Part shown: one piece after another, positions 1 to 64,000 of the stretch
How positions within the stretch are numbered: position 1 is the first letter of the stretch
How the letters are laid out: each line of letters opens with the position of its first letter
DNA from: Marasmius tenuissimus
Taxonomy: Eukaryota; Basidiomycota; Agaricomycetes; Agaricales; Marasmiaceae
DNA length: 64,000 bases
Assembly (NCBI GenBank): GCA_029532415.1
Contig: JAQOTA010000044.1
Location: 62,001-126,000, forward strand
Direction of reading: 5' to 3'
The notes under the pieces: generated by a model
What the model saw: the letters and a program-made list of their open reading frames with translations, nothing else
Told to the model about the DNA's origin: nothing
The model's database searches: none
Made by a program: the position numbers and the translations under genes

Positions 1-62
1 AAAGAGGTAAAGGACCCCGGTAAATTCAGCTAATCCCTAGAATATTCTTGCGTAACTCAGTT

Positions 63-190
63 CACCTTAGGCAGCACTTGTGACGGGTGCCGAAACCCTA
101 ATTAGGGTTCCTTGCACGTGAAATATGGGCCTAGAAGGCCTTCGCACGGACCGAACAAACTGCTGCTGTCACCACCAGACTGCCGACCTC
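63..190 (+). repeat. Left-type terminal repeat, copy 1
   Basis: Begins CACCTTAGGCAGCACTTGTG and continues with a GGTGCC hairpin half, a CCTAATTAGGG palindrome, ACGTGAAA and AGGCCTTCGCACGGACC. The same order of blocks is found at 17452 (same strand) and read leftward from 20971, so this is a terminus of the same repeat family. No convincing partner of the same subtype is visible. A diverged terminus of the other subtype sits at 13438 in the opposite orientation. Confidence 0.7.
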
Positions 191-1544
191 ACCACCACCG
201 TCAATGGGCTCGATGCCCACCCCAGGCATATTTTCAGTCGCTATTCCTCGGCACAGTACCCTCCCACTCACAGAGAATCAATCCACATTTTTCATCCTTC
301 TTCTGCTCTCGGTGGATGATACCCGATTTCCTTCGAAGCTCAACGCGAATGGTGCGATTACTGGTCAAATCGGCGCAAGCTCAAGGAGGGATATAAGACT
401 TCCAAGTAGAGAATCAATAATCAGAAAGTGAAAGCAGCCACCGATGGCTTTCGCAATCCCTGAAAAATCTCCGCGTGCAGCACTGCGGTTTAGGGCCACA
501 AGAATTTGAAGGTCTCGTGCCAAAGGCTGGGTGAAGGCTGGGTAAAGGCTAAGTGGCTGTGCCGTGAAGGTCGTGTAAAGATCATTTGAAGGCCAGGTAA
601 AGGGTATGCGAAGGGATGGTGCAGGTCAGATAATAGGTAGAACAAATTGGGATGTCCCGCCTGCGTACCAAGTGATACGAGCTCTAGGCTCTCGCGGACC
701 TGGATTCTTTCAGAGTGACAATGTATACGCTTCGTGACCTTCGCTATCCCGAACGACTTCCATGGAGCGGCATTCTATGAGCGTCAATAAGCACTAACTC
801 TACTACCCGTATATGATTGCCTCCTGAGTCCTCATGCGACACTTTTCTCATCTTCGACTTTTTAGCCCTTCAAAACAAACAACATCCAGTTCTACTCCAT
901 TTGGCGACACAGAACAATGGCTTTCTTGTTGCACACTATCATCAGTGACTCCCTAATTTGGGTTACAATAGGTAACCATCAATCCCGTCGGTTCAGCTCG
1001 ACCGGCGCTTGGAGGGCGCTTAGCACACCGCGCCAAATTGGCCAAACATCGAAGGAATAACTCGGTCAATTTTGACCCTATGACCTATCGGTCTAAGGAT
1101 TCTACTCTATGTATATTTATATGTTTCTCTGTAAGATAACTAAGCAAAATGATCAAAACTGAACGCGCTATATAATTTGTACAAAAGTAGCAGTGTTTAA
1201 GCCGTTTGCACCATAGTCAGTCTGTGCAGCTAAGATGTAGGTCGATACAGGGCGACCAAAGGTGAGTTTAGGGAGATTGTCTATCAAACGTAGGTCCGTG
1301 CGAGGTTCGTAACACTGTGGGCAGTCGCGGACAGTAAGAAACTCGAAACGCCCAAATAGCCTCAGCAGATAACTCTTGCGCTGTGTAGATCCTCCATATC
1401 TTAGTGTTTACAATTTCACGGGAGAAATGATTCTATATCACATTGAGAACAAGTAAAAATTTACTGGGAGCCCCAGGGCAGTAATCAGCTGGTGCGACAA
1501 TAAGAGGACCACAAGGGCCGAGTGATTGTTAAGTAGAGCCATTT
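191..1544. other. No gene seen
   Basis: Short open frames only, none with splice-compatible coding character or a recognisable motif. The stretch probably belongs to the repeat that starts at 63. Confidence 0.5.
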
Positions 1545-1587
1545 CTATCTCTTTAGTCGGTTTGGTGCGGGCCGATTCCTTTTCAAT

Positions 1588-1591
<4 letters not shown>

Positions 1592-1628
<37 letters not shown>
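1592..1628 (+). repeat. (TC)n microsatellite inside a coding exon
   Basis: 37 nt of uninterrupted TC dinucleotide. On the minus strand it is GA repeats translated as alternating Arg-Glu within the last exon of the peptidase-family gene. Confidence 0.9.
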
Positions 1629-1631
<3 letters not shown>

Positions 1632-2653
1632 AGCTTCCTTCCTACGTTCTTCCGCCTGCCTCCATGTGATTGTGTAAGTATCTTGGTAGAACAAGGGTCC
1701 GGGCTGCATTTGTGAGTAGTTGTGAGTGCAGTTAACAGATAGCAGCAGAATAGAATCAGAAACTCACCTTGTACTCAGTTTCATCATTGCGAGATGAGGC
1801 TCCAAGGTAGGTGAAATGCTGGTACGGGATCCAATTATCTTGGTTGATCCCTCGATCCAGTCCCCATTGCTCATTCCCCGCGTGACCCGCTCTATCCGAG
1901 CAATCAAAGAGTTGCTCCTCGAAACGCTTCATCAGGTCGTACTCCCCACCAACTCTTGTCGGGGTCATCAGACTGTCCCCCGACTCAAAGTTGCGTGGTG
2001 ATCCTGTACGCTCAACCAGTCGATTCCAAGCACGTTCAAGAAGGTAGTGCTCCTTGTCCAAATCCCCCTCCGGACTCCACTCCCGTAAAAGCTCTTCTCG
2101 GTTGCGCTCCATAATCCATATCATAAGTGCGTCTTGAAGGCCGCCATCGGTGATCCATAGTGGTTTCTGAATCCTTTCAACTCCGGGAACTGTGTTGCGT
2201 AGCCAGTTTCTGAACCAGGACCGGAGCTGAAGAGAGAGACCGCCTGTGTACGGTACGACAAGTTGTGATTGACCCCGTCGAGTGTGTTCTTGTTTACTTT
2301 TCTCCCGTAGCACGGGGTAGAGAGACTTGTCACGAAGATCATTTGGAAGCGGGTCTAGTAGTCATGGTACGAACTTCGGGGGTGAATGGAAGTGATGTAT
2401 GCGGGCTCAGCCAGTCGTCATGTTTCTGTCGCTTGTCCATAATTTCGGGAGTAGTCTTCCACTTTCCAAGCTGTATGAATATCTCAGGTCGCCACTCTTT
2501 GTGTGCAGAATATTTTCACTTACCCTAATGCGCCTTCGACGATTGGCATCATGCCAGAGGGCATCAACAATCCGGCTGACTTCAATCTCCTCCTCTTGGC
2601 CTGGTTCTTGTTTTGCACCCTCGACTGGCTTGTTCAAAGCCCACCAGTGTGTA

Positions 2654-2658
2654 GTACA
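2654..2658. repeat. Target-site duplication GTACA (left copy)
   Basis: GTACA immediately precedes the left LTR and is repeated at 9028-9032 immediately after the right LTR. A 5-bp duplication is usual for Ty1/copia integration. Confidence 0.95.
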
Positions 2659-2988
2659 TGATGAGCCGGCATGACGCCTAGCGCAGAGGACTACAACATA
2701 GCTATACTACTACTTACCAGAGAGAAGTTTAGAGAGACAGAGGCGAGACGTAGAAGCTCAAGCACACTGTAGATTCAGGTAGAGAACTACGAGCTTATAT
2801 ACATGTAGATACAATAGGGTTACCATATAGGGATGACAATAGGAATTGTACATATAAGCATAGTGAACAATGAATAATAGAACAATAGCGAATGCATTGT
2901 CCCGCATAATACAATGGCGGGAAGTATGAACCGTATGAACCGGGACTTCGGATATACCAGGATCTAATTATAGTCCACGGATTCAACA
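2659..2988 (-). repeat. 3' LTR of the copia element
   Basis: 330 bp, nearly identical to 8698-9027; reads TGTTGAATCC…GGCTCATCA on the coding strand. It is the 3' LTR because coding runs leftward. Confidence 0.95.
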
Positions 2989-3003
2989 CACCCCCTCGCT
3001 AAG
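2989..3003 (-). other. Polypurine tract of the copia element
   Basis: Read on the minus strand, the bases just before the 3' LTR are AGCGAGGGGGTG, a purine-rich run in the expected place for plus-strand priming. Confidence 0.7.
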
Positions 3004-3030
3004 TGCAGCTGAAAAGCGCATCTGAGCGAA

Positions 3031-6000
3031 TCAAGTGGACGAATAGAATTCAAGTCCAAGGTGATCTCTGAAGCGTAAGAACTTCTCATGTCCAAGATTC
3101 TTCGTAAACATGTCTGCGGGATTATAGATTCCTTCAATAAAGAACAACTCGACTTTGCCATCTTCAACACACGATCGAATATAGTGATATCGAATATCGA
3201 TGTGCTTGGTTCGGCGTTCTTGAACCGGATTAGATGCAATGAAAATAGAGCCTTGATTGTCTCCGCAGATTGGAATAGGACCTAAGCCGATTCCAAGTTC
3301 AGAGAGTAGCGATCTTATCCAGGAAGCTTGACAACTGCAATCCGACAGTGCCATATACTCAGCTTCAGTGGAAGAAAGAGCTACAGTCTTCTGGGCGTGT
3401 GATTGCCACGAGAAGATGCCGCCTGCTAACTTGAAGAAGTAGCCAGTGATCGAACGGCGTTTGATAGGATCGGCAGCCCAATCCGAGTCTGTGAATACAA
3501 ACCTCCATCAGAGTCACCATCGTAGACAAGTGAATAATCTGATGTGCCAGCTAGATAGCGGCAGATATACAGAGCTTTATCAAGGTGTTCCTTCGTTGGA
3601 TTAGAAGAGAATTGGGAAAGCTTCGTAACTGCATAGGCAATATCAGGACGTGTACCCAGCATAATATACAGAAGCGACCCAATCACAGACTGGAATCTGG
3701 AACGAATAGCAGGATTGACTGGACCATCGTTGGGAGTTGGCACATAACTAGCAGGTAAGGGCGTAGGAGCACCTTTCGCATTCTGCATCCCGAAACATTC
3801 AAGGACTTTCTTCAGATAATCCTTTTGGTCAATCATGATCTTATTGCCTTCGCGACGAATGCTCATGCGGAGAAACTCGCTAGCATCACCCATATCGCGG
3901 CATTCCCATCGAGCCATGAACTCGGCTTTCTTCTTGTCAACAAAAGCCTTGTTAGGACCCATGAAGAGTGCATCGCCAACGTAAATGATCGCATACACAA
4001 CTTCACCGCTCTTCGGATCTTTGCAGATGAAGAGTCCAGCATCAGAAGTCAGGCGTTTGAAGCCTAATACTTCCATGGACGAGCTGAGGGTTCGCCACCA
4101 TTCAAGGGCAGCTTGCTTCAGTCCATATAATGCACGATGCAGGCATAGTACCTTACGTTCTTGGCCCTTGACTTTGAAGCCTTCAGGTTGTTCCATATAA
4201 ATCTCCTCAACAAGATCGCCATAAAGGAAGGCGTTCTTAACATCAACAGAGGTGATGTACCAGTTCTTAAGAGCTGCGAGAGCAAGCATCATACGAACAG
4301 TCTCATAACAAACAACTGGTGAGAACATCTCATCAAAGTCTACACCTTCGACCTGAAAGAAACCCTTGGCAACAAGTCTCGCTTTCTTGCGACCATTCGA
4401 CTTAACATCGAAGACCCATCTATTTTTGATGGCTTTGCGACCTTTAGGCAAGTCACAGAGTTCGAAGACCTTGCGTTTATGAAGTGCCTCAAGTTCTTTG
4501 TGGCAAGCAGTCTTCCATTCCTTCTGTTGCTCAACAGGCAACTTTAGAATATCGCGGAGTGTCCACTCTCTGATATTAGAGAAATCAGGAGTATCGGACG
4601 TTGGAAGCGAATCGTGAACTGGAACGGCATTGTTCAACAGGTAAATAACGAATCCTACTCCCCCTTCTTGGGTCAGTCTTTCGACTACGCTTTCTTCCTC
4701 ATGCGACTCAGTGCTTCCACTGGGTTCTGGAGCAGGCGGAAGCGGAAGTGGACCAGGAATCCCCTTTTTACCACCTTTGCCTTTCCTAGATCGTGAAGAG
4801 CTAGGACGATCAACTGGATGTGAAGGTTCTTTATCTCCAGTGACATTTCTCCAAGTATTTTTGTTTTCTAAGTCGCGAACAATGTCTGAGGGTCTATTTG
4901 GGTTCCGCTGTTCCCCAAATATGTTACCAGGTTGTGTTGTACCCTTCCGCTGCCTCGAAGACCGGCGTGGACCATCTGCTGCTGGTGCAGGCGGAGGGAC
5001 GGCGGTTTCGCCTGGAGGCGTCGGAGGACCAGATTGAGGGAGTGGCACATCCCCTGGCGCAGGGCCACCTGCAGGTTCGTCAACCTGAGGTTCTGATCTC
5101 TTAGAAGGTTCGGAGCGACGTCTGAGATCTGGTAATGGAGTATCAAAACCGTCATCATCAGAGTCTTCATCTTCCGAAGGAATGTTGGGATTTTCACCCA
5201 AAGTAAATGGTTCACTACCAACAGGTGTGAAGCCACGAGTTTTGGCATCAGGACACTTATTGTACAGCGTCTCATTGAATAGTGCAGTGCTACCTTTGAA
5301 TACGGAATTATTACTTCGCATGAACAGGAAGCCTTTCATCCCATCTTGGTAGCCAATGAAAGTCATTAACTCACTACGAGGAGCGAGCTTATTCTTCCTA
5401 CGATCTTCAGGAATAAAAACGTAGGCTGCACAACCCATAACTCGGAGATGTGAAACATCAGGTGCTTCGCCGTAAAGCATTTCGAATGGAGTTCGCCAGC
5501 TCAATCGTTGCACAGGGATGCGGTTGTAGAGGTGGACGGCGTGCACATGGCAGAATTCCCACCAGGACTGAGGCATACAAGCTTCAAAGCGAAGAGCTTC
5601 AGCCTTCTCATGAATAGTCCTGTTGAACCCTTCAGCACGACCGTTTTGTTGTGGTGTATACGGTATGCTTTGATCCCTCTGGATCCCATACTCTTTTAGT
5701 ACTGCATCGAACTTATCTCCTTTGTACTCTCCCCCTTCATCGGACATCCAGGTCTTGACAACAGCATTGAATTGTGTTTTGACCATAGTAAGGAAGTCCC
5801 TTAAAGCGGGTACTGCCTCGTCTTTCGTCTTGAGCTTGGAGGTCCAAACGTAGGACATGCAGTCATCGAGAAAAGAGATGTAGTACTTGTACCGGTGATA
5901 CGATTCAGCCGGGTATGACTTCAAATCCGAATGTATGCGTTCAAACGGTTTAGAAGCTCTTGTAGTAGAGTTGGGGAATGATTTCTCATGCATCTTGCCT

Positions 6001-8397
6001 TCAGCACAACCACGACACAAAGGTGTCTTCTTAGGAGGCATCTTAAGGTCAAGTGGGAAACCTTGCGTATGTTTCCGAGCTTTATTCAGGGCTTTATCGG
6101 ACGGATGCCCAAAGCGTCTGTGCTCAATATCGTAGTCGACGTTATAAACGACCGACTTGGCCATTAAAACCTCAGCAGATGCTTTCCACGAGTGTACCCA
6201 ATAAATGGTTTGACCAGGCATATGAGGGTAGGAAACAAGCGACTGTCGTTGCTGTGATGAGTAGAAGGCTAACTTCTTCGCGTTTCCACAAATTGATAGA
6301 CCATTTTGAAGGAACTCTCCCATTGATAGTAGACGTATGTCCAATTGAGGTATGTAGTAGACGGGATGGAGACGCGAAACACGCTCAGTAAGTTTCCCGT
6401 CATGTCCTTCAACGTTATGCTTAATGAAGACAGTGCCTTTACCCTTAATCTGTATTGGGTTGCCCTTATTCGCAGTATTTACGATAGGGCCATCAAGCGA
6501 TTCATATTCAGCGAAGTCATTCATATCGTTTGTGAAATGAGAGGAGGCACCAGAATCAAGGAGCCAACCCTGTGCGTTGTTCACACTTTTCTTTCCCTTA
6601 CATTGAGTACAACCCACAAAGTGGGTGGAGATAGCATTGCAAAAATGTACAAGTGATGCCAAATCACTACGACTACCGCGCGCACTACTGATACCAACTA
6701 GTTGAGAGCAGCACTGTAGGTTTGCATCAGTTTGGGAAAGCAGGTCAAGATAGGGAACTTGCCTGTCATTGTGGAACGATCCAAGAGAGACGTCATCCGG
6801 GACGTCCTCAACCCCTGCAGCTTCGGCAATATTGTTGTCAACATCATTACCGAATAGAGAGGTCATGTCTTCCATACCGTCGTCAGATCCCCAGTCCATC
6901 TCTACATCTTCATCAGGATCAACGCTGCGAGAGCGTTTAGAAGAAGTAGAAGAAGGACGTCCGGTTCCTTCATCTTCCGAATCGTCCTCCAGAACTCGCT
7001 TGGACGAGGAACCAGGCTTCGAGATACGATCCTGGAGCGAACGATTGGCGGCGGACGTGACGATCTGTTCAAAGGGTTTGAGATAATGCGCCGTCTTAGG
7101 AGCACCAAGTCTGTCAGCAAGGGAACGCGCTTCACGGACATCATCAAATACTGACTGGGACGGCTTGAAGCCGGTGAAGGACTGCATGGCAGCTGGGTTC
7201 TTTTTGACAGCTGGCTGAGGGACAGTGCTGTCACAAGACTTATCCCAGTGACCGGTGAAGTGAGCTGGGGGCAGTGATCCCATAGCGCGAACAGGAGGGG
7301 CGCTGGCAATCTCGGCGTGCAAGGAGTTATTGACCGCATTCAACGCGATACGTTCCCTGCGGTCGGTGATCGAGGAATATGGACGGATGGGAGCGGGAGA
7401 AGCTATGACGGATGCATAAGATGCCAGATGGGAGTGACCATGCGACCGATTGTTACCACCGCTGTTACCGGGACCCTGATGCTGGTTGATGCCACCGCGG
7501 GTACCACGCTGCTGCTGCTTCTTCTTCTTACCGTTGTTTTGGTTTGAAGAAGGGCGTTGCTGCTGCTGCTGTGGTTGACGCTGTTGGCCACGCTGCTGCT
7601 GTCCACGCTGCTGACGCTGCGGCAGACGCTGCTGCTGACCAAAGGATGGCTCGCAGTTTCCAGCACGCTTGACCGCAGAGAGGCGGTTAGCAAGCTGAGG
7701 GTTCTGGCGCTTGTATTCAATCATGATGGCTTCATGAACGTCGGCGACAGTGAGGGCGCTGGAGCTCTCAGGATCCCTATCAAAGTCATGAAGGGACTTG
7801 GAGGAAGCGGCGTCCCATTCGGGAGGAATGGCTGTGATGAGAAGGAGGGCTTTGATCAACTCGGGGAGTTCAACCCCAACCTTGGCAAGACGTTCAATGT
7901 AGTGTTTAAACTTGGCGATGCCAGCCTGGGGATGGCTAGTGGTAAGCCGGAAGGACACCAGCTTGACAAAGTCGCCATAAATGGCAGACAGAGTTGGTTC
8001 ACCATAGGTGGTGACAATGGTGGACCAGGCTTTGGCAGCGTCCATGTCCTTGAGAGGTTCAAAGACTTCCTTCGTAGAGGTCAACTGAATGATACCCATC
8101 AGCTGGAGGTCTTTCTCCTCCCATGCTTCCAGCGCGGTGTTGTGTAGGGTCCGCCCGATCAGGTTCCTCATCGGAATCAGCAGGTGCAGCTGCAGGCGTA
8201 GCTGCCGCACCGGGAGAAGGAGTGACCGTAATGGTCGGAATAATCTCCCCCAGAGGGTACGTTGGCTTCTTAGCCGCACCAGTAAGGTGACGATAAAGGC
8301 CTTGAGCTTTGGTTACAGCTTCCATTTCGCCGTTATAGGTCTGGCGGAATCCAGTGCCGTCAAAGCGACCGGAGAAGAATTTCTTAACGTCGAACAT
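3031..8397 (-). pseudogene. Ty1/copia Gag-Pol polyprotein with two frame changes
   Basis: The likely start is the ATG at 8397. Its frame runs about 80 residues, then one frame change near 8150 leads into a frame open from 8279 to 3426. A Gag helical domain comes first, then a Gln/Arg-rich stretch (7500-7650) and a half zinc knuckle (GHWDKSC) whose first two cysteines are absent. The aspartic protease motif LLDSGASSHF is near 6560. Integrase has an HHCC finger (HRRFGH…CRGC, about 6110) and a DDE core (HSDLK, SDEGGEY, NGRAEGF). Reverse transcriptase starts near KNRWVF at about 4420. Its active-site motif reads YVGD (near 3980) instead of YVDD, losing a metal-binding aspartate. A second frame change near 3500 separates RT from RNase H, which continues to the stop at 3031 with VALSSTEAEY and HIDIRYHYIR. 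Confidence 0.93.
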
Positions 8398-8683
8398 GGT
8401 AGTAAGAGGTTAGGTTTGGTGGTGTTGGATCTAGAAAAGACAGCATCAGCATGCGTCTAATCAACACAGGGAGCAGCCATTAAGGCGCTATGCTCAACGA
8501 GGAGCATTGGACCCTTGAGATCCGATGTCGTCGAAGGACGTACATCAATGCCATAGATCGAGCACTCAATTAAGAGGTCGATGGCAACATGCAGGTCTAG
8601 CCTAGCTAGCCGATGACAGCAGCCTAGGGGCGCTCATCGCTGACAGCAGCCATCAAGGCGCTCGTCATTGTAGTCGGGCTAAC

Positions 8684-8697
8684 CGGGGCCCATAACC
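8684..8697 (-). other. Primer-binding site, half-tRNA(iMet) type
   Basis: Directly inside the 5' LTR the minus strand reads GGTTATGGGCCCCGG. Its complement, on the plus strand, resembles the anticodon arm of initiator methionine tRNA with a central CAT. Internal cleavage-type primers of this kind are known from Drosophila copia and relatives. Confidence 0.65.
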
Positions 8698-9027
8698 TGA
8701 TGAGCCGGCATGACGCCTAGCGCAGAGGACTACAACATAGCTATACTACTACTTACCAGAGAGAAGTTTAGAGAGATAGAGGCGAGACGTAGAAGCTCAA
8801 GCACACTGTAGATTCAGGTAGAGAACTACGAGCTTATATACATGTAGATACAATAGGGTTACCATATAGGGATGACAATAGGAATTGTACATATAAGCAT
8901 AGTGAACAATGAATAATAGAACAATAGCGAATGCATTGTCCCGCATAATACAATGGCGGGAAGTATGAACCGTATGAACCGGGACTTCGGATATACCAGG
9001 ATCTAATTATAGTCCACGGATTCAACA
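8698..9027 (-). repeat. 5' LTR of the copia element
   Basis: 330 bp, matches 2659-2988 with one visible difference. It should contain the element's promoter, since transcription runs leftward. Confidence 0.95.
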
Positions 9028-9032
9028 GTACA
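9028..9032. repeat. Target-site duplication GTACA (right copy)
   Basis: Pairs with 2654-2658 and confirms the element borders. Confidence 0.95.
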
Positions 9033-11671
9033 CAATGTGGGTGAGCTTTGTTTGACTAGAAGACCTGGGTAGTGAAAAGTCCCGTCTTGTGCCAGGACCA
9101 TTGAGCCTGGCCTTATCATGCAAGCTGGTCAGACCGCAAAACAAATTGAAAATTGAGCAAGAACTTACACTAAATGGCCAGACCCTGCTTTCTTGTGTCC
9201 TTGGGAGTTGTTGATTGATGAAGCGATAGGCGATAAGGAGCCTAAGAACAGAGGCTCACTCGTTTCACTCGGTGGAACTTCTTGACCGGAGCATATAGAG
9301 GGTTTTTGATCACCTGAATCTGAGGGATCGGTGAATGATAACCACACGAGCTCACGTACCATCATGTTTAGGCTCGGAGGTGTCGGGAGAAATGCGCACT
9401 TCGTTCGGATGTGGGGGTCTGGGCTGCCGGGACTTTGGGCGGGACAGAAATTCATCTAGCGCGAACTCAGTTGGGGCATTTTTGTCTGATTTGTATTAAC
9501 GCCGAGCTGTCGTACTCAACCACTCGAGATCTTTCATTGGGACTTTTCTAACATCCTCTCGGGTCATTGTAGGAGGAATGTTTTTGATGGAACGATTCGA
9601 GGGAATGTTGAGATCAACATGCAGATGTTTCTTCAGGCCGTTTGTCTGTTTGTCCCAAGCCCATTCCTGCGCCTTCTGACCACCACGTGGACTGTAGATT
9701 GCAATGGATGGCCGGTAGTCACAATATCCGGCTGGTAGATCCATGCCATGACCTCGAAGAAGTGTGGGCGCTGTTTTCTCCTCACGGGTCCTGAGTCCGT
9801 TGTTTGCCATACCACCAAAAAAGTAGCATGATGGCTGGCCGGACTTGGCACTCGAGGCAACGGAATAGCGACTGACAAAGTGAGAGTGACCAAGGAATGT
9901 CCGTCCAACCAACTGATACTCCACGTGGCGAGTCTTTGACTCCCGAGAAGAGAACGGACGGAGAATGTGCGGCATATTCTACCGAGGACAATTATCATCC
10001 TGGCGGATGACAAGAATGAGAGGGAGCCCAATCATGAAGGTACTACCAAAGGCTGAGCCTTGGCAAAGGGTTTGAGTCGGATCAACATGCCAGGAGGTGA
10101 GGAGAGGGTCGAGCGTCCAGAGATTGCGTGATCTTTCGGGAATGTCGAGCTGATACCGTAGCCACTCCGAGCTTCCTCCGAATTTATCATGCTCCGGTGA
10201 TGTTAGCGTGTTTACACATTGATGAGTTATCGGACTGATTTCGCAGTGAGGATAACTGCCTTCAGTGACACTGCCAAGACCACCGGTACAGTGCCAAAAC
10301 GTTATAGACTTTGTTGTGAGGAGATCCATAGAAAGCTGTAATGCTGGCAGAAACCCATTGGAAGTAGAACTGCCTTGGTGCTCGCGATAGAATTTGATTG
10401 CTCGAGGTAATGAAAAGCAGCCTTGAATCAAAGCGGCGTCATTTTGATAGTGGTTGGTAACATAGGCGAATGAGTTATTGGAGAGGAAGGATAATAATGC
10501 TCGTTTGTCGTTAAGAAGCCGTTGCTGAATAACGTGGTCGCTAGTTTGTGATAGGAGAGAATGGACTCGGCGTTGGAAGTGGTTGAAGAACGGATAAAAG
10601 GGGACTTTCTCGGAATTGGCACCTGCGAAAGCCGCCCAAGGGCCCAGAACAGTGGTTCGACACAACTGTCGAACCAACATGAGTTATTCTCCCATATATA
10701 GCCAGCTGTGTCGCTGACTCGGCGGCTTAAACTGAGCTTATGCTCCCCATCGCCACGGTCTTTCAAGACGAAAACAGGGGATATTGAACTTGTTGCATCC
10801 TTTCGAACCTTGATATGAACAGGGTCTTTTGCTGAGGAACCTTGATCCTTGTGGGTAGAGGTAGATGTTCGTTACTTTGGAGGCTTGGATGTAGATTTCG
10901 ATGTACGCCCTTCCGAAACCAGAGAGGGGTAGTTCACCTATCGGCGATTGATTCCAAAAAACAGTCTATTCAATAAGAACAGATACTCCGAAACACAAAA
11001 ATCAGTGATGACACACCCTACGGGAGATTTCCCAGATTGGACTTTAGCATTTGTCTCCCCGTCGTTGTCGCTGTCATTGAAATCATTATCGCTGCCCACT
11101 AGCGACTCTGTGGCCTCAGAATCGCCACTTTGATCCGATTCCGTCGCAATCAGCTCTGAGGAGGGCGGGCTTTCAGGTGGTCGATAATCCGTTTGAGCTG
11201 CCCGAACACGTTTCTTCTGGTCGCGAATAGCGATAGGCGTACGGGTGTTCTTGGTGCGCATGATTGACTCTTGCTTCTCCCGCCGTTCGGTGAGGGCTGG
11301 CTTCCCATCCCACAACTTTGTTCCCACTATTGTCATTGCTTAAGCCAAAGGAAATGGAGCAAAGGTGAAACAAACTCACCCAATCTTGTTGTGTACTGTC
11401 GCTCCCGCATGTCAGCATATTTCTTGCAAAATGTCAGTCCGTCCATAAGCTCATGCTCTTTCCCGAAATGAGAATACATGCTGAAGTGCATGGCTTCCTG
11501 AGCATTTGTAGTGTCCGCTCTACAACTGTCGTCTTCCTGCTGACCCGCAGCATTGGCCTTTATCTCCGCAAATCCGATCCGTCTATTACTGATCGGTAAT
11601 ACATGTGACTTTGCTGAGCGAGAGCGACTTTCCCGGGGACGACTTCGTTTCTTCGTTCTTTGCCCGGTCAA
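9033..11671 (-). pseudogene. USP-like cysteine-peptidase domain gene, 5' part, decayed
   Basis: The upstream exon ends at 11380. A short intron (11339-11379) leads to a basic then acidic stretch ending near 11010. The peptidase part runs from about 10960 to 9360. It has a Cys box NNSCWFDSCVEPLFWALG (about 10690-10640) and a His box YQLVGRTFLGHSHFVSRY followed by FFGGMANNG and RPSIAIYSPRGG (9915-9660), the order seen in C19/USP-type peptidases. Introns at 9314-9359 and 9112-9168 join in phase to PGSMVLAQDGTFHYPGLLV, which ends at 9033 in frame with 2658. Lesions are in-frame stops at 10872-10874, 9979-9981 and 9496-9498, one frame change near 10640, and the copia insertion. The family call is from remembered patterns. 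It is often repeat-associated, so this may be the cargo or a remnant of the TIR element family here. Confidence 0.72.
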
Positions 11672-13340
11672 GTACCCCCACGCAGTTATCTAATATAACG
11701 GTATATGTAAGTTCACGGGTAAACAGCGAGCGGAAACTTAGCGTACCATAAGACCCAACATCTCCCGTGTTACAAGCCGTGAGTCCGTTTGCGTGCCTTA
11801 AAGAACGCTGGGGTAGAATCAATTGAGGGATCGGATCACTGGAATACAACTTGGGAGTTAGCAAACAGTTCAGATAGCAAGACAATATGAATGAACCTCT
11901 CGAATAGCGAAGGTAGTCTGAAGTTTAAGCATCATGTTCGCAACATCGACCTTTTATGGGGCACTGAAGAAAGGAGAAACATTTACCAATCCTAGTATCA
12001 AGCGGAAGTCTTAACATGGCTATCTCGGAAAATTACTCTTGAGACTGGACTGGCTCCGCCGAAGTACAGGATCTAAAACAAAATGGAGATCGTGGTGTAG
12101 AATAATGGCGAATAGAAGTAATGGAGATTGAACTCATGGTATGGAGTCGAGTCAGGATACCGATGTCTTGAGAGGCGACTCCTTACACTCGGAAACAAGC
12201 TTATAAGCGGCGTAAGACATGGAAAATTCAAGAAAATAATGAAATACATATTCTGTGAGAAGTACAAAGATCCGGATTGCCAAAAAACCCTCTCAGGAGT
12301 TCTTCATCGAAGAGTTGGAGTTTGAATCGTGTATCGGAGGATAAACATAACAGTTGAATGGAGCAACTTCGGTGCAACAGAGACAAGATCGGGTCGGCGG
12401 TCAAGCAATCATCGATATGCTTGCCATCGTCATTGAAGGACCAGTTACAGGTCTAGCGGAGAGTATAAGCGAGGGGGCCGCGAATATTCTGTATAGTGAC
12501 ACCAGCTGAGACAACGGCCGGCAGCATCGAATTACGGTGAAATGGGAACCTATTCACCAACCGAGGCAGACGTGACAGTTCGTCAACATCCACAAGTACC
12601 ACATCTTCAGAGCCAGGTGGAAAATGAGGGTACTACGGGCAATAGCTAAAGCCACGCCTTGTGCAATAGCTCGCAGGAGACACGATTCTGCTCTCGATGT
12701 GACCGTTCGTCAACATCAAGGGTAACTAAGCTGAAGTAAGCTTGATATGTTATCACCAGAAGAATACTAACAAAAGGGCTCACCAGAACCTTGAATAATG
12801 GACAGTAGTTGGCCACAGTATTAATGAATGGAAGAGGGCCGGACGGAGTGATAACGAGGCCTCAAGTGGTTACAGATCACGAACCCAAAGGCGTGATTAG
12901 ACCTGAAAGGTCAATAGAGGCGTCGGCATTCTTTCACAGAGATTGATCAGGGAGTCTAGTCAAGACATACCTTCTCGACCCTTTTTTATAACTGTGCGCT
13001 CATGGTGGTAGTGGTCAGGATTCAGGCATCAAACGCTTGCGTAATCAGGGCGAAGTGATCAATTGAATGTATTGTAGGCGTTCTTTCCAGCAGCAGGCGC
13101 TCGTTCTCACCTGTCGCAGTCATTCCCATCAACGGTCAAACAAAAGTAAAGAAACACGAGGAAATCATCCTCAACATTTTTTAGATTTGGAGCTTGTTTT
13201 TGCGCTTCTGCTGGCCCTCGAGAATAATTTTGCGAGAGCCTGGCTTTCTGGGCATGTTTTGCTGTCGTTCTTACTGTTGCCCATGGTGGGGGCAGATGAA
13301 GAACTTGCCCATCACGGCAGCAGAGCGTTCACCTCACCAT
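11672..13340. other. No gene seen
   Basis: Minus-strand reading to 11885 may hold a further 5' exon of the peptidase-family gene, but I find no motif. The remainder has only short open frames. Confidence 0.45.
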
Positions 13341-13438
13341 CAGGCCATGAGGGGCGGACCCACTAAGGCCTATTTCTCACGGGGGTGAAACCAGCCCTGC
13401 GAGGCCTGATTTCATCGCTAATCTAGCTGCCTAAGCTG
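13341..13438 (-). repeat. Diverged right-type terminal repeat
   Basis: Read on the minus strand from 13438: CAGCTTAGGCAGC, a spacer, AGGCCTCG, AGGG, GGTTT and CGTGAGAAA. These blocks match in order the terminus at 20977 (CACCTTAGGCAGC … AAGGCCTCG … GGGGTTTT … CGTGAGAAA). Confidence 0.55.
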
Positions 13439-16400
13439 GGGCGCCCTGTCGCTAAAATGGCGTTATGTAACGCTAAAAGATCACTTTTCGAGGTTGTTTT
13501 GACCTTCGAACCTTCCATATGTGGCTTGGAAGCCCCGAGTGCCTGCCGAATCAGGGAGTTCCCGCGGGCTATTGATAGTGAAAATTCGAAGTTGGCGCGC
13601 AATGGTCCTCTGGCTGCCGCCTCCCTACACTCCAGTACAGTAAAGGAATGAGATCTTGAGAACCCACGAAACCCTCACTTATCCGACTGTGGAGTAGCGG
13701 CCTATTTTTTGCATCTGGTGTTCAGAAAAGGCTTCTAATGTTTCCAAAGATGCTTTCGAATCTTCTGGAGAGAGAAAACGCGTTGTTTAGGCTTCATTGC
13801 ACTCCATACTCCTGAATAACGCACCTGGTAGAGTCCCATGACCCCACCCAACCTGTGCTTGTTGCATTTTCAATCGTGCAGAGCGGCTAGTTTGGGTGTC
13901 CTGTCACCCGCGATGGCATTAATGAAACGGATCAATATGTTGGTAGAAAGATAGCGGACGTGATGGTGGGGGAAGAATATATGGGAGGATCAGCGAACGC
14001 CACAGGAAATTGTGTTAGGCCAAATAGTTGTCAATAGACGCACGGACTACGGCGTTTGTTAGGGTACGCCTATCTCGACCATGGTAAATACCGTAGATTC
14101 TCCTTCAACACTGAGATTGGGAGGGCCTGGTCAGTCAGAACAGCGAAATAGAGATTGATAGAGCGTAACGTATCGGCGAACGCTCCACATAAATTAGAAT
14201 TGATAGATTGACCCCCTACATACAATCTGATATGATCCCAGGCCGCTCAAGATCCTCCAAAATCGCCCCATTGGGTGCTGAAGGTTCGGAGGTTGAGTTT
14301 CGAAGGTCCAGAGGTGCCGGTGAAGGATCAGGGCGCTGGAGTCGGACGCTCAGCGCTCAAACGTCATCGGACGAAGCCGAGAGTTTTGTCCAGAGGGGAC
14401 CCTTTTGCTGAGTCGATGAGGTTTGGTTAGAGCCCAGTACAAGTAGAGAGTGTTGCTGTCATTCCGAGCCATGGATTGACCTTGGTGAACAGCAGGAAAG
14501 TCCTGAGTTGCAGACGTATTTGACCCGACCCCACTGATGAGCTCAGTATTTCAGTAATAATCAGACGCGAAAGATAAAGAGCAGGAAGGAAAGCCGGTGC
14601 GTCAGCGTCATGCATCATTGTAGTGAGAGACAACGAGGATTGATCACTTTCAAGCGCTCAATACATAGTTCCTTAGCGCCAGTTCGGAACGGATTCTGCT
14701 CCATAGTCGTCCAGAATTCTTGTTTAGGAACAAATTTCACCGGATTTGGTATCCTTACACTCTCCGAGGCCAAAGCCGGAGGCTCAACACACAGCATGTA
14801 AGTGGTAGCAGACGAGCCTTATAGTTTTATAAATGATAATTGTATGAGTACGTAATTCATCGCAAAATCGCGCGACATTTGTACCCCGGTTATCCGGTGT
14901 CAATTGTCCGGCTATTGGCGTCAATGCGCTCATATACTCGACATGTTTGCACACTAAACCAATTACTCAGTGAACGTTGCCACAGGTGAAAATGAGGGTT
15001 AATGCGACCAAGTGTCGCGCTTGCAGCTTGTGTCGTCTATGGAGCGGGCATTGACAACAGTGTACGCAGGTTAATTCCCATACATAGAATTCATCAGCGT
15101 GGTGGCGCGGGATGAGTCACCGTCTTCGGCTCCTTTGCTCCAATAGCATAGCCCCAGGGCCAAGCGGAGTTTGCTAACTGATTGCCCACTTTTTTACTCG
15201 GTCTTCCCTCCCCGACGCCCACGACGACCTCTGTCCTGTCTTCTCCTGCTGGCCTTCTCGTCCCTTGAACAAGCATGCTCTCAGCTACTGCGCCCACAAC
15301 TCATAACGAATAAAGCTGATCTCCGCGACACCTCGTCAAGTGGAAGAAGAGTAGTTATTCAAGCCAACAGCGCCGTGTCCATCACCTTTATCTTCTCTTC
15401 GAATGCTACAAATTTCAAGTCTCTCGCTCTGCTCTCCCCTTTCCCTGTCCTTCCTCCCAGGAGTCCCGGCTGTACCTACTTCGGACACCTGACAAAGATC
15501 TGCAATCCAATTGACCGGCGCGTTGAAGTGGAGCTACACAAGAGAAATAGTGAACGAAAACGCCTTGCCAGAGATTAGAACAAAAAAGACACAGCTCGTT
15601 CAAGGAATGCACTTCTACTATTGATGAATCACGCTTCCCGTATTTCCCACCAACGCTCAACCTCTTCTCGACCATAGCAACGGCAAGATGTGGCACGCAA
15701 TATCTCAAACGCTCGTAAAGCTGCGAATACGCTTCCCATACCATCCTGCTTTGCTTGTGGTCAGCTCCTGAGATGTCCTATCCTTAGAGTGAGCGCATTG
15801 TTCTTCGAAACAACGAATATACACCGCGGATGATAACAAGAAGGTTCCTCTGACCGCTGTGCTTGAGCTGCGCCAATGAATCAATAATCTTCTTCAACAA
15901 ACCATCCACTGCATACATCAACGAACCTGACTAAGCACCAACTCGTCGTAATCTAGGCAGCCCGGGATTACCAAAACTGATAGAAGCCGAGAAATCATCA
16001 ACCGAATTCGATGTGATCAAGATGACGAAGGGGCCGGAGGGTACATGCAGCAGACTGAGACTGCGACCAACTTTCCGATTGTGGGAAAGATTCGGAAATA
16101 GGTCTTTTGACGTGTAAGGTTAGCTCCGTCGATTCTGAGACCGTCGAGTTGGTTGGGATGCCCCCGCCATCGCTGCAAAAACTGCAGACACTGATGGTGG
16201 CAGAGCGCATGTCTTTCTGTCTCTGGCTGCACCACCAGCCGGGTTAAAGCCGTTGTGCGTGCTCGGGGAACCAGAGGACTTGTCACAGACGGTGCCACGT
16301 CGCAAATGGGACCGTTGCAAACGCCAATGGACAGGGACGAGCAGACCGTGTCCTTGAGTACCCGACAAAACTGACATGAGTAAGGTACCGCATCGTGATT

Positions 16401-17443
16401 ATCTCTTGATAGTATCAATCGGGGTAAGAGCCGATAGTAAAGAAACGGATATCGCAGTAGAGAGTGTTGGGTCTGCCGTCTGAGTACTTGAGTTGTTGTT
16501 TGGATTCAACATCACAAATAGACGGTCACTCTCACTAAGGCCATCACTAATAGTTGAAAATATATGTGAACAGGGTACATAGCACCGATATACTCGTCCC
16601 CACATACCAACCCAACCACTCGCATAACACTCGACGCAGCTCTCAAATGAAACGGGAAAGCTTCATCAGATCGACACGCCATTCCTAGTTGCTGGCTCCG
16701 AGCATCAAAAGTGGTACCAAAGCCGGCTGGTGAGGGATCGTGGCCTTTGTCAGCCCGCGAAACTAGGGAAGAGATAAGAAGCTTACAGGTCAGCGTGAGC
16801 ACATGGGCTGCGTCCTGCCTCGGCATCCGCATCTCACGATCAGAGTTAGTCTTCGAGGAGATGGGAGGCAGCTTGCAAAATGCACATCTAGCAAGTGAAA
16901 CAGTGATTCACCCAGTGTGGTAGGGAAATAACTCACCCGGTGTAAACAGTTAGGACTCAGGAGGCGTCATTTCGACCAGCAAGTTCAGCCTGTGGAGCTC
17001 CAACAAAGTGCAAGATGGCCGAGTTGATTCACCATTGAAACTACCGTGTCCATCCTTTGGATCAGCACGAACCCCTGGCAGTGAAAGGCATGGTTGCGCG
17101 TCAGAAAATTGTTGGGGAAGAGCGTATATTGGCCTTGCTGCAGTTTTTGACAGCCGGTCAGCTTTAAGCTTGAGACGGGGGATAAGAATAAACGACATCA
17201 GGCGGCGAACGGAAAGCTTGGAACAGACAACAAAAGAATAGCGTTGACCTGAGGCAATGAACTAGAATGAACTTTTGTCGTCATATGGGTGATCACTTAC
17301 TAGATTGTACCTTAGTAGCGAGTGAATGTAGTTGCGCGAGATTACTAGTAACAGGTACACAGGTTGAGAGTTGGAAGGTAAGATGTGAAGCTGAGATCAA
17401 GAGAAAACATTCGATCCACAAACGTTAGAAAACTGCACGGCGT
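13439..17443. other. No gene seen
   Basis: Scattered short open frames on both strands without motifs, consistent splice sites or strand preference. Confidence 0.5.
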
Positions 17444-17451
17444 GGCGGAGT
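17444..17451. repeat. 8-bp direct repeat GGCGGAGT, left copy
   Basis: Abuts the left terminus at 17452. The same 8 bases abut the right terminus at 24946 (24947-24954), as expected of a target-site duplication of the hAT or KDZ length class. Confidence 0.75.
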
Positions 17452-17925
17452 CACCTTAGGCACCACTTGTGACAGGTGCCGAAGGCCTAATTGGGGGGGT
17501 TCCTTGTACGTGAGAAAGGGGCCTAACAGGCCCCCGAACAATCGAGCTAATCGATGCCGTCACGTATCTGTTGCTGCTCGCCACCCGGCCCACAACAAAA
17601 ATCCGTCGACCTTTCTCAAATCTATACCCTACGGCTCGCAAATTGTAATATTACCCTTTTCTACTTCTTCCCGCTTACGACGATACAAATAATGGTAATC
17701 GATTCGATCGCACGGCCTGTCCGTCGCTATCCGCACCACTGGCCTCGATCTCCTCAATCCTTGTCGAGAATATGCCAATTGTACCCTGTGGAGCACAGAT
17801 AATAGAACAATGCTTTCTATCATTCTCCTACTCCCGACGACACAAATAACTATGGTTCATTCGATCGCACGGCCTGTTCGTCGCACCTTCATACCACTGT
17901 GGACGCCCTCGACTATGGTCAAGGG
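17452..17925 (+). repeat. Left arm of the long TIR
   Basis: Contains the tip hairpin (GGCACC…GGTGCC) and two degenerate subunits centred near 17690 and 17840. Pairs with 20425-20971. Confidence 0.8.
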
Positions 17926-20424
17926 AGTTTCGGTACATTCAAAAAATTCTTGTGTGCCTCAGATATCTATATCTGAGTCCCTAGGGTTGTTCCTTCCCTT
18001 CGTCTCTCATCGGTAACCCCCTCTAGGCTCTGCTCGCTGAAATCCAGCCCTACCTCCATCACTCTTTCCTCTGAAATTGCTAGGGAATCAGCAGCGAATC
18101 TCACAGAACACTAGCTCAAGGATTTGCGGGCTAATCGGGTGTCTCTATACACGTAGGATGGTCTCGACACGTTGGGTGAGTCAAAATCGAGGACGAAATA
18201 TATGCGGTTGCGTCGCTGGATCATTGACCCTCGACTTCCCTCAACCAAGTAGTACCAGCTACCTATACTACTGTCACAGCTGCTATGAAAATATGATTCC
18301 GGACTGTGTCCGGACGTTTGCTCTTTGTTGTTGAGAGCATTCCTAGCCTCCTCGATTTCCCATCCCGCCCCCGCCCTTGATCCGGGATTTCCCTCGTACA
18401 CCCATACGTTCAACTGGCTCAACTCACCTTGTCCCTCGCTCGTGCAAAGCTGCTTGTAGCGTTATAGCTATAGCCTCATCTCGAGGTCAATGCAGCCGAA
18501 CAATGTTTAACTCTGAACTCATGGATATCCGTGCTTTGGACACCCCCGCTCAATATTGTCCGTTTTCATAGCCCAATGACTGTTCAATCGCACTGATGGT
18601 TGATTACCAGGAGTCACGCGGGTGACTTAAACTGCTTGGGCATTCCAATTGTACCGTTCAGTTTGCGAGCCTTAAATTCAAGGGGTTTGACGCAATGGCA
18701 CATGGAGCCTCCAGTGCCCCGATCATCTACCACAATTGTGTTGCTAGTATCCATATTTTCCTTGTTATATCTCAATACTTATCCTCTTCTTGTACCACCT
18801 ACAGCACTTTTTTCTCGTCAACTCCGCCCCGAGTCTTTGGCAGCCAACCTCCCAAATTATACTAGAACCTGCCATTACCCTTGCTTACTCGATCTGAAGC
18901 ACTCTATATCTTCATCCTAACGGTTTAATCAAGCCTGATACAAATCCCAATAGCTTCCTAGATATGTCCCTTGTGAATTATACCTCAGAAATCCGGGGGT
19001 CTGTGTGCTTCGGTGGTCTCGGGCAATCTTCCCTAATTTTTTGGCTCGCCCCATCGTCGAACTCCGTCAAAGCAACGTTGCAGAGACTCTCTAAGTATGT
19101 TAAGGTACACATTGAATTTATATGGGATTTTTTGAAACGGTCGTAACAACCACTCAAGCGGGGACTGCCTGCAACAAAGGTGTTATAGATGACGGCGGGA
19201 TTCACCCTTTGGTCGTTGCAAAGAAATTTGACTAAGGTATCTTAACATATAATATTGTCATTCATAATAGGCCATATGCTAGATCATATATACAACATTG
19301 AGGACGGACAAGTGTCTTTGTTGAAGGTATAGAACAAGGTCTATGTTTTCGAAGGAATGTCTTCGGCTATTCGGGCCCCGGTTACCCGCCATCAAAACAT
19401 ATCAATTCCCTTCATGCTTTCCAGCGTCTCAGTGTATAGGCTGCCCGAACAGGTGTTGATGATACGGTATTCAATCTATGTAGTTGAGCCCTATGCTCGA
19501 CCGTAGATTGCCTATATCATATATGGCTGTACATATGGCAACCGCACGCCAACTCGAATCCACAAGTCGACCATCGTCAACGGTGTCTTGTAAGTAGGTC
19601 GGGCGAAAGCGAAAGAGAGAGGCTTGAATGACTTACAGAGGTCCATTCTGAGATAAAGCCTAGAGTAATGCCAATGAGACTATGTCGTACTAAGGTCCTA
19701 GGTCAAGATGATTCGGGAGTGCGGTGGCGAGCTAATAATATGTGATTAGTGCCGATGCTCGAGAGGACTTGTGTCGATTTCCGTTGGTTTGCTTCGAGGT
19801 TGCCATCGTCGTATCTCGGATGCTGGTATGAGCTCTATTGTCACTTTAAATTGGGCTAGCTGAAATTAACGGTGAATAGGTGTCGATGACCTGAGGGAGA
19901 TTCGAGAAATTACAACTTAGCTTAGAAAGTTGATTGAGGGTTAACGATGAATACTAGGGAAAGGGTAAAGGGACTCAGATGGTCGAATGCCAAGATTAGT
20001 GTAGAGTGAGTTTTTTGGTACGTATGAGTTTTTGTCACTGGTGCCGTTTTGTCAAACGCGGCCAGAAGTAGAAATTTATACGGCAAACGCATCGCTACAG
20101 GCATATATACCCCCTCCTCGAACGAGGGGTGGAAGGTATATCGTCGAGGTTATCAAGACTGACCCTATACACTCAAACAATCCAACTCCCATAGACTTCC
20201 TAATCATAGCCCCTCAAGGCCTCATTACTCGATCCATGGGTTCATAGACTTATCATAGACGCCGCTGCCATTTTTACTAGGATTTCGAGGGAAGCACTCC
20301 CCGAGGGAGAGGACACGGTTACCAGATTTCGGCGAGCTGGAGGGACTCCCGATGTGATAGTAAAGTTTCATGAGCTTGAATTCACGTCTTCAAAAGATCC
20401 CCAGATTTTTCAGAGATGCCGACC

Positions 20425-20971
20425 CATCCTCGACGAGAATCGAGGGCATCGGCGGGAGTGGGATTCTGTGAGGGTGCAACGGACAGATCGTGCGATCGTA
20501 TCGATTGCCGCTGTTTGTGTCGTCGAAAGCGGGGGGAGGCGGAAAAAAGTATTCATTATGTGCGAATCGTCGTATATAGTGAGTGACTGGACTCGACGAG
20601 CTCGTCGACGGTGTGGGTAAGCAGCACCAGAGATGCGACGGGTCACGGCATCGATTTGATTTAGTGCGGATATGCGACGGATAGGTCGTGCGATCGAATC
20701 GATTACCATTACTTGTGTCGTCGTAAGCGGGAAGAAGTAGAAAAGGGTAATTTTACGATGTGTGAGCTGTTGGGTATAAATTCGAGAAAGATCGACTAGT
20801 TTTTTTCCGGGGGGTGAGCATTGAGCTCGTCGACGGTGGTGGTGAGCAGCACCAGAGATGTGACGGCATCGATTTGCTGGTCCGTGCGAAGGCCTGTTAG
20901 GCCCCTTTCTCACGTACAAGGAACCCCCCCAATTAGGCCTTCGGCACCTGTCACAAGTGGTGCCTAAGGTG
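20425..20971 (-). repeat. Right arm of the long TIR
   Basis: Reverse complement of 17452-17925 with insertions and point differences. Subunits are centred near 20500 and 20700. Confidence 0.8.
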
Positions 20972-20976
20972 GGCGG

Positions 20977-23900
20977 CACCTTAGGCAGCACTATTACGGC
21001 ACCGAGCAAGGCCTCGAGGGGGGGTTTTATAGACGTGAGAAAGGTACCTCAAAGGCCCTGCTCGCCTGCCGTAACTGCATCCAATCACTTGCTCACCGCC
21101 CACGATGTGCGCAAGCATCCAGATCAAGCTCAAGCACATCTCCCGCAAACTGATCCAGTAGCATATTCTACCGCTGACGGCAGGATAGCTCACTATTCAG
21201 ACCTGCCCCCACGACCACTACCGCTCTGAGCAACTTTTTCTTGTGCGCATCTCCCCCATAAATCACTTTCAAAAACAGCGGTGCGTACAATTCCGTCAAC
21301 TAGGCAAATATCAACTAGGTTAAATCTATCTCTTACGTGCGACTCTACTAGCTCTTTTTCCGCAGTGAAAGTGATCCCTGTACCCTATAATGGCACACGT
21401 TGCACAAAAAGGTGAAACAAGCAGCCACAGCTCCTGGAAATGACACGATCCTTGATTCAAAACTAGTGAAATTCCAAAGGAAGACGGTAGAGAGAGAGTA
21501 GAAAACAGATTCGAGAACAAATCGACCGTCAAAACAGATGGCTGTTAGAAAGGTGTGTCTCGCTTTGTGAGCCTATTCCCGCCTGATTTTGAGTTGAGGG
21601 GTATTTTCAGGCAATTTTCAAGCTCCAGAATCGTTTTGAGCAGGACTTGGAAGACCCTAGCATAAGATGTCAAAAGTAGATGATCCAACCTCCGCCTTCC
21701 CGCTCACTCTCCCCTCAACACGCCCACGCCTCACTACCCTTTGTGCAATTGATGGTTTGGTGCGACAGATCCGAATACATGGCCGGATGGCCCATCAGGA
21801 CCCACTCCTCTAGCTTCATCCTCTGAAGATGGGCTCTCCGCCCCGTCTGAGGTTTTGAAAACCAGATCTCCACAGTTTCATGGTTCGCTCATTCACCGGA
21901 AAATTCCCCTTGACTGCATGTCTGAAGTATGGTGCGTGCAATTTCCTTTGCTGGTTCTTCAGATATTCTGACACTGAATTATTTGCTTAAGCAGACTCTA
22001 TTCGGTGTGCTTTGGCCGCAGGTAGCGTATACATTGTGTACGTTCCAACACCGTATTGAGATTCTTTATAATCAGTGAGCGCCTTACCCACACCAATCTC
22101 ATTTTCCTCTCACAGTAATCAGAGCTCGTATTGCCCCCATACCCCCATATAGGCTTTAAGGTTCATCGTTCATTCATATTTCGTTGTTTCGTTCCGGTTA
22201 TTGGCGCATAATATGGGAGAATACTAGGGGCCGGCAGCTTGGGGGCGCTCATCTTGTCCTTCTCTTCTCGGCCATCGTATAAAGGTGTGTCACTGCTTTA
22301 GTAGTTGTTTCTCTTGCGTTACGGCCGCCTGGCTATATATGTGCCGTCGTCCACCGGTCCGACATACTCCCCATTTCCTCCCCTTGTATTGGGCGGTTGG
22401 AGCTCGTATATGGCTTCTAATCTTGTTTTATCAAAGATTATCACTATCCGCCGCATAGTTTTCATTACCTCGCATTAGTTCTATCGTGTTGCCTAAATTG
22501 TAAGAGTATTTACCTCTATCATATTCATCTATTGCACTATCGTCTCCTAGGACCGTCCGATTATTCATCACCAATCTCTAATTACTTTTGCTGAGCGACG
22601 GTGTCGCCGGCCCAATTACTATCCACTCTGTATCGGGATGAGAGTCGAAGATGATGGTTCAATGTACTTCCATTCAATGCTGCTAGGCAACCGGGTACCC
22701 GGGTTCTTGGCTAGCCGGAGAATATGGCGAAAACATAAATCCTTTAATATCTCTCCATCCCGAGTATTCCCACCTCCCAAACTCGTCTATCGTGACCTAT
22801 GTACATCAATCAATCGTACAACAGAAGTTTGTGGCAAGTGGTAGGCTGGAACCCCTCAAGTAAAAAGTAACGCACTCTCAAAACGTCGGAACTCTTCACA
22901 CTCGCGCTTGACAACCTACCATCGTCATCCCGGCCACAACCTGCTCCTTTCTATCAACTACTCACTATCAAAGTCTCACAAATACTCAAGAAGGGTATTT
23001 TCGATGGAAATCGGATACGTTTGAAGATCGTAGGGTATAAACAATGAGTCTCATTGAATAAACGACATTCGAGACAAATTCCAGACTGCCACGTTCTTTT
23101 TGAAGTCAACGTGCGTCTCCTTTTCTCCTGATCCCTTTCATGGCCACAATTTTGCCAATAGTAAAAGTATGGGGCTTTATCCATTGGCCTTTGCGATCTT
23201 TTAGGCCATAGGCTTGGGAGTACTCCCTAGTCAAGAGTTGATCGGAGGCGGCACAACTACAGCGACAACGGAGACGTTTATTCGTGATTTACCCTTGTCT
23301 CTCCCCGGCCATGATCTTTGAGTATGTATCAAGAGAATCTCATCATTCCACTACCTTAAGGATTTTTTGACCCCTCTCGTCAAAGTCAACAAAAGTGGCT
23401 CAAAGGAACCATATTCACGGCCCTATAGAAAACCAATCTTAGATACTCATACACAGTGCCCATAAACGGTGACTCTTCGGCGTCCTTCATTTTCTTTACA
23501 CGGTGATTGCGAAGCAGGACCTCGCGCAGTCCTATATATACCGTCACTATACTGTACTCAGACAAACCCTTGTTCACCTGGTCACCACAAACAGCACTCA
23601 AATCTTCAGACTACGTTTACTATGAGCCTCAAAATATCCGGACAAATGATGCAGGAGGCCACAGCCAAGTGCACAATGTGATATCCTCCATTCAGATGTG
23701 TCGTGAGTATAGTGGTAGTACCGCTGGTGTGTTAGGTCCAAACGGTGATAGTCAACGGGATCTCAGAGATTGCAGTAACCGCCGAGCAGAATGAGTGCTC
23801 TAAAGCCCACGGAATCATTCAGTTATCTTCATTGAATGACTTGTTTGTTCTCAGTACGAGTAAGGGAACGCTCGGGTCTCTGATTGTCAGCTTCAGAATC

Positions 23901-24946
23901 CCAAATTTCTGGAAATTGATAATTGTGCAGTACGCCAAGAACTAGCACTTTTTACCTACCGATTTGCCGGTGCGACACAACTTAAAATACCGAATGCCCA
24001 ATCTGAGACTCCGAATGCTCTCCCGAGACCTCGATCTGCCATGCTCCCTCGCTATTCTTCTCTGAGAGCTACCTTTATTCTATGATACCCATTTCTACGG
24101 CCGGTTCCACGCGATATCCCCTTTTTGTATGTTTCCCGTTACTGATCGAAATACAACAAGACTACTTGTGAATCCGGCGATTCTACGCAAACCGCCGGCT
24201 AACCATTACTCTTTCTCTACAGAACGAACCTAGAAAACAATGCCCAAGCCATGATGAGCAACATTAAGAAACACCATCGAATAATGAACATACAAAGATG
24301 GTTGCCCAAACGCCGGAGGGGAGTCTATCCTCTCTAAAGTTGCGCGATCATCAAGGGGCAAGGAATAGGTCAGTTGGCGGCCCAAGACCCGTATTCTATA
24401 CCAGTCAACACTATGTTTTTCATTAGAAAGAACAGTACGACAAACCCGCAGTGCCAGAGCCTCGGAGGTACATTCATCTAAAAACCTGCGCGGCCTGCAA
24501 GGAGTGAAGGTCTCGGTGGAAGGAACATAATATGCATCTTAAACATACAACGAGTTGTCATCTAAGATATGAAGAGATAGGATATACTACGGAAAGGGAA
24601 CGACATTCAGCACCTGCTCAAACCGCAAGCAAACTACACAAAATTGCGCAACCGACAAGGAGCTGGAGTCCCGGTAGTCGGGACTCAATGTACATCCACA
24701 GTATGAACTAAGAAGTCATCTGCCGCCATAAAAGACAACTCATGTATGGGAAATTATTATAGTCGATGTGCAGAACGGCGGGCAGGATTCATTTCCTGCT
24801 CAACAACGAGCAAGCTGTGCAGAATGATGGCATTAGTGGAGAACCGAGCATGACGGAGCAGGGCCTTCGAGGTGGGTTTTACACGTCAAAGAAACCCCCC
24901 CTTCGGGTCCTGCTCGGCCAGGCACAAAGTCCTGCCTGGGCTGGTG
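20977..24946. mobile_element. Second TIR element abutting the first
   Basis: Left end from 20977 (CACCTTAGGCAGCACTATTA, CCGAGCAAGG, GGGGGGGTTTTA, GACGTGAGAAA, AAGGCCCTGCTC). The same blocks are read leftward from 24946 (CACCAGCCCAGGCAGGAC, CCGAGCAGGAC, GGGGGGGTTT, GACGTG, AAGGCCCTGCTC). Arms are about 105 bp. The core holds no recognisable gene. Its left tip is five bases (GGCGG) from the end of the neighbouring element. Confidence 0.75.
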
Positions 24947-24954
24947 GGCGGAGT
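24947..24954. repeat. 8-bp direct repeat GGCGGAGT, right copy
   Basis: Matches 17444-17451, so the duplication encloses both TIR elements as one 7.5-kb unit. Confidence 0.75.
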
Positions 24955-25149
24955 ATCAGAGTACCAAGTTCTCACGTGACTGTGATGATGCAGCAGGGCC
25001 GCGTTGATAATTCTTGCTGTCCACTGCAACCTTCTACAACCAATGACTCAAAGCCAGTCAAAGTGAAGTCCCCCTTTGGGTTTGAGAAGTAAAACAACTC
25101 ATTTATTAAACTTTTTGACACCAGGAGAATAGAACCAAAAGCTGAAGAC

Positions 25150-27206
25150 ATGGATGTAATAAGCTCCCTGTCATGTGAATCCGACGAGAATACACTAGAT
25201 CTTCCGGTTCCATCCAGGAAACAGAGCACGAGACAAGATATTGCGGAACGAGTCAAAAGCGCGAACACCAGTAACTCAACACCATCTAAGGATGATCTTC
25301 CTATCTACCCACCACCCCTCGCACCGACAACTATGACTAAGGCACGAGACGCGATCAGTGAGTCGCGTTGTCAACCCATCTCGCTCGAGAACTCAAGGGA
25401 AAACACTAGACATCTGTGTTTGCTCTTACCCCGAAATATTCACTGCAGCTCAAAGGCCGCCAGTCGAGATCCTTCAAAAGATCTTCAAGTTGTGCCCTAT
25501 GACATGTTTGTTTGACAAACGCGGAACGATGTGGACGTTGACCCAGGTCAGCAGGTATGACAAGGCAGTATCTGTTGTATATCGCGATTTTTCTAACCCA
25601 TACACACTGTTCAGGCACTGGCGGGATGTCGCTCTCAGTCAGCATTCAATCTGCTCGAATTGGTCTTTGGTTGAGATTGACTCGGACGATTTACATCTGC
25701 GGTTTCCGCAAACAAGAGGCGTTGGTGCTCTCATCCAATTCCTCCACCTCACAGATCCTCACCCTCTCAACTTGGTTTTTACCCTTCGCATGTTTCGAGG
25801 AGATTCTGCTGCCTTCGAAAGACTCTTCGAAGTCATTCGAGATTCCTCTCATCGATGGAAGTCGGTGATCTGCCGTAATCTGCTTCACTCGGGCAGGTTC
25901 CCTTGCCTTGGGCCGGCTGAGTACACCTCACTAGAGGAGCTTGAGCTGAGCAATATGGTATTGCCACCTGGGTCAAGCACCTATTTGTCATTTCTTGAAT
26001 CAGTTGGTCGGGCTGCAAAACTAAAATCCATCGCCATCACCTTCTCAACAATCTCGTATTCCCAATTCATTGATCGCCGCCTCCCTTGGGAGCACATAAG
26101 GGTGCTTAAATTGAACTCTTGCAATATCAGCCCCAACCTCTTCCGAAAGGTCTTACAACAGGCCCGAAACCTCGCCACACTCTACATCACGGACACTAAA
26201 ACTCAGATGTTTCCCATGGAACCAATCGAGCTTTCTAGTGTTCGGATGCTGAGTGTAGGTGGTGATTCGATTGCTATTGTTGCTGCTCTCACTCTGCCAT
26301 CCTTGTGCCACCTTGACCTTTCGCTTCCAAGGTCGGAGGACTTTTGGCTGCAGGTTCGCCAGATGATTCGGCGGTCAGATGCAACATTAGAAGGGTTGAA
26401 GCTCCACCGCGTTATGGAAGGCAAAGATCAGATGCTTGACTTCCTTCGCGCCATAGGTTCCAACGTGACAACGCTGACGATCACAGGGCCGGTTTCCAAC
26501 AGCCTGGTGGTTGACATTATCTCGTCCCCACATGTGTGCCTCCCTATGCTCCAATCTCTCATTGCGCGAGGGGAGGCAGATCTTCCCTGTTCACTACATC
26601 GCTGGGGGGACGTACCATTCGGATTGTTGCCACTTTTGAGCTCCGCTCTAGCTCCGGCCATTCGCAGGCAGGGTTTGAAGTCCCTCGAGTTTGGTGTATA
26701 CACCAACACCTGTGTACCATGGGCGGACCACCAACTGGCCAGTTGCCTCAACGCGCTGACGGAGTGTGGAGTGACAGTCTTACTTGACTGCTTAGATAGA
26801 TCCGGCCCGATCCTCCACCACATAGGCTTACTATTTAGCCTGCTTGAGCCCTTGGAACTTTCGGTGGTTTGTAACTCAATCTTGTATCATCAAACTTCAT
26901 TACTTACATTGAGATTTTCGCAAAGGACATGCCCAACGTCCTCAACATTCTTTGCATAGTCGAGTTCTATGTCCAGAACGGATACTCAAGCAAGAAGGAT
27001 GTTGAAGCTGTAAGTGGTCACTCCTCTCGGTACATCACACGATCGCGGCTTATTCGTGGTCTCAGTGCTCCGCATTACGGTTGGGCTTAATGTCGTATAA
27101 TGCTATGATTTCCTCAAGAGATATAGAAGACGAGTTCTATACAATCGACCGAGCAAAGGCCATACTGCACTCCCTAGAGGGATTAGAGAAAGACCTCTCT
27201 GGTTGA
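25150..27206 (+). CDS. F-box/LRR-type protein, intact
   Basis: Model: 25150-25357, 25449-25554, 25615-26863, 26914-27009, 27066-27206, giving 599 residues. All four introns are GT-AG and phase-consistent; the second is 60 nt with CTAAC and could be read through without a stop. The first exon is Ser/Thr/Pro-rich. The F-box follows at about residues 71-110: PPVEILQKIFKLC, then WTLTQVSRHWRDVALSQHS, the pattern of the large Agaricomycete F-box family. A long leucine-rich solenoid follows (LEELELS, IRVLKLNSCNIS, LCHLDLSLP). Such proteins usually select substrates for an SCF ubiquitin ligase; the target cannot be told. The last exons, ending EGLEKDLSG, are inferred from splice phase. Start chosen as the first ATG in frame; it lies 200 bp from the end of the TIR element. 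Confidence 0.82.
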
Positions 27207-28969
27207 TTGCGGGTATCGGAGACGACCAATGGCACAAACTCGTAATCAACTATGTCGCGGCGCCTACTCATTGTAATATATAAAAATGATTCGGGATTGT
27301 GGTCCACAAATAGGAAGGATGTCTGTCTTTGATGCTCGACGCTCAAAGGAACATGATCTCCGCACATACCAATTGCTGCATCTCATGAGGGACCTAGAAT
27401 GGCCACTCAGCATTCTTCCTGAGGTTCTGTGTCCCTTCCACGACATCCACGTCAATCTCGTGCAGATCGCGCGGACCTTTGGCACGAATCGCGCCGCTGA
27501 GTGTACATCATTTATACCGAAACTCAATACCGTGCTAAGTATAATCAATGGATTATGGCGGGCGAGTATGAAGTTCAAACTCATATTTCGTCTAGTCGAC
27601 TGTCAACGTGCATGATTGCGACGTTTGTAAGCCGATTGAAGAGGAAGGCACTGCGCACAAAAGTACGCTATTCACTCTCAGTGGTACTCTTGGGACTTTT
27701 TTACCACCAATCCACGTTCTTGGTGCCTTTTCCGCAAGTTCACTGAGGTGGATGTAGGGAGATGTATGATAGAGTGTTCAGCCTCCGGTTAGTTCAACGG
27801 GACCAACAAGCACAAAGATCCGAGACAGAACATACCTTGTACATCTTGCCATAGTCCGAGCCTCGAAAGACCCTAAGCCGCTCCAGAGTGACGTGTTTGC
27901 CCTCGTAGATACTCCTGAAGACGCCTCCGAAAGCGGCACCACATACAATCACATTCCGGTGCTGTACGGGTGCTACTCCCAGGGATAAACATCAATTGAG
28001 GTAATTTTGTTGACTTCTTGCGTAGAGTTACCAATAGATATCGAATACGTTCACGGAGCACTGATAAAGGACGATTCAGTGTTATCAAGAATCTGGAGGC
28101 ATCAAGTTAGACCGGATAAACGGGTAAGAAAAAAGACAACTCACGTCTTGTAGTGCACTCATGAAGCATTCTGAGTCGTTCTCTGGTAGCATGAGGACAT
28201 CCGCCACCTCATACTTGGACGTTAGCACTATCTCGACCAGTTCTGCAACTCATTCCTCGTCCCTCGAAATGGTCGAGAAAATCTCAGTAGCGTTTATCAT
28301 GGGCGTACTGTGTAAGACCTAGGGCAATTGGTCAGCTTACTGAGAACGAGCTTGCGATAGAGGTAACCTGTATACCTCGTATAATGGTTTCATGATACCG
28401 GAACCATTGAATAATCCCGTGAGTAGCACCGGGTCGAAGGGCGTCCTCGTTGAAGGACAGAATGCTGGTGAGCTCTGCCGAGATGGCTTCCCCCTAGAAA
28501 CATCACCTTCCAAACCTCGTCGGGACAACTTGAACGGGTTCTGGTGGGTGAAACGTCTGAGCGGCGGTTCGACGACTGTAGCAAGGAAGACATACTGAGT
28601 AGACCTATGCAGAAAACAAGCCCAGGAGTATGGAGGAGAGACCGTTTGTGAGTATAACAGCCGCCATAGAAGTTCTGAGATAAACACTTCATAGGGGAGA
28701 TCCAAACAAGTTGAGGCGTCAATAAAGATCTTCCAGAAAGAGAAGATGCAGCGCGTACATGTTTCCTTCGGGAGTTTCAGATGTGAAGCGGCCCTATATC
28801 TTGTTGAAGATTTCCTCCTTATTCGGGGCACTGGTTTCGAAGGCAACGACGACACCTCTCCACGGTCGTGGGTATGATTTGGCGCAAAGAACGGAACATC
28901 TGCAGCACGAATACTCCTATCCGAGATGCTGTTGCCAATGGTGACAAGCCCCTCGAGATGCGAACGTAC
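27207..28969. other. No confident gene
   Basis: Plus-strand 27286-27615 (109 codons) is open but unrecognised. Minus-strand 28337-28855 is open and may be the 3' tail of the kinase pseudogene, although several competing frames are equally open. Confidence 0.4.
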
Positions 28970-29940
28970 CTCCGCTGCTTTCGGTCTATCTCGAAAATCT
29001 CGTGCCCAACAACGTTCAACGAGATCCTACATGTTATCAGGACACCAGCCCTCCTTTGGGTGGAGAGGCCTAGCTGGGTGTTTGCCACGGGCTATTGCAA
29101 CGGCGACTGCAGGTTCGTGGAGCAAGTCAAAGAACGGATCCTGGCCTGTCATCATCTGTAAAGGTGTAAAAGTATCATCAGAGGATGGTTTTGCGATCAA
29201 CACCGAGAGAAAGGGAGGGGAAACGTACCTTGATGATCGTTAAGGTACATGAAAAGAGGTCCCGGGGTATATCGTTCGTGTTCGTTAACAAAACTTCTGG
29301 TGCGAGCCACCGTACTGGGCCTTGGATGAAGGTGGATACGGTGGGGTTTGAATCGGGTGAGGAATCTGATATTGAGCTTGTAATAGGGAGTCCGAAGTCG
29401 ACAAAACGACAGTGGCCATCGTCGGCGACGACAACATTTCTCTAACAAACCCGCCTGTGAGCTAAGAGCTTTGTTAGAGGAAAAATTTCAAGGACTTACA
29501 CCTTTGAGGTTACCGTATAGCAACGGGGGATTCAACGAATGAAAGTACTCCAGACCAGCTGAGATTTTGGTGAACTAGAGAGCCGAACCATAGTGTTAAT
29601 GCTTTATATATAACCGGAAAAGCGAATCTGAACATACCGACTTCAGGCGATCGTGAAACGGGTAGTCTTTGAGGTAGGCAAGGATGTTGCCGTTCTTCAG
29701 TCTTGGAACAACGAGGGCGAGACTGGAGTTGACAATGTCGATGCCGAGGCTGTTGAGGATATTTTCATGCTTCAAGTAACTCCATCTGAACGAACGAGAA
29801 AGGAGTCCGGCCTGTTTCCGACAGGTCAATTCATCGGATGGATCAGAAACCCTCGAGGCAACGCACCTCGTCTAAGGCACTCTTCCTCGTTGTATTCTTG
29901 ACTACCTCCACCACCGTGGCGCTCCCGGATACCGCTCCGT
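28970..29940 (-). pseudogene. Tyrosine-kinase-like protein kinase, decayed
   Basis: Phase-consistent exons: 29811-29638 (WSYLKHENILNSLGI; VVPRLKNGNILAYLKDYP), 29574-29500 (ISAGLEYFHSLNPPLLYGNL), 29441-29229 (RNVVVADDGHCRFVDFGL; GPVRWLAPEVL) and 29155-28970 (MTGQDPFFDL; AIARGKHPARP; DLVERCWARDFRDRP). The N-lobe before 29811 is weakly visible (SATVVEVVK) and no clear start was found. The DFG and APE motifs are intact. The catalytic-loop aspartate expected in HGDLK is asparagine (YGNLK, codon 29509-29511). An in-frame TAG at 29027-29029 stands where a tryptophan is usual before DLVE. The pattern is that of the expanded basidiomycete TKL-type kinases. It is either a dead gene or a pseudokinase remnant. 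Confidence 0.8.
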
Positions 29941-32582
29941 TCCATGTTCTCTGGGCCACCGAGTAGCATAAGCTAAGCTTACTGCCAACCTCCCGATAGC
30001 ATACGGGCCCTCGCCAAGAAGTCTACAGCACGTACGGCACCAAGAGTCGCCGTCTTTTCTCCCATAGGTAACTTTCGTTGAGCAGCGTCGGAATCATTTG
30101 CGGCGGATCTTGTTTATCAAAGAAAATGGTCAGTTAACGTCCGAAGCCGTAGAAAATACAGCAACAGTACTCACATTGTTAACACTGGAGACGACATCGT
30201 GTCGTGAGAGGAGGGGAAGAAATAATAAAGGATTAAATTACCAGGTACATAGGAAAAGCTGTATGCTGTGTCGCGGTGACCACGACTGACAGGCTATGCA
30301 TGTGAACCTTCCCTGGAGAACGGGCGCGAGGTACAGTATCGCTCATGAGCTCCGTCAGCGAATGCTGTGGAACCTTCGTGACCTTTTAGAAACATTCCCA
30401 AAGATTTGTGAATTCAGTCACGAGTGCGCGTCTGGAGAACTCGCCGCAACATCAGGAGCCCTGGCGTAAACTGCACCAGGGCTGCCGGTGGTCAGGCTAC
30501 TGACATCGTACATCTAGCAGTAGAACGGGGTGGTCAGAATCGCGGGCGTTGACATCGATTCGGCGAGTGAAAGATATGTGGTACTGCTGGCGTTCATACA
30601 CGACCTAGTTATAGCCTCCGTTCCTTCATCAAAACCCTATCTCCACGCAACACCCGCTTGGTACAGGTACACCGTATTCAGGTCACTGAGAGAAACAGGT
30701 CAGCGAGGTGCCGTTAGGGAGTAGGTAGGCTATCTCACCTCTTCGAAAGTTGTATTGCCGCGGAAGATCATTAATGTCTTTATTCTGCATTTCAGGAAGC
30801 TGTAAGCAGAACTGCGGAGCAGAGGACATCGACGGAGGTATGGAAAAGAAGAGATGCCGGGGTGTTGGAGCTGCCTCTGAGCGTTCCGCGAGTGTTCCAA
30901 TTCCAGACAAATGACATGTTTCACTGAAGACGACGAGATTGCCAGTCAGCGTCGAAGTACAAGAAGAAAAGCGGTCGCGTACTTAGAACCTTTCTTCTCC
31001 CTTGTAGCAACATTCCTTAAATGCGGGCTTTCCTTGAAGTCGTACTGTGCGCGTCCTTCCTAAGGCACATGTGGAGCATGTAGGGTTAGGCTTATGCCGC
31101 CCAACAAAGTTCAAAATTCGGCTGCGTATTGTCTTTGAGATGGATAGAGGGCACGATGGCTCGGTAATTGTCGGATCCGTGCTGGAAATGGTCGTTTGGG
31201 CTTCCTAAATTGGCGCGATGTGATTATTATAGCTTTCGCCGGCGGCAGCGAAACTAACATGGTACCAAGCGTCCAACACAACACGCAGAGCTCCCAGCCA
31301 ACGTTTCTGCCAGGACAATTTAAATCCTCGTTAAGGGCAGAACAAAGGTTAGGTGGAGAGTTCTTCGCCAACTGTTGTAGTGTGTCAGCCTTAGGGACAA
31401 AGAATGAGCGAATTTGAACAATTAGGGGTCTTCATGAATGCCTTTGCTCACTTTGGTCGCCGTACCCGCTCAACACACGACCCTGGAAATTTGGCCGCCG
31501 CAATGAATCGGACGTCTTGAGATGGAGATAGACAAAATGTGAGAAAACCAGACCGAAAGAAACAGGTATAGTGAGTTCAATCGTACCTCTGAAGCGAAAA
31601 GAAAAATGTATTCGGTTCGGACAGCAAAGAATGAATGTTGCTCGTCGTTGCGCGGTGCTTAATCGTGGTGGTTCTGGATCAAGATGGATGGGAAATGTTC
31701 GTATCCCATATGTGCCTCAATACGGCCCGGTGAGTCCGGTAGGCTTCTTCTCCAATAACCGCATTCTGTTTCGCTTAATTTTTGGAATACTTGCGCGTTA
31801 CTGATTTCCCTTATTGTAGTTCTCTACTGCAAGAATTTCCCTGTTGGACAACACTCGAAGAGTACACTGGAGTAAGTGATCATATTTGTTAGTGCTAAGT
31901 GGAGGCCTGGGCGCGATCGAAAATCCGCGGGCCTACTGACTACTGGCAACTGGCAGGCCCAATAACTAGAATCGCTGCACCCAAATATGCAGCAAGCACC
32001 TATTTCATGAATATACGTCAGATCCACAGTGGGTTGTGCGGCGCTGATGATCATGCATCATGATACATCTAGCGATGAAGGCGCGGCAGCGAATTGAACA
32101 TTTGGGGGTAGTTTACGTGCATCTGTATTCAACATACAGAACTCTACGGCTACGTAGTAGAGTGGTAATCCGCCAAACCTCCACTGCGTGTACATGTACT
32201 TGGCTGGTCTCCAATGCAGACCTTTCTCGAGGCACTGAGATGAACAAAGCCTTGGTAATAGCTTGAGATAATCACAAATATAAGCAGTGACAGAGAACAA
32301 AACGACTGGTGCTGCGCATTCGAGCTCGAGATACAAGATATATATAAGTACGAGAGAGAAGCAGAGACACAGGAAATGACAAGTACATTCCTTTGCGAAA
32401 CCACCTGTGAAATCCTTACACTTACACGACGTTGCCCGCTCACAATCCAGAGAGAGAAGACACAGGGGTGCCCTCATCTTCAGCTTTTCTTTCATCAGGT
32501 CGCATTACCCGATATCTGGCGAACAAAGTCGTCGTCAGGCCGTACCATCCGACGGCCTGTAGGGAACCCTCCCCGCATCAGA
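29941..32582. other. No gene seen
   Basis: Short open frames on both strands and no motif. Kinase N-lobe remnants may extend to about 30100. Confidence 0.45.
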
Positions 32583-35335
32583 TCACCCCGATTTCTTCTT
32601 TTTTCTGCGACCTCCACCCGCGCCTCCACCTCCTCTCCTTCCCTCCGCCAGCACCTCGTCTTCCTCTCCATTCCAGTGAGACTGATATTTGGGTGCCTTG
32701 AAGCCACGAATAGGCCCGGTAGGATCCTTCGCGCATTGAGGGCAGAACCATTCGCCCTCGGGGACACTCTCAAGCAGCGGCGGGAGACATTGGAGATGAT
32801 ACAGGTTAGCGCACTAAGAAGGGGGAACGTAGAGGTGCGTTAGCTTGAATCGTCACAGCGGAAATAAGAGTGAAAAACAGGTAGCGCGGAAGACAAAATG
32901 GAGAAATGGATAGGAGAATCTAAAGAGCACAATGACGACCCACTTTGTCACATTCCAACGGGTTCCCACTGTCCTTCTTATACTTGATGCAGGAGCAGTC
33001 GTATCCACAAGTTCGTCTGGCCATCGTGGTAGATTCGGGTACTTGTCGTCTTCATCGTCCTCGCCATCTTTCTTCTCTTTCGTACTGTGTAACTCTGCCG
33101 ATGACGAGGAAATTACAAGGAAGAGAGCCGCATGGGCGCTAGCTGCGATCCCGGAGACGAGACGTGGTGTTAGCATGTAAATGAAGAGCGGGCGCAAACA
33201 AAACACCAACAAGAGTCAAGGTCAAAAAAAAAGCGAACAACGGAATTTTGGGAACGTAAGGAACCGGTCAATGTCATCCATGAAACAAACGCACCCAACG
33301 TATTCATGAGACCCAAGAGTAGATGCTGAAGAACGAAAGAGGGCGCTGGAGACAAAACCAACGTCTCTAGCAACCCGAACGACCAACCCAGGGAATCCAC
33401 CTCCACCATATTCAAGCCAGCGGCCAGCATCCCTCGAAACGAAGATGATATCCTCGTGGGTACGCCAGCCGCACCAGTACAGCGAACAACCAGCTGTAAC
33501 TTCGGATGGGCACAAGGCCAAAGAGAATAAAGGTATGGAGAAGGAGATGACGGCGTCAAACACCAGCATATCTGAGCCTCAGGCCCGTAGTTCACAAAAC
33601 GAACAGGGAAATCGAGGTTGGAGGGAAGAGGTCCAACATAATGACCACGTGACCCATATGCGCCCAAAGCGGGAAGGAAGAAAGGGGGAGGAAGCGGGGC
33701 GAATGGGGTGGAATGGTGATGATATATCTTGTCCTGCATTTGCGTGTCTTCCCTGTCGCTCGTGTCTTCTCTATCACCGTCGCTCTCGTTTTGAGATTGC
33801 CCCTATCGTCCTCGAGGGCCAAAGGGTGAAGGGAGAAAGGAGAAAGGTAACAAGGGAAAAGAACGAAAGACAAAATGACGAGCGAAAGGAATCAAAGCTA
33901 AAACGAGAACGAAATGGAAAGGAAGGGAAAGAATAAGAGAATGAAAGCATACCCGTTGATATGCAACCCTTCCAACCTCTCATGCCTCGTTGGCTTCGTA
34001 CAACTCTTCGGCTCATCCGGTCCCAATCCTGACTCGGAATTGACGGGGTTCTGGCCCCATGCGACAACCATACGAGGTGCGTTGGGGTTTGCTACAGGAT
34101 CCAAGTCGGAGTCGGCGGGTGTTGAGATCTACGAGGGAAACAAATCGTAGGTCAGCAAAGTATACGCACAAACAAGGACAAAAGGCAGGTTCGTTGCGAA
34201 CGTCGGCGAACCTCAGAACGAGAACACCCGCACAAAGGAATAAAAAGAAGAAACGTCAACTCACCCAGTGCGTAACTCCTCCCAACGACGCCCAAAGAAT
34301 TTTACGCGCCATAATATCCGCCAGGAACCTAAGGGGCGTGTGCAGCGACCCAGACGAGCCTTCTCTTGTTTGTTTCCACTATACAAAAAGCTCTCAGCAC
34401 AAACATCAAACTGAAACGAAACAAGAAAAGCCCCACCTTCCCAGCCAAGTAGAATATTCCTCCCTTATCAACCACAGCACTCGTCGACGGTCTAACGACA
34501 ATGAACCTCGCAGCACCCGTCCTCATCGACGGCTTCCTGGCACTTCCCTCCTTATCATCCTTCCTCTTTTGAACCTCGTCCAGGAACTGCGTCAACCTGG
34601 TTCGCCAGGCCAAGTCGACAACAGCCTGCGTACCACCAGACACAGATGAGGCCTTCGGAGGTGAGGGCAATCGTGTTCTTCTGCTCTCACACAACGCTAT
34701 GGTGAAGGTAATTTCGCAGCTGGCTAGGACGCCCTTTTCCTTCTCTCTCTCGTACGCCAGCCCTTGTACCGGCTTAAACGACCCAACTTGGGCAGAAACG
34801 TGGCCAACACCGCACTGTGCAAGGGAATTGGCACTGGTAGCCTATACCGTTCCCTCCGAGTCGACGAGAAGGGTATGGTTCCGACCCATTGCAGCGTAGA
34901 TGAATTATGCGTTGGCCAGGCGGCCAAGGTCTGGCACAGATTTGTTAGGCTGCGTAAAACGAGATGGAGATAGGCCTGGAACGTACCTTTTACCGTTAAC
35001 CTGAGGGTGTATTTTCGCTAACGTACCCACTGCCCTTTGATCCCAGGTATCCAAAGGTGTTTCTCCCGAAGAGGAACGCATCTCCGTCTGTGGAGATACA
35101 GACGAAGTGTACAACATGGCAAGGTGTGGATGACTCGAATTTTCACGGAGACGAGAGACTGGAGGATACAGGATTCTGGTAGGTTGTGATACCTGAGCAA
35201 GCGGAATGTTAGTGAAAGTTCAACAAATTGGTGAAGAGAACACAAACTCTTCCTCATCCTGAGCGGCATTCTTGGTGTATTTCTTACCGATCTTGGTCCA
35301 GTTGGTACCTCCACAAATTAGGACTAAAGACTGCG
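32583..35335 (-). pseudogene. RCC1-repeat protein with C-terminal PHD finger, decayed
   Basis: Blade motifs in order: LICGGTNWTKIG (about 35310), CHVVHFVCISTDGDAFLFG (35130), GRNHTLLVDSEGTV (34860), GGIFYLAGK (34450), LADIMARKILWASLGGVTHW (34310) and VVAWGQNPVNSESGLGPDEP (34060). The RCC2-like family of fungi shows this series, ending in GGVTHW and AWGQN. The PHD finger is split by an intron (32814-32943): NPLECDK, then CANLYHLQCLPPL and EGEWFCPQC, followed by a basic tail and TGA at 32583. RCC1-type propellers act in chromatin or GTPase regulation, and PHD fingers read histone tails. An in-frame TAG at 34842-34844 follows GTV, a further TAA lies about 15 codons upstream, and one propeller blade seems missing. 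The stretch 33180-33940 is far longer than other introns here. Confidence 0.8.
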
Positions 35336-36013
35336 AAATTGTAGATGAGTGGTTTGCGAGGTGAAGGACGACAATTTGAAGGGTTTGCGAGTTGGTACGA
35401 AAGCCGCCACGTCGGTATCAAAACCAGAGTTGAAGAGCGTGTTTTGCGTCGTTGATCGCAAGTTGTGACGCGTTTCGTTTCGAACCAGTAAATGAGCCAG
35501 ATACGTCAGTTTTATTGTGAATCGAAAACGCCAGCGCCGCCGAGGTCATTTGTAGGGCGTTGGTTCACGAAATTGAGTTGGCCAGGTTATTAGTTGAGTC
35601 GGTTTGTTTTCGGTATGAATCAAAGGCGATGTTGCGTCATGTAGAGCGATTTTGAGCGCCAATGGGTGCATCTCTGGGGCCATAATTTAGTTGAATTCCG
35701 GTACTCAAGAGCCCCACATTGCAGTTCGATTCGGGTCCACGGTAATGGTGTTCGCGGCGAGGTAAGCGCAAGAGATATGCAGGTAGCAAAGAAGAAATGA
35801 TATGGAATAGATCAATGCGCCCAGTCAGAATCTTTAATACAGAACAGAGAAGTGATATCGACGCACCTCAACCCCAGTCCCATTTTTTGTTAATGACGTT
35901 GCGCCTTAAAACTGAATTTCCAGTTGAGAGTGTCCTATTTGAAGTGGTACTTGTAGGGCAGAAGCGCAAAAATTGAGGTTTTAGAACTCAAAAATGCCAA
36001 CAGTGTTGAGGGC
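35336..36013. other. No gene seen; probable 5' region of the RCC1-type gene
   Basis: No start codon with clear coding character was found upstream of the first recognised RCC1 exon. Confidence 0.4.
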
Positions 36014-36052
36014 GTTGTTGTCGTTGTTGTCGTTGTTGTCGTTGTTGTCGTC
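36014..36052 (+). repeat. Minisatellite, four copies of GTTGTTGTC
   Basis: Four perfect 9-bp units followed by a partial one. Confidence 0.95.
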
Positions 36053-36250
36053 GGAGTCAAACAAGGTAACAGGCGCCGGTCCTAGATTCCGGTGCCTCGG
36101 GGTCTCGCGATCAGGAACCGCTTTATCTTATCACCAAGGTCGTCGGCAATTCCCATCCTGGGAATACTCCAAATTTAGGAGCACTTGAGCTTGAACGTTG
36201 AACACATCTGGTACGCACAGAGTTTTGGTGAGTCTGTTCGGTGTATTATT

Positions 36251-36640
36251 CTATAGATCTTGTTCCTCAAAACCTTGACTAAATAATAAGGCCGTTATTG
36301 AGCTCAAGAGCCCCTTGACGTCCCCAATCCGTATCTTGAATTCGCCTTCGGCCTGCGATAACAAACAGTAAATGTGAGATCGAGTCAGAGATGAGCCGAT
36401 TTGGGTATTGTTTTTAGATGGTGAGTACCTGCCTCGGTTATCAATGAAGATACGCTCAATCAACTTACCACGTTCAAATCCGTTTTCCCGGAAAGCACAG
36501 CGCCGAACTCGGGAACGGATCCTAACTGGTCACCTCGCCATGAAGCCCGTACCACAAACCACTTTTGGCCTTCTCAAAGTCAAAATAACAGACAAATACA
36601 GCACCTGCCTGGCATAAAACATCGCACCGGCGGCATCCTG
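36251..36640 (-). other. Exon-like pair of unknown family
   Basis: Minus strand: GSVPEFGAVLSGKTDLN, a GTAAGT…TATCGCAG intron (about 36356-36478), then AEGEFKIRIGDVKGLLSS and a stop at 36251. The splice signals and amino-acid composition look coding, but I cannot name the family or find the rest of the gene. Confidence 0.35.
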
Positions 36641-37300
36641 AGAGCTTCTCGGCAGGAAATGCATTATTCCCCGTGTGTCACATTGCCTCGATCGAACCTT
36701 TTGTACTGACTTTGCTCCAGTATTTCAGGGATAGCGCTCATCATCCAGTTTCCGATTGACTACAACAAATCACGTACCAAATCATTCAGCGGCGGCTTAT
36801 TGAGCTACGGATGCTCATAGCGTCCCGTGTCGCGGCCCAATATTCAAAATTAGAATGTAGAATTCCAGGGCGAAAGGTGAGTTCTCCAGTTCGAAGAGTC
36901 TTGGTCCAAGATGCATCTCACCGACCACGCGTAGACCTATCCTCAAATTTCGACATATCGTTGACGCAGGTTGGCTGCCGCTTCAGCCTTGCAATCAGAC
37001 GCTGCAACGACCACATTTTCTAATGAGAGAGAGGGGCTGGTGGAGTGCTTTAAGCCTTTTAAGTTCTTCTGGATACTTTTTCGAATATTCAAGTATAGAA
37101 CCTCACTATATTATCTGGTATGTAGGTATCCCATCTCCCGCCCTGGCCGACTCAAAAGCAACACTTTGCATCACAAACTCATCGTATGTCTCGCCAACCG
37201 CGTAAAAATAGTATCGGCGGCCACTAGTCCATCCCCGAAATGTGCTTTTCCTCACCAAGACCTACAAAAGCCCTCTTAAACTGTTCAGTTTCGGTACGAG

Positions 37301-37316
37301 CCCCCCCCCCCCCCCC
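37301..37316 (+). repeat. Poly-C run, 16 nt
   Basis: Uninterrupted C homopolymer. Its length may be unreliable in the assembly. Confidence 0.9.
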
Positions 37317-37827
37317 TAGTCCTACCTTCCTGCCAATCTCGGCTAGCAACCATGCAACTTTCTTCTATTTGTCTCGTTTGTCACCTTCGTATCCGCTACC
37401 AGTGCCATCGTGGGCAAATCGAACATGCTGATGAAGATATGCCATAGTTGTACGAGCCCGGTGAGCAATTTTCTTGGTATCCCTGCTCTCTTGTTTGGCT
37501 TTCTGCCACTTTTCACCTTTCTCTCTTTCTTCCACTCCATCCGGTGCTGACCTTTTTTGTTCCGCTCTAGGAGCTCCAATGTTTCCCCCAGCTACGCGCT
37601 CAGCTCGTTGAAGTCGCTCTGAGCTTCTTCGGAAGTATTTATATCCAACGTCGGTGTACACAAAAAAACCTCGTAGACATTCAGGCTGCGTATATCAACA
37701 CTAGGTATGTGAGTTGGGTAGATGAAACGACTGCTATGTAAGGAATGGAAAACTGGTCCGATGCAGCGACCACTAAGGTCATCCAAGAAAATGGTTACAT
37801 CCCAAATCAGCGCACTGCTTGTGGTTT

Positions 37828-38493
37828 CTACTCTCCGTCTCCTGCGGTCTTCGCTGCCTCTGTTGCAACTGATCTCGGTTCACCGTCTGTTTCATGAGCT
37901 CCTTGAGGGGCTTCCATGATACACGGCGGCTCGGATCGGAGAGATTGTGTCAAGGACCAAGTCCTTGGTCGCGGTCGTTGTTGCTGACTTGTGGCGCGCT
38001 CCGGATCTTCATTGCGAACAAACTGCACGGTGCCGCTGCCGCCGGCTTGTATGAATGCATGAGCTGAGGACAGCCGCAGCAAAAATAGGTCGTAGTACAC
38101 ACCTGCAGATCTTTTGGGTGGCTGCCGGCTTCTCCAGTGGCGCATGGGGACGATCGAGAGTACCAACAAAAACACCAGCGCAATAGCCAGAACGATTGGA
38201 ACCGTCCCATTGCCTTGTTCGGCAGAGCTCTCGTCGCCAGTGCTGGTCGGCCAGGAGGTAATATTTGCTGACATGTTGGGCAGTTGCCAGTGAGCACCGA
38301 TGGATGATGGAGGGAGCGCCAAGATATATATGAAGGCGGTTTCCTGAATGATATGCTGCTTATAAGTTGGGACAAGTTCCGGCTCAACGCCGCTGTTGTG
38401 GTTTCCTATTAGGGTGAGAACCAGCTGGTGGGCGGGTACACATTCGAAACTGATGGTGAGGTGCGCTACGATTAGCCCTTTATGGTTAATCAC
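37828..38493 (-). CDS. Hypothetical single-pass membrane protein
   Basis: An open frame of 221 codons. An internal ATG at 38274 would give 148 residues starting MSANITSWP. One strong membrane helix (VPIVLAIALVFLLVLSIVP) is followed by basic residues (RHWRSRQPPKR), so the C-terminus is predicted cytoplasmic. A Ser/Thr/Asn-rich segment lies before the helix. A 39-nt GT-AG stretch (GTGTGTACTACG…TCCTCAG, about 38065-38103) lies in frame and could be an intron. The upstream part (VPTYKQHIIQETAFIYIL) resembles an ectodomain, so more 5' exons may exist. No family was recognised. Confidence 0.5.
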   Translation of the reverse strand: MINHKGLIVAHLTISFECVPAHQLVLTLIGNHNSGVEPELVPTYKQHIIQETAFIYILALPPSSIGAHWQLPNMSANITSWPTSTGDESSAEQGNGTVPIVLAIALVFLLVLSIVPMRHWRSRQPPKRSAGVYYDLFLLRLSSAHAFIQAGGSGTVQFVRNEDPERATSQQQRPRPRTWSLTQSLRSEPPCIMEAPQGAHETDGEPRSVATEAAKTAGDGE

Positions 38494-38738
38494 AGAGGAT
38501 CATTGATTACAAACCTGAATCCTCCCTTGTTCGCTTGGTCACATCTGCGGTTTTTTGGCGTGTTTACGTGAGTTAGAGTCACGCAATTAGTCCTCAAAAC
38601 CGATCATTAATTTTCCCTGCATTCCCTGGATTCATTTCCCCTGCTCCCTGCAGGGAAAGTGCACTTTCTCCCTCTCCTAACTCCACCTGCATGCGTCTTG
38701 ATGCACAGGCACTAATACCTCGCCCACATTCGACGAAT

Positions 38739-39956
38739 ATGGGTAGTCAACCCAAGATCCAATCCTCGTGTGTCTTTTGATTCCCAAAGTAAAGGGTTTT
38801 TACACTGACGCGCGCAATTCGACTTGAACAACAGAAAGTTGCCGCCATCTGCGCTTCAAGTCGGCGGCAGCCTTCAAAAAAAATGGCAATGCAGTGTCTG
38901 TAACGCTGCATTTTTATCGAACTGCCACCTTGCTCGCCATTCCAAAATACACACCGGAGAACGAGAGTTTGAATGCCTGTTCCCAGGGTGCGGGTCGCGC
39001 TGGGCACGCAAGGACAACCTTCAGCAGCAGTGAGTTACACCGAATGTGTCATCTCTATGCTGGGGCATACTGACATTTCTTAGCTCTAGAATACACTGCG
39101 GTGGCAGCTCAAGGCGCGCCACAAAAAAGCGCAGAAGCTTGGATACTCCACACCATAATTCAACATCTTCCTCGCCACTCGAATACCCTCATCTTGCCCA
39201 GGCTGCGCTGCCAGCCGCTGCGGTCCACGCACAACACCTCACAACCTTTCCGCCGGTGCCTCTGCTTCCCATGATCTCTCGACGCGCCGCCTACAACAGG
39301 AACCCAGAAGGCGTCATGAGCAACTTTGATTACCGACCCAGCAGCGCTGAACATCTTTTGCCACCTGCATACCTCTCAGTACGACATTCTTTGATCGTTG
39401 ATTGAGCACTTTACTTATCTTTCTTTCCAAATCTAAACAGTATATTCCTTATCCCCTCATCGACGCGTCCATGTTCTCCCCATCAACGAGTTGCTCCTCG
39501 GGACAATCCTCTCCAACTTCGGGTCCCTTTACCCCAAGTGTATCGTACTCGCATATCTCACCCCTCCCCTCGGACTTCACGATGCTGCCGACTGCTAATG
39601 TTGACGATCCTCACACGTCAGAAAGGCCTGCATCCGATTCGTCTGCATCGTTGATGGCCGGCGACTTCGACATCTGCTCAATACCTCCCATCAAGCTAGG
39701 CATGAACAAGGATCACCATCAGCATCTCGAAAGCATACGCCAGATGGAAACATATTCCCCTGTATACAACGGCCAACTCTACCACAAGTACAAGTACGAG
39801 TCGCAGCAACATTTTGTCGACGAACATCCCGAGTTCTGCCAATTCTCAACGGACATTGATCTCTCCAATCTTATGCAGGGCTACCCCGGAGCTGCCATCG
39901 AGCCCCTAACTGCTCAGCCTCTCCCCCACCAATCTGACGCGCGCGCCTCATATTGA
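38739..39956 (+). CDS. C2H2 zinc-finger transcription factor
   Basis: Model: 38739-38767, 38835-39029, 39084-39378, 39441-39956, giving 344 residues, with introns of 67, 54 and 62 nt all in phase. Two adjacent C2H2 fingers lie near residues 22-75. The first is CSVCNAAFLSNC…HSKIH, with the linker HTGERE. The second has its last histidines joined across the intron (CLFPGCGSRWARKDN, then H…H). A basic patch (RRATKKRRS) follows, and then a long Ser/Pro-rich region with FSPSTS and FTPSVS typical of fungal regulators. It is probably a nuclear DNA-binding regulator; the target is unknown. The short first exon was chosen because no in-frame ATG exists in the finger exon. It appears intact. Confidence 0.85.
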
Positions 39957-40729
39957 GCTGGTCTCAGATGGACTCCTACCATATATTACCACTCGCGATT
40001 CCTTCCCTCACATCCCCACGTATTCGCCTTCATTGTACACTTTATCTTTCTTGGTTATTTCTTCTATCACTTGTACTACCCAACTCTCTCTTGGTTGTGC
40101 CGCCGACGCCCACTCTTCCTGTGTTCATCGTTAGCTTTATCTAGTGTTCTCCTCCAGTTGTGGCTTCATCATGACAAAGTCACATTTTTTGAATAGCCCT
40201 CCACCGTTTCGATACCCCACAACTCTCATCCCTAATATTCACGCTCATCACCTCGAACCGCGAACTCCAACGCGTATTTGTACCGCTTACTTATAGTATA
40301 TTTGCGCAATTCAAGAAATGCGTTACTCCTCGAGATTTCCAAGCCCCCACCCCCCTTCTCAGCTGGCAACTCCAATCTCTCCGACGGAGGGAGGAGCACC
40401 TAAAGGTAGGACCAGCGCTGAACAGTTCACAAATGGCATCATGAGTACCCTCGATTTCTGCCTCCTCGATTCCTGAGTCTGACGCTGCGTCTTCATTCGG
40501 CAGCAGGAGATGTTCCCGACAGTTTGAATCTGCACGCAGATGAAACACATAATACACGATTGGCCGGACTCTGAAGCGATTTACGGTTCTCCGCAACGTG
40601 GCGAACGCCACGAAGTTGCAGAGCCGTTTGCTCATTCGTCAGTTGGTTTTCGAGCGTTTCTTGAGGTCATTAAGTTGAGATTCTTGTCGATGATTTCATC
40701 TTGAAACATGCCTCCTCAGAAACCATACT
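39957..40729. other. No gene seen
   Basis: Probably the 3' region of the zinc-finger gene and then spacer. The minus-strand open frame 40291-40635 shows no motif. Confidence 0.45.
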
Positions 40730-42590
40730 AACAAGACCATTGTTGGGCTTGAATGGGTGCATTCTACTCTCGTTCTCAGGTACGACCGATGATGGTGACC
40801 GCTTCTTGTCAAAGCAGGCGCCTTTCCCATCACTTCCAAACTACGGACTCACTGGGAACATCCGGCATTGTAACCAAGACGTCGTGAGTAGAATCTCCTT
40901 CAGGTTGTCAGTGTCATGATGTCATCCCGACAAACTCGTAGAATGTATTGGCAATGTTCTGGTCCGTTTCGGAACGCGTGTGGTCATCGTGCGCTCCGAA
41001 GGCAAACCGACGATATTGATCATAACTTTCCGCTTCCTTCAACTAGACTAACTCGCTATTCTCCTTGAAGAATATCGGACAAGGGGTATTGAGTTCCTTT
41101 GGTGACTTTTTGACCTTCGGTCCTGTAATAAGCTGTGAGTGCCTTCAGCAACGTTGTCGCTATTGGCTACTCATCATGTTTCACTCCTAAATCCTCATCT
41201 CCTCAGTGGCGGACAACGTCGCGGCGGGAGCGATTACAGAAACAGTTTCATGCGGCGGGCCACTCATATACATACCTTTCAGAGGCGGGCGGAAAGACGT
41301 TAGTACCTCAGCTGGGCCCACGACTGTCCCTGAATTACAACAAGACCTAGCGTCGCACACCGAGTCTTTCAGACGGCAAGGATTCACGCAGTCGGAGATG
41401 ATAACTCTGGTGACTTGTGGACATGCGTTCGGCGGTGTCCGAAGAACTGACTTCGCTGATATTGCGCATGATCGACCCACGACTGATATGATGCTGTTTG
41501 ACGGGACGGACGCTTTGGTAAAACTGTGTAAGTTGCTTCAAATCATCTGCGTTGGAGTGTTCACTCAACTTGTTGCTCTCGCAAATCTCAGCATGACTGG
41601 GTATCTAGAGGGAACTACACCGAATCCGCTTGTTGTGGGGCCAAACACGACTGCGCCTAACTCGGACCTTCGGATATTCTCGAGCGACAGAAACGCCACT
41701 ATGCAGAGGCGAGTCGTGTGGATTCTCTATTTTCTGGTATTGACGAAAACTGAGCCTCGTCCTCACACTCCAGTCTCGAGTGCGTTAAAGCATTCAATCT
41801 CTTACCTCTGCAGTCACTGATCCATGATTGGCAGGTCCTGGATAATAGCTTTCCCTCAGACAGTCACGCTGTTCTACTCTGACCGCCGAGGATCCGTACC
41901 CGGCTACCCTTGTACAGGTTGCTCAAGTGCACCTAAACAAAGCATAACCAATGACAGATTCATGTTATCGAAACGGGGAATCAACGGATACACTACATAC
42001 GATTTCGACGCCAGCGTTAATGCTGCAGTTCGATTTTAAGATTTTGGTTCAAAGTCGACAGAGGGGATGGTTCAGAACCGGTGTTGGTAAATAACGACGG
42101 GGCTGGGTTGTTTGTCGAACAGGATACCCTCTTGTGCGACCTGTTACGTTCGCGAACTAAGCTAGTACCGAATAGTGATCCTAGCAAACCCCCGAAGTGG
42201 GTCGCGAATATTGTAGTCGTGGTAAGTCCCAGTTTATTCTCGACTTTCGCAGTGTGGACATCGATCTCATTGGTTCAGTTCAAAACCGGTGGCGCAAGTT
42301 CGGTTCCCAGCATTTCATTCACAACGTGGGAGCCCCACACGGATGCCGAGCCCGCGACTCCCGTCCGGACAGCAGCACCTGTGACCGTGGACCCTCTATT
42401 CCCACCGCAGTTGGGGTACACATTCTACTCCGGGAATGAGGCCATCGGGCCTGCAGCTGGAGCTTGTAGCACAAGTCGGGGGAGGAACAATCAAAGAGGG
42501 GCCTGTGCAAGCTCTCCGGATTCGACTACTAATGACAGGCGGCGAGGATTTTGTAGCGTTTCACTAACTATAACTTATGTACTCTGAGGT
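40730..42590 (+). pseudogene. Fungal heme peroxidase, decayed
   Basis: Weak N-terminal remnant near 40745 (GLNGCILLSFS). Clear core at 41206-41530: IPFRGGRKDVSTSAGP, PELQQDLASHTESFRRQGF, and the proximal histidine motif TCGHAFGGV (His at about 41422). Then YLEGTTPNPLVVG and NSDLRIFSSDRNATM (about 41600-41705). The C-terminal beta-rich part follows: TVTLFYSDRRG, YDFDASVNA, then after a one-base frame change near 42035, FWFKVDRGDGSEPVLVNNDG, and later GYTFYSGNEA. This order is that of the secreted plant-type peroxidase family of Agaricomycetes with a long C-terminal domain. The family uses peroxide to oxidise organic substrates. The distal-histidine helix is not found, and several splice phases fail. 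Confidence 0.8.
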
Positions 42591-42810
42591 CTAGTAGAAC
42601 GGGATTTATGTCGAAAGCAACGAGCACTCTTGAACCAGCCTCAAACGTGTTCAGACTCACGATTGATCACCGAATTCGCCCTATCTCGAGGAGAAGATCA
42701 AAACAGCGCAAGTTCATGCGGCGTGTCATTCATTCAATCGATTATGCGGTTATTCTCTTGGTTTTCCTCGACTCCTGACTTCACGAGGCTAGAGCTGACT
42801 TTTAACCAGA

Positions 42811-42960
42811 TTTGACTTCTTTTGCGGTGGTACCTTTCCACACAGATGCCCCGTGGATGGAAGTCTCAGCCGCCGTATCTGAAGCGAAGATTGAGCAACT
42901 TCGCAGCATTGGTGATCTACCACGAACTATCGCGGGAGGCCTTCGCGCGCACGATGAGAT
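42811..42960 (+). other. Orphan exon-like stretch
   Basis: After a plausible AG at 42810, a frame reads FAVVPFHTDAPWMEVSAAVS and continues to HDEI followed by GTAAGT. It has good coding composition but no recognised family and no neighbouring exons. Confidence 0.35.
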
Positions 42961-45705
42961 CGTAAGTATTCTAGGGTCTGGGTAAATGCTGATTGTGATC
43001 TGCACCACAAGGCACGGATAGGCTAAAGCCCACATGAGTTTATGATGTCGGTAGTCAGGTGCTTGTTGATACTCTTGACCCGTCCGCAAGACACGCGCAT
43101 TATGCTGGGCTCCGGCCTCCAAGAGTACCACAGGCGGCGCAAAGATCGAAGTCCCTTCCTGAATTAGCAATAGGTCAGCCGGTGAACATCAACTGGCGAG
43201 AAAGATATCTATGAACTCTAGAAACCGTAAATTAGACGAAGAAAACCTTTGTGGCTAAAAACAAGTGGTATGTGCGCAAACCTACTTACATGCAATTGGT
43301 CGACTACTAGGATGGTCGTTTTCGTCTACGATCTCTTGTTACGCCACCCAGCCAGATATGGATGGTTAATACTCACCGATCAGGCTTGTTGGGAGTCCAG
43401 CTTTCCAGCCAACATAGGGATGCCTCAGTTCACCTCTCTCACGATCGTCGAGGGAAGTCAAGACTTTCACCGAGATCGATACTCGATTGATGCTGAGCAC
43501 AAGCACGGATAGCTATCTCGAGCGGATGCCTGGATAAATTAGAGATCTAGTTGATCAGGCGGACTCGCGCTGACAAGCGAAATATTACCTTACCTTCAGC
43601 CGATTTTTGGAACGGGGAAAGGTCTACGTTTCCAAAAAACATGAGAGGGAATTCAAGAACAGAAGGGCGCCGACGTACGTTAACTGTTCCGTGTCTTGAT
43701 TGAGGATTATAACTTGTTATACGTACTATAGGGTCAAGACTGATAGCCAGAAGATATCGCTGGATAGAGACCAGACCAGTCTCGTGAATTCCAGCTCTTG
43801 TCAAAACCCTGGTAGACTTGAACTGTACCGAGCGAGAACATTCACCTTTCCAACTCACAGTCTAGAGGAATCATATCACTGGTTTCGAATTGACGTTATA
43901 GATAAAATGATACCCTTCGTCCTCCCTGTTAAGCCTCCGGAGAGTCGGTTCGACCTTCTATCCCGCTTGTACTCGTAGAAGGGGGAAAAATTATGCACTC
44001 GATATTGCCTCTCCGAGATGGACGGCGGTCGAGTTTTCGGACTTGAGGAACAGGAGGCCTAACGTTTCCAGGAATTTGGAACTACCCGTGTCCAGCGGTA
44101 ACGGAAATTTATCCTCAGATCCTGAAAGGCGTACAATATCAGGACGATCCTACAAACAAACGGTAGAACGACGGAATTTATGTTTCACCCGTATTTTTAC
44201 GGTGAGAAGAGCTGGGAGTGTATGATTCGTTTTGCGCGGGACGGGATGAAGACTGTTGGCTGAGGATGTCGCTGGATAAAGAACCTCGACCTCTTCTCCG
44301 GCTCTTGTATACCCAACAGATCTTATTGGCGTCGGTAGAGTCGGGAAGAAGAGGTCCCGCGAATGTAGAGTATAGACTCTCTGAAAAGGGCGAGGTTGGG
44401 GTGTACATTTTTTATGGAAGGGTAGGTGAGAGATCGGTAGGGTCAGAGCGAAGCAGGCGACTTACTTTTTCCTTGAAACGAGTGTGGCCGTCTACCAAGA
44501 ATCCACTCGTGAGCGTAAGGCCGTGCTAAAGATAAACATTCATAGCGGGATGCATGAGAACAACGAGTAGATTTTCTAGGTGGCTTCCCTTGTCAGAGGC
44601 TGGAGTGATTCACTTCATGAACCCGAAGGGAGAGAGAGGATCCCCAGATTGAACACGGAAGACGTACCTTGATAGCTTGATCAATGTTAAGTTGAAGAGA
44701 ATGATTCCGACGCGAACTCAAACCTATGAAACGGGGTGATTACTTGGGCACGAGAAGGGTTCAGGACGACCCACGAGGTACTAGACCACGCTTTCCATTC
44801 GTAGCGTTGGTAGGCGGCGTTGAATCTTGAGGGACTAGGTTGGATGAACGATCGACGGTTGAGAGAACTAGAGAAACGGGTAGCATCAGCTCTGTAAGAT
44901 AGACTAGCGTCGGTGGCGAAAAAAGGGAAATACTTACAAGCGCACAGGGCGATTTCTGGTCATTTCATCGGGCGCGGATAGGCCAAAGCCCGGATGAGAA
45001 TTGATCCCCGGATTAGGATATCAGTGATCAGAGAGCTCGCTGGCACTCTTGCGAAATAACAGAAATCGTAGCCTTGAAGCAAGAGATGTAAACTCCGAGC
45101 TGGTAGCGGGCGTTGAGCGAGTAAGCCGGCTGACAATGTTCGGATTGGCACGTGATCGGGTTTCCGCATTGACGGGGATTGGTTGCCGTTGTCGCGGAAA
45201 TGAATTTTCATACCGAGTGACTTTTCTGTGGGCTTTGGTGGCAAAAAGAAGGACAAAGACACGCAGAAAAGGTGGAAAAGTTGAAGATAGATTCCTAGAA
45301 CACAAACTGGCGCGGAAGTCCAGGCGAAGTCGGAAGAAACGAAAAAAGGTACGCGAAGAGTCCGGACCGCGAGTCGGGACGGCAAAAGTGCCGGTTTCCC
45401 AGGCTCTCCACGTGGATTCCCATTCCGTCGTCACTGGTTGCTGCGACGACAACCGATCCGTTTTTCTCTCCTCCACCACCCACACCTTTCCTTTTTCTCC
45501 CTCCATTCTCTCTTTTTCCTTCCTCAACACCTTTTATACGTGGTCAAGATCGCTTTAGGAAGGAATTGAACAAGTTCTGGTGGGAGAATACGGGAATTAG
45601 GTGAGTTACTGCTTTGCCTTTGGGCGAGGAGGGACAACGATGAACTGACGATTTTTCCTCAGTGGCAATGGCAGTTTACTCGACCTCTAACGTTGACTGG
45701 CCATC
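42961..45705. other. No confident gene
   Basis: Minus-strand stretches near 43170-43010 and 45385-44960 share a GGATAGGCYAAAGCCC block and may be diverged copies of one sequence. Minus-strand 44408-44040 is open and Ser/Arg-rich. None could be assigned. Confidence 0.35.
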
Positions 45706-48565
45706 ATGAACCAGCAGTTAGCGCTTCAGCAACGCCCAGAGTCGGTCAACGACCTCAGCAAACTTTCCGGCACATCCGGTGTTGTCGTTGTTGCCTGCCT
45801 TAGGGAACGGTTCGTGACCGACATCGTCTGCACCAACATTGGATTTAGCAGTCTGGTTGCCGCCGCACATCTCTCGGCTGGCCAGCAGTGCCTGCTGCCA
45901 TATGAAGAGGACCACGCAGGATTAGGGGCGTGGTCAATGGGGTTTCCAATGCAGCAGCGGCTGCTGCACTCTGCTGGCTCTGCCGGCGTGTGCGTGCTCC
46001 ATATCGTTAGCGGCTGGTCCTGCTTGCCTTTGGCAGTGGCACCTAACCGTTGCGGTCGCACTCACATGCCAGGTATCCAGCTAGCGCAGCCCTGTTTCCT
46101 GTGGAACCCTAGGTTTCAACACCAAACACCTTCTGCTACCTCGTCGCTGGCGCTTCGCAGGAGGAACTGACCTCCGTTTTTTGTGTCAACCCGAACGATT
46201 CCTAGCTTCCGAATCAGTTGGAGGGTAGGAGTGTGAAGGGCCAAGTCCGGAGCTTTGGGTTGGCGGAGATTGCGAAGAGGTGTGGGGTCGTGTTTGAGGT
46301 GAATATGACACCGGATGAGTTTTGTGAGAGGTATGAGGAAGGGGTGGCCGAGGTTGGGGTTGTGGAGGGTGCCGAGAAGGAGAGGGTGCAGCAGGCGAGG
46401 ACGGCGCTTGGTTTGGAGGGCATGGACACTGTTCTCGGGAATCAACAGGTACAGTTCCCCCTTCTCTTCCTCTCGCTGAACAATTTCCTGATTAGTACGT
46501 TAGGTCTACCTCTCGCAAGCGGCCTTCCACCTCCTGGAAGATCAACTTCGTTCACGGGGCGCCGAAGAGCAGAAACGCAACCGTTTGCGGGACGCTGAGG
46601 CAGAGGCAGGACTGAGTTTTGTGAGAGGTATGGGGAAGGGATGGCTGAGGTTGGAGTTATGGAGGGTACCGAGAAGGAGAGAGTGCAGCAGGCGAGAACG
46701 GCGTTTGGATTAGAGAGTATGGATATTGTTCTTGGGAACCAACAGGTGAGCTTTTCTTCTCTTTTCTTCTCGCTGAACAATTTCCTGATTCATTTGTTAG
46801 GTTTACCTCTCGCAAGCGGCCTTCCACCTCCTAGAAGATCAACTTCGTTCGCGGGACGCCGAGGAACAGAAACGCAACCGTTTACGGGACGCCGAGGCAG
46901 AGGCAGGACTCGGTCCTCGTGCCCTCGCCGACCCGTACGCTCCCTATCACTCTCCCTATCACTCTCCCGGTCTCGATGCTGCCGAAGGTGACGACCCTTG
47001 GGCTGCCGGCTACGGCGATGCCTTCAACCCCTCCAGTCAACAGCTACCTCTCGTCTCCAACGCTTCCCCTTTCATTCGTGCCGACCAATACGATGATGAA
47101 TACGACGAAAACCGTTCCCTCCGCAGTGAAGACGACCGCAGCCGGGTAACCAGCCAACGAGACGATTCGGCGTCCAACTTTGGCTCGGAGAGCTGTGCCC
47201 CCTCGCGGAACATGTTCCACAACGCCGAGAAGGCTGGTTTAGCCAACAAGGAAGCTCTTCCCGGCGAGGTTCAGGAGGGTGAGACGACCGAAGTCGTCAA
47301 GGAAAGCTCTGCTCGTCGTCGTTGGGTCGCCTTGTGCTGGATCCTCACGTGGTGGCTCCCGAACCCGTGCTTGACCTACATTGGTCGCATGAAGCGGTTA
47401 GACGTTCGTCAGGCATGGAGAGAGAAGCTCGCCCTCAACATGATGATTTGGTTTGCTTGTGGATGCTCCATCTTCATCATCGCCGTCCTCGGGTTGTTGA
47501 TCTGTCCGACTCAGCACGTATACAGTACAACTGAGCTGGCGGGTCACTCGTTCCAGAACAACCCGGATAATGTCATGACGGCTATACGAGGGGAGGTTTT
47601 CGACTTGACGAAGCTCTCGCAGTTCCACCAGAGGGCTGCGCCGGTCATTGAACCAAAGAAGGTCTTGGCTTACGGGGGTAAATCCATCGACGATATGTTC
47701 CCTATGCAGGTATGTCACTTTGCTCGTTGCTTCGTGTGTTTCTCTAACCTCTCTTGGATCAGTGCCGTTTGTGACGGTGTCAACGGAAACCTCAGCCCCT
47801 TCGTTTCGTTCAACCCGAAGAACAACTCGGACCCCAATGCTCTCTATCACGACTTCCGTTCCTACACCAACGACTCTCGGCCCGACTGGTACTACGAGCA
47901 GATGATCACGATGCGCTACCTCGCTCGCGTTGGTTTCGTCGGCTACTCTCCCAAGGAAATCAAGAACACGGCACATTCCTCTCGGTCTGCCGGCGTCTAC
48001 AACGGCCTCATCTACGACGTTACCGACTACATCAAGAGTTCCGGTAGTCTGTCTGCACCCAACGGCGAAGTTCCCCCCGACGGTGCTTCCGGAGATCGAG
48101 ACTTCATGCACTCAGCCGCCATCGACATCTTCCGTTTCAACAGCGGCAGCGGGGACATCACCAAGCAGCTCAACAACCTCAACATCGACAGTGCCACCCT
48201 CGCTCGTCAGAAGACCTGCCTCCGAAACATCTTCACCATTGGAAAGGTCGATAACCGGAACAGCGCCCAGTGTCAGTTCGCGACGTACATCCTCCTCGCC
48301 ATCTCCATCATCATGATTTCGGTCACTGGGTTCAAATTCCTCGCCTCTACCAACTTTGGTAGTCCAAGAGTGCCTGAGGACCACGACAAATTCGTTATCT
48401 GCCCCCAACTTGGACCCGGAACCGTTGAGTTTCGTCTCGTTGGGAGAAGGAGCAAAGCAACACAACACGGGGAAGGTCTACTCCGGGCTTTACGAATGTT
48501 CTGGACACGTTGTGCCGCACCTTGTCGCCGCCGAGGCTGGGAAGCCAAATGAGAGGTCGAGGCGC
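45706..48565 (+). pseudogene. Myosin-motor (class V-type) chitin synthase, decayed and truncated
   Basis: Start of the motor domain at 45706 (DLSKLSGTSG; VACLRERFVTDIVCTNIG). Most of the motor is then missing, and it resumes near 46165 (CVNPNDS, in-frame TAG, LPNQLEGRSVKGQVRSFGL). A 297-bp block is duplicated (see 46317-46910). From about 46800 the frame is long and open: DAEAEAGL, NASPFIRADQYDDEYDENRS, SARRRWVALCWILTWWLPNP (membrane), IRGEVFDLTKL (cytochrome b5-like), LARQKTCLRNIFTIGKVDNR, then another membrane helix and [10 protein letters not shown] at 48390. The next segment expected in the family is deleted, and reading resumes in another frame at [20 protein letters not shown], ending at ERSR near 48563. 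The catalytic GT2 core beyond this is absent. Intact relatives make chitin at the plasma membrane. Confidence 0.88.
46317..46910 (+). repeat. Tandem duplication, two 297-bp copies
   Basis: Copies 46317-46613 and 46614-46910 are exactly equal in length and about 87% identical by eye. Each holds an exon end (YEEGVAEVGVVEG / YGEGMAEVGVMEG … LGNQQ), a small intron and the next exon's start (LSQAAFHLLEDQL…RDAEAEAGL). The unit is 99 codons. Confidence 0.9.
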
Positions 48566-49481
48566 TACTCGGAATCTCATCTCTCCAATCTGTCGAGGTC
48601 AATTGGTGTGGACTTCGTTCACTTGCAAGCATCCTATCAGGCGGTTTCAATACCGCTGGTTGGAATGGCTTGCCGCACACATTGGGCGTACCACAACACG
48701 GGACTCACACTGGTCCAACTCATATCGTCCTCGGCGCAGGCTCTTGGAAGCTTGCCGCCAACGTTACGAAGGAAAACGTTAAACTCCTTGGTCTTCACCC
48801 GGGGGTGTTGGCGCATGGAATGCTTCGTGCAGTTACGCGAGCGCTCAGAACATCGATCGAGGAGCTTCTTATTGTAGGCGAGTTTCCCAGAGGCAGCTAC
48901 TTCTCAACGTGTGCTTTAACGAGGATGAAGACGTACCGCGGACCCCTCCCCTTCGTAACGGAATTCCTTCTGAGGGAGAATTCTGCGAAGGTTCTTTCGT
49001 TAACCGATTCCAACGCACCGGCGAATGGTTTGAAGCTAGACCTCTCAGCGCTGCCACCGTCTGAGACGATCAAGGAGTTCACGTTCTCCGACCAATGGCC
49101 CGACTCCTATATGTTTCCCGCCATTGCCGCCGCCCTTCCGAATCTCCAAGTCTTGAGAATCAGAATTGAAGTCCAAACATCTTTGGTACGTTTTTCTGTT
49201 GTTCAAATTTGAATGGTGCCTGATTTTGACTCATTGAAAAGGGATCGATGCACACCCTTGCAACGAATCATCTGTCCGCCATGGAAAACCTGCGTGTTTT
49301 TTGGCTTTACAACGAAAATCGTTCGTCGTTTACCGAAGAGGAAATCGACGAGATTATTCTACGATGGGACCCCTCCGTTCCGGGCATCCTACAAATTCGT
49401 CTGGATCCAAATTGTGTGATGGATCGCGGGGCGTTGCCTTACGAATGGCTCACCAGTGTCGCATCTGTTGGCGGCGGCTAA
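48553..49481 (+). CDS. LRR/F-box-type protein fragment, C-terminal part
   Basis: Open from the break with the chitin-synthase remnant: [20 protein letters not shown], then [20 protein letters not shown] and [14 protein letters not shown]. Then [18 protein letters not shown] and [17 protein letters not shown], ending at 49185. A 56-nt intron (49186-49241) joins in phase to [20 protein letters not shown] and a stop at 49481. Leucine spacing is that of Agaricomycete F-box/LRR proteins. No F-box or start codon is present; the 5' part is replaced by chitin-synthase sequence, so this is probably a non-functional fragment. A usable ATG at 48670 exists but begins mid-solenoid. Confidence 0.55.
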
Positions 49482-49658
49482 GCGCTGATCCTCAAAACTG
49501 AGGACAGGTGACTTCGGTTTGTCTCTCCTACCCCATGTCTGATTCTTTGTTGTACTCTGCCTGTCAGTTCTAGAACCGTCGTAATACTTATAACTGAATA
49601 TTTGAAGTCTGCTCTATGTATCCCATCTCCTAGCTTCCGTTTCGTTCGTGTCTCCAGT

Positions 49659-50786
49659 ATGAATCCATCCTCTTTTGCCAAAAACTTGTTGGAACGTACA
49701 CCTGCGCTGCCGCCAGAGATAACGTATGTCATGTGATTAGTTGCCTTTTGCGTTCGTTGCTCAGTTTCTCATTAGCGCCAGGAGCCTGTCTTTGAAAATA
49801 CTCTTGAACGACGAAGGCGACAACTTTCTATCTCTCCTCACCCCCGTCGACAGATATCATCTTTCCAAATGCTGCATCCAGTTCTTCCGCGATATCTTCG
49901 ATTACAACTTGCGCCTATACGACATCGATAGATACCTTTCTTCGCGGATCAACGAAGACCAACTCGACCAATTTCGCGCAATCCCAAAGTGCGACCGGGG
50001 CTGTAATCGGGGGCACCTCCGCTATGCACTTCTTCGAAGGAGCCCGCTCTTTAGAGTCAGACTCCCTCAACATATATGTTGATCACGCCTCATGGGAGCA
50101 ATTTTTGCCGTTCCTTCTCAACGTTGGGTATGAGTACTCCGCTGAGCACCCGCAGCCAACCACTCTTTCTGCTCTTTTCAATTGGGTTCGTTATACCGCC
50201 GAGGGAAACATCCCTACTATGGAGTTTCGAGTAGATGGGACGAGAGGGGTAGTAACCACTGTACATTTCGTCAGGATGAGAAGTGGAGTCCGTGAGTAGA
50301 CCCTTTCTTTTATGCAGTTCGGAGCTGACCGATATACAAGAACAACGCTTAAACTTGGTTGTGACGAATGGTTACCCAATGGTCGCAATTTTGTCAATGA
50401 AGAGTAGTACGTGCCCTTCCTTTTTCTAAATAACGCCGCACTAACAATTGATAGCATGCAATGTGGCAATCATTGCAGGAACGTATGCCATTTCCATTTA
50501 CCCTTACTCCACCCATCACCGAGAAGAAGGGATAGTTAACTGCAGACCGCCGTCTGTTGACACGCAATCGGCATTGGATAGCTATGTTGACTTGGGATAT
50601 ACGCAGCACTGTAGTCCATTCACCTGGGCCGTATTGAAGCGAAGCACAGAATTCGCTCGACATCGGCAACTAGGTGGCAGTGCTTCATGGAATATCCCGT
50701 TGCATGGAAAAGCCATCGCCGAAGCCGACGAATCGAATTCAGCATACGCAATTGATACGCTCCCCTCTCTCAAGATGGTCTCATAG
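49659..50786 (+). pseudogene. F-box-like gene with nucleotidyltransferase-like motif, frameshifted
   Basis: Exon 49659-49723 (MNPSSFAKNLLERTPALPPE) and a 52-nt intron (49724-49775), then LLNDEGDNFLSLLTPVDRYH (F-box-like) and DYNLRLYDIDRYLSSRI. A one-base frame change near 49985 separates this from GAVIGGTSAMHFFEGARSLE and SLNIYV. Then WEQFLPFLLNVGYEYS, MEFRVDGTRGVVTTVHFV, an intron starting GTGAGT at 50291, LNLVVTNGYPMVAILSM, an intron at about 50407-50454, and CNVAIIAGTYAISIYPYSTH to a stop at 50786. I remember a large Agaricomycete family with GSTAL…FF…SDLDLYV here. The GS…DxD arrangement resembles the active site of nucleotidyltransferase-fold proteins. In this copy the acidic residues are S-L-N. 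Confidence 0.6.
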
Positions 50787-52679
50787 ACATCGTCACTAAA
50801 CATCCGAAACGCCTTCGCTACCGATTATGAAGTTCGAACAAACTGCAATTGGAGAACCGGATACCCGGTGGCAGACCCTTGTAGAGGCCTGGCAAGTCAT
50901 CTAAACCCGCCTGCTACGGCATGTGGACGCTGCGACCCCAATCCTTGCGACGAGTAAGTTTCTATCCGTGCAGTTGTTCCAACATTAATGGTCCGATAGA
51001 TCTTCTGTGGCCGAAGCGGTTTTGAACATCATAGAAAGACATATCCTTTCGAATGATGGGGTGGATAATGACCTCAGAACGTTCGTCGCCACTGCATCGA
51101 GTTCTTTGTTACACGAGGCAGCAAAGGTCGTCTCGATGGTCATTTGTAAATAGGCACGGTTGGAGACGACCGCCATAATTATAACTAGCCAGTATGAGCT
51201 TGTGGCGAACTCGCTCAGTTTTGAGTGGAGGATACGGTGGTTGCTGTACTTATCCGCATCATCTAGCTCACCCTAAAGCAATTCCATTCGGTATACATCC
51301 TGCTCGCTCTGGGAGTGTACAACTAAACACCGGTCAAAAACATGATTGCAGCTTCAAAGTGCGGAAGAACGACAGCCCATAATTTGGGGGGCCAAAAATC
51401 TCCAAACATCGTACTCGCTGCATCAGGAAGGGTCGAACCCTCAAGCAATGGCATACCACCTCGCTGTGCAATGAATGACGACGCGTTACTCACTACGCTA
51501 GCAGCCGGTATTAAATAACTAAGAACCCTTGAATATAGTAGGTCTTCCAAGAATGATGTATAAGGAGCCTGGGCACTCACTACCCAATTATGAACGTCGG
51601 CGGACGCGCTCGAGGGAGATGAGGGCCCAAGCCTGTTTATAAACGGACAGGGTATAGATGGCGCAGGGTATAGATGGCGGTCATGTATGCATTGGCTGCT
51701 CATGACCGTTTATAAACGGGCAAGCTAGGATCAAGCTGAGGTCAGGCTTACTGGTGGGAGGACGCACCGCATAGGGAGCACTTATAATCGGGGGGGATTA
51801 TATTACAGGCAATGGTTATAAATGACCTACATGGACTGTTGGTTATTTGATGTGAAGCTCCTTCCGACTAAATCAATGTCAAGATATCAATCATTGTCGC
51901 TTTCATACCGGTCGTGCCATTCGGGAACTGTCCTCGGTGAGTCATCCTCGCGGATCCTCACGGGGTCCAATATAATTTCTCACAGAAAGACACAGATCAA
52001 ATGTAGATCTTCCCTATACGGTGCGCTTTCCCGTCTCTCTTTTCCCACTTACCTCCTTGTTGATGCTTTTATATAGTGCGCACCCTCTCCGACGAGGAAG
52101 GGAGTCCGCCTCAGCAGCCCGGCGCTACAGCGTAAAGCTTCAAGGGCAGGTGTCGTGAGTGGCATGTATGAGGGTCCCGTTGACGAAGCGCTTATGGCTT
52201 TCTGGATTTCCTGGTCTGCTTGTGGAGACAATCGGAAAGCGACTGGTAAAGTTGCGGTCGGCCTCAGTGGTATTTACCTGCTAATTTTCACCTGCGAACC
52301 TCTAGATAAGTCCCGATGAGGACAAATTTCGGTGCTATGAGCTACGTACGTGACTTAAATGACCTCAAAGACCGATCGCTCACACGTCCATACCCAGGCT
52401 TTTATCGATATCCTTAGTGAGTTGAAGTGGTCCGCCTTCACACGACTGTTTCTCAATCAATGTTTTACAACAGAGAGAAAAACCCCGATTAATCCTATCA
52501 TTCCCTCCTCAAGAGTTTCCTCAAATCGGGAGCTCACATCACACTGTGAGTTTTCAGAACGCATCTTAGGCATAAGCTAATGTCAATCTTTGTAGGATAC
52601 CTACCGCGATATTATCGAATCTCGTTCAACTAGGCAAACTGCGCTCCATCTCGGATGAAAACTCATCAGCTCGCCGGTC
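50787..52679. other. No confident gene
   Basis: Contains a 16-bp tandem (CAGGGTATAGATGGCG twice, about 51648-51680) and two copies of GTTTATAAACGG (51634 and 51708), the second within a perfect 14-bp palindrome. Minus-strand 51323-51703 is open but unrecognised. Confidence 0.45.
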
Positions 52680-53280
52680 GTGAAGCATAACCAGAAGAGA
52701 TCACTTCACGAGATTTTTACTCGCGCCAAGTTCCGCTACCTCTTGACTTTCGACCCAGCGGAAGTACAGTATTATTGCCCTCCCCGCTTATCGGCCTACA
52801 ATGTGTGGGCAAACCATGATAATTACCCCAAGAAATGGAAGAGCTCGGAGGAGATATCAAAATCGTTTGGATTGGACCTAAGAGAACAGAGAAGGTCATC
52901 TTCTATCGCCATGGTATGTTTGTCAACAGGCTCGTCCTCCCTCTCTGGTTAACCTCGCTGTCTGTAGGTAGTGGTTACTTGACTTCCCTCATACCGGTGG
53001 TGATGACTTTCTGGCGATACGTTCAGCTCGAGCTTGAGAAGCAGGGAATCCAGGTCGGGGTGGCTTGTCTGATTTACAGTAGGCCGTATCATTCGTCCCC
53101 GTCCTCCGGGACTTAAAGCTCACAGTGGTTTCCAGCGCTCATTCTGGAAGCAGCATTCCCCAACCCGCTCCAACAAGTGGCTATTGCTATAAATTACCTA
53201 CTCGCTTCGGGTGTGGACGCAGATAACCTTAATCAGCTAGCAGGAGATTTAGCTGGAGGAAACCTAGTTCTCTAGCTCCT
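52680..53280 (+). pseudogene. Alpha/beta-hydrolase (Abhydrolase_3-like), decayed
   Basis: Open from 52680: KFRYLLTFDPAEVQYYCP, LSAYNVWANHDN. After a one-base frame change near 52838 come EELGGDIKIVWIGPKRTEKV and IFYRHG. A 54-nt intron (52914-52967) leads to GSGYLTSLIPVVMTFWRYVQ, LEKQGIQVGVACLIY. A 57-nt intron (53079-53135) leads to LILEAAFPNPLQQVAIAINY, GVDADNLNQLAGDLAGGNL. The oxyanion HGGG is HGSG. The nucleophile elbow, GDSAGG in the family, reads GDLAGG (TTA at 53249-53251), so the catalytic serine is gone. An in-frame TAG follows at 53273-53275, and the histidine part is missing. Confidence 0.78.
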
Positions 53281-53448
53281 CTCTCGGCGAACTTGGAAGT
53301 CGGCAGTCAACCGGCTGGACGCCACTCTCAACCACTCCTCCAAGTCCATTGAAGTGAACACTGCGGTTTCCATCATAAACTGAGCGGTGTTGACTGAAGC
53401 AATCAAAATTCTAATGTAATCATCACAAATGAAAGATATTTCTCTATT

Positions 53449-54090
53449 CTAAGCCCACTTGTAACTCAACGCCTTCTCAACCAACCCCACCCGTCCCTTA
53501 CTCCACCCACTCACACTCTTCCACTCCTCGCTCCTCTCCCATACATCAACCTAATCACAACCATATGCGCCACAAACGCCAAATCCGTAAATACAAGCCT
53601 TTCATCCCAACTCGTCATACATCCCCCTCGTCTGATCCCACAGCTCTGCCACAGGCTGCTCGGGGGTAAGCTTCAGAGCGATGATATCCCCATACGTCTT
53701 CTTCCTCGCCGCAATAAGCTCCTCCGAAGTGCACTCCTCGCGTTTACCCATAATAGCAGGTAACAGCCCCATCAACTTCGTCTCGATCGAATGGATAAAA
53801 ACCTCTTGGAGGACTTCAGTTCCCTCCGGCATCACCCTCGGAGTGTCCGGGTACGCTTCTTCAAGGTACTTCGCGATTAGGGGTGAGTCCGATACGACTT
53901 TTTCGGTAGAGGAATCGACGATGAAGGGGAGGGGATTGTCCAGTTGGGTGATCCATCGGGTTCGGTGGTGGTGGGAGGGGCGCCGAGAGATTTTGCCGTC
54001 GATTCGGTGTCTTCGAAGTTGATGGTTTTTATTTCGAAGGGGATGGATTTTCAGTTGAGGGTGAATCTGGATATATATACTGTGAGTTAG
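53449..54090 (-). pseudogene. Glutathione S-transferase, decayed
   Basis: N-terminal thioredoxin-like part, 54075-53940: RFTLN, in-frame TGA where a large aromatic residue is expected, KSIPFEIKTINFEDTEST, then KPTTT-like PPTTTEPDGSPNWT. A frame change near 53935 leads to LPFIVDSSTEKVVSDSPLIA and KYLEEAYPDTPRVMPEG. The helical C-terminal part (LLPAIMGKREECTSEEL) ends at a stop (53602). Remnants of the expected last helices continue in other frames (FTDLAFVAHMVV; ERSEEWKSVSGW) to TAG at 53449. The pattern is that of fungal GSTs related to bacterial beta-etherases, cytosolic detoxifying enzymes. Confidence 0.82.
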
Positions 54091-54772
54091 CAACACGGAA
54101 AAGCTAGGAGATCCCGGACTGGGGGACTCGCATCACTTTTTGGACATGTGGTGATGTCCCCGTTTCCTCAGGGAATTAGGAAGGTCCCACATCGTAGAGA
54201 GTGTCCGTCTTGTTGTTGAAGCTGGTTTTGGAGGTGAGAAGTTTGGATAAAGTCTGAGGAGCGCACGGGCTCCTTTTATACGGGGCTACATCCCGATTGG
54301 ACCGCTATATAAAAGTAACGTTGAACGGTAACCTCGAAAATCGGCATATAGGTCAAAGGATCGCAGCCAACGTTGGACTACGATCAGTTTAATTTAAACC
54401 CCAGCTTAGACGTAATAATAGCAGTATCAACCTGAGCTTTGTGCTGCATAGCTGCGTAAACCGTGCTGTGGTTCTAACCACACTCCGCTTTCTATGAAAA
54501 GATATGTGGCCACAAACTCCTTGCACAACCCCAAAACTTACTTGTGGTAGTGGACACTTGTGGGTGCAATGTTTTTAAGTACCGAACCGGCAATTACGGC
54601 CTGCCTATGTAACGGCTCGGAATTCACCAATCTCTCGTTACTCAAACTGCCGCTTGGCGATCACCCGCCATGAGGTTCTTACATGCCGAAATGTTGATAT
54701 TGGACTCTCACAGCCACCTGGCGCATTGCTGACCAGCACACTCATCCGCTCATCTTCGTACAGTTTAGCCAA

Positions 54773-57700
54773 ATGCCAAGATCTCAAAACCAACAAGTCT
54801 GCACTGAACCCGGATGCTTATTCAGGGACAGCGTCCCTAATACCAAAGGCCACAATTACGCCTACCACAATACGGAGTACAAGATTCACTGGAAAGACTG
54901 TGAGCAGTATTGCCATGTCTCCTACTGCGTCAGCCGGCTCACTCTACCCACTCCTAGATAACGGCAAAAAGAGAACCGCAACTATCAACAGAGGTGAAGA
55001 CGGGAGGGTACGATGTCCCTGCAGAAACGGCGGCCACGATTGTTATGATGTGAATATCATCTACAAAATATGCAAGTTGAAAATGCATCCACCACGATTC
55101 GACACAACGTTCCGCGATAGCCCACAATCCGATGATCTGAACGACGAGATAAACGAAGAGGACAGTGTTGGCGCCGTGATCGATGAAGAGGGAAATGTTG
55201 GCGCCATTATGGATGGAGAGGAGGATGCTGACGTTGTGATGGATGGGGAGGCCGTGGATCCGCTACGCTCATGGGAATCCATGTACGAAATGGGGCAGGT
55301 GGGCTCCTACTCTCATGAGGAACTCACTCTGTCTGAGAGCCCCGCCGAGACAACCGTTAGCACAGCATTGCTCGTTGACGGCGATACCCCTTCCTTCCTC
55401 CCAACCCGCGATCCTCCCGCGAGCAACCCAAATATGTCCACTGGTAGAGTTCTTTCGCGACTCATCCTCGTAGCAGTGACTAACGTATTAGAAGATTCTC
55501 AGGGTCTTCCTCATCCGACCCAGACTGCTGATCCTTTCGCACAATTTTCAAAACATTGCAAGAAGGCCGGTTGCCAATTTCCTTACGACTCAAGCGGTAG
55601 CCACGGTAAAGCTTATCATAGCGAGTACAACCGGATATGGTATTGTGGTAAGTATCTGTACTTTCATTCGGCGGGCATGGTTGACACGAGTCCGAAGGGA
55701 AACAGGAGACAATGCGCAGGCAGGCTGATGACAAAATACCATGCCCTTGCGGAGCTCCCCCCCATGCCCGTCACAACCACCACAAAGTCTCGCTACAATG
55801 CAAGCTTCCAACACACCCTGATCCTAGCGACGGATCACAGTATCCCGACACATATGGCGATGATGCCCTGGAGTTCGCGAGGTACAAGTCAATGATACAA
55901 CTAGTGCCTCACGCTTCCCACATCCCCCAACCTTTGCTGCTACCACCCAGAGGTCGTACACCTATTGAAGGGGATAATTCCATCCAGCCTTTCAGCGGCG
56001 ACATGGTGTCGGGCCCCGTCCGAGTCATTCCTCCAGCTCCTGTTCCTCCACCGCTTTCATCACAAAATTCCTTTCCAGCACCTGCTTCACCAGCTCCGGG
56101 TCTCGTGGATACGCATATATCCCTTTCGTCTCCTCCCCTATTGACCAGTTCGCTGCGGAGCAATGATGAGCTGCTGTCGGACCGCGGTGAGTTGCAGGAC
56201 AATGACGAGCTCCTGCTAGATGACGATGAGCTCCTGCCGGGTAACGACAACGATAACGACGACGATAACGACGATTACGACGACGAGTCACTCTCTGAGT
56301 ATGATCAGGCAATACGTCAGCTGAGGAAGCTCCAGACTGTAGTGGTGCAGTACAACCGCACTGCATGCCTCCAATGTCTCAATCTCGTCCGGTGGGACAA
56401 TATGCACAGCCACCAGAGAACCCACCTGCCGGCGCGTTCCCGCGGTTGTCTCCCTTCAACTGAAGTCTTCCGAAAGCTTCTGTGTGCCGCTCGTGCAGAC
56501 AACCCAGAGGAATTCGGGAGTGGGCCCATTCAACGACTTGACTATGTCAAAGACGTAGAAGCCTACAAGTGCGCAGAAGCTGGTTGTGGCGTTATCAAAG
56601 GGGCAATCAAAACTTTGAGAACACACCAACGAGAAGCTCATGTCATACCCAAGGGTCGTTCGGGTCGCTACGCGGTGGTGAAATGCCATGAAACGGACCA
56701 GTTCAATGCGTACAAGGACTGGGTGGAAATCCTCCCTACAGAGGCGGTCACCCCCTCAGATATTGTGGCGACAATCAAGAGGGCTGCGAAGAAGGACAAC
56801 CTTTATGGAGAATCCCCTTCCTCTATCTTCCAGGCAGCCCAGTCAGTCCAGGAGAAGAACGTGCTGTATGGCATCCTAGGATGGGATGAACACCTTCAGG
56901 GAACTCGAATCCGATCTATCCGCCTTGCTGCAAGTGCCAGTCATCACACCTCTTTTCCCTGTCACACGTATGTGAAGATAGCAGCTAAAGCCCACTTTCA
57001 GGCTGTTGGGACAAAAGTATCAAAACTACAAGACCTGACTCTTCGGCGCATTCGCTCGGATGTGGTTGGGTATGTTTTGAGTACGATTGATGGGAACACA
57101 TCATTGGACTTACACTCTTACAGGGCACTCCATCGCCACACATTCAAAAGGCCACAAGAGTCCCGCACGATGGACAGATATGCTAGCTTTACAGCGCGCT
57201 TCATCTCTTTCCTCTTGATCGTGATGGAGAACCCTATCGCAGGCTTCCCAGTTCCACTTCATCCTGAGACTGAGAGACTCCTCCACGAGCTTCAGAGCAG
57301 AGTGCTAGTCGCGCTAAGGATGGCACCCCCGGAGAAGAACAATTCTGACCTAGAGGGTACTGGCGAGGACAATCTTGATAGCATGGATGAATTTGATGAT
57401 GAAGATGAGGACGAGGATCTCTTTGATGATGAGAGGGATGTAGAAATGGAGATCAATACTGACATGGTCAAGGAGGACAAGATCGAGGCAGAGGATGAGC
57501 CTAACGATGGGGATCACTGCGGTGCACACCTTTTGAATGTCATGGCTTCTATTCACGATGTTCTCTGGTCCCTCCTCTGCCAGCCTTCGGAGGCGTATTG
57601 CAACAATGCCCAGCTTTGCCCACTGAAGAGATTTATCATCGCTTCACATCTCCAGAACGATGATGGCCAAGTCGCTGAGCCTGCCCAGATTCCACCCAAC

Positions 57701-59285
57701 ATTGCTGCAATTCTGTGGTGTTTACGAGGAACTGCTGTTTTGAAGATCTTGGGGCTGAGGGGAAAATATTCGACCATGCATCAGTGAGTTGAACAGTTAT
57801 CCTTGCTCAGGATGTCACTTACTCCTGATAAGAGCATACATTCAAGAGGTGGAACAGCACCTGACTGTAGGTCAGCAGAATCTCTTCACCTCACTGAGAG
57901 ATACAACCAGCCAGCTGTCGCGCATTGCGGGCCTTCAGCTCCGCAAAGCACGTTTTGATCTTGACATGCGTAGTGAGCACATCTCACTGGATGGGCAGCC
58001 AGTCTGCATCGAAACCTTTTTCGATTCTATCCGCGCTCTCACAGAATCAACCTTCCAGAGAGTCGAGGCAGATATTTTACCCCAAGGATTTCCTACGAGT
58101 GAACTAATGGTCCGCATTGACAATGGGATCAATCAGAGGAAATCGGGTGCTTCACAGCGCTTCATCGACAGAACAAACAACATAGCACATGGCTACTGCT
58201 TCATAGATGAGGAAAAAAACGGACTCTCAAAGTTCATCAACGTATTGATGAACAGTCTGACTAAGGATGAAAAACTAGTACTCTACCAACAGAGCAATAA
58301 AGGTTATGTTCCTGCGACAGGTGAAGTAGTTGACTGGTTTCTCTTGTTTGACCTGTTGTGCTTATCTGACACACAGGGAACATCAGCAGATGGTTCAGGG
58401 CGCTTGATGATGTTGTCAAGACTTTATACTACCTCATCCAGTGCACTTGTGGCGGTGGGGCTCGCAGCACTGAGTTTCAACGTCTCCTCTTCAGGAATGA
58501 AGCTACGCGACCTCGCCACTTCCAGTTGGTTGGTGGCTCTCTGTCTATAATCACGACCTATGTCAAATCCCAGTCCTGCACTGGCAGAGGCATGCCTATC
58601 ATTCGGACTCCAGCTTTCGCAGTCAGTCGGCTCCTGATACTTGTTTTTGGGATCATCTTCCCCGCTGCTGCTCTAATTGGGAATCATACCATCTTGGGCA
58701 CAGAGAAAGCTAGGTGTTACGCACACGGGACATTCATTGAGAGTGGTGTGTGTATGCCTGCTCATAAGCTCTCTGCTGCCATAGGCCTCCATACTTCCCA
58801 GACAATTCAGTTGACACTGAAGCAGAAAGATTTCCGACAATTGATGACTACCCTACAGGTCGCTTTTCTTACAGTCTCCGGGATCGCAGAGCAGAACGAA
58901 ACAGGCACAAGATTGGTCCACGAGATGTTTGGCCGGACCCTGGAGACTGGTCAGAAGCAATATATTATTGATGTTCACAATGCACAATCTCGGATATCTG
59001 TGGACAGGCGGACGGTCATGCAAACACTTTCTCACAAGTGGCACGAGCGAATTGGTCTGCCTCATCCAGATCTACACGATGACACCCAGGCGGGCAACGA
59101 AGTATGTGCTATCCCTGTACCATCAAATTGCGCCTAATCAGACCCTCTGGTTTCAGCCACAGGTTTCTCTGGCTCAAGTTGATGCTCTGATCACACAAAG
59201 GTTGAATGAGGCGATGCAGGCGCAGACACAAGGTTGGTTTGTGGATATGCGCACAGAGCCTCGACTCATATCACATAAATTATGA
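54773..59285 (+). CDS. OrsD-type zinc-finger protein with tyrosine-recombinase-like C-terminus
   Basis: Six exons: 54773-54899, 54958-55647, 55698-57783, 57833-58320, 58377-59101, 59157-59285, giving 1414 residues with all phases consistent. Two copies of a Cys/His module lie near residues 10-80 (CTEPGC…HNYAYH, then CPC…CK…HP) and 246-305 (CKKAGC…H…H, then CPCG…CKLPTHP). Acidic linkers follow. An OrsD-like double finger is near residues 495-580 (CLQCLNLVRWDNMHSHQRTH; CAEAGCGVIKGAIKTLRTHQ). A helical region contains HTFKRPQESRTMDRYASF. The C-terminus has GGARSTEF (Arg 1160), TTYVKSQ, KDFRQLM and GRTLETGQKQY (Tyr 1326). This gives R, K, KxxR and Tyr with tyrosine-recombinase spacing. Relatives are the N-terminal halves of Agaricomycete TLH-type RecQ helicases. 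No helicase is present here. An extra in-frame 48-nt intron at 55444-55491 is possible. Confidence 0.8.
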
Positions 59286-62248
59286 GCAGTTCACCCAATA
59301 AAGCCGCCCAAGGCATTGCCCGCAGCAACCTCATCCTCCCAACGACGCGTCACAAAACAGCCGAGAGAAGAAGGGACCAGTGACAAAATGGACTTGAGGA
59401 GGAGTAAGAGAAGGCGCGTTTGAATGATGCACTCTTGCCATCCGCATGGCAAGGACCAATGGACTCTCAGTGCTCTCATCTCATCACTCTCATTCCCTTT
59501 CTCTTTTACAATCACATACGCGTATTTCACAGTTTCTTTCACTTATGATATTCACCTCTCCTCTGCATTCCATCCAAATTCCCTCCTTCCCTCCTACTAT
59601 TTCATTTCTTTATCTAGTCGTTGGCACTTTCCTTGACTTCTGACTTATAGCTTGAAACACGTTGCATCCCCCTCTGACATCCGACACCAATGATCCCGAG
59701 TTACTGATGGCGCCCGTTCCTATATTCACCACTTCATGTGTGGCCACTGAAGACCTTGTCCACCTTCATGCTCACCTTGGTATTGTAGGTCCCCTCGAAG
59801 CTTGATCCTACTTCAATCACTGAGCCAGCAGGGAGGAACAGATGTCAGTGATAGCGGAGAACTGCTTCCTTTCCTGCATACACTAAAGACTGATACTCAT
59901 ATTCTGTCAATGTTCATTTCGCTTCTGTTTGTATTCACGCTTCACCTTCTCGTTCCTGATGTTCATATGTGGTCCCATAACCGCCCTCTCCTCATATTTA
60001 CAATTCCTCATACTTAGTTTCCATCGTCCAATTCACTTGATTCTCTTCAACTTTTACTCTACTTGTGCATGTGACAGCGAAGACTTCGGAATGTCTACGT
60101 GGTTTATACATAAACAACTGATAACCCCAACCTTCTTTCTCCCAACCTTCCCTAGTACTACAGACAACTCTACTGCACTGGCCCAGATTTGAGCCTGGGT
60201 TGTGCCCACCATATTTTCCTTGGCCATAGGGCCTGTGAGCCTCGAGGAGTCAAATAACGGGACCTTAACAACGCTGCCACGGCGAGGAACAAGGCACGTG
60301 GGTTTTGGAGTACAAGTTGTGTGAGTAAGGACTCCGAGGGACAATTAGGCCTGTTGCGAGGAGGAGGGTTGGTGTTCCCGGACTGGCAGATCTTTTTGAT
60401 TCCTTCAACGCCGCCCCGGACCATGGACTTAGACTCGAGAGTTCATTGACTTTGAAAATCTGTTTGTTGTTGTAAATTTACTCTGCAGACACTCAATACC
60501 GGACTTATAGTTTGTACAATACGTGCCCATTTGGACAGCCCCGAGCTCATTGATCTTGCATCTATCACGGACTTGATTTTTTTAAGGGCGTCGTAGAGAA
60601 ACATGGACTTTTGAAAAGTACTGACATACTAGTACCGCTTACCCTCACGCTCTTTACTACCCAGCCACGCATTCGTTCGGAATATCACGATCCTGTACTT
60701 GAACTCGCCACTCCCTGAGCGACGCGACTATCAACTACCCAGGTCGCGCCGAGCACGTGCTGAGAGCGTTCACGTGGCATTACTTCCATCCCCGGCCCGA
60801 GTTGTGATATTAACTTCCTTGCTCAACGACCACCATCTTCCCACTATCCGCGGCAAAGGAAAGAAAAGCTAACTATCCATCTCCCGAAATGAATACTCGC
60901 GGATGTCGCTACGAAATCTCAAGAACCCTCAACTTCTTTTATGATTCACGCTGCCTCTAAATTTCTGCATCCCACCGGTCGACCATACGGAGTCTGATAT
61001 CAGAGGGTTATACTTGCCGCGTGGCTTTAGTTTGCTGCATTTGAGGGCATTGATGGTCGAGGAGTCAATAATAGGACAGAAAGATACAGTTTCTGGCCAT
61101 CATATATCAAGAGCAAAAATGTATCGCCAACCCGCAATGAAAGTGCGTTTGCTTTGACATTTTTCGGTGTCTTTCAACCTGACTATGGGCTCATCAGATA
61201 GATCGCGTATGATGCTCTTTCGAGTACTCTCCGTACTCTATGCTAGAATTTGAGGTCTTGTCGGAGGATGATACCGAATGAGGTTGGAAGGTCATAAGTA
61301 GCCTAAAGAAGAGGAAAGATGTCAGCGCTGAAGGTACGTACTACAACATTCCTGGTGCTTTTTCTGCCTTGCCGCTGACGTACGTATGCACTGACAGTAT
61401 TCTGGTGAATAGCATCGAGGAAAAAGGACGATACATCAAACATTTCCGTTAGACCAACCAGGGCCGAGTGCAGTTAGGAATACGAAGATTGTCCTTGCGA
61501 CTACGACGCGCCCAACCCCCGTTTGCTATCCTAGAATGCTGAAAAGGGTATCAAGACCTAGTCGAAGATTGTCTGGGCGCGGGTGGAGATCAAAGAGATG
61601 CTAGTGCACACCATCTCAAATTTATGTTTCTGGCACGATCGCAAGCAGATCTCTGTTGTGCTGGGTAAGTACCCTTTTGCTCAGGCATGCTTCGATGCTG
61701 ACCCAGATTTGCTAGCATACACCTTTCGCACCAGAACAGAAATTTGCAGGGCTCTCTCGGTTTCGGACATTGCCAGTGTCAATGTGGGTTAGTTTCGTCA
61801 CTGCTAATTCCTAGAGCACCACACAGGTAAAAGCCTTATCTTGTCCTTTGATCTTTTGGCATGTTTGTGATACTAAACATCTCGTAGAACCTTTGCTCAC
61901 CACGCACCGTATATCGACGTGCTGGAAGAGTGGTTAATACCACCCAGTCGTTCAAAGAATGGTGGTGGAGATTCAGGGTCATGACACGATGGTTCATTGT
62001 TCGATTTCATGGCTGGTAGTGGCTCATGCACAAGGCCTTCATGGAGCCGACGGTGATCGCCGAGTTGACATCCTGCTTTGGACAGACAATGGTCGAGGAG
62101 TCATTTGTAAAGCGCGGGTCAACAGGGGGTTCACTCTGACGCATCTTTTCAACCTACCTCCACCTTCCCTGTTTTCTTCGTCGCTACTTTCTACCTCAGT
62201 TGTTACTTTTTGTGTGTTTCGTTTGCCTTCTATCTTCGTCGTCTCGAA
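59286..62248. other. No gene seen
   Basis: The first 1.1 kb is pyrimidine-rich with many stops. Later parts hold only short open frames without motifs. The bases before 62249 are C/T-rich, as in fungal promoters. Confidence 0.45.
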
Positions 62249-63214
62249 ATGAACTTTGAACGGTGAGTCCTTGGATTTTTCCTGCTATTTATCGAAGGAC
62301 GTCGAAAACTTACTGTCGTCTCTGCCTCCCACAGAAGACATACTCAAGCTCCTGATGACACGTCTCCGCCACCGAATGAAAATGGTAAACACACACGTCG
62401 CATAGATGATGACGAAGATTTGGACACTGGCGGTAGACGATTCTCCAAATACCAGCATTTGGAAGAGAAGGGCATGGAGGTGAGCAAGGAAGGGTGAGCT
62501 GCTACCTCTTTCCCTTTCGTCGAACATCTGATAAGCTGCCTTTTCATAGTCTCGCTCTGATGTTCACCAGTTTGAGTGAGTGATAGACTCTACCACCGTT
62601 CTTTGCCACCGTTACTGACGAGGAATCTAGGGACGAGCTCATACCAGCCCTTGAAGAATACGTGGACGATAGTCTGGTGCCTCTCGGAAAAAACCCTCCC
62701 ATTCTCCATACCGAATTCCCTTCCAAGGCCGCTGCCACAAAGAACAAGCCACACAAGCCCGCCGCCTCCCCGGCAATCAATGCACCTATCCATGGCCAGT
62801 CCGAGGAACACCCCCATCTCGAGGTAGATCACAAACTTAACGTTAGCACAGAGGAACGCAGTGAAGCACCTTGCTCTTCCCGGCGGACCTCACTGCGCGG
62901 ACCTCAGCTTCTTCAAGGGTCCTTCTGTGAGTGGGAGCTTGGTCGTGAGGTCTGATTTGGGTTGCTGACGTCTCTTGTGGCAGAACCCCTCGGTGCCACT
63001 ATCAGCAGGACAGGCCCCCAGTACCACGGAGGTCGCAACCTCGACCACTGCTTCCCAGAGTCCTTACCACCCGTCTTCGCATCCACCAGCACCCTCTGTG
63101 TTTGGTGTAGCCGCACCTCAACCAACCGGAACTCAACAGCTTCCGATGTCTTCATCGCTTGTGCCCAACTTTCGAGCGCCCGTTGCTGCAGCGATTGCGG
63201 CTCTCGTTCAATGA
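62249..63214 (+). CDS. Hypothetical Ser/Pro-rich multi-exon gene
   Basis: Exons with good phase: 62249-62262 (MNFER), 62335-62493 (TSPPPNENGKHTRRIDDDED, FSKYQHLEEKGMEV), 62550-62575 (LALMFTSL) and 62631 onward (DELIPALEEYVDDSLVPLG, NPPILHTEFPSKAAA). A further exon reads NAVKHLALPGGPHCADLSFF up to a GTGAGT at about 62927. It is followed from about 62985 by NPSVPLSAGQAPSTTEVATS and a stop at 63214. The join between the exon at 62631 and the later ones is unresolved: either an intron near 62802-62850 with a weak donor, or a frame change. Low-complexity Ser/Thr/Pro composition prevents family assignment. Confidence 0.4.
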
Positions 63215-63301
63215 CAGTAATCTGCTGCTCAATCACTCGGAACCCAGCGTATTCCATACTCCACGCCCTTTGCGCGTAACCTTTCGATCCTAACTGTTTC
63301 C

Positions 63302-63931
63302 ATGTTCCCGGCTGTCTGTCGAAGATATGGCCCCGGGATATACCCAACTCAAGTCCCACTGGCCCCGACTCATCAGAACGGACTCGCTCCACCCCCACCT
63401 CCCTGCGTCTCTCGCGCCGATCTTCTTCAAGTTCTCGCTTCGGCTACTCTCACGGCCAGCGCCACCTCTACTTCTAATGGTATCAGTGGTAGTGGTCCTT
63501 CCGCCACGACAATGTCGGCGCATGCCACATACTCCAATGTGGCGCCAATGAACTACGTTCCTCTGCCACCGGGCATGGCGGCTGGGCCCTCCAGCTCTAC
63601 CGACACCGTTCTCAACGCTGGCAATCATGGAGCTTCCGCCGACGCCTCTGACTCGAAGGTGACTTGCCAATATTGTGGCAAGAGTTTGAAACGCTTTCGG
63701 AAAGATCATTTCAGACGCGTTGGGTCTAGAAAGGCACGAGAGGTCTGGGGAGTGGGGTGTCCCGAGCTTGACGACGATTGGAGGCGAACCGTTGAAGTTG
63801 CCTCCCTTTTTATCTGGTTTGGTCTTCCTGCGCACACGGCCTTTCTCTGTTTACACGATTCCTACTTTCTACTCACATCTCAGGCTTTTCGCAATTTCAC
63901 CATAAAAAGACATCGATCATGTATTTATTAG
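63302..63931 (+). CDS. Ser/Ala/Pro-rich open frame with a Cys/His tail
   Basis: Open for 209 codons. It is Pro/Ser/Thr/Ala-rich (NGISGSGPSATTMSAHATYS) and then has VTCQYCGKSLKRFRKDHFRR, a single CxxC followed by a basic, His-containing stretch that could be half a zinc finger. It may be the 3' part of the gene starting at 62249, joined by an intron across 63180-63320. The last 60 codons look like read-through into 3' sequence. Confidence 0.3.
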   Translation: MFPAVCRRYGPGIYPTQVPLAPTHQNGLAPPPPPCVSRADLLQVLASATLTASATSTSNGISGSGPSATTMSAHATYSNVAPMNYVPLPPGMAAGPSSSTDTVLNAGNHGASADASDSKVTCQYCGKSLKRFRKDHFRRVGSRKAREVWGVGCPELDDDWRRTVEVASLFIWFGLPAHTAFLCLHDSYFLLTSQAFRNFTIKRHRSCIY

Positions 63932-64000
63932 CACTTGCCCTTCCTGTATCGTAATAGCGAATGATTTTCATACATATAAGCACATTGTATAAAAGTTCTG

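Follow-up and report, generated by a model that had tools for sequence, protein, structure and literature searches.

A putative tyrosine-recombinase domain in a family of fungal telomere-linked helicases

One exon of a gene from Marasmius tenuissimus very probably encodes a tyrosine-recombinase fold, and we consider it probable that the canonical members of its family use this fold as a working DNA breaking-rejoining enzyme. The gene was found in a window of 64,000 nucleotides (C29:62001-126000, from a genome of 71 Mb in 70 contigs; positions given without a contig name are those of the window). Full-length members of the family consist of a Cys/His (OrsD) region, the recombinase domain and a RecQ-type helicase, and are fungal telomere-linked helicases. 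The evidence was computed and comprises the catalytic motifs, their invariance among relatives, a match in predicted fold, the fusion with the helicase, the subtelomeric position of copies, and purifying selection between two of these copies. An earlier note on this DNA had read the exon as a DNA breaking-rejoining enzyme in a telomere-linked family. The fold and the family both speak for that reading; against it stand a box II histidine that is not kept and the atypical window copy, which has an arginine in box III and lacks the helicase.

The window gene and its catalytic motifs

The window gene could be modelled as a six-exon spliced frame (Table 1). Introns 1 and 2 match those of P0035, the protein deposited for this gene in another M. 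tenuissimus record; over the part that P0035 covers, it is 97% identical to the window gene. Introns 3 to 5 were chosen by us from the reading frame and from similarity to relatives, and for the last intron an alternative acceptor at 59162 is possible. P0035 ends at 57784, the start of intron 3 in the six-exon model, and segment 57784-59285, which includes the recombinase exon, is therefore missing from that annotation.

Table 1. Features of the window gene. Counts are residues in an alignment of 36 rows.
Feature	Positions	Strand	Basis
Window gene, 1414 aa	54773..59285	+	Open spliced frame, six exons, no internal stop
Exons of the window gene	54773-54899, 54958-55647, 55698-57783, 57833-58320, 58377-59101, 59157-59285	+	GT-AG introns, 49-58 bases
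Cys/His motif 1 (CTEPGC...H...H), zinc-finger-like	54800..54868	+	Pattern in spliced protein, residues 10-32
Cys/His motif 2 (CKKAGC...H)	55557..55619	+	Pattern in spliced protein, residues 243-263
OrsD-like region, bordered by Cys/His motifs 3 and 4	56366..56641	+	Pfam and tblastn
Exon preceding the catalytic domain	57833..58320	+	Conserved in relatives
Exon with the tyrosine-recombinase-like catalytic domain	58377..59101	+	Conservation and predicted fold
Box I Arg, R1160 (GGARSTEF)	58463..58465	+	R 35, gap 1
Active-site Lys, K1194 (TTYVKSQ)	58565..58567	+	K 35, gap 1
Box II Arg, R1284 (KDFR)	58835..58837	+	R 33, gap 3
Box III position (window R1317, relatives His)	58934..58936	+	H 33, R 1, gap 2
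Predicted nucleophile Tyr, Y1326 (FGRTLETGQKQY)	58961..58963	+	Y 34, gap 2

Upstream from the putative catalytic domain, the first Cys/His motif is predicted to bind zinc. The OrsD-like region scored below the Pfam cut-off for OrsD (E=0.068, 14.1 bits, cut-off 26.6), and P0002, a relative described below, aligned by tblastn to 56351-57304. Our guess is that the exon that precedes the catalytic domain might be the core-binding part. No helicase match was found in the window, where the gene ends at 59285, whereas relatives carry a RecQ-type helicase in the same protein.

The motifs that the earlier note had named, GGARSTEF, TTYVKSQ, KDFR and FGRTLETGQKQY (Tyr at 58961), were all found at the codons given there, and the 1414-aa spliced model reproduced its residue numbers R1160 and Y1326 as well as the spacing of 166 residues from Arg to Tyr. 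The box III residue precedes the tyrosine by 9 residues. When the residues of the domain were shuffled 200,000 times, a comparable pattern of motifs arose 5 times, a figure to be read with the fact that the pattern was defined after the sequence had been seen. Conservation in relatives offers a fairer test of whether the motif exceeds chance, because the positions were named ahead of any alignment.

Relatives, telomere-linked helicases and copies in the genome

We compared the spliced protein of a second copy, on contig C19 of the same genome, with 6092 candidates, and 34 of these matched at E<=0.01. They come from Marasmius, Moniliophthora, Lentinula, Collybiopsis, Desarmillaria and Suillus, of which we take Suillus to belong to the Boletales and the other genera to the Agaricales. 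A search with the window protein matched only P0035 (7996 candidates sharing most words were scored), and one with the recombinase exon by itself, under a length limit that kept out full-length relatives, gave no scoring protein among 400 candidates. Among 30 of the 34 relatives scanned at E<=0.1, the families DEAD, OrsD, ResIII and Helicase_C were matched in 26, 25, 24 and 21 proteins, respectively, and the helicase is of the RecQ type, matching chains of RecQ, BLM and RECQ1 with E-values that start at about 1e-43. With these counts, and with the C19 copy lying so close to telomere repeats (see below), the link to telomere-linked helicases suggested in the earlier note is borne out.

Subtelomeric RecQ genes were described long ago. 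UTASb of Ustilago is reported to have an OrsD domain (PMC10532341), RecQ genes are reported near some telomeres in Ganoderma (PMC10817607), and a study of Trichoderma reports finding none (PMC4812632). The role of telomere-linked helicases has been unclear ever since a 1998 report on Ustilago, as cited in PMC10532341 and PMC7473861. Features of the known fungal telomere-linked RecQ helicases (UTASa and UTASb of Ustilago, genes of Agaricus bisporus var. burnettii, and others) that recur in the present relatives are the RecQ-type helicase, the OrsD region and, for some copies, a subtelomeric position. The present account adds a tyrosine-recombinase domain, which the Ustilago and other genes may or may not share, and the window gene differs in having no helicase. 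In the open-licence literature, we found no paper joining telomere-linked helicases with a tyrosine recombinase.

Several copies were located in the same genome; all copy counts are lower bounds. The first modelled exon of the C19 copy is about 4 kb from TTAGGGG repeats, a copy on C5 (C5:3909k) is about 50 kb from TTAGGGG repeats, and the window copy is about 117 kb from CCCCTAA repeats at the start of C29. The seven-base telomere repeat TTAGGGG was seen at three contig ends, those of C19, C5 and C29. In addition, a divergent OrsD-containing copy (C5:3860k, C5:3857000-3866900) gave a 23% match through part of the recombinase. For another OrsD-containing relative (C16:463k, C16:459000-468900) the N-terminal half alone was matched, and the recombinase part was not seen in the 9.9 kb around it. 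Finally, a broken copy of the window gene was present inside C28 (C28:3188000-3197900), with 72-79% DNA identity to the window gene and stop codons in the recombinase part.

The copies on C5 and C19 share a unit of 7.5 kb at 92.5% identity (C19:3071860-3079381 and C5:3906999-3914470), with abrupt edges at both places and no match beyond it in the stretches compared. No terminal repeats, target duplication or element ends were recognised for this unit. Such a pattern could fit a recombinase element and exchange between chromosome ends alike. A bolder reading, possible though somewhat less likely than not, is that fungal telomere-linked helicases are at heart a class of tyrosine-recombinase mobile elements rather than telomere-maintenance helicases. 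With their built-in RecQ motor they would move from one chromosome end to another, and a standalone copy like the window gene would be a remnant or spin-off. The helicase would then have been noticed because it is recognisable, and the defining enzyme missed.

A competing explanation, possible although we would not favour it, is that the subtelomeric copies were spread by ordinary exchange between chromosome ends and that the recombinase has another role. Besides the lack of recognisable terminal repeats or target duplication, the course of dS between the C5 and C19 copies agrees with it: dS declines along the gene, from 0.46 to 0.05, as gene conversion would give, so that gene conversion may have touched the later (3′) exons. 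The broken copy, on the other hand, lies well inside C28 (3192k of 4244k), and the abrupt edges of the 7.5-kb unit also argue against end exchange, though exchange can give these too.

Copies also appear to vary within the species. P0031 and P0004, both from the other M. tenuissimus record, have no better matches in the present genome than 47% and 72%, respectively, so that strains may well differ in the copies they carry.

Conservation and selection in the recombinase exon

The alignment of 36 rows comprised the window, the C19 copy and the 34 homologs; P0035, which is without the recombinase exon, was excluded. Its gaps stem from P0034, P0026 and P0028, each of which lacks parts of the domain. 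As one of the homologs, P0002 (PM082_004121, M. tenuissimus), is the C5 copy of the same genome and many rows are from Lentinula, the rows are not independent. A subset of 32 rows was formed from the 31 homologs with a complete domain and the C19 copy, leaving the window out.

In this subset, the box I Arg, the Lys, the box II Arg, the box III His and the Tyr were invariant in 32 of 32 rows. Only 24 of the 243 domain columns were invariant, all five predicted positions among them, and the sole invariant Lys and the sole invariant His of the domain were the predicted ones. Matched for residue type, and with the rows treated as if unrelated, the chance of this invariance is about 0.0003. The earlier note had made its reading depend on the two arginines and the tyrosine, and these are thus invariant in all relatives with a complete domain. 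Over the 36 rows, the Glu of box I was also well kept (E 35, gap 1).

Two of the motifs proposed from the window sequence held in part. In KxxR, the arginine is kept in relatives and the lysine is not: the position three before the box II Arg, where the R-H-R-Y tetrad would have His or Lys, reads R 12, S 9, Q 6, A 5, K 1 (the window itself) and gap 3. In the G-R-T box, the position is kept, but its Arg is peculiar to the window. Where His or Trp is expected in box III, relatives have His (33 rows) and the window copy has Arg. The flanking positions of this box were less uniform (first position G 29, N 4, A 1, gap 2; third position S 30, G 2, N 1, T 1, gap 2; 36 rows). Judged from the alignment, the family retains five of the six usual active-site residues. 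The sixth, three before the box II Arg, is usually His and varies in other members of the tyrosine-recombinase superfamily too. It is mainly because this position is not conserved that we call the domain divergent and its activity inferred. As for the window copy, with Arg for His and no helicase, it is probably a standalone or decaying derivative, and that it should be active is doubtful.

Comparison of the C5 and C19 copies, in which the compared pieces contain no stops, gave the lowest dN/dS of all exons for the recombinase exon (0.069, 242 codons). The three exons before it gave 0.087-0.110, the helicase exon 0.204 and the last exon 0.386. There is thus purifying selection between these two copies. 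Between the window gene and the broken C28 copy, differences at the three codon positions numbered 30, 32 and 26 in the recombinase exon, compared to 16, 10, 23 and 62, 63, 80 in the two preceding exons. Because of the even distribution of 30, 32 and 26, constraint was not clearly seen in the recombinase exon of the window, a broken partner being in any case a weak test.

These data bear on an alternative in which a recombinase-derived domain now binds DNA or protein without cutting, as in the domesticated derivatives of Cryptons (DUF3504 genes, Cbf2/Ndc10 and Gcr1). The variable box II His position and the Arg found in the window copy in place of the box III His would both agree with it, and domesticated tyrosine recombinases are known in fungi and animals (PMC3212892). 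Domesticated domains, however, have lost the Tyr and other catalytic residues according to the same paper. In the present family, by contrast, all of R, K, R, H and Y are kept without exception across the 32 rows; moreover, the recombinase exon is the best conserved exon between the two copies. We regard a purely binding role as unlikely. Another alternative is an enzyme that has this fold but works on chromosome ends in the manner of a type IB topoisomerase or a telomere resolvase, relaxing or resolving DNA, and is no transposon recombinase; this we hold to be unlikely as well.

Predicted fold, proposed action and known recombinases

A comparison of folds had been called for in the earlier note, and the predicted fold is indeed that of tyrosine recombinases. 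The catalytic-domain fold spans residues about 5-169 of the exon in the predicted model, which is mostly helical. Strands 47-51 and 54-60 form a beta-hairpin, with the Lys directly after it, at 63, and pLDDT under 50 for the adjacent residues 64-67. The Tyr was not placed in the model, because pLDDT ranges from under 50 to about 66 in the stretch of box III and the Tyr. Foldseek searches gave no match at E<=0.001. With a model of the relative P0022, no recombinase figured among the 50 rows listed by Foldseek; a second structural look (VIA) at the P0022 model did show a recombinase.

At the level of sequence families, no integrase family was matched in Pfam, PHROGs or NCBIfam, and no integrase was present among the 60 PDB sequence matches listed. 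PF00589 had seven matches in the genome at E<=0.1, none above the cut-off and none at the recombinase-like copies. A profile built from 73 Xer, phage and E. coli recombinases gave a collinear alignment with the family over boxes I, II and III, in which neither Lys nor Tyr fell on its counterpart. Shuffled controls attained the score of 20.45 in 4 of 200 cases when columns were shuffled and in 10 of 200 when blocks were, and this comparison would not convince by itself. The pattern was also matched 27 times in viral and 19 times in prokaryotic contigs, and tblastn confirmed none of these matches. Although the absence of a significant family match, the weak profile score and a mostly helical model with no Foldseek match at E<=0.001 are what coincidental motifs in an unrelated helical domain would give, we hold this explanation to be highly improbable and already close to refuted.

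Tyrosine recombinases act by attack of the tyrosine on a DNA phosphate, which creates a covalent 3′-phosphotyrosyl link, and by strand exchange. For the canonical members of the present family, enzyme activity, a DNA target and mobility are what we infer. Activation of the DNA phosphate would fall to both arginines together with the lysine and the box III histidine; the tyrosine would attack this phosphate to give the 3′-phosphotyrosyl link, and strands would be exchanged and then rejoined. The Cys/His region may pick the site, and the RecQ motor may unwind or otherwise remodel the DNA. Of the possible uses of such a reaction, the most plausible would be that the gene spreads its own unit to further chromosome ends.

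If this is true, the role of telomere-linked helicases becomes a matter for a plain assay, namely whether the Tyr becomes attached to DNA, and to which sequence. One more tyrosine-recombinase family would be added to the few known in eukaryotes, with a pairing of recombinase and RecQ domain that was not found in our searches of the open-licence literature.

The family resembles the Xer, Cre and lambda-type recombinases in its predicted fold, in the set R, K, R, H and Y, and in the distance of 9 residues from the box III His to the Tyr. It differs from them in having no conserved box II His, in being fused to an OrsD region and a RecQ helicase, and in giving no sequence-family match. The earlier note had suggested that the enzyme is perhaps Crypton-like, for which no evidence emerged. 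Cryptons, here compared by description only, are likewise eukaryotic tyrosine recombinases and are recorded in fungi; the text of PMC3212892 contains neither helicase nor RecQ (0 occurrences), and describes domesticated Cryptons as having lost catalytic residues. Starship captains are fungal tyrosine recombinases that move DNA, with a basidiomycete case reported in Tremella (PMC13066641). The 30 relatives scanned matched 11 Pfam families at E<=0.1, and no captain-type family was one of them. The present family differs from Starships by its fusion with RecQ and by the size of the shared unit, 7.5 kb compared to 42-606 kb for the Tremella elements of PMC13066641.
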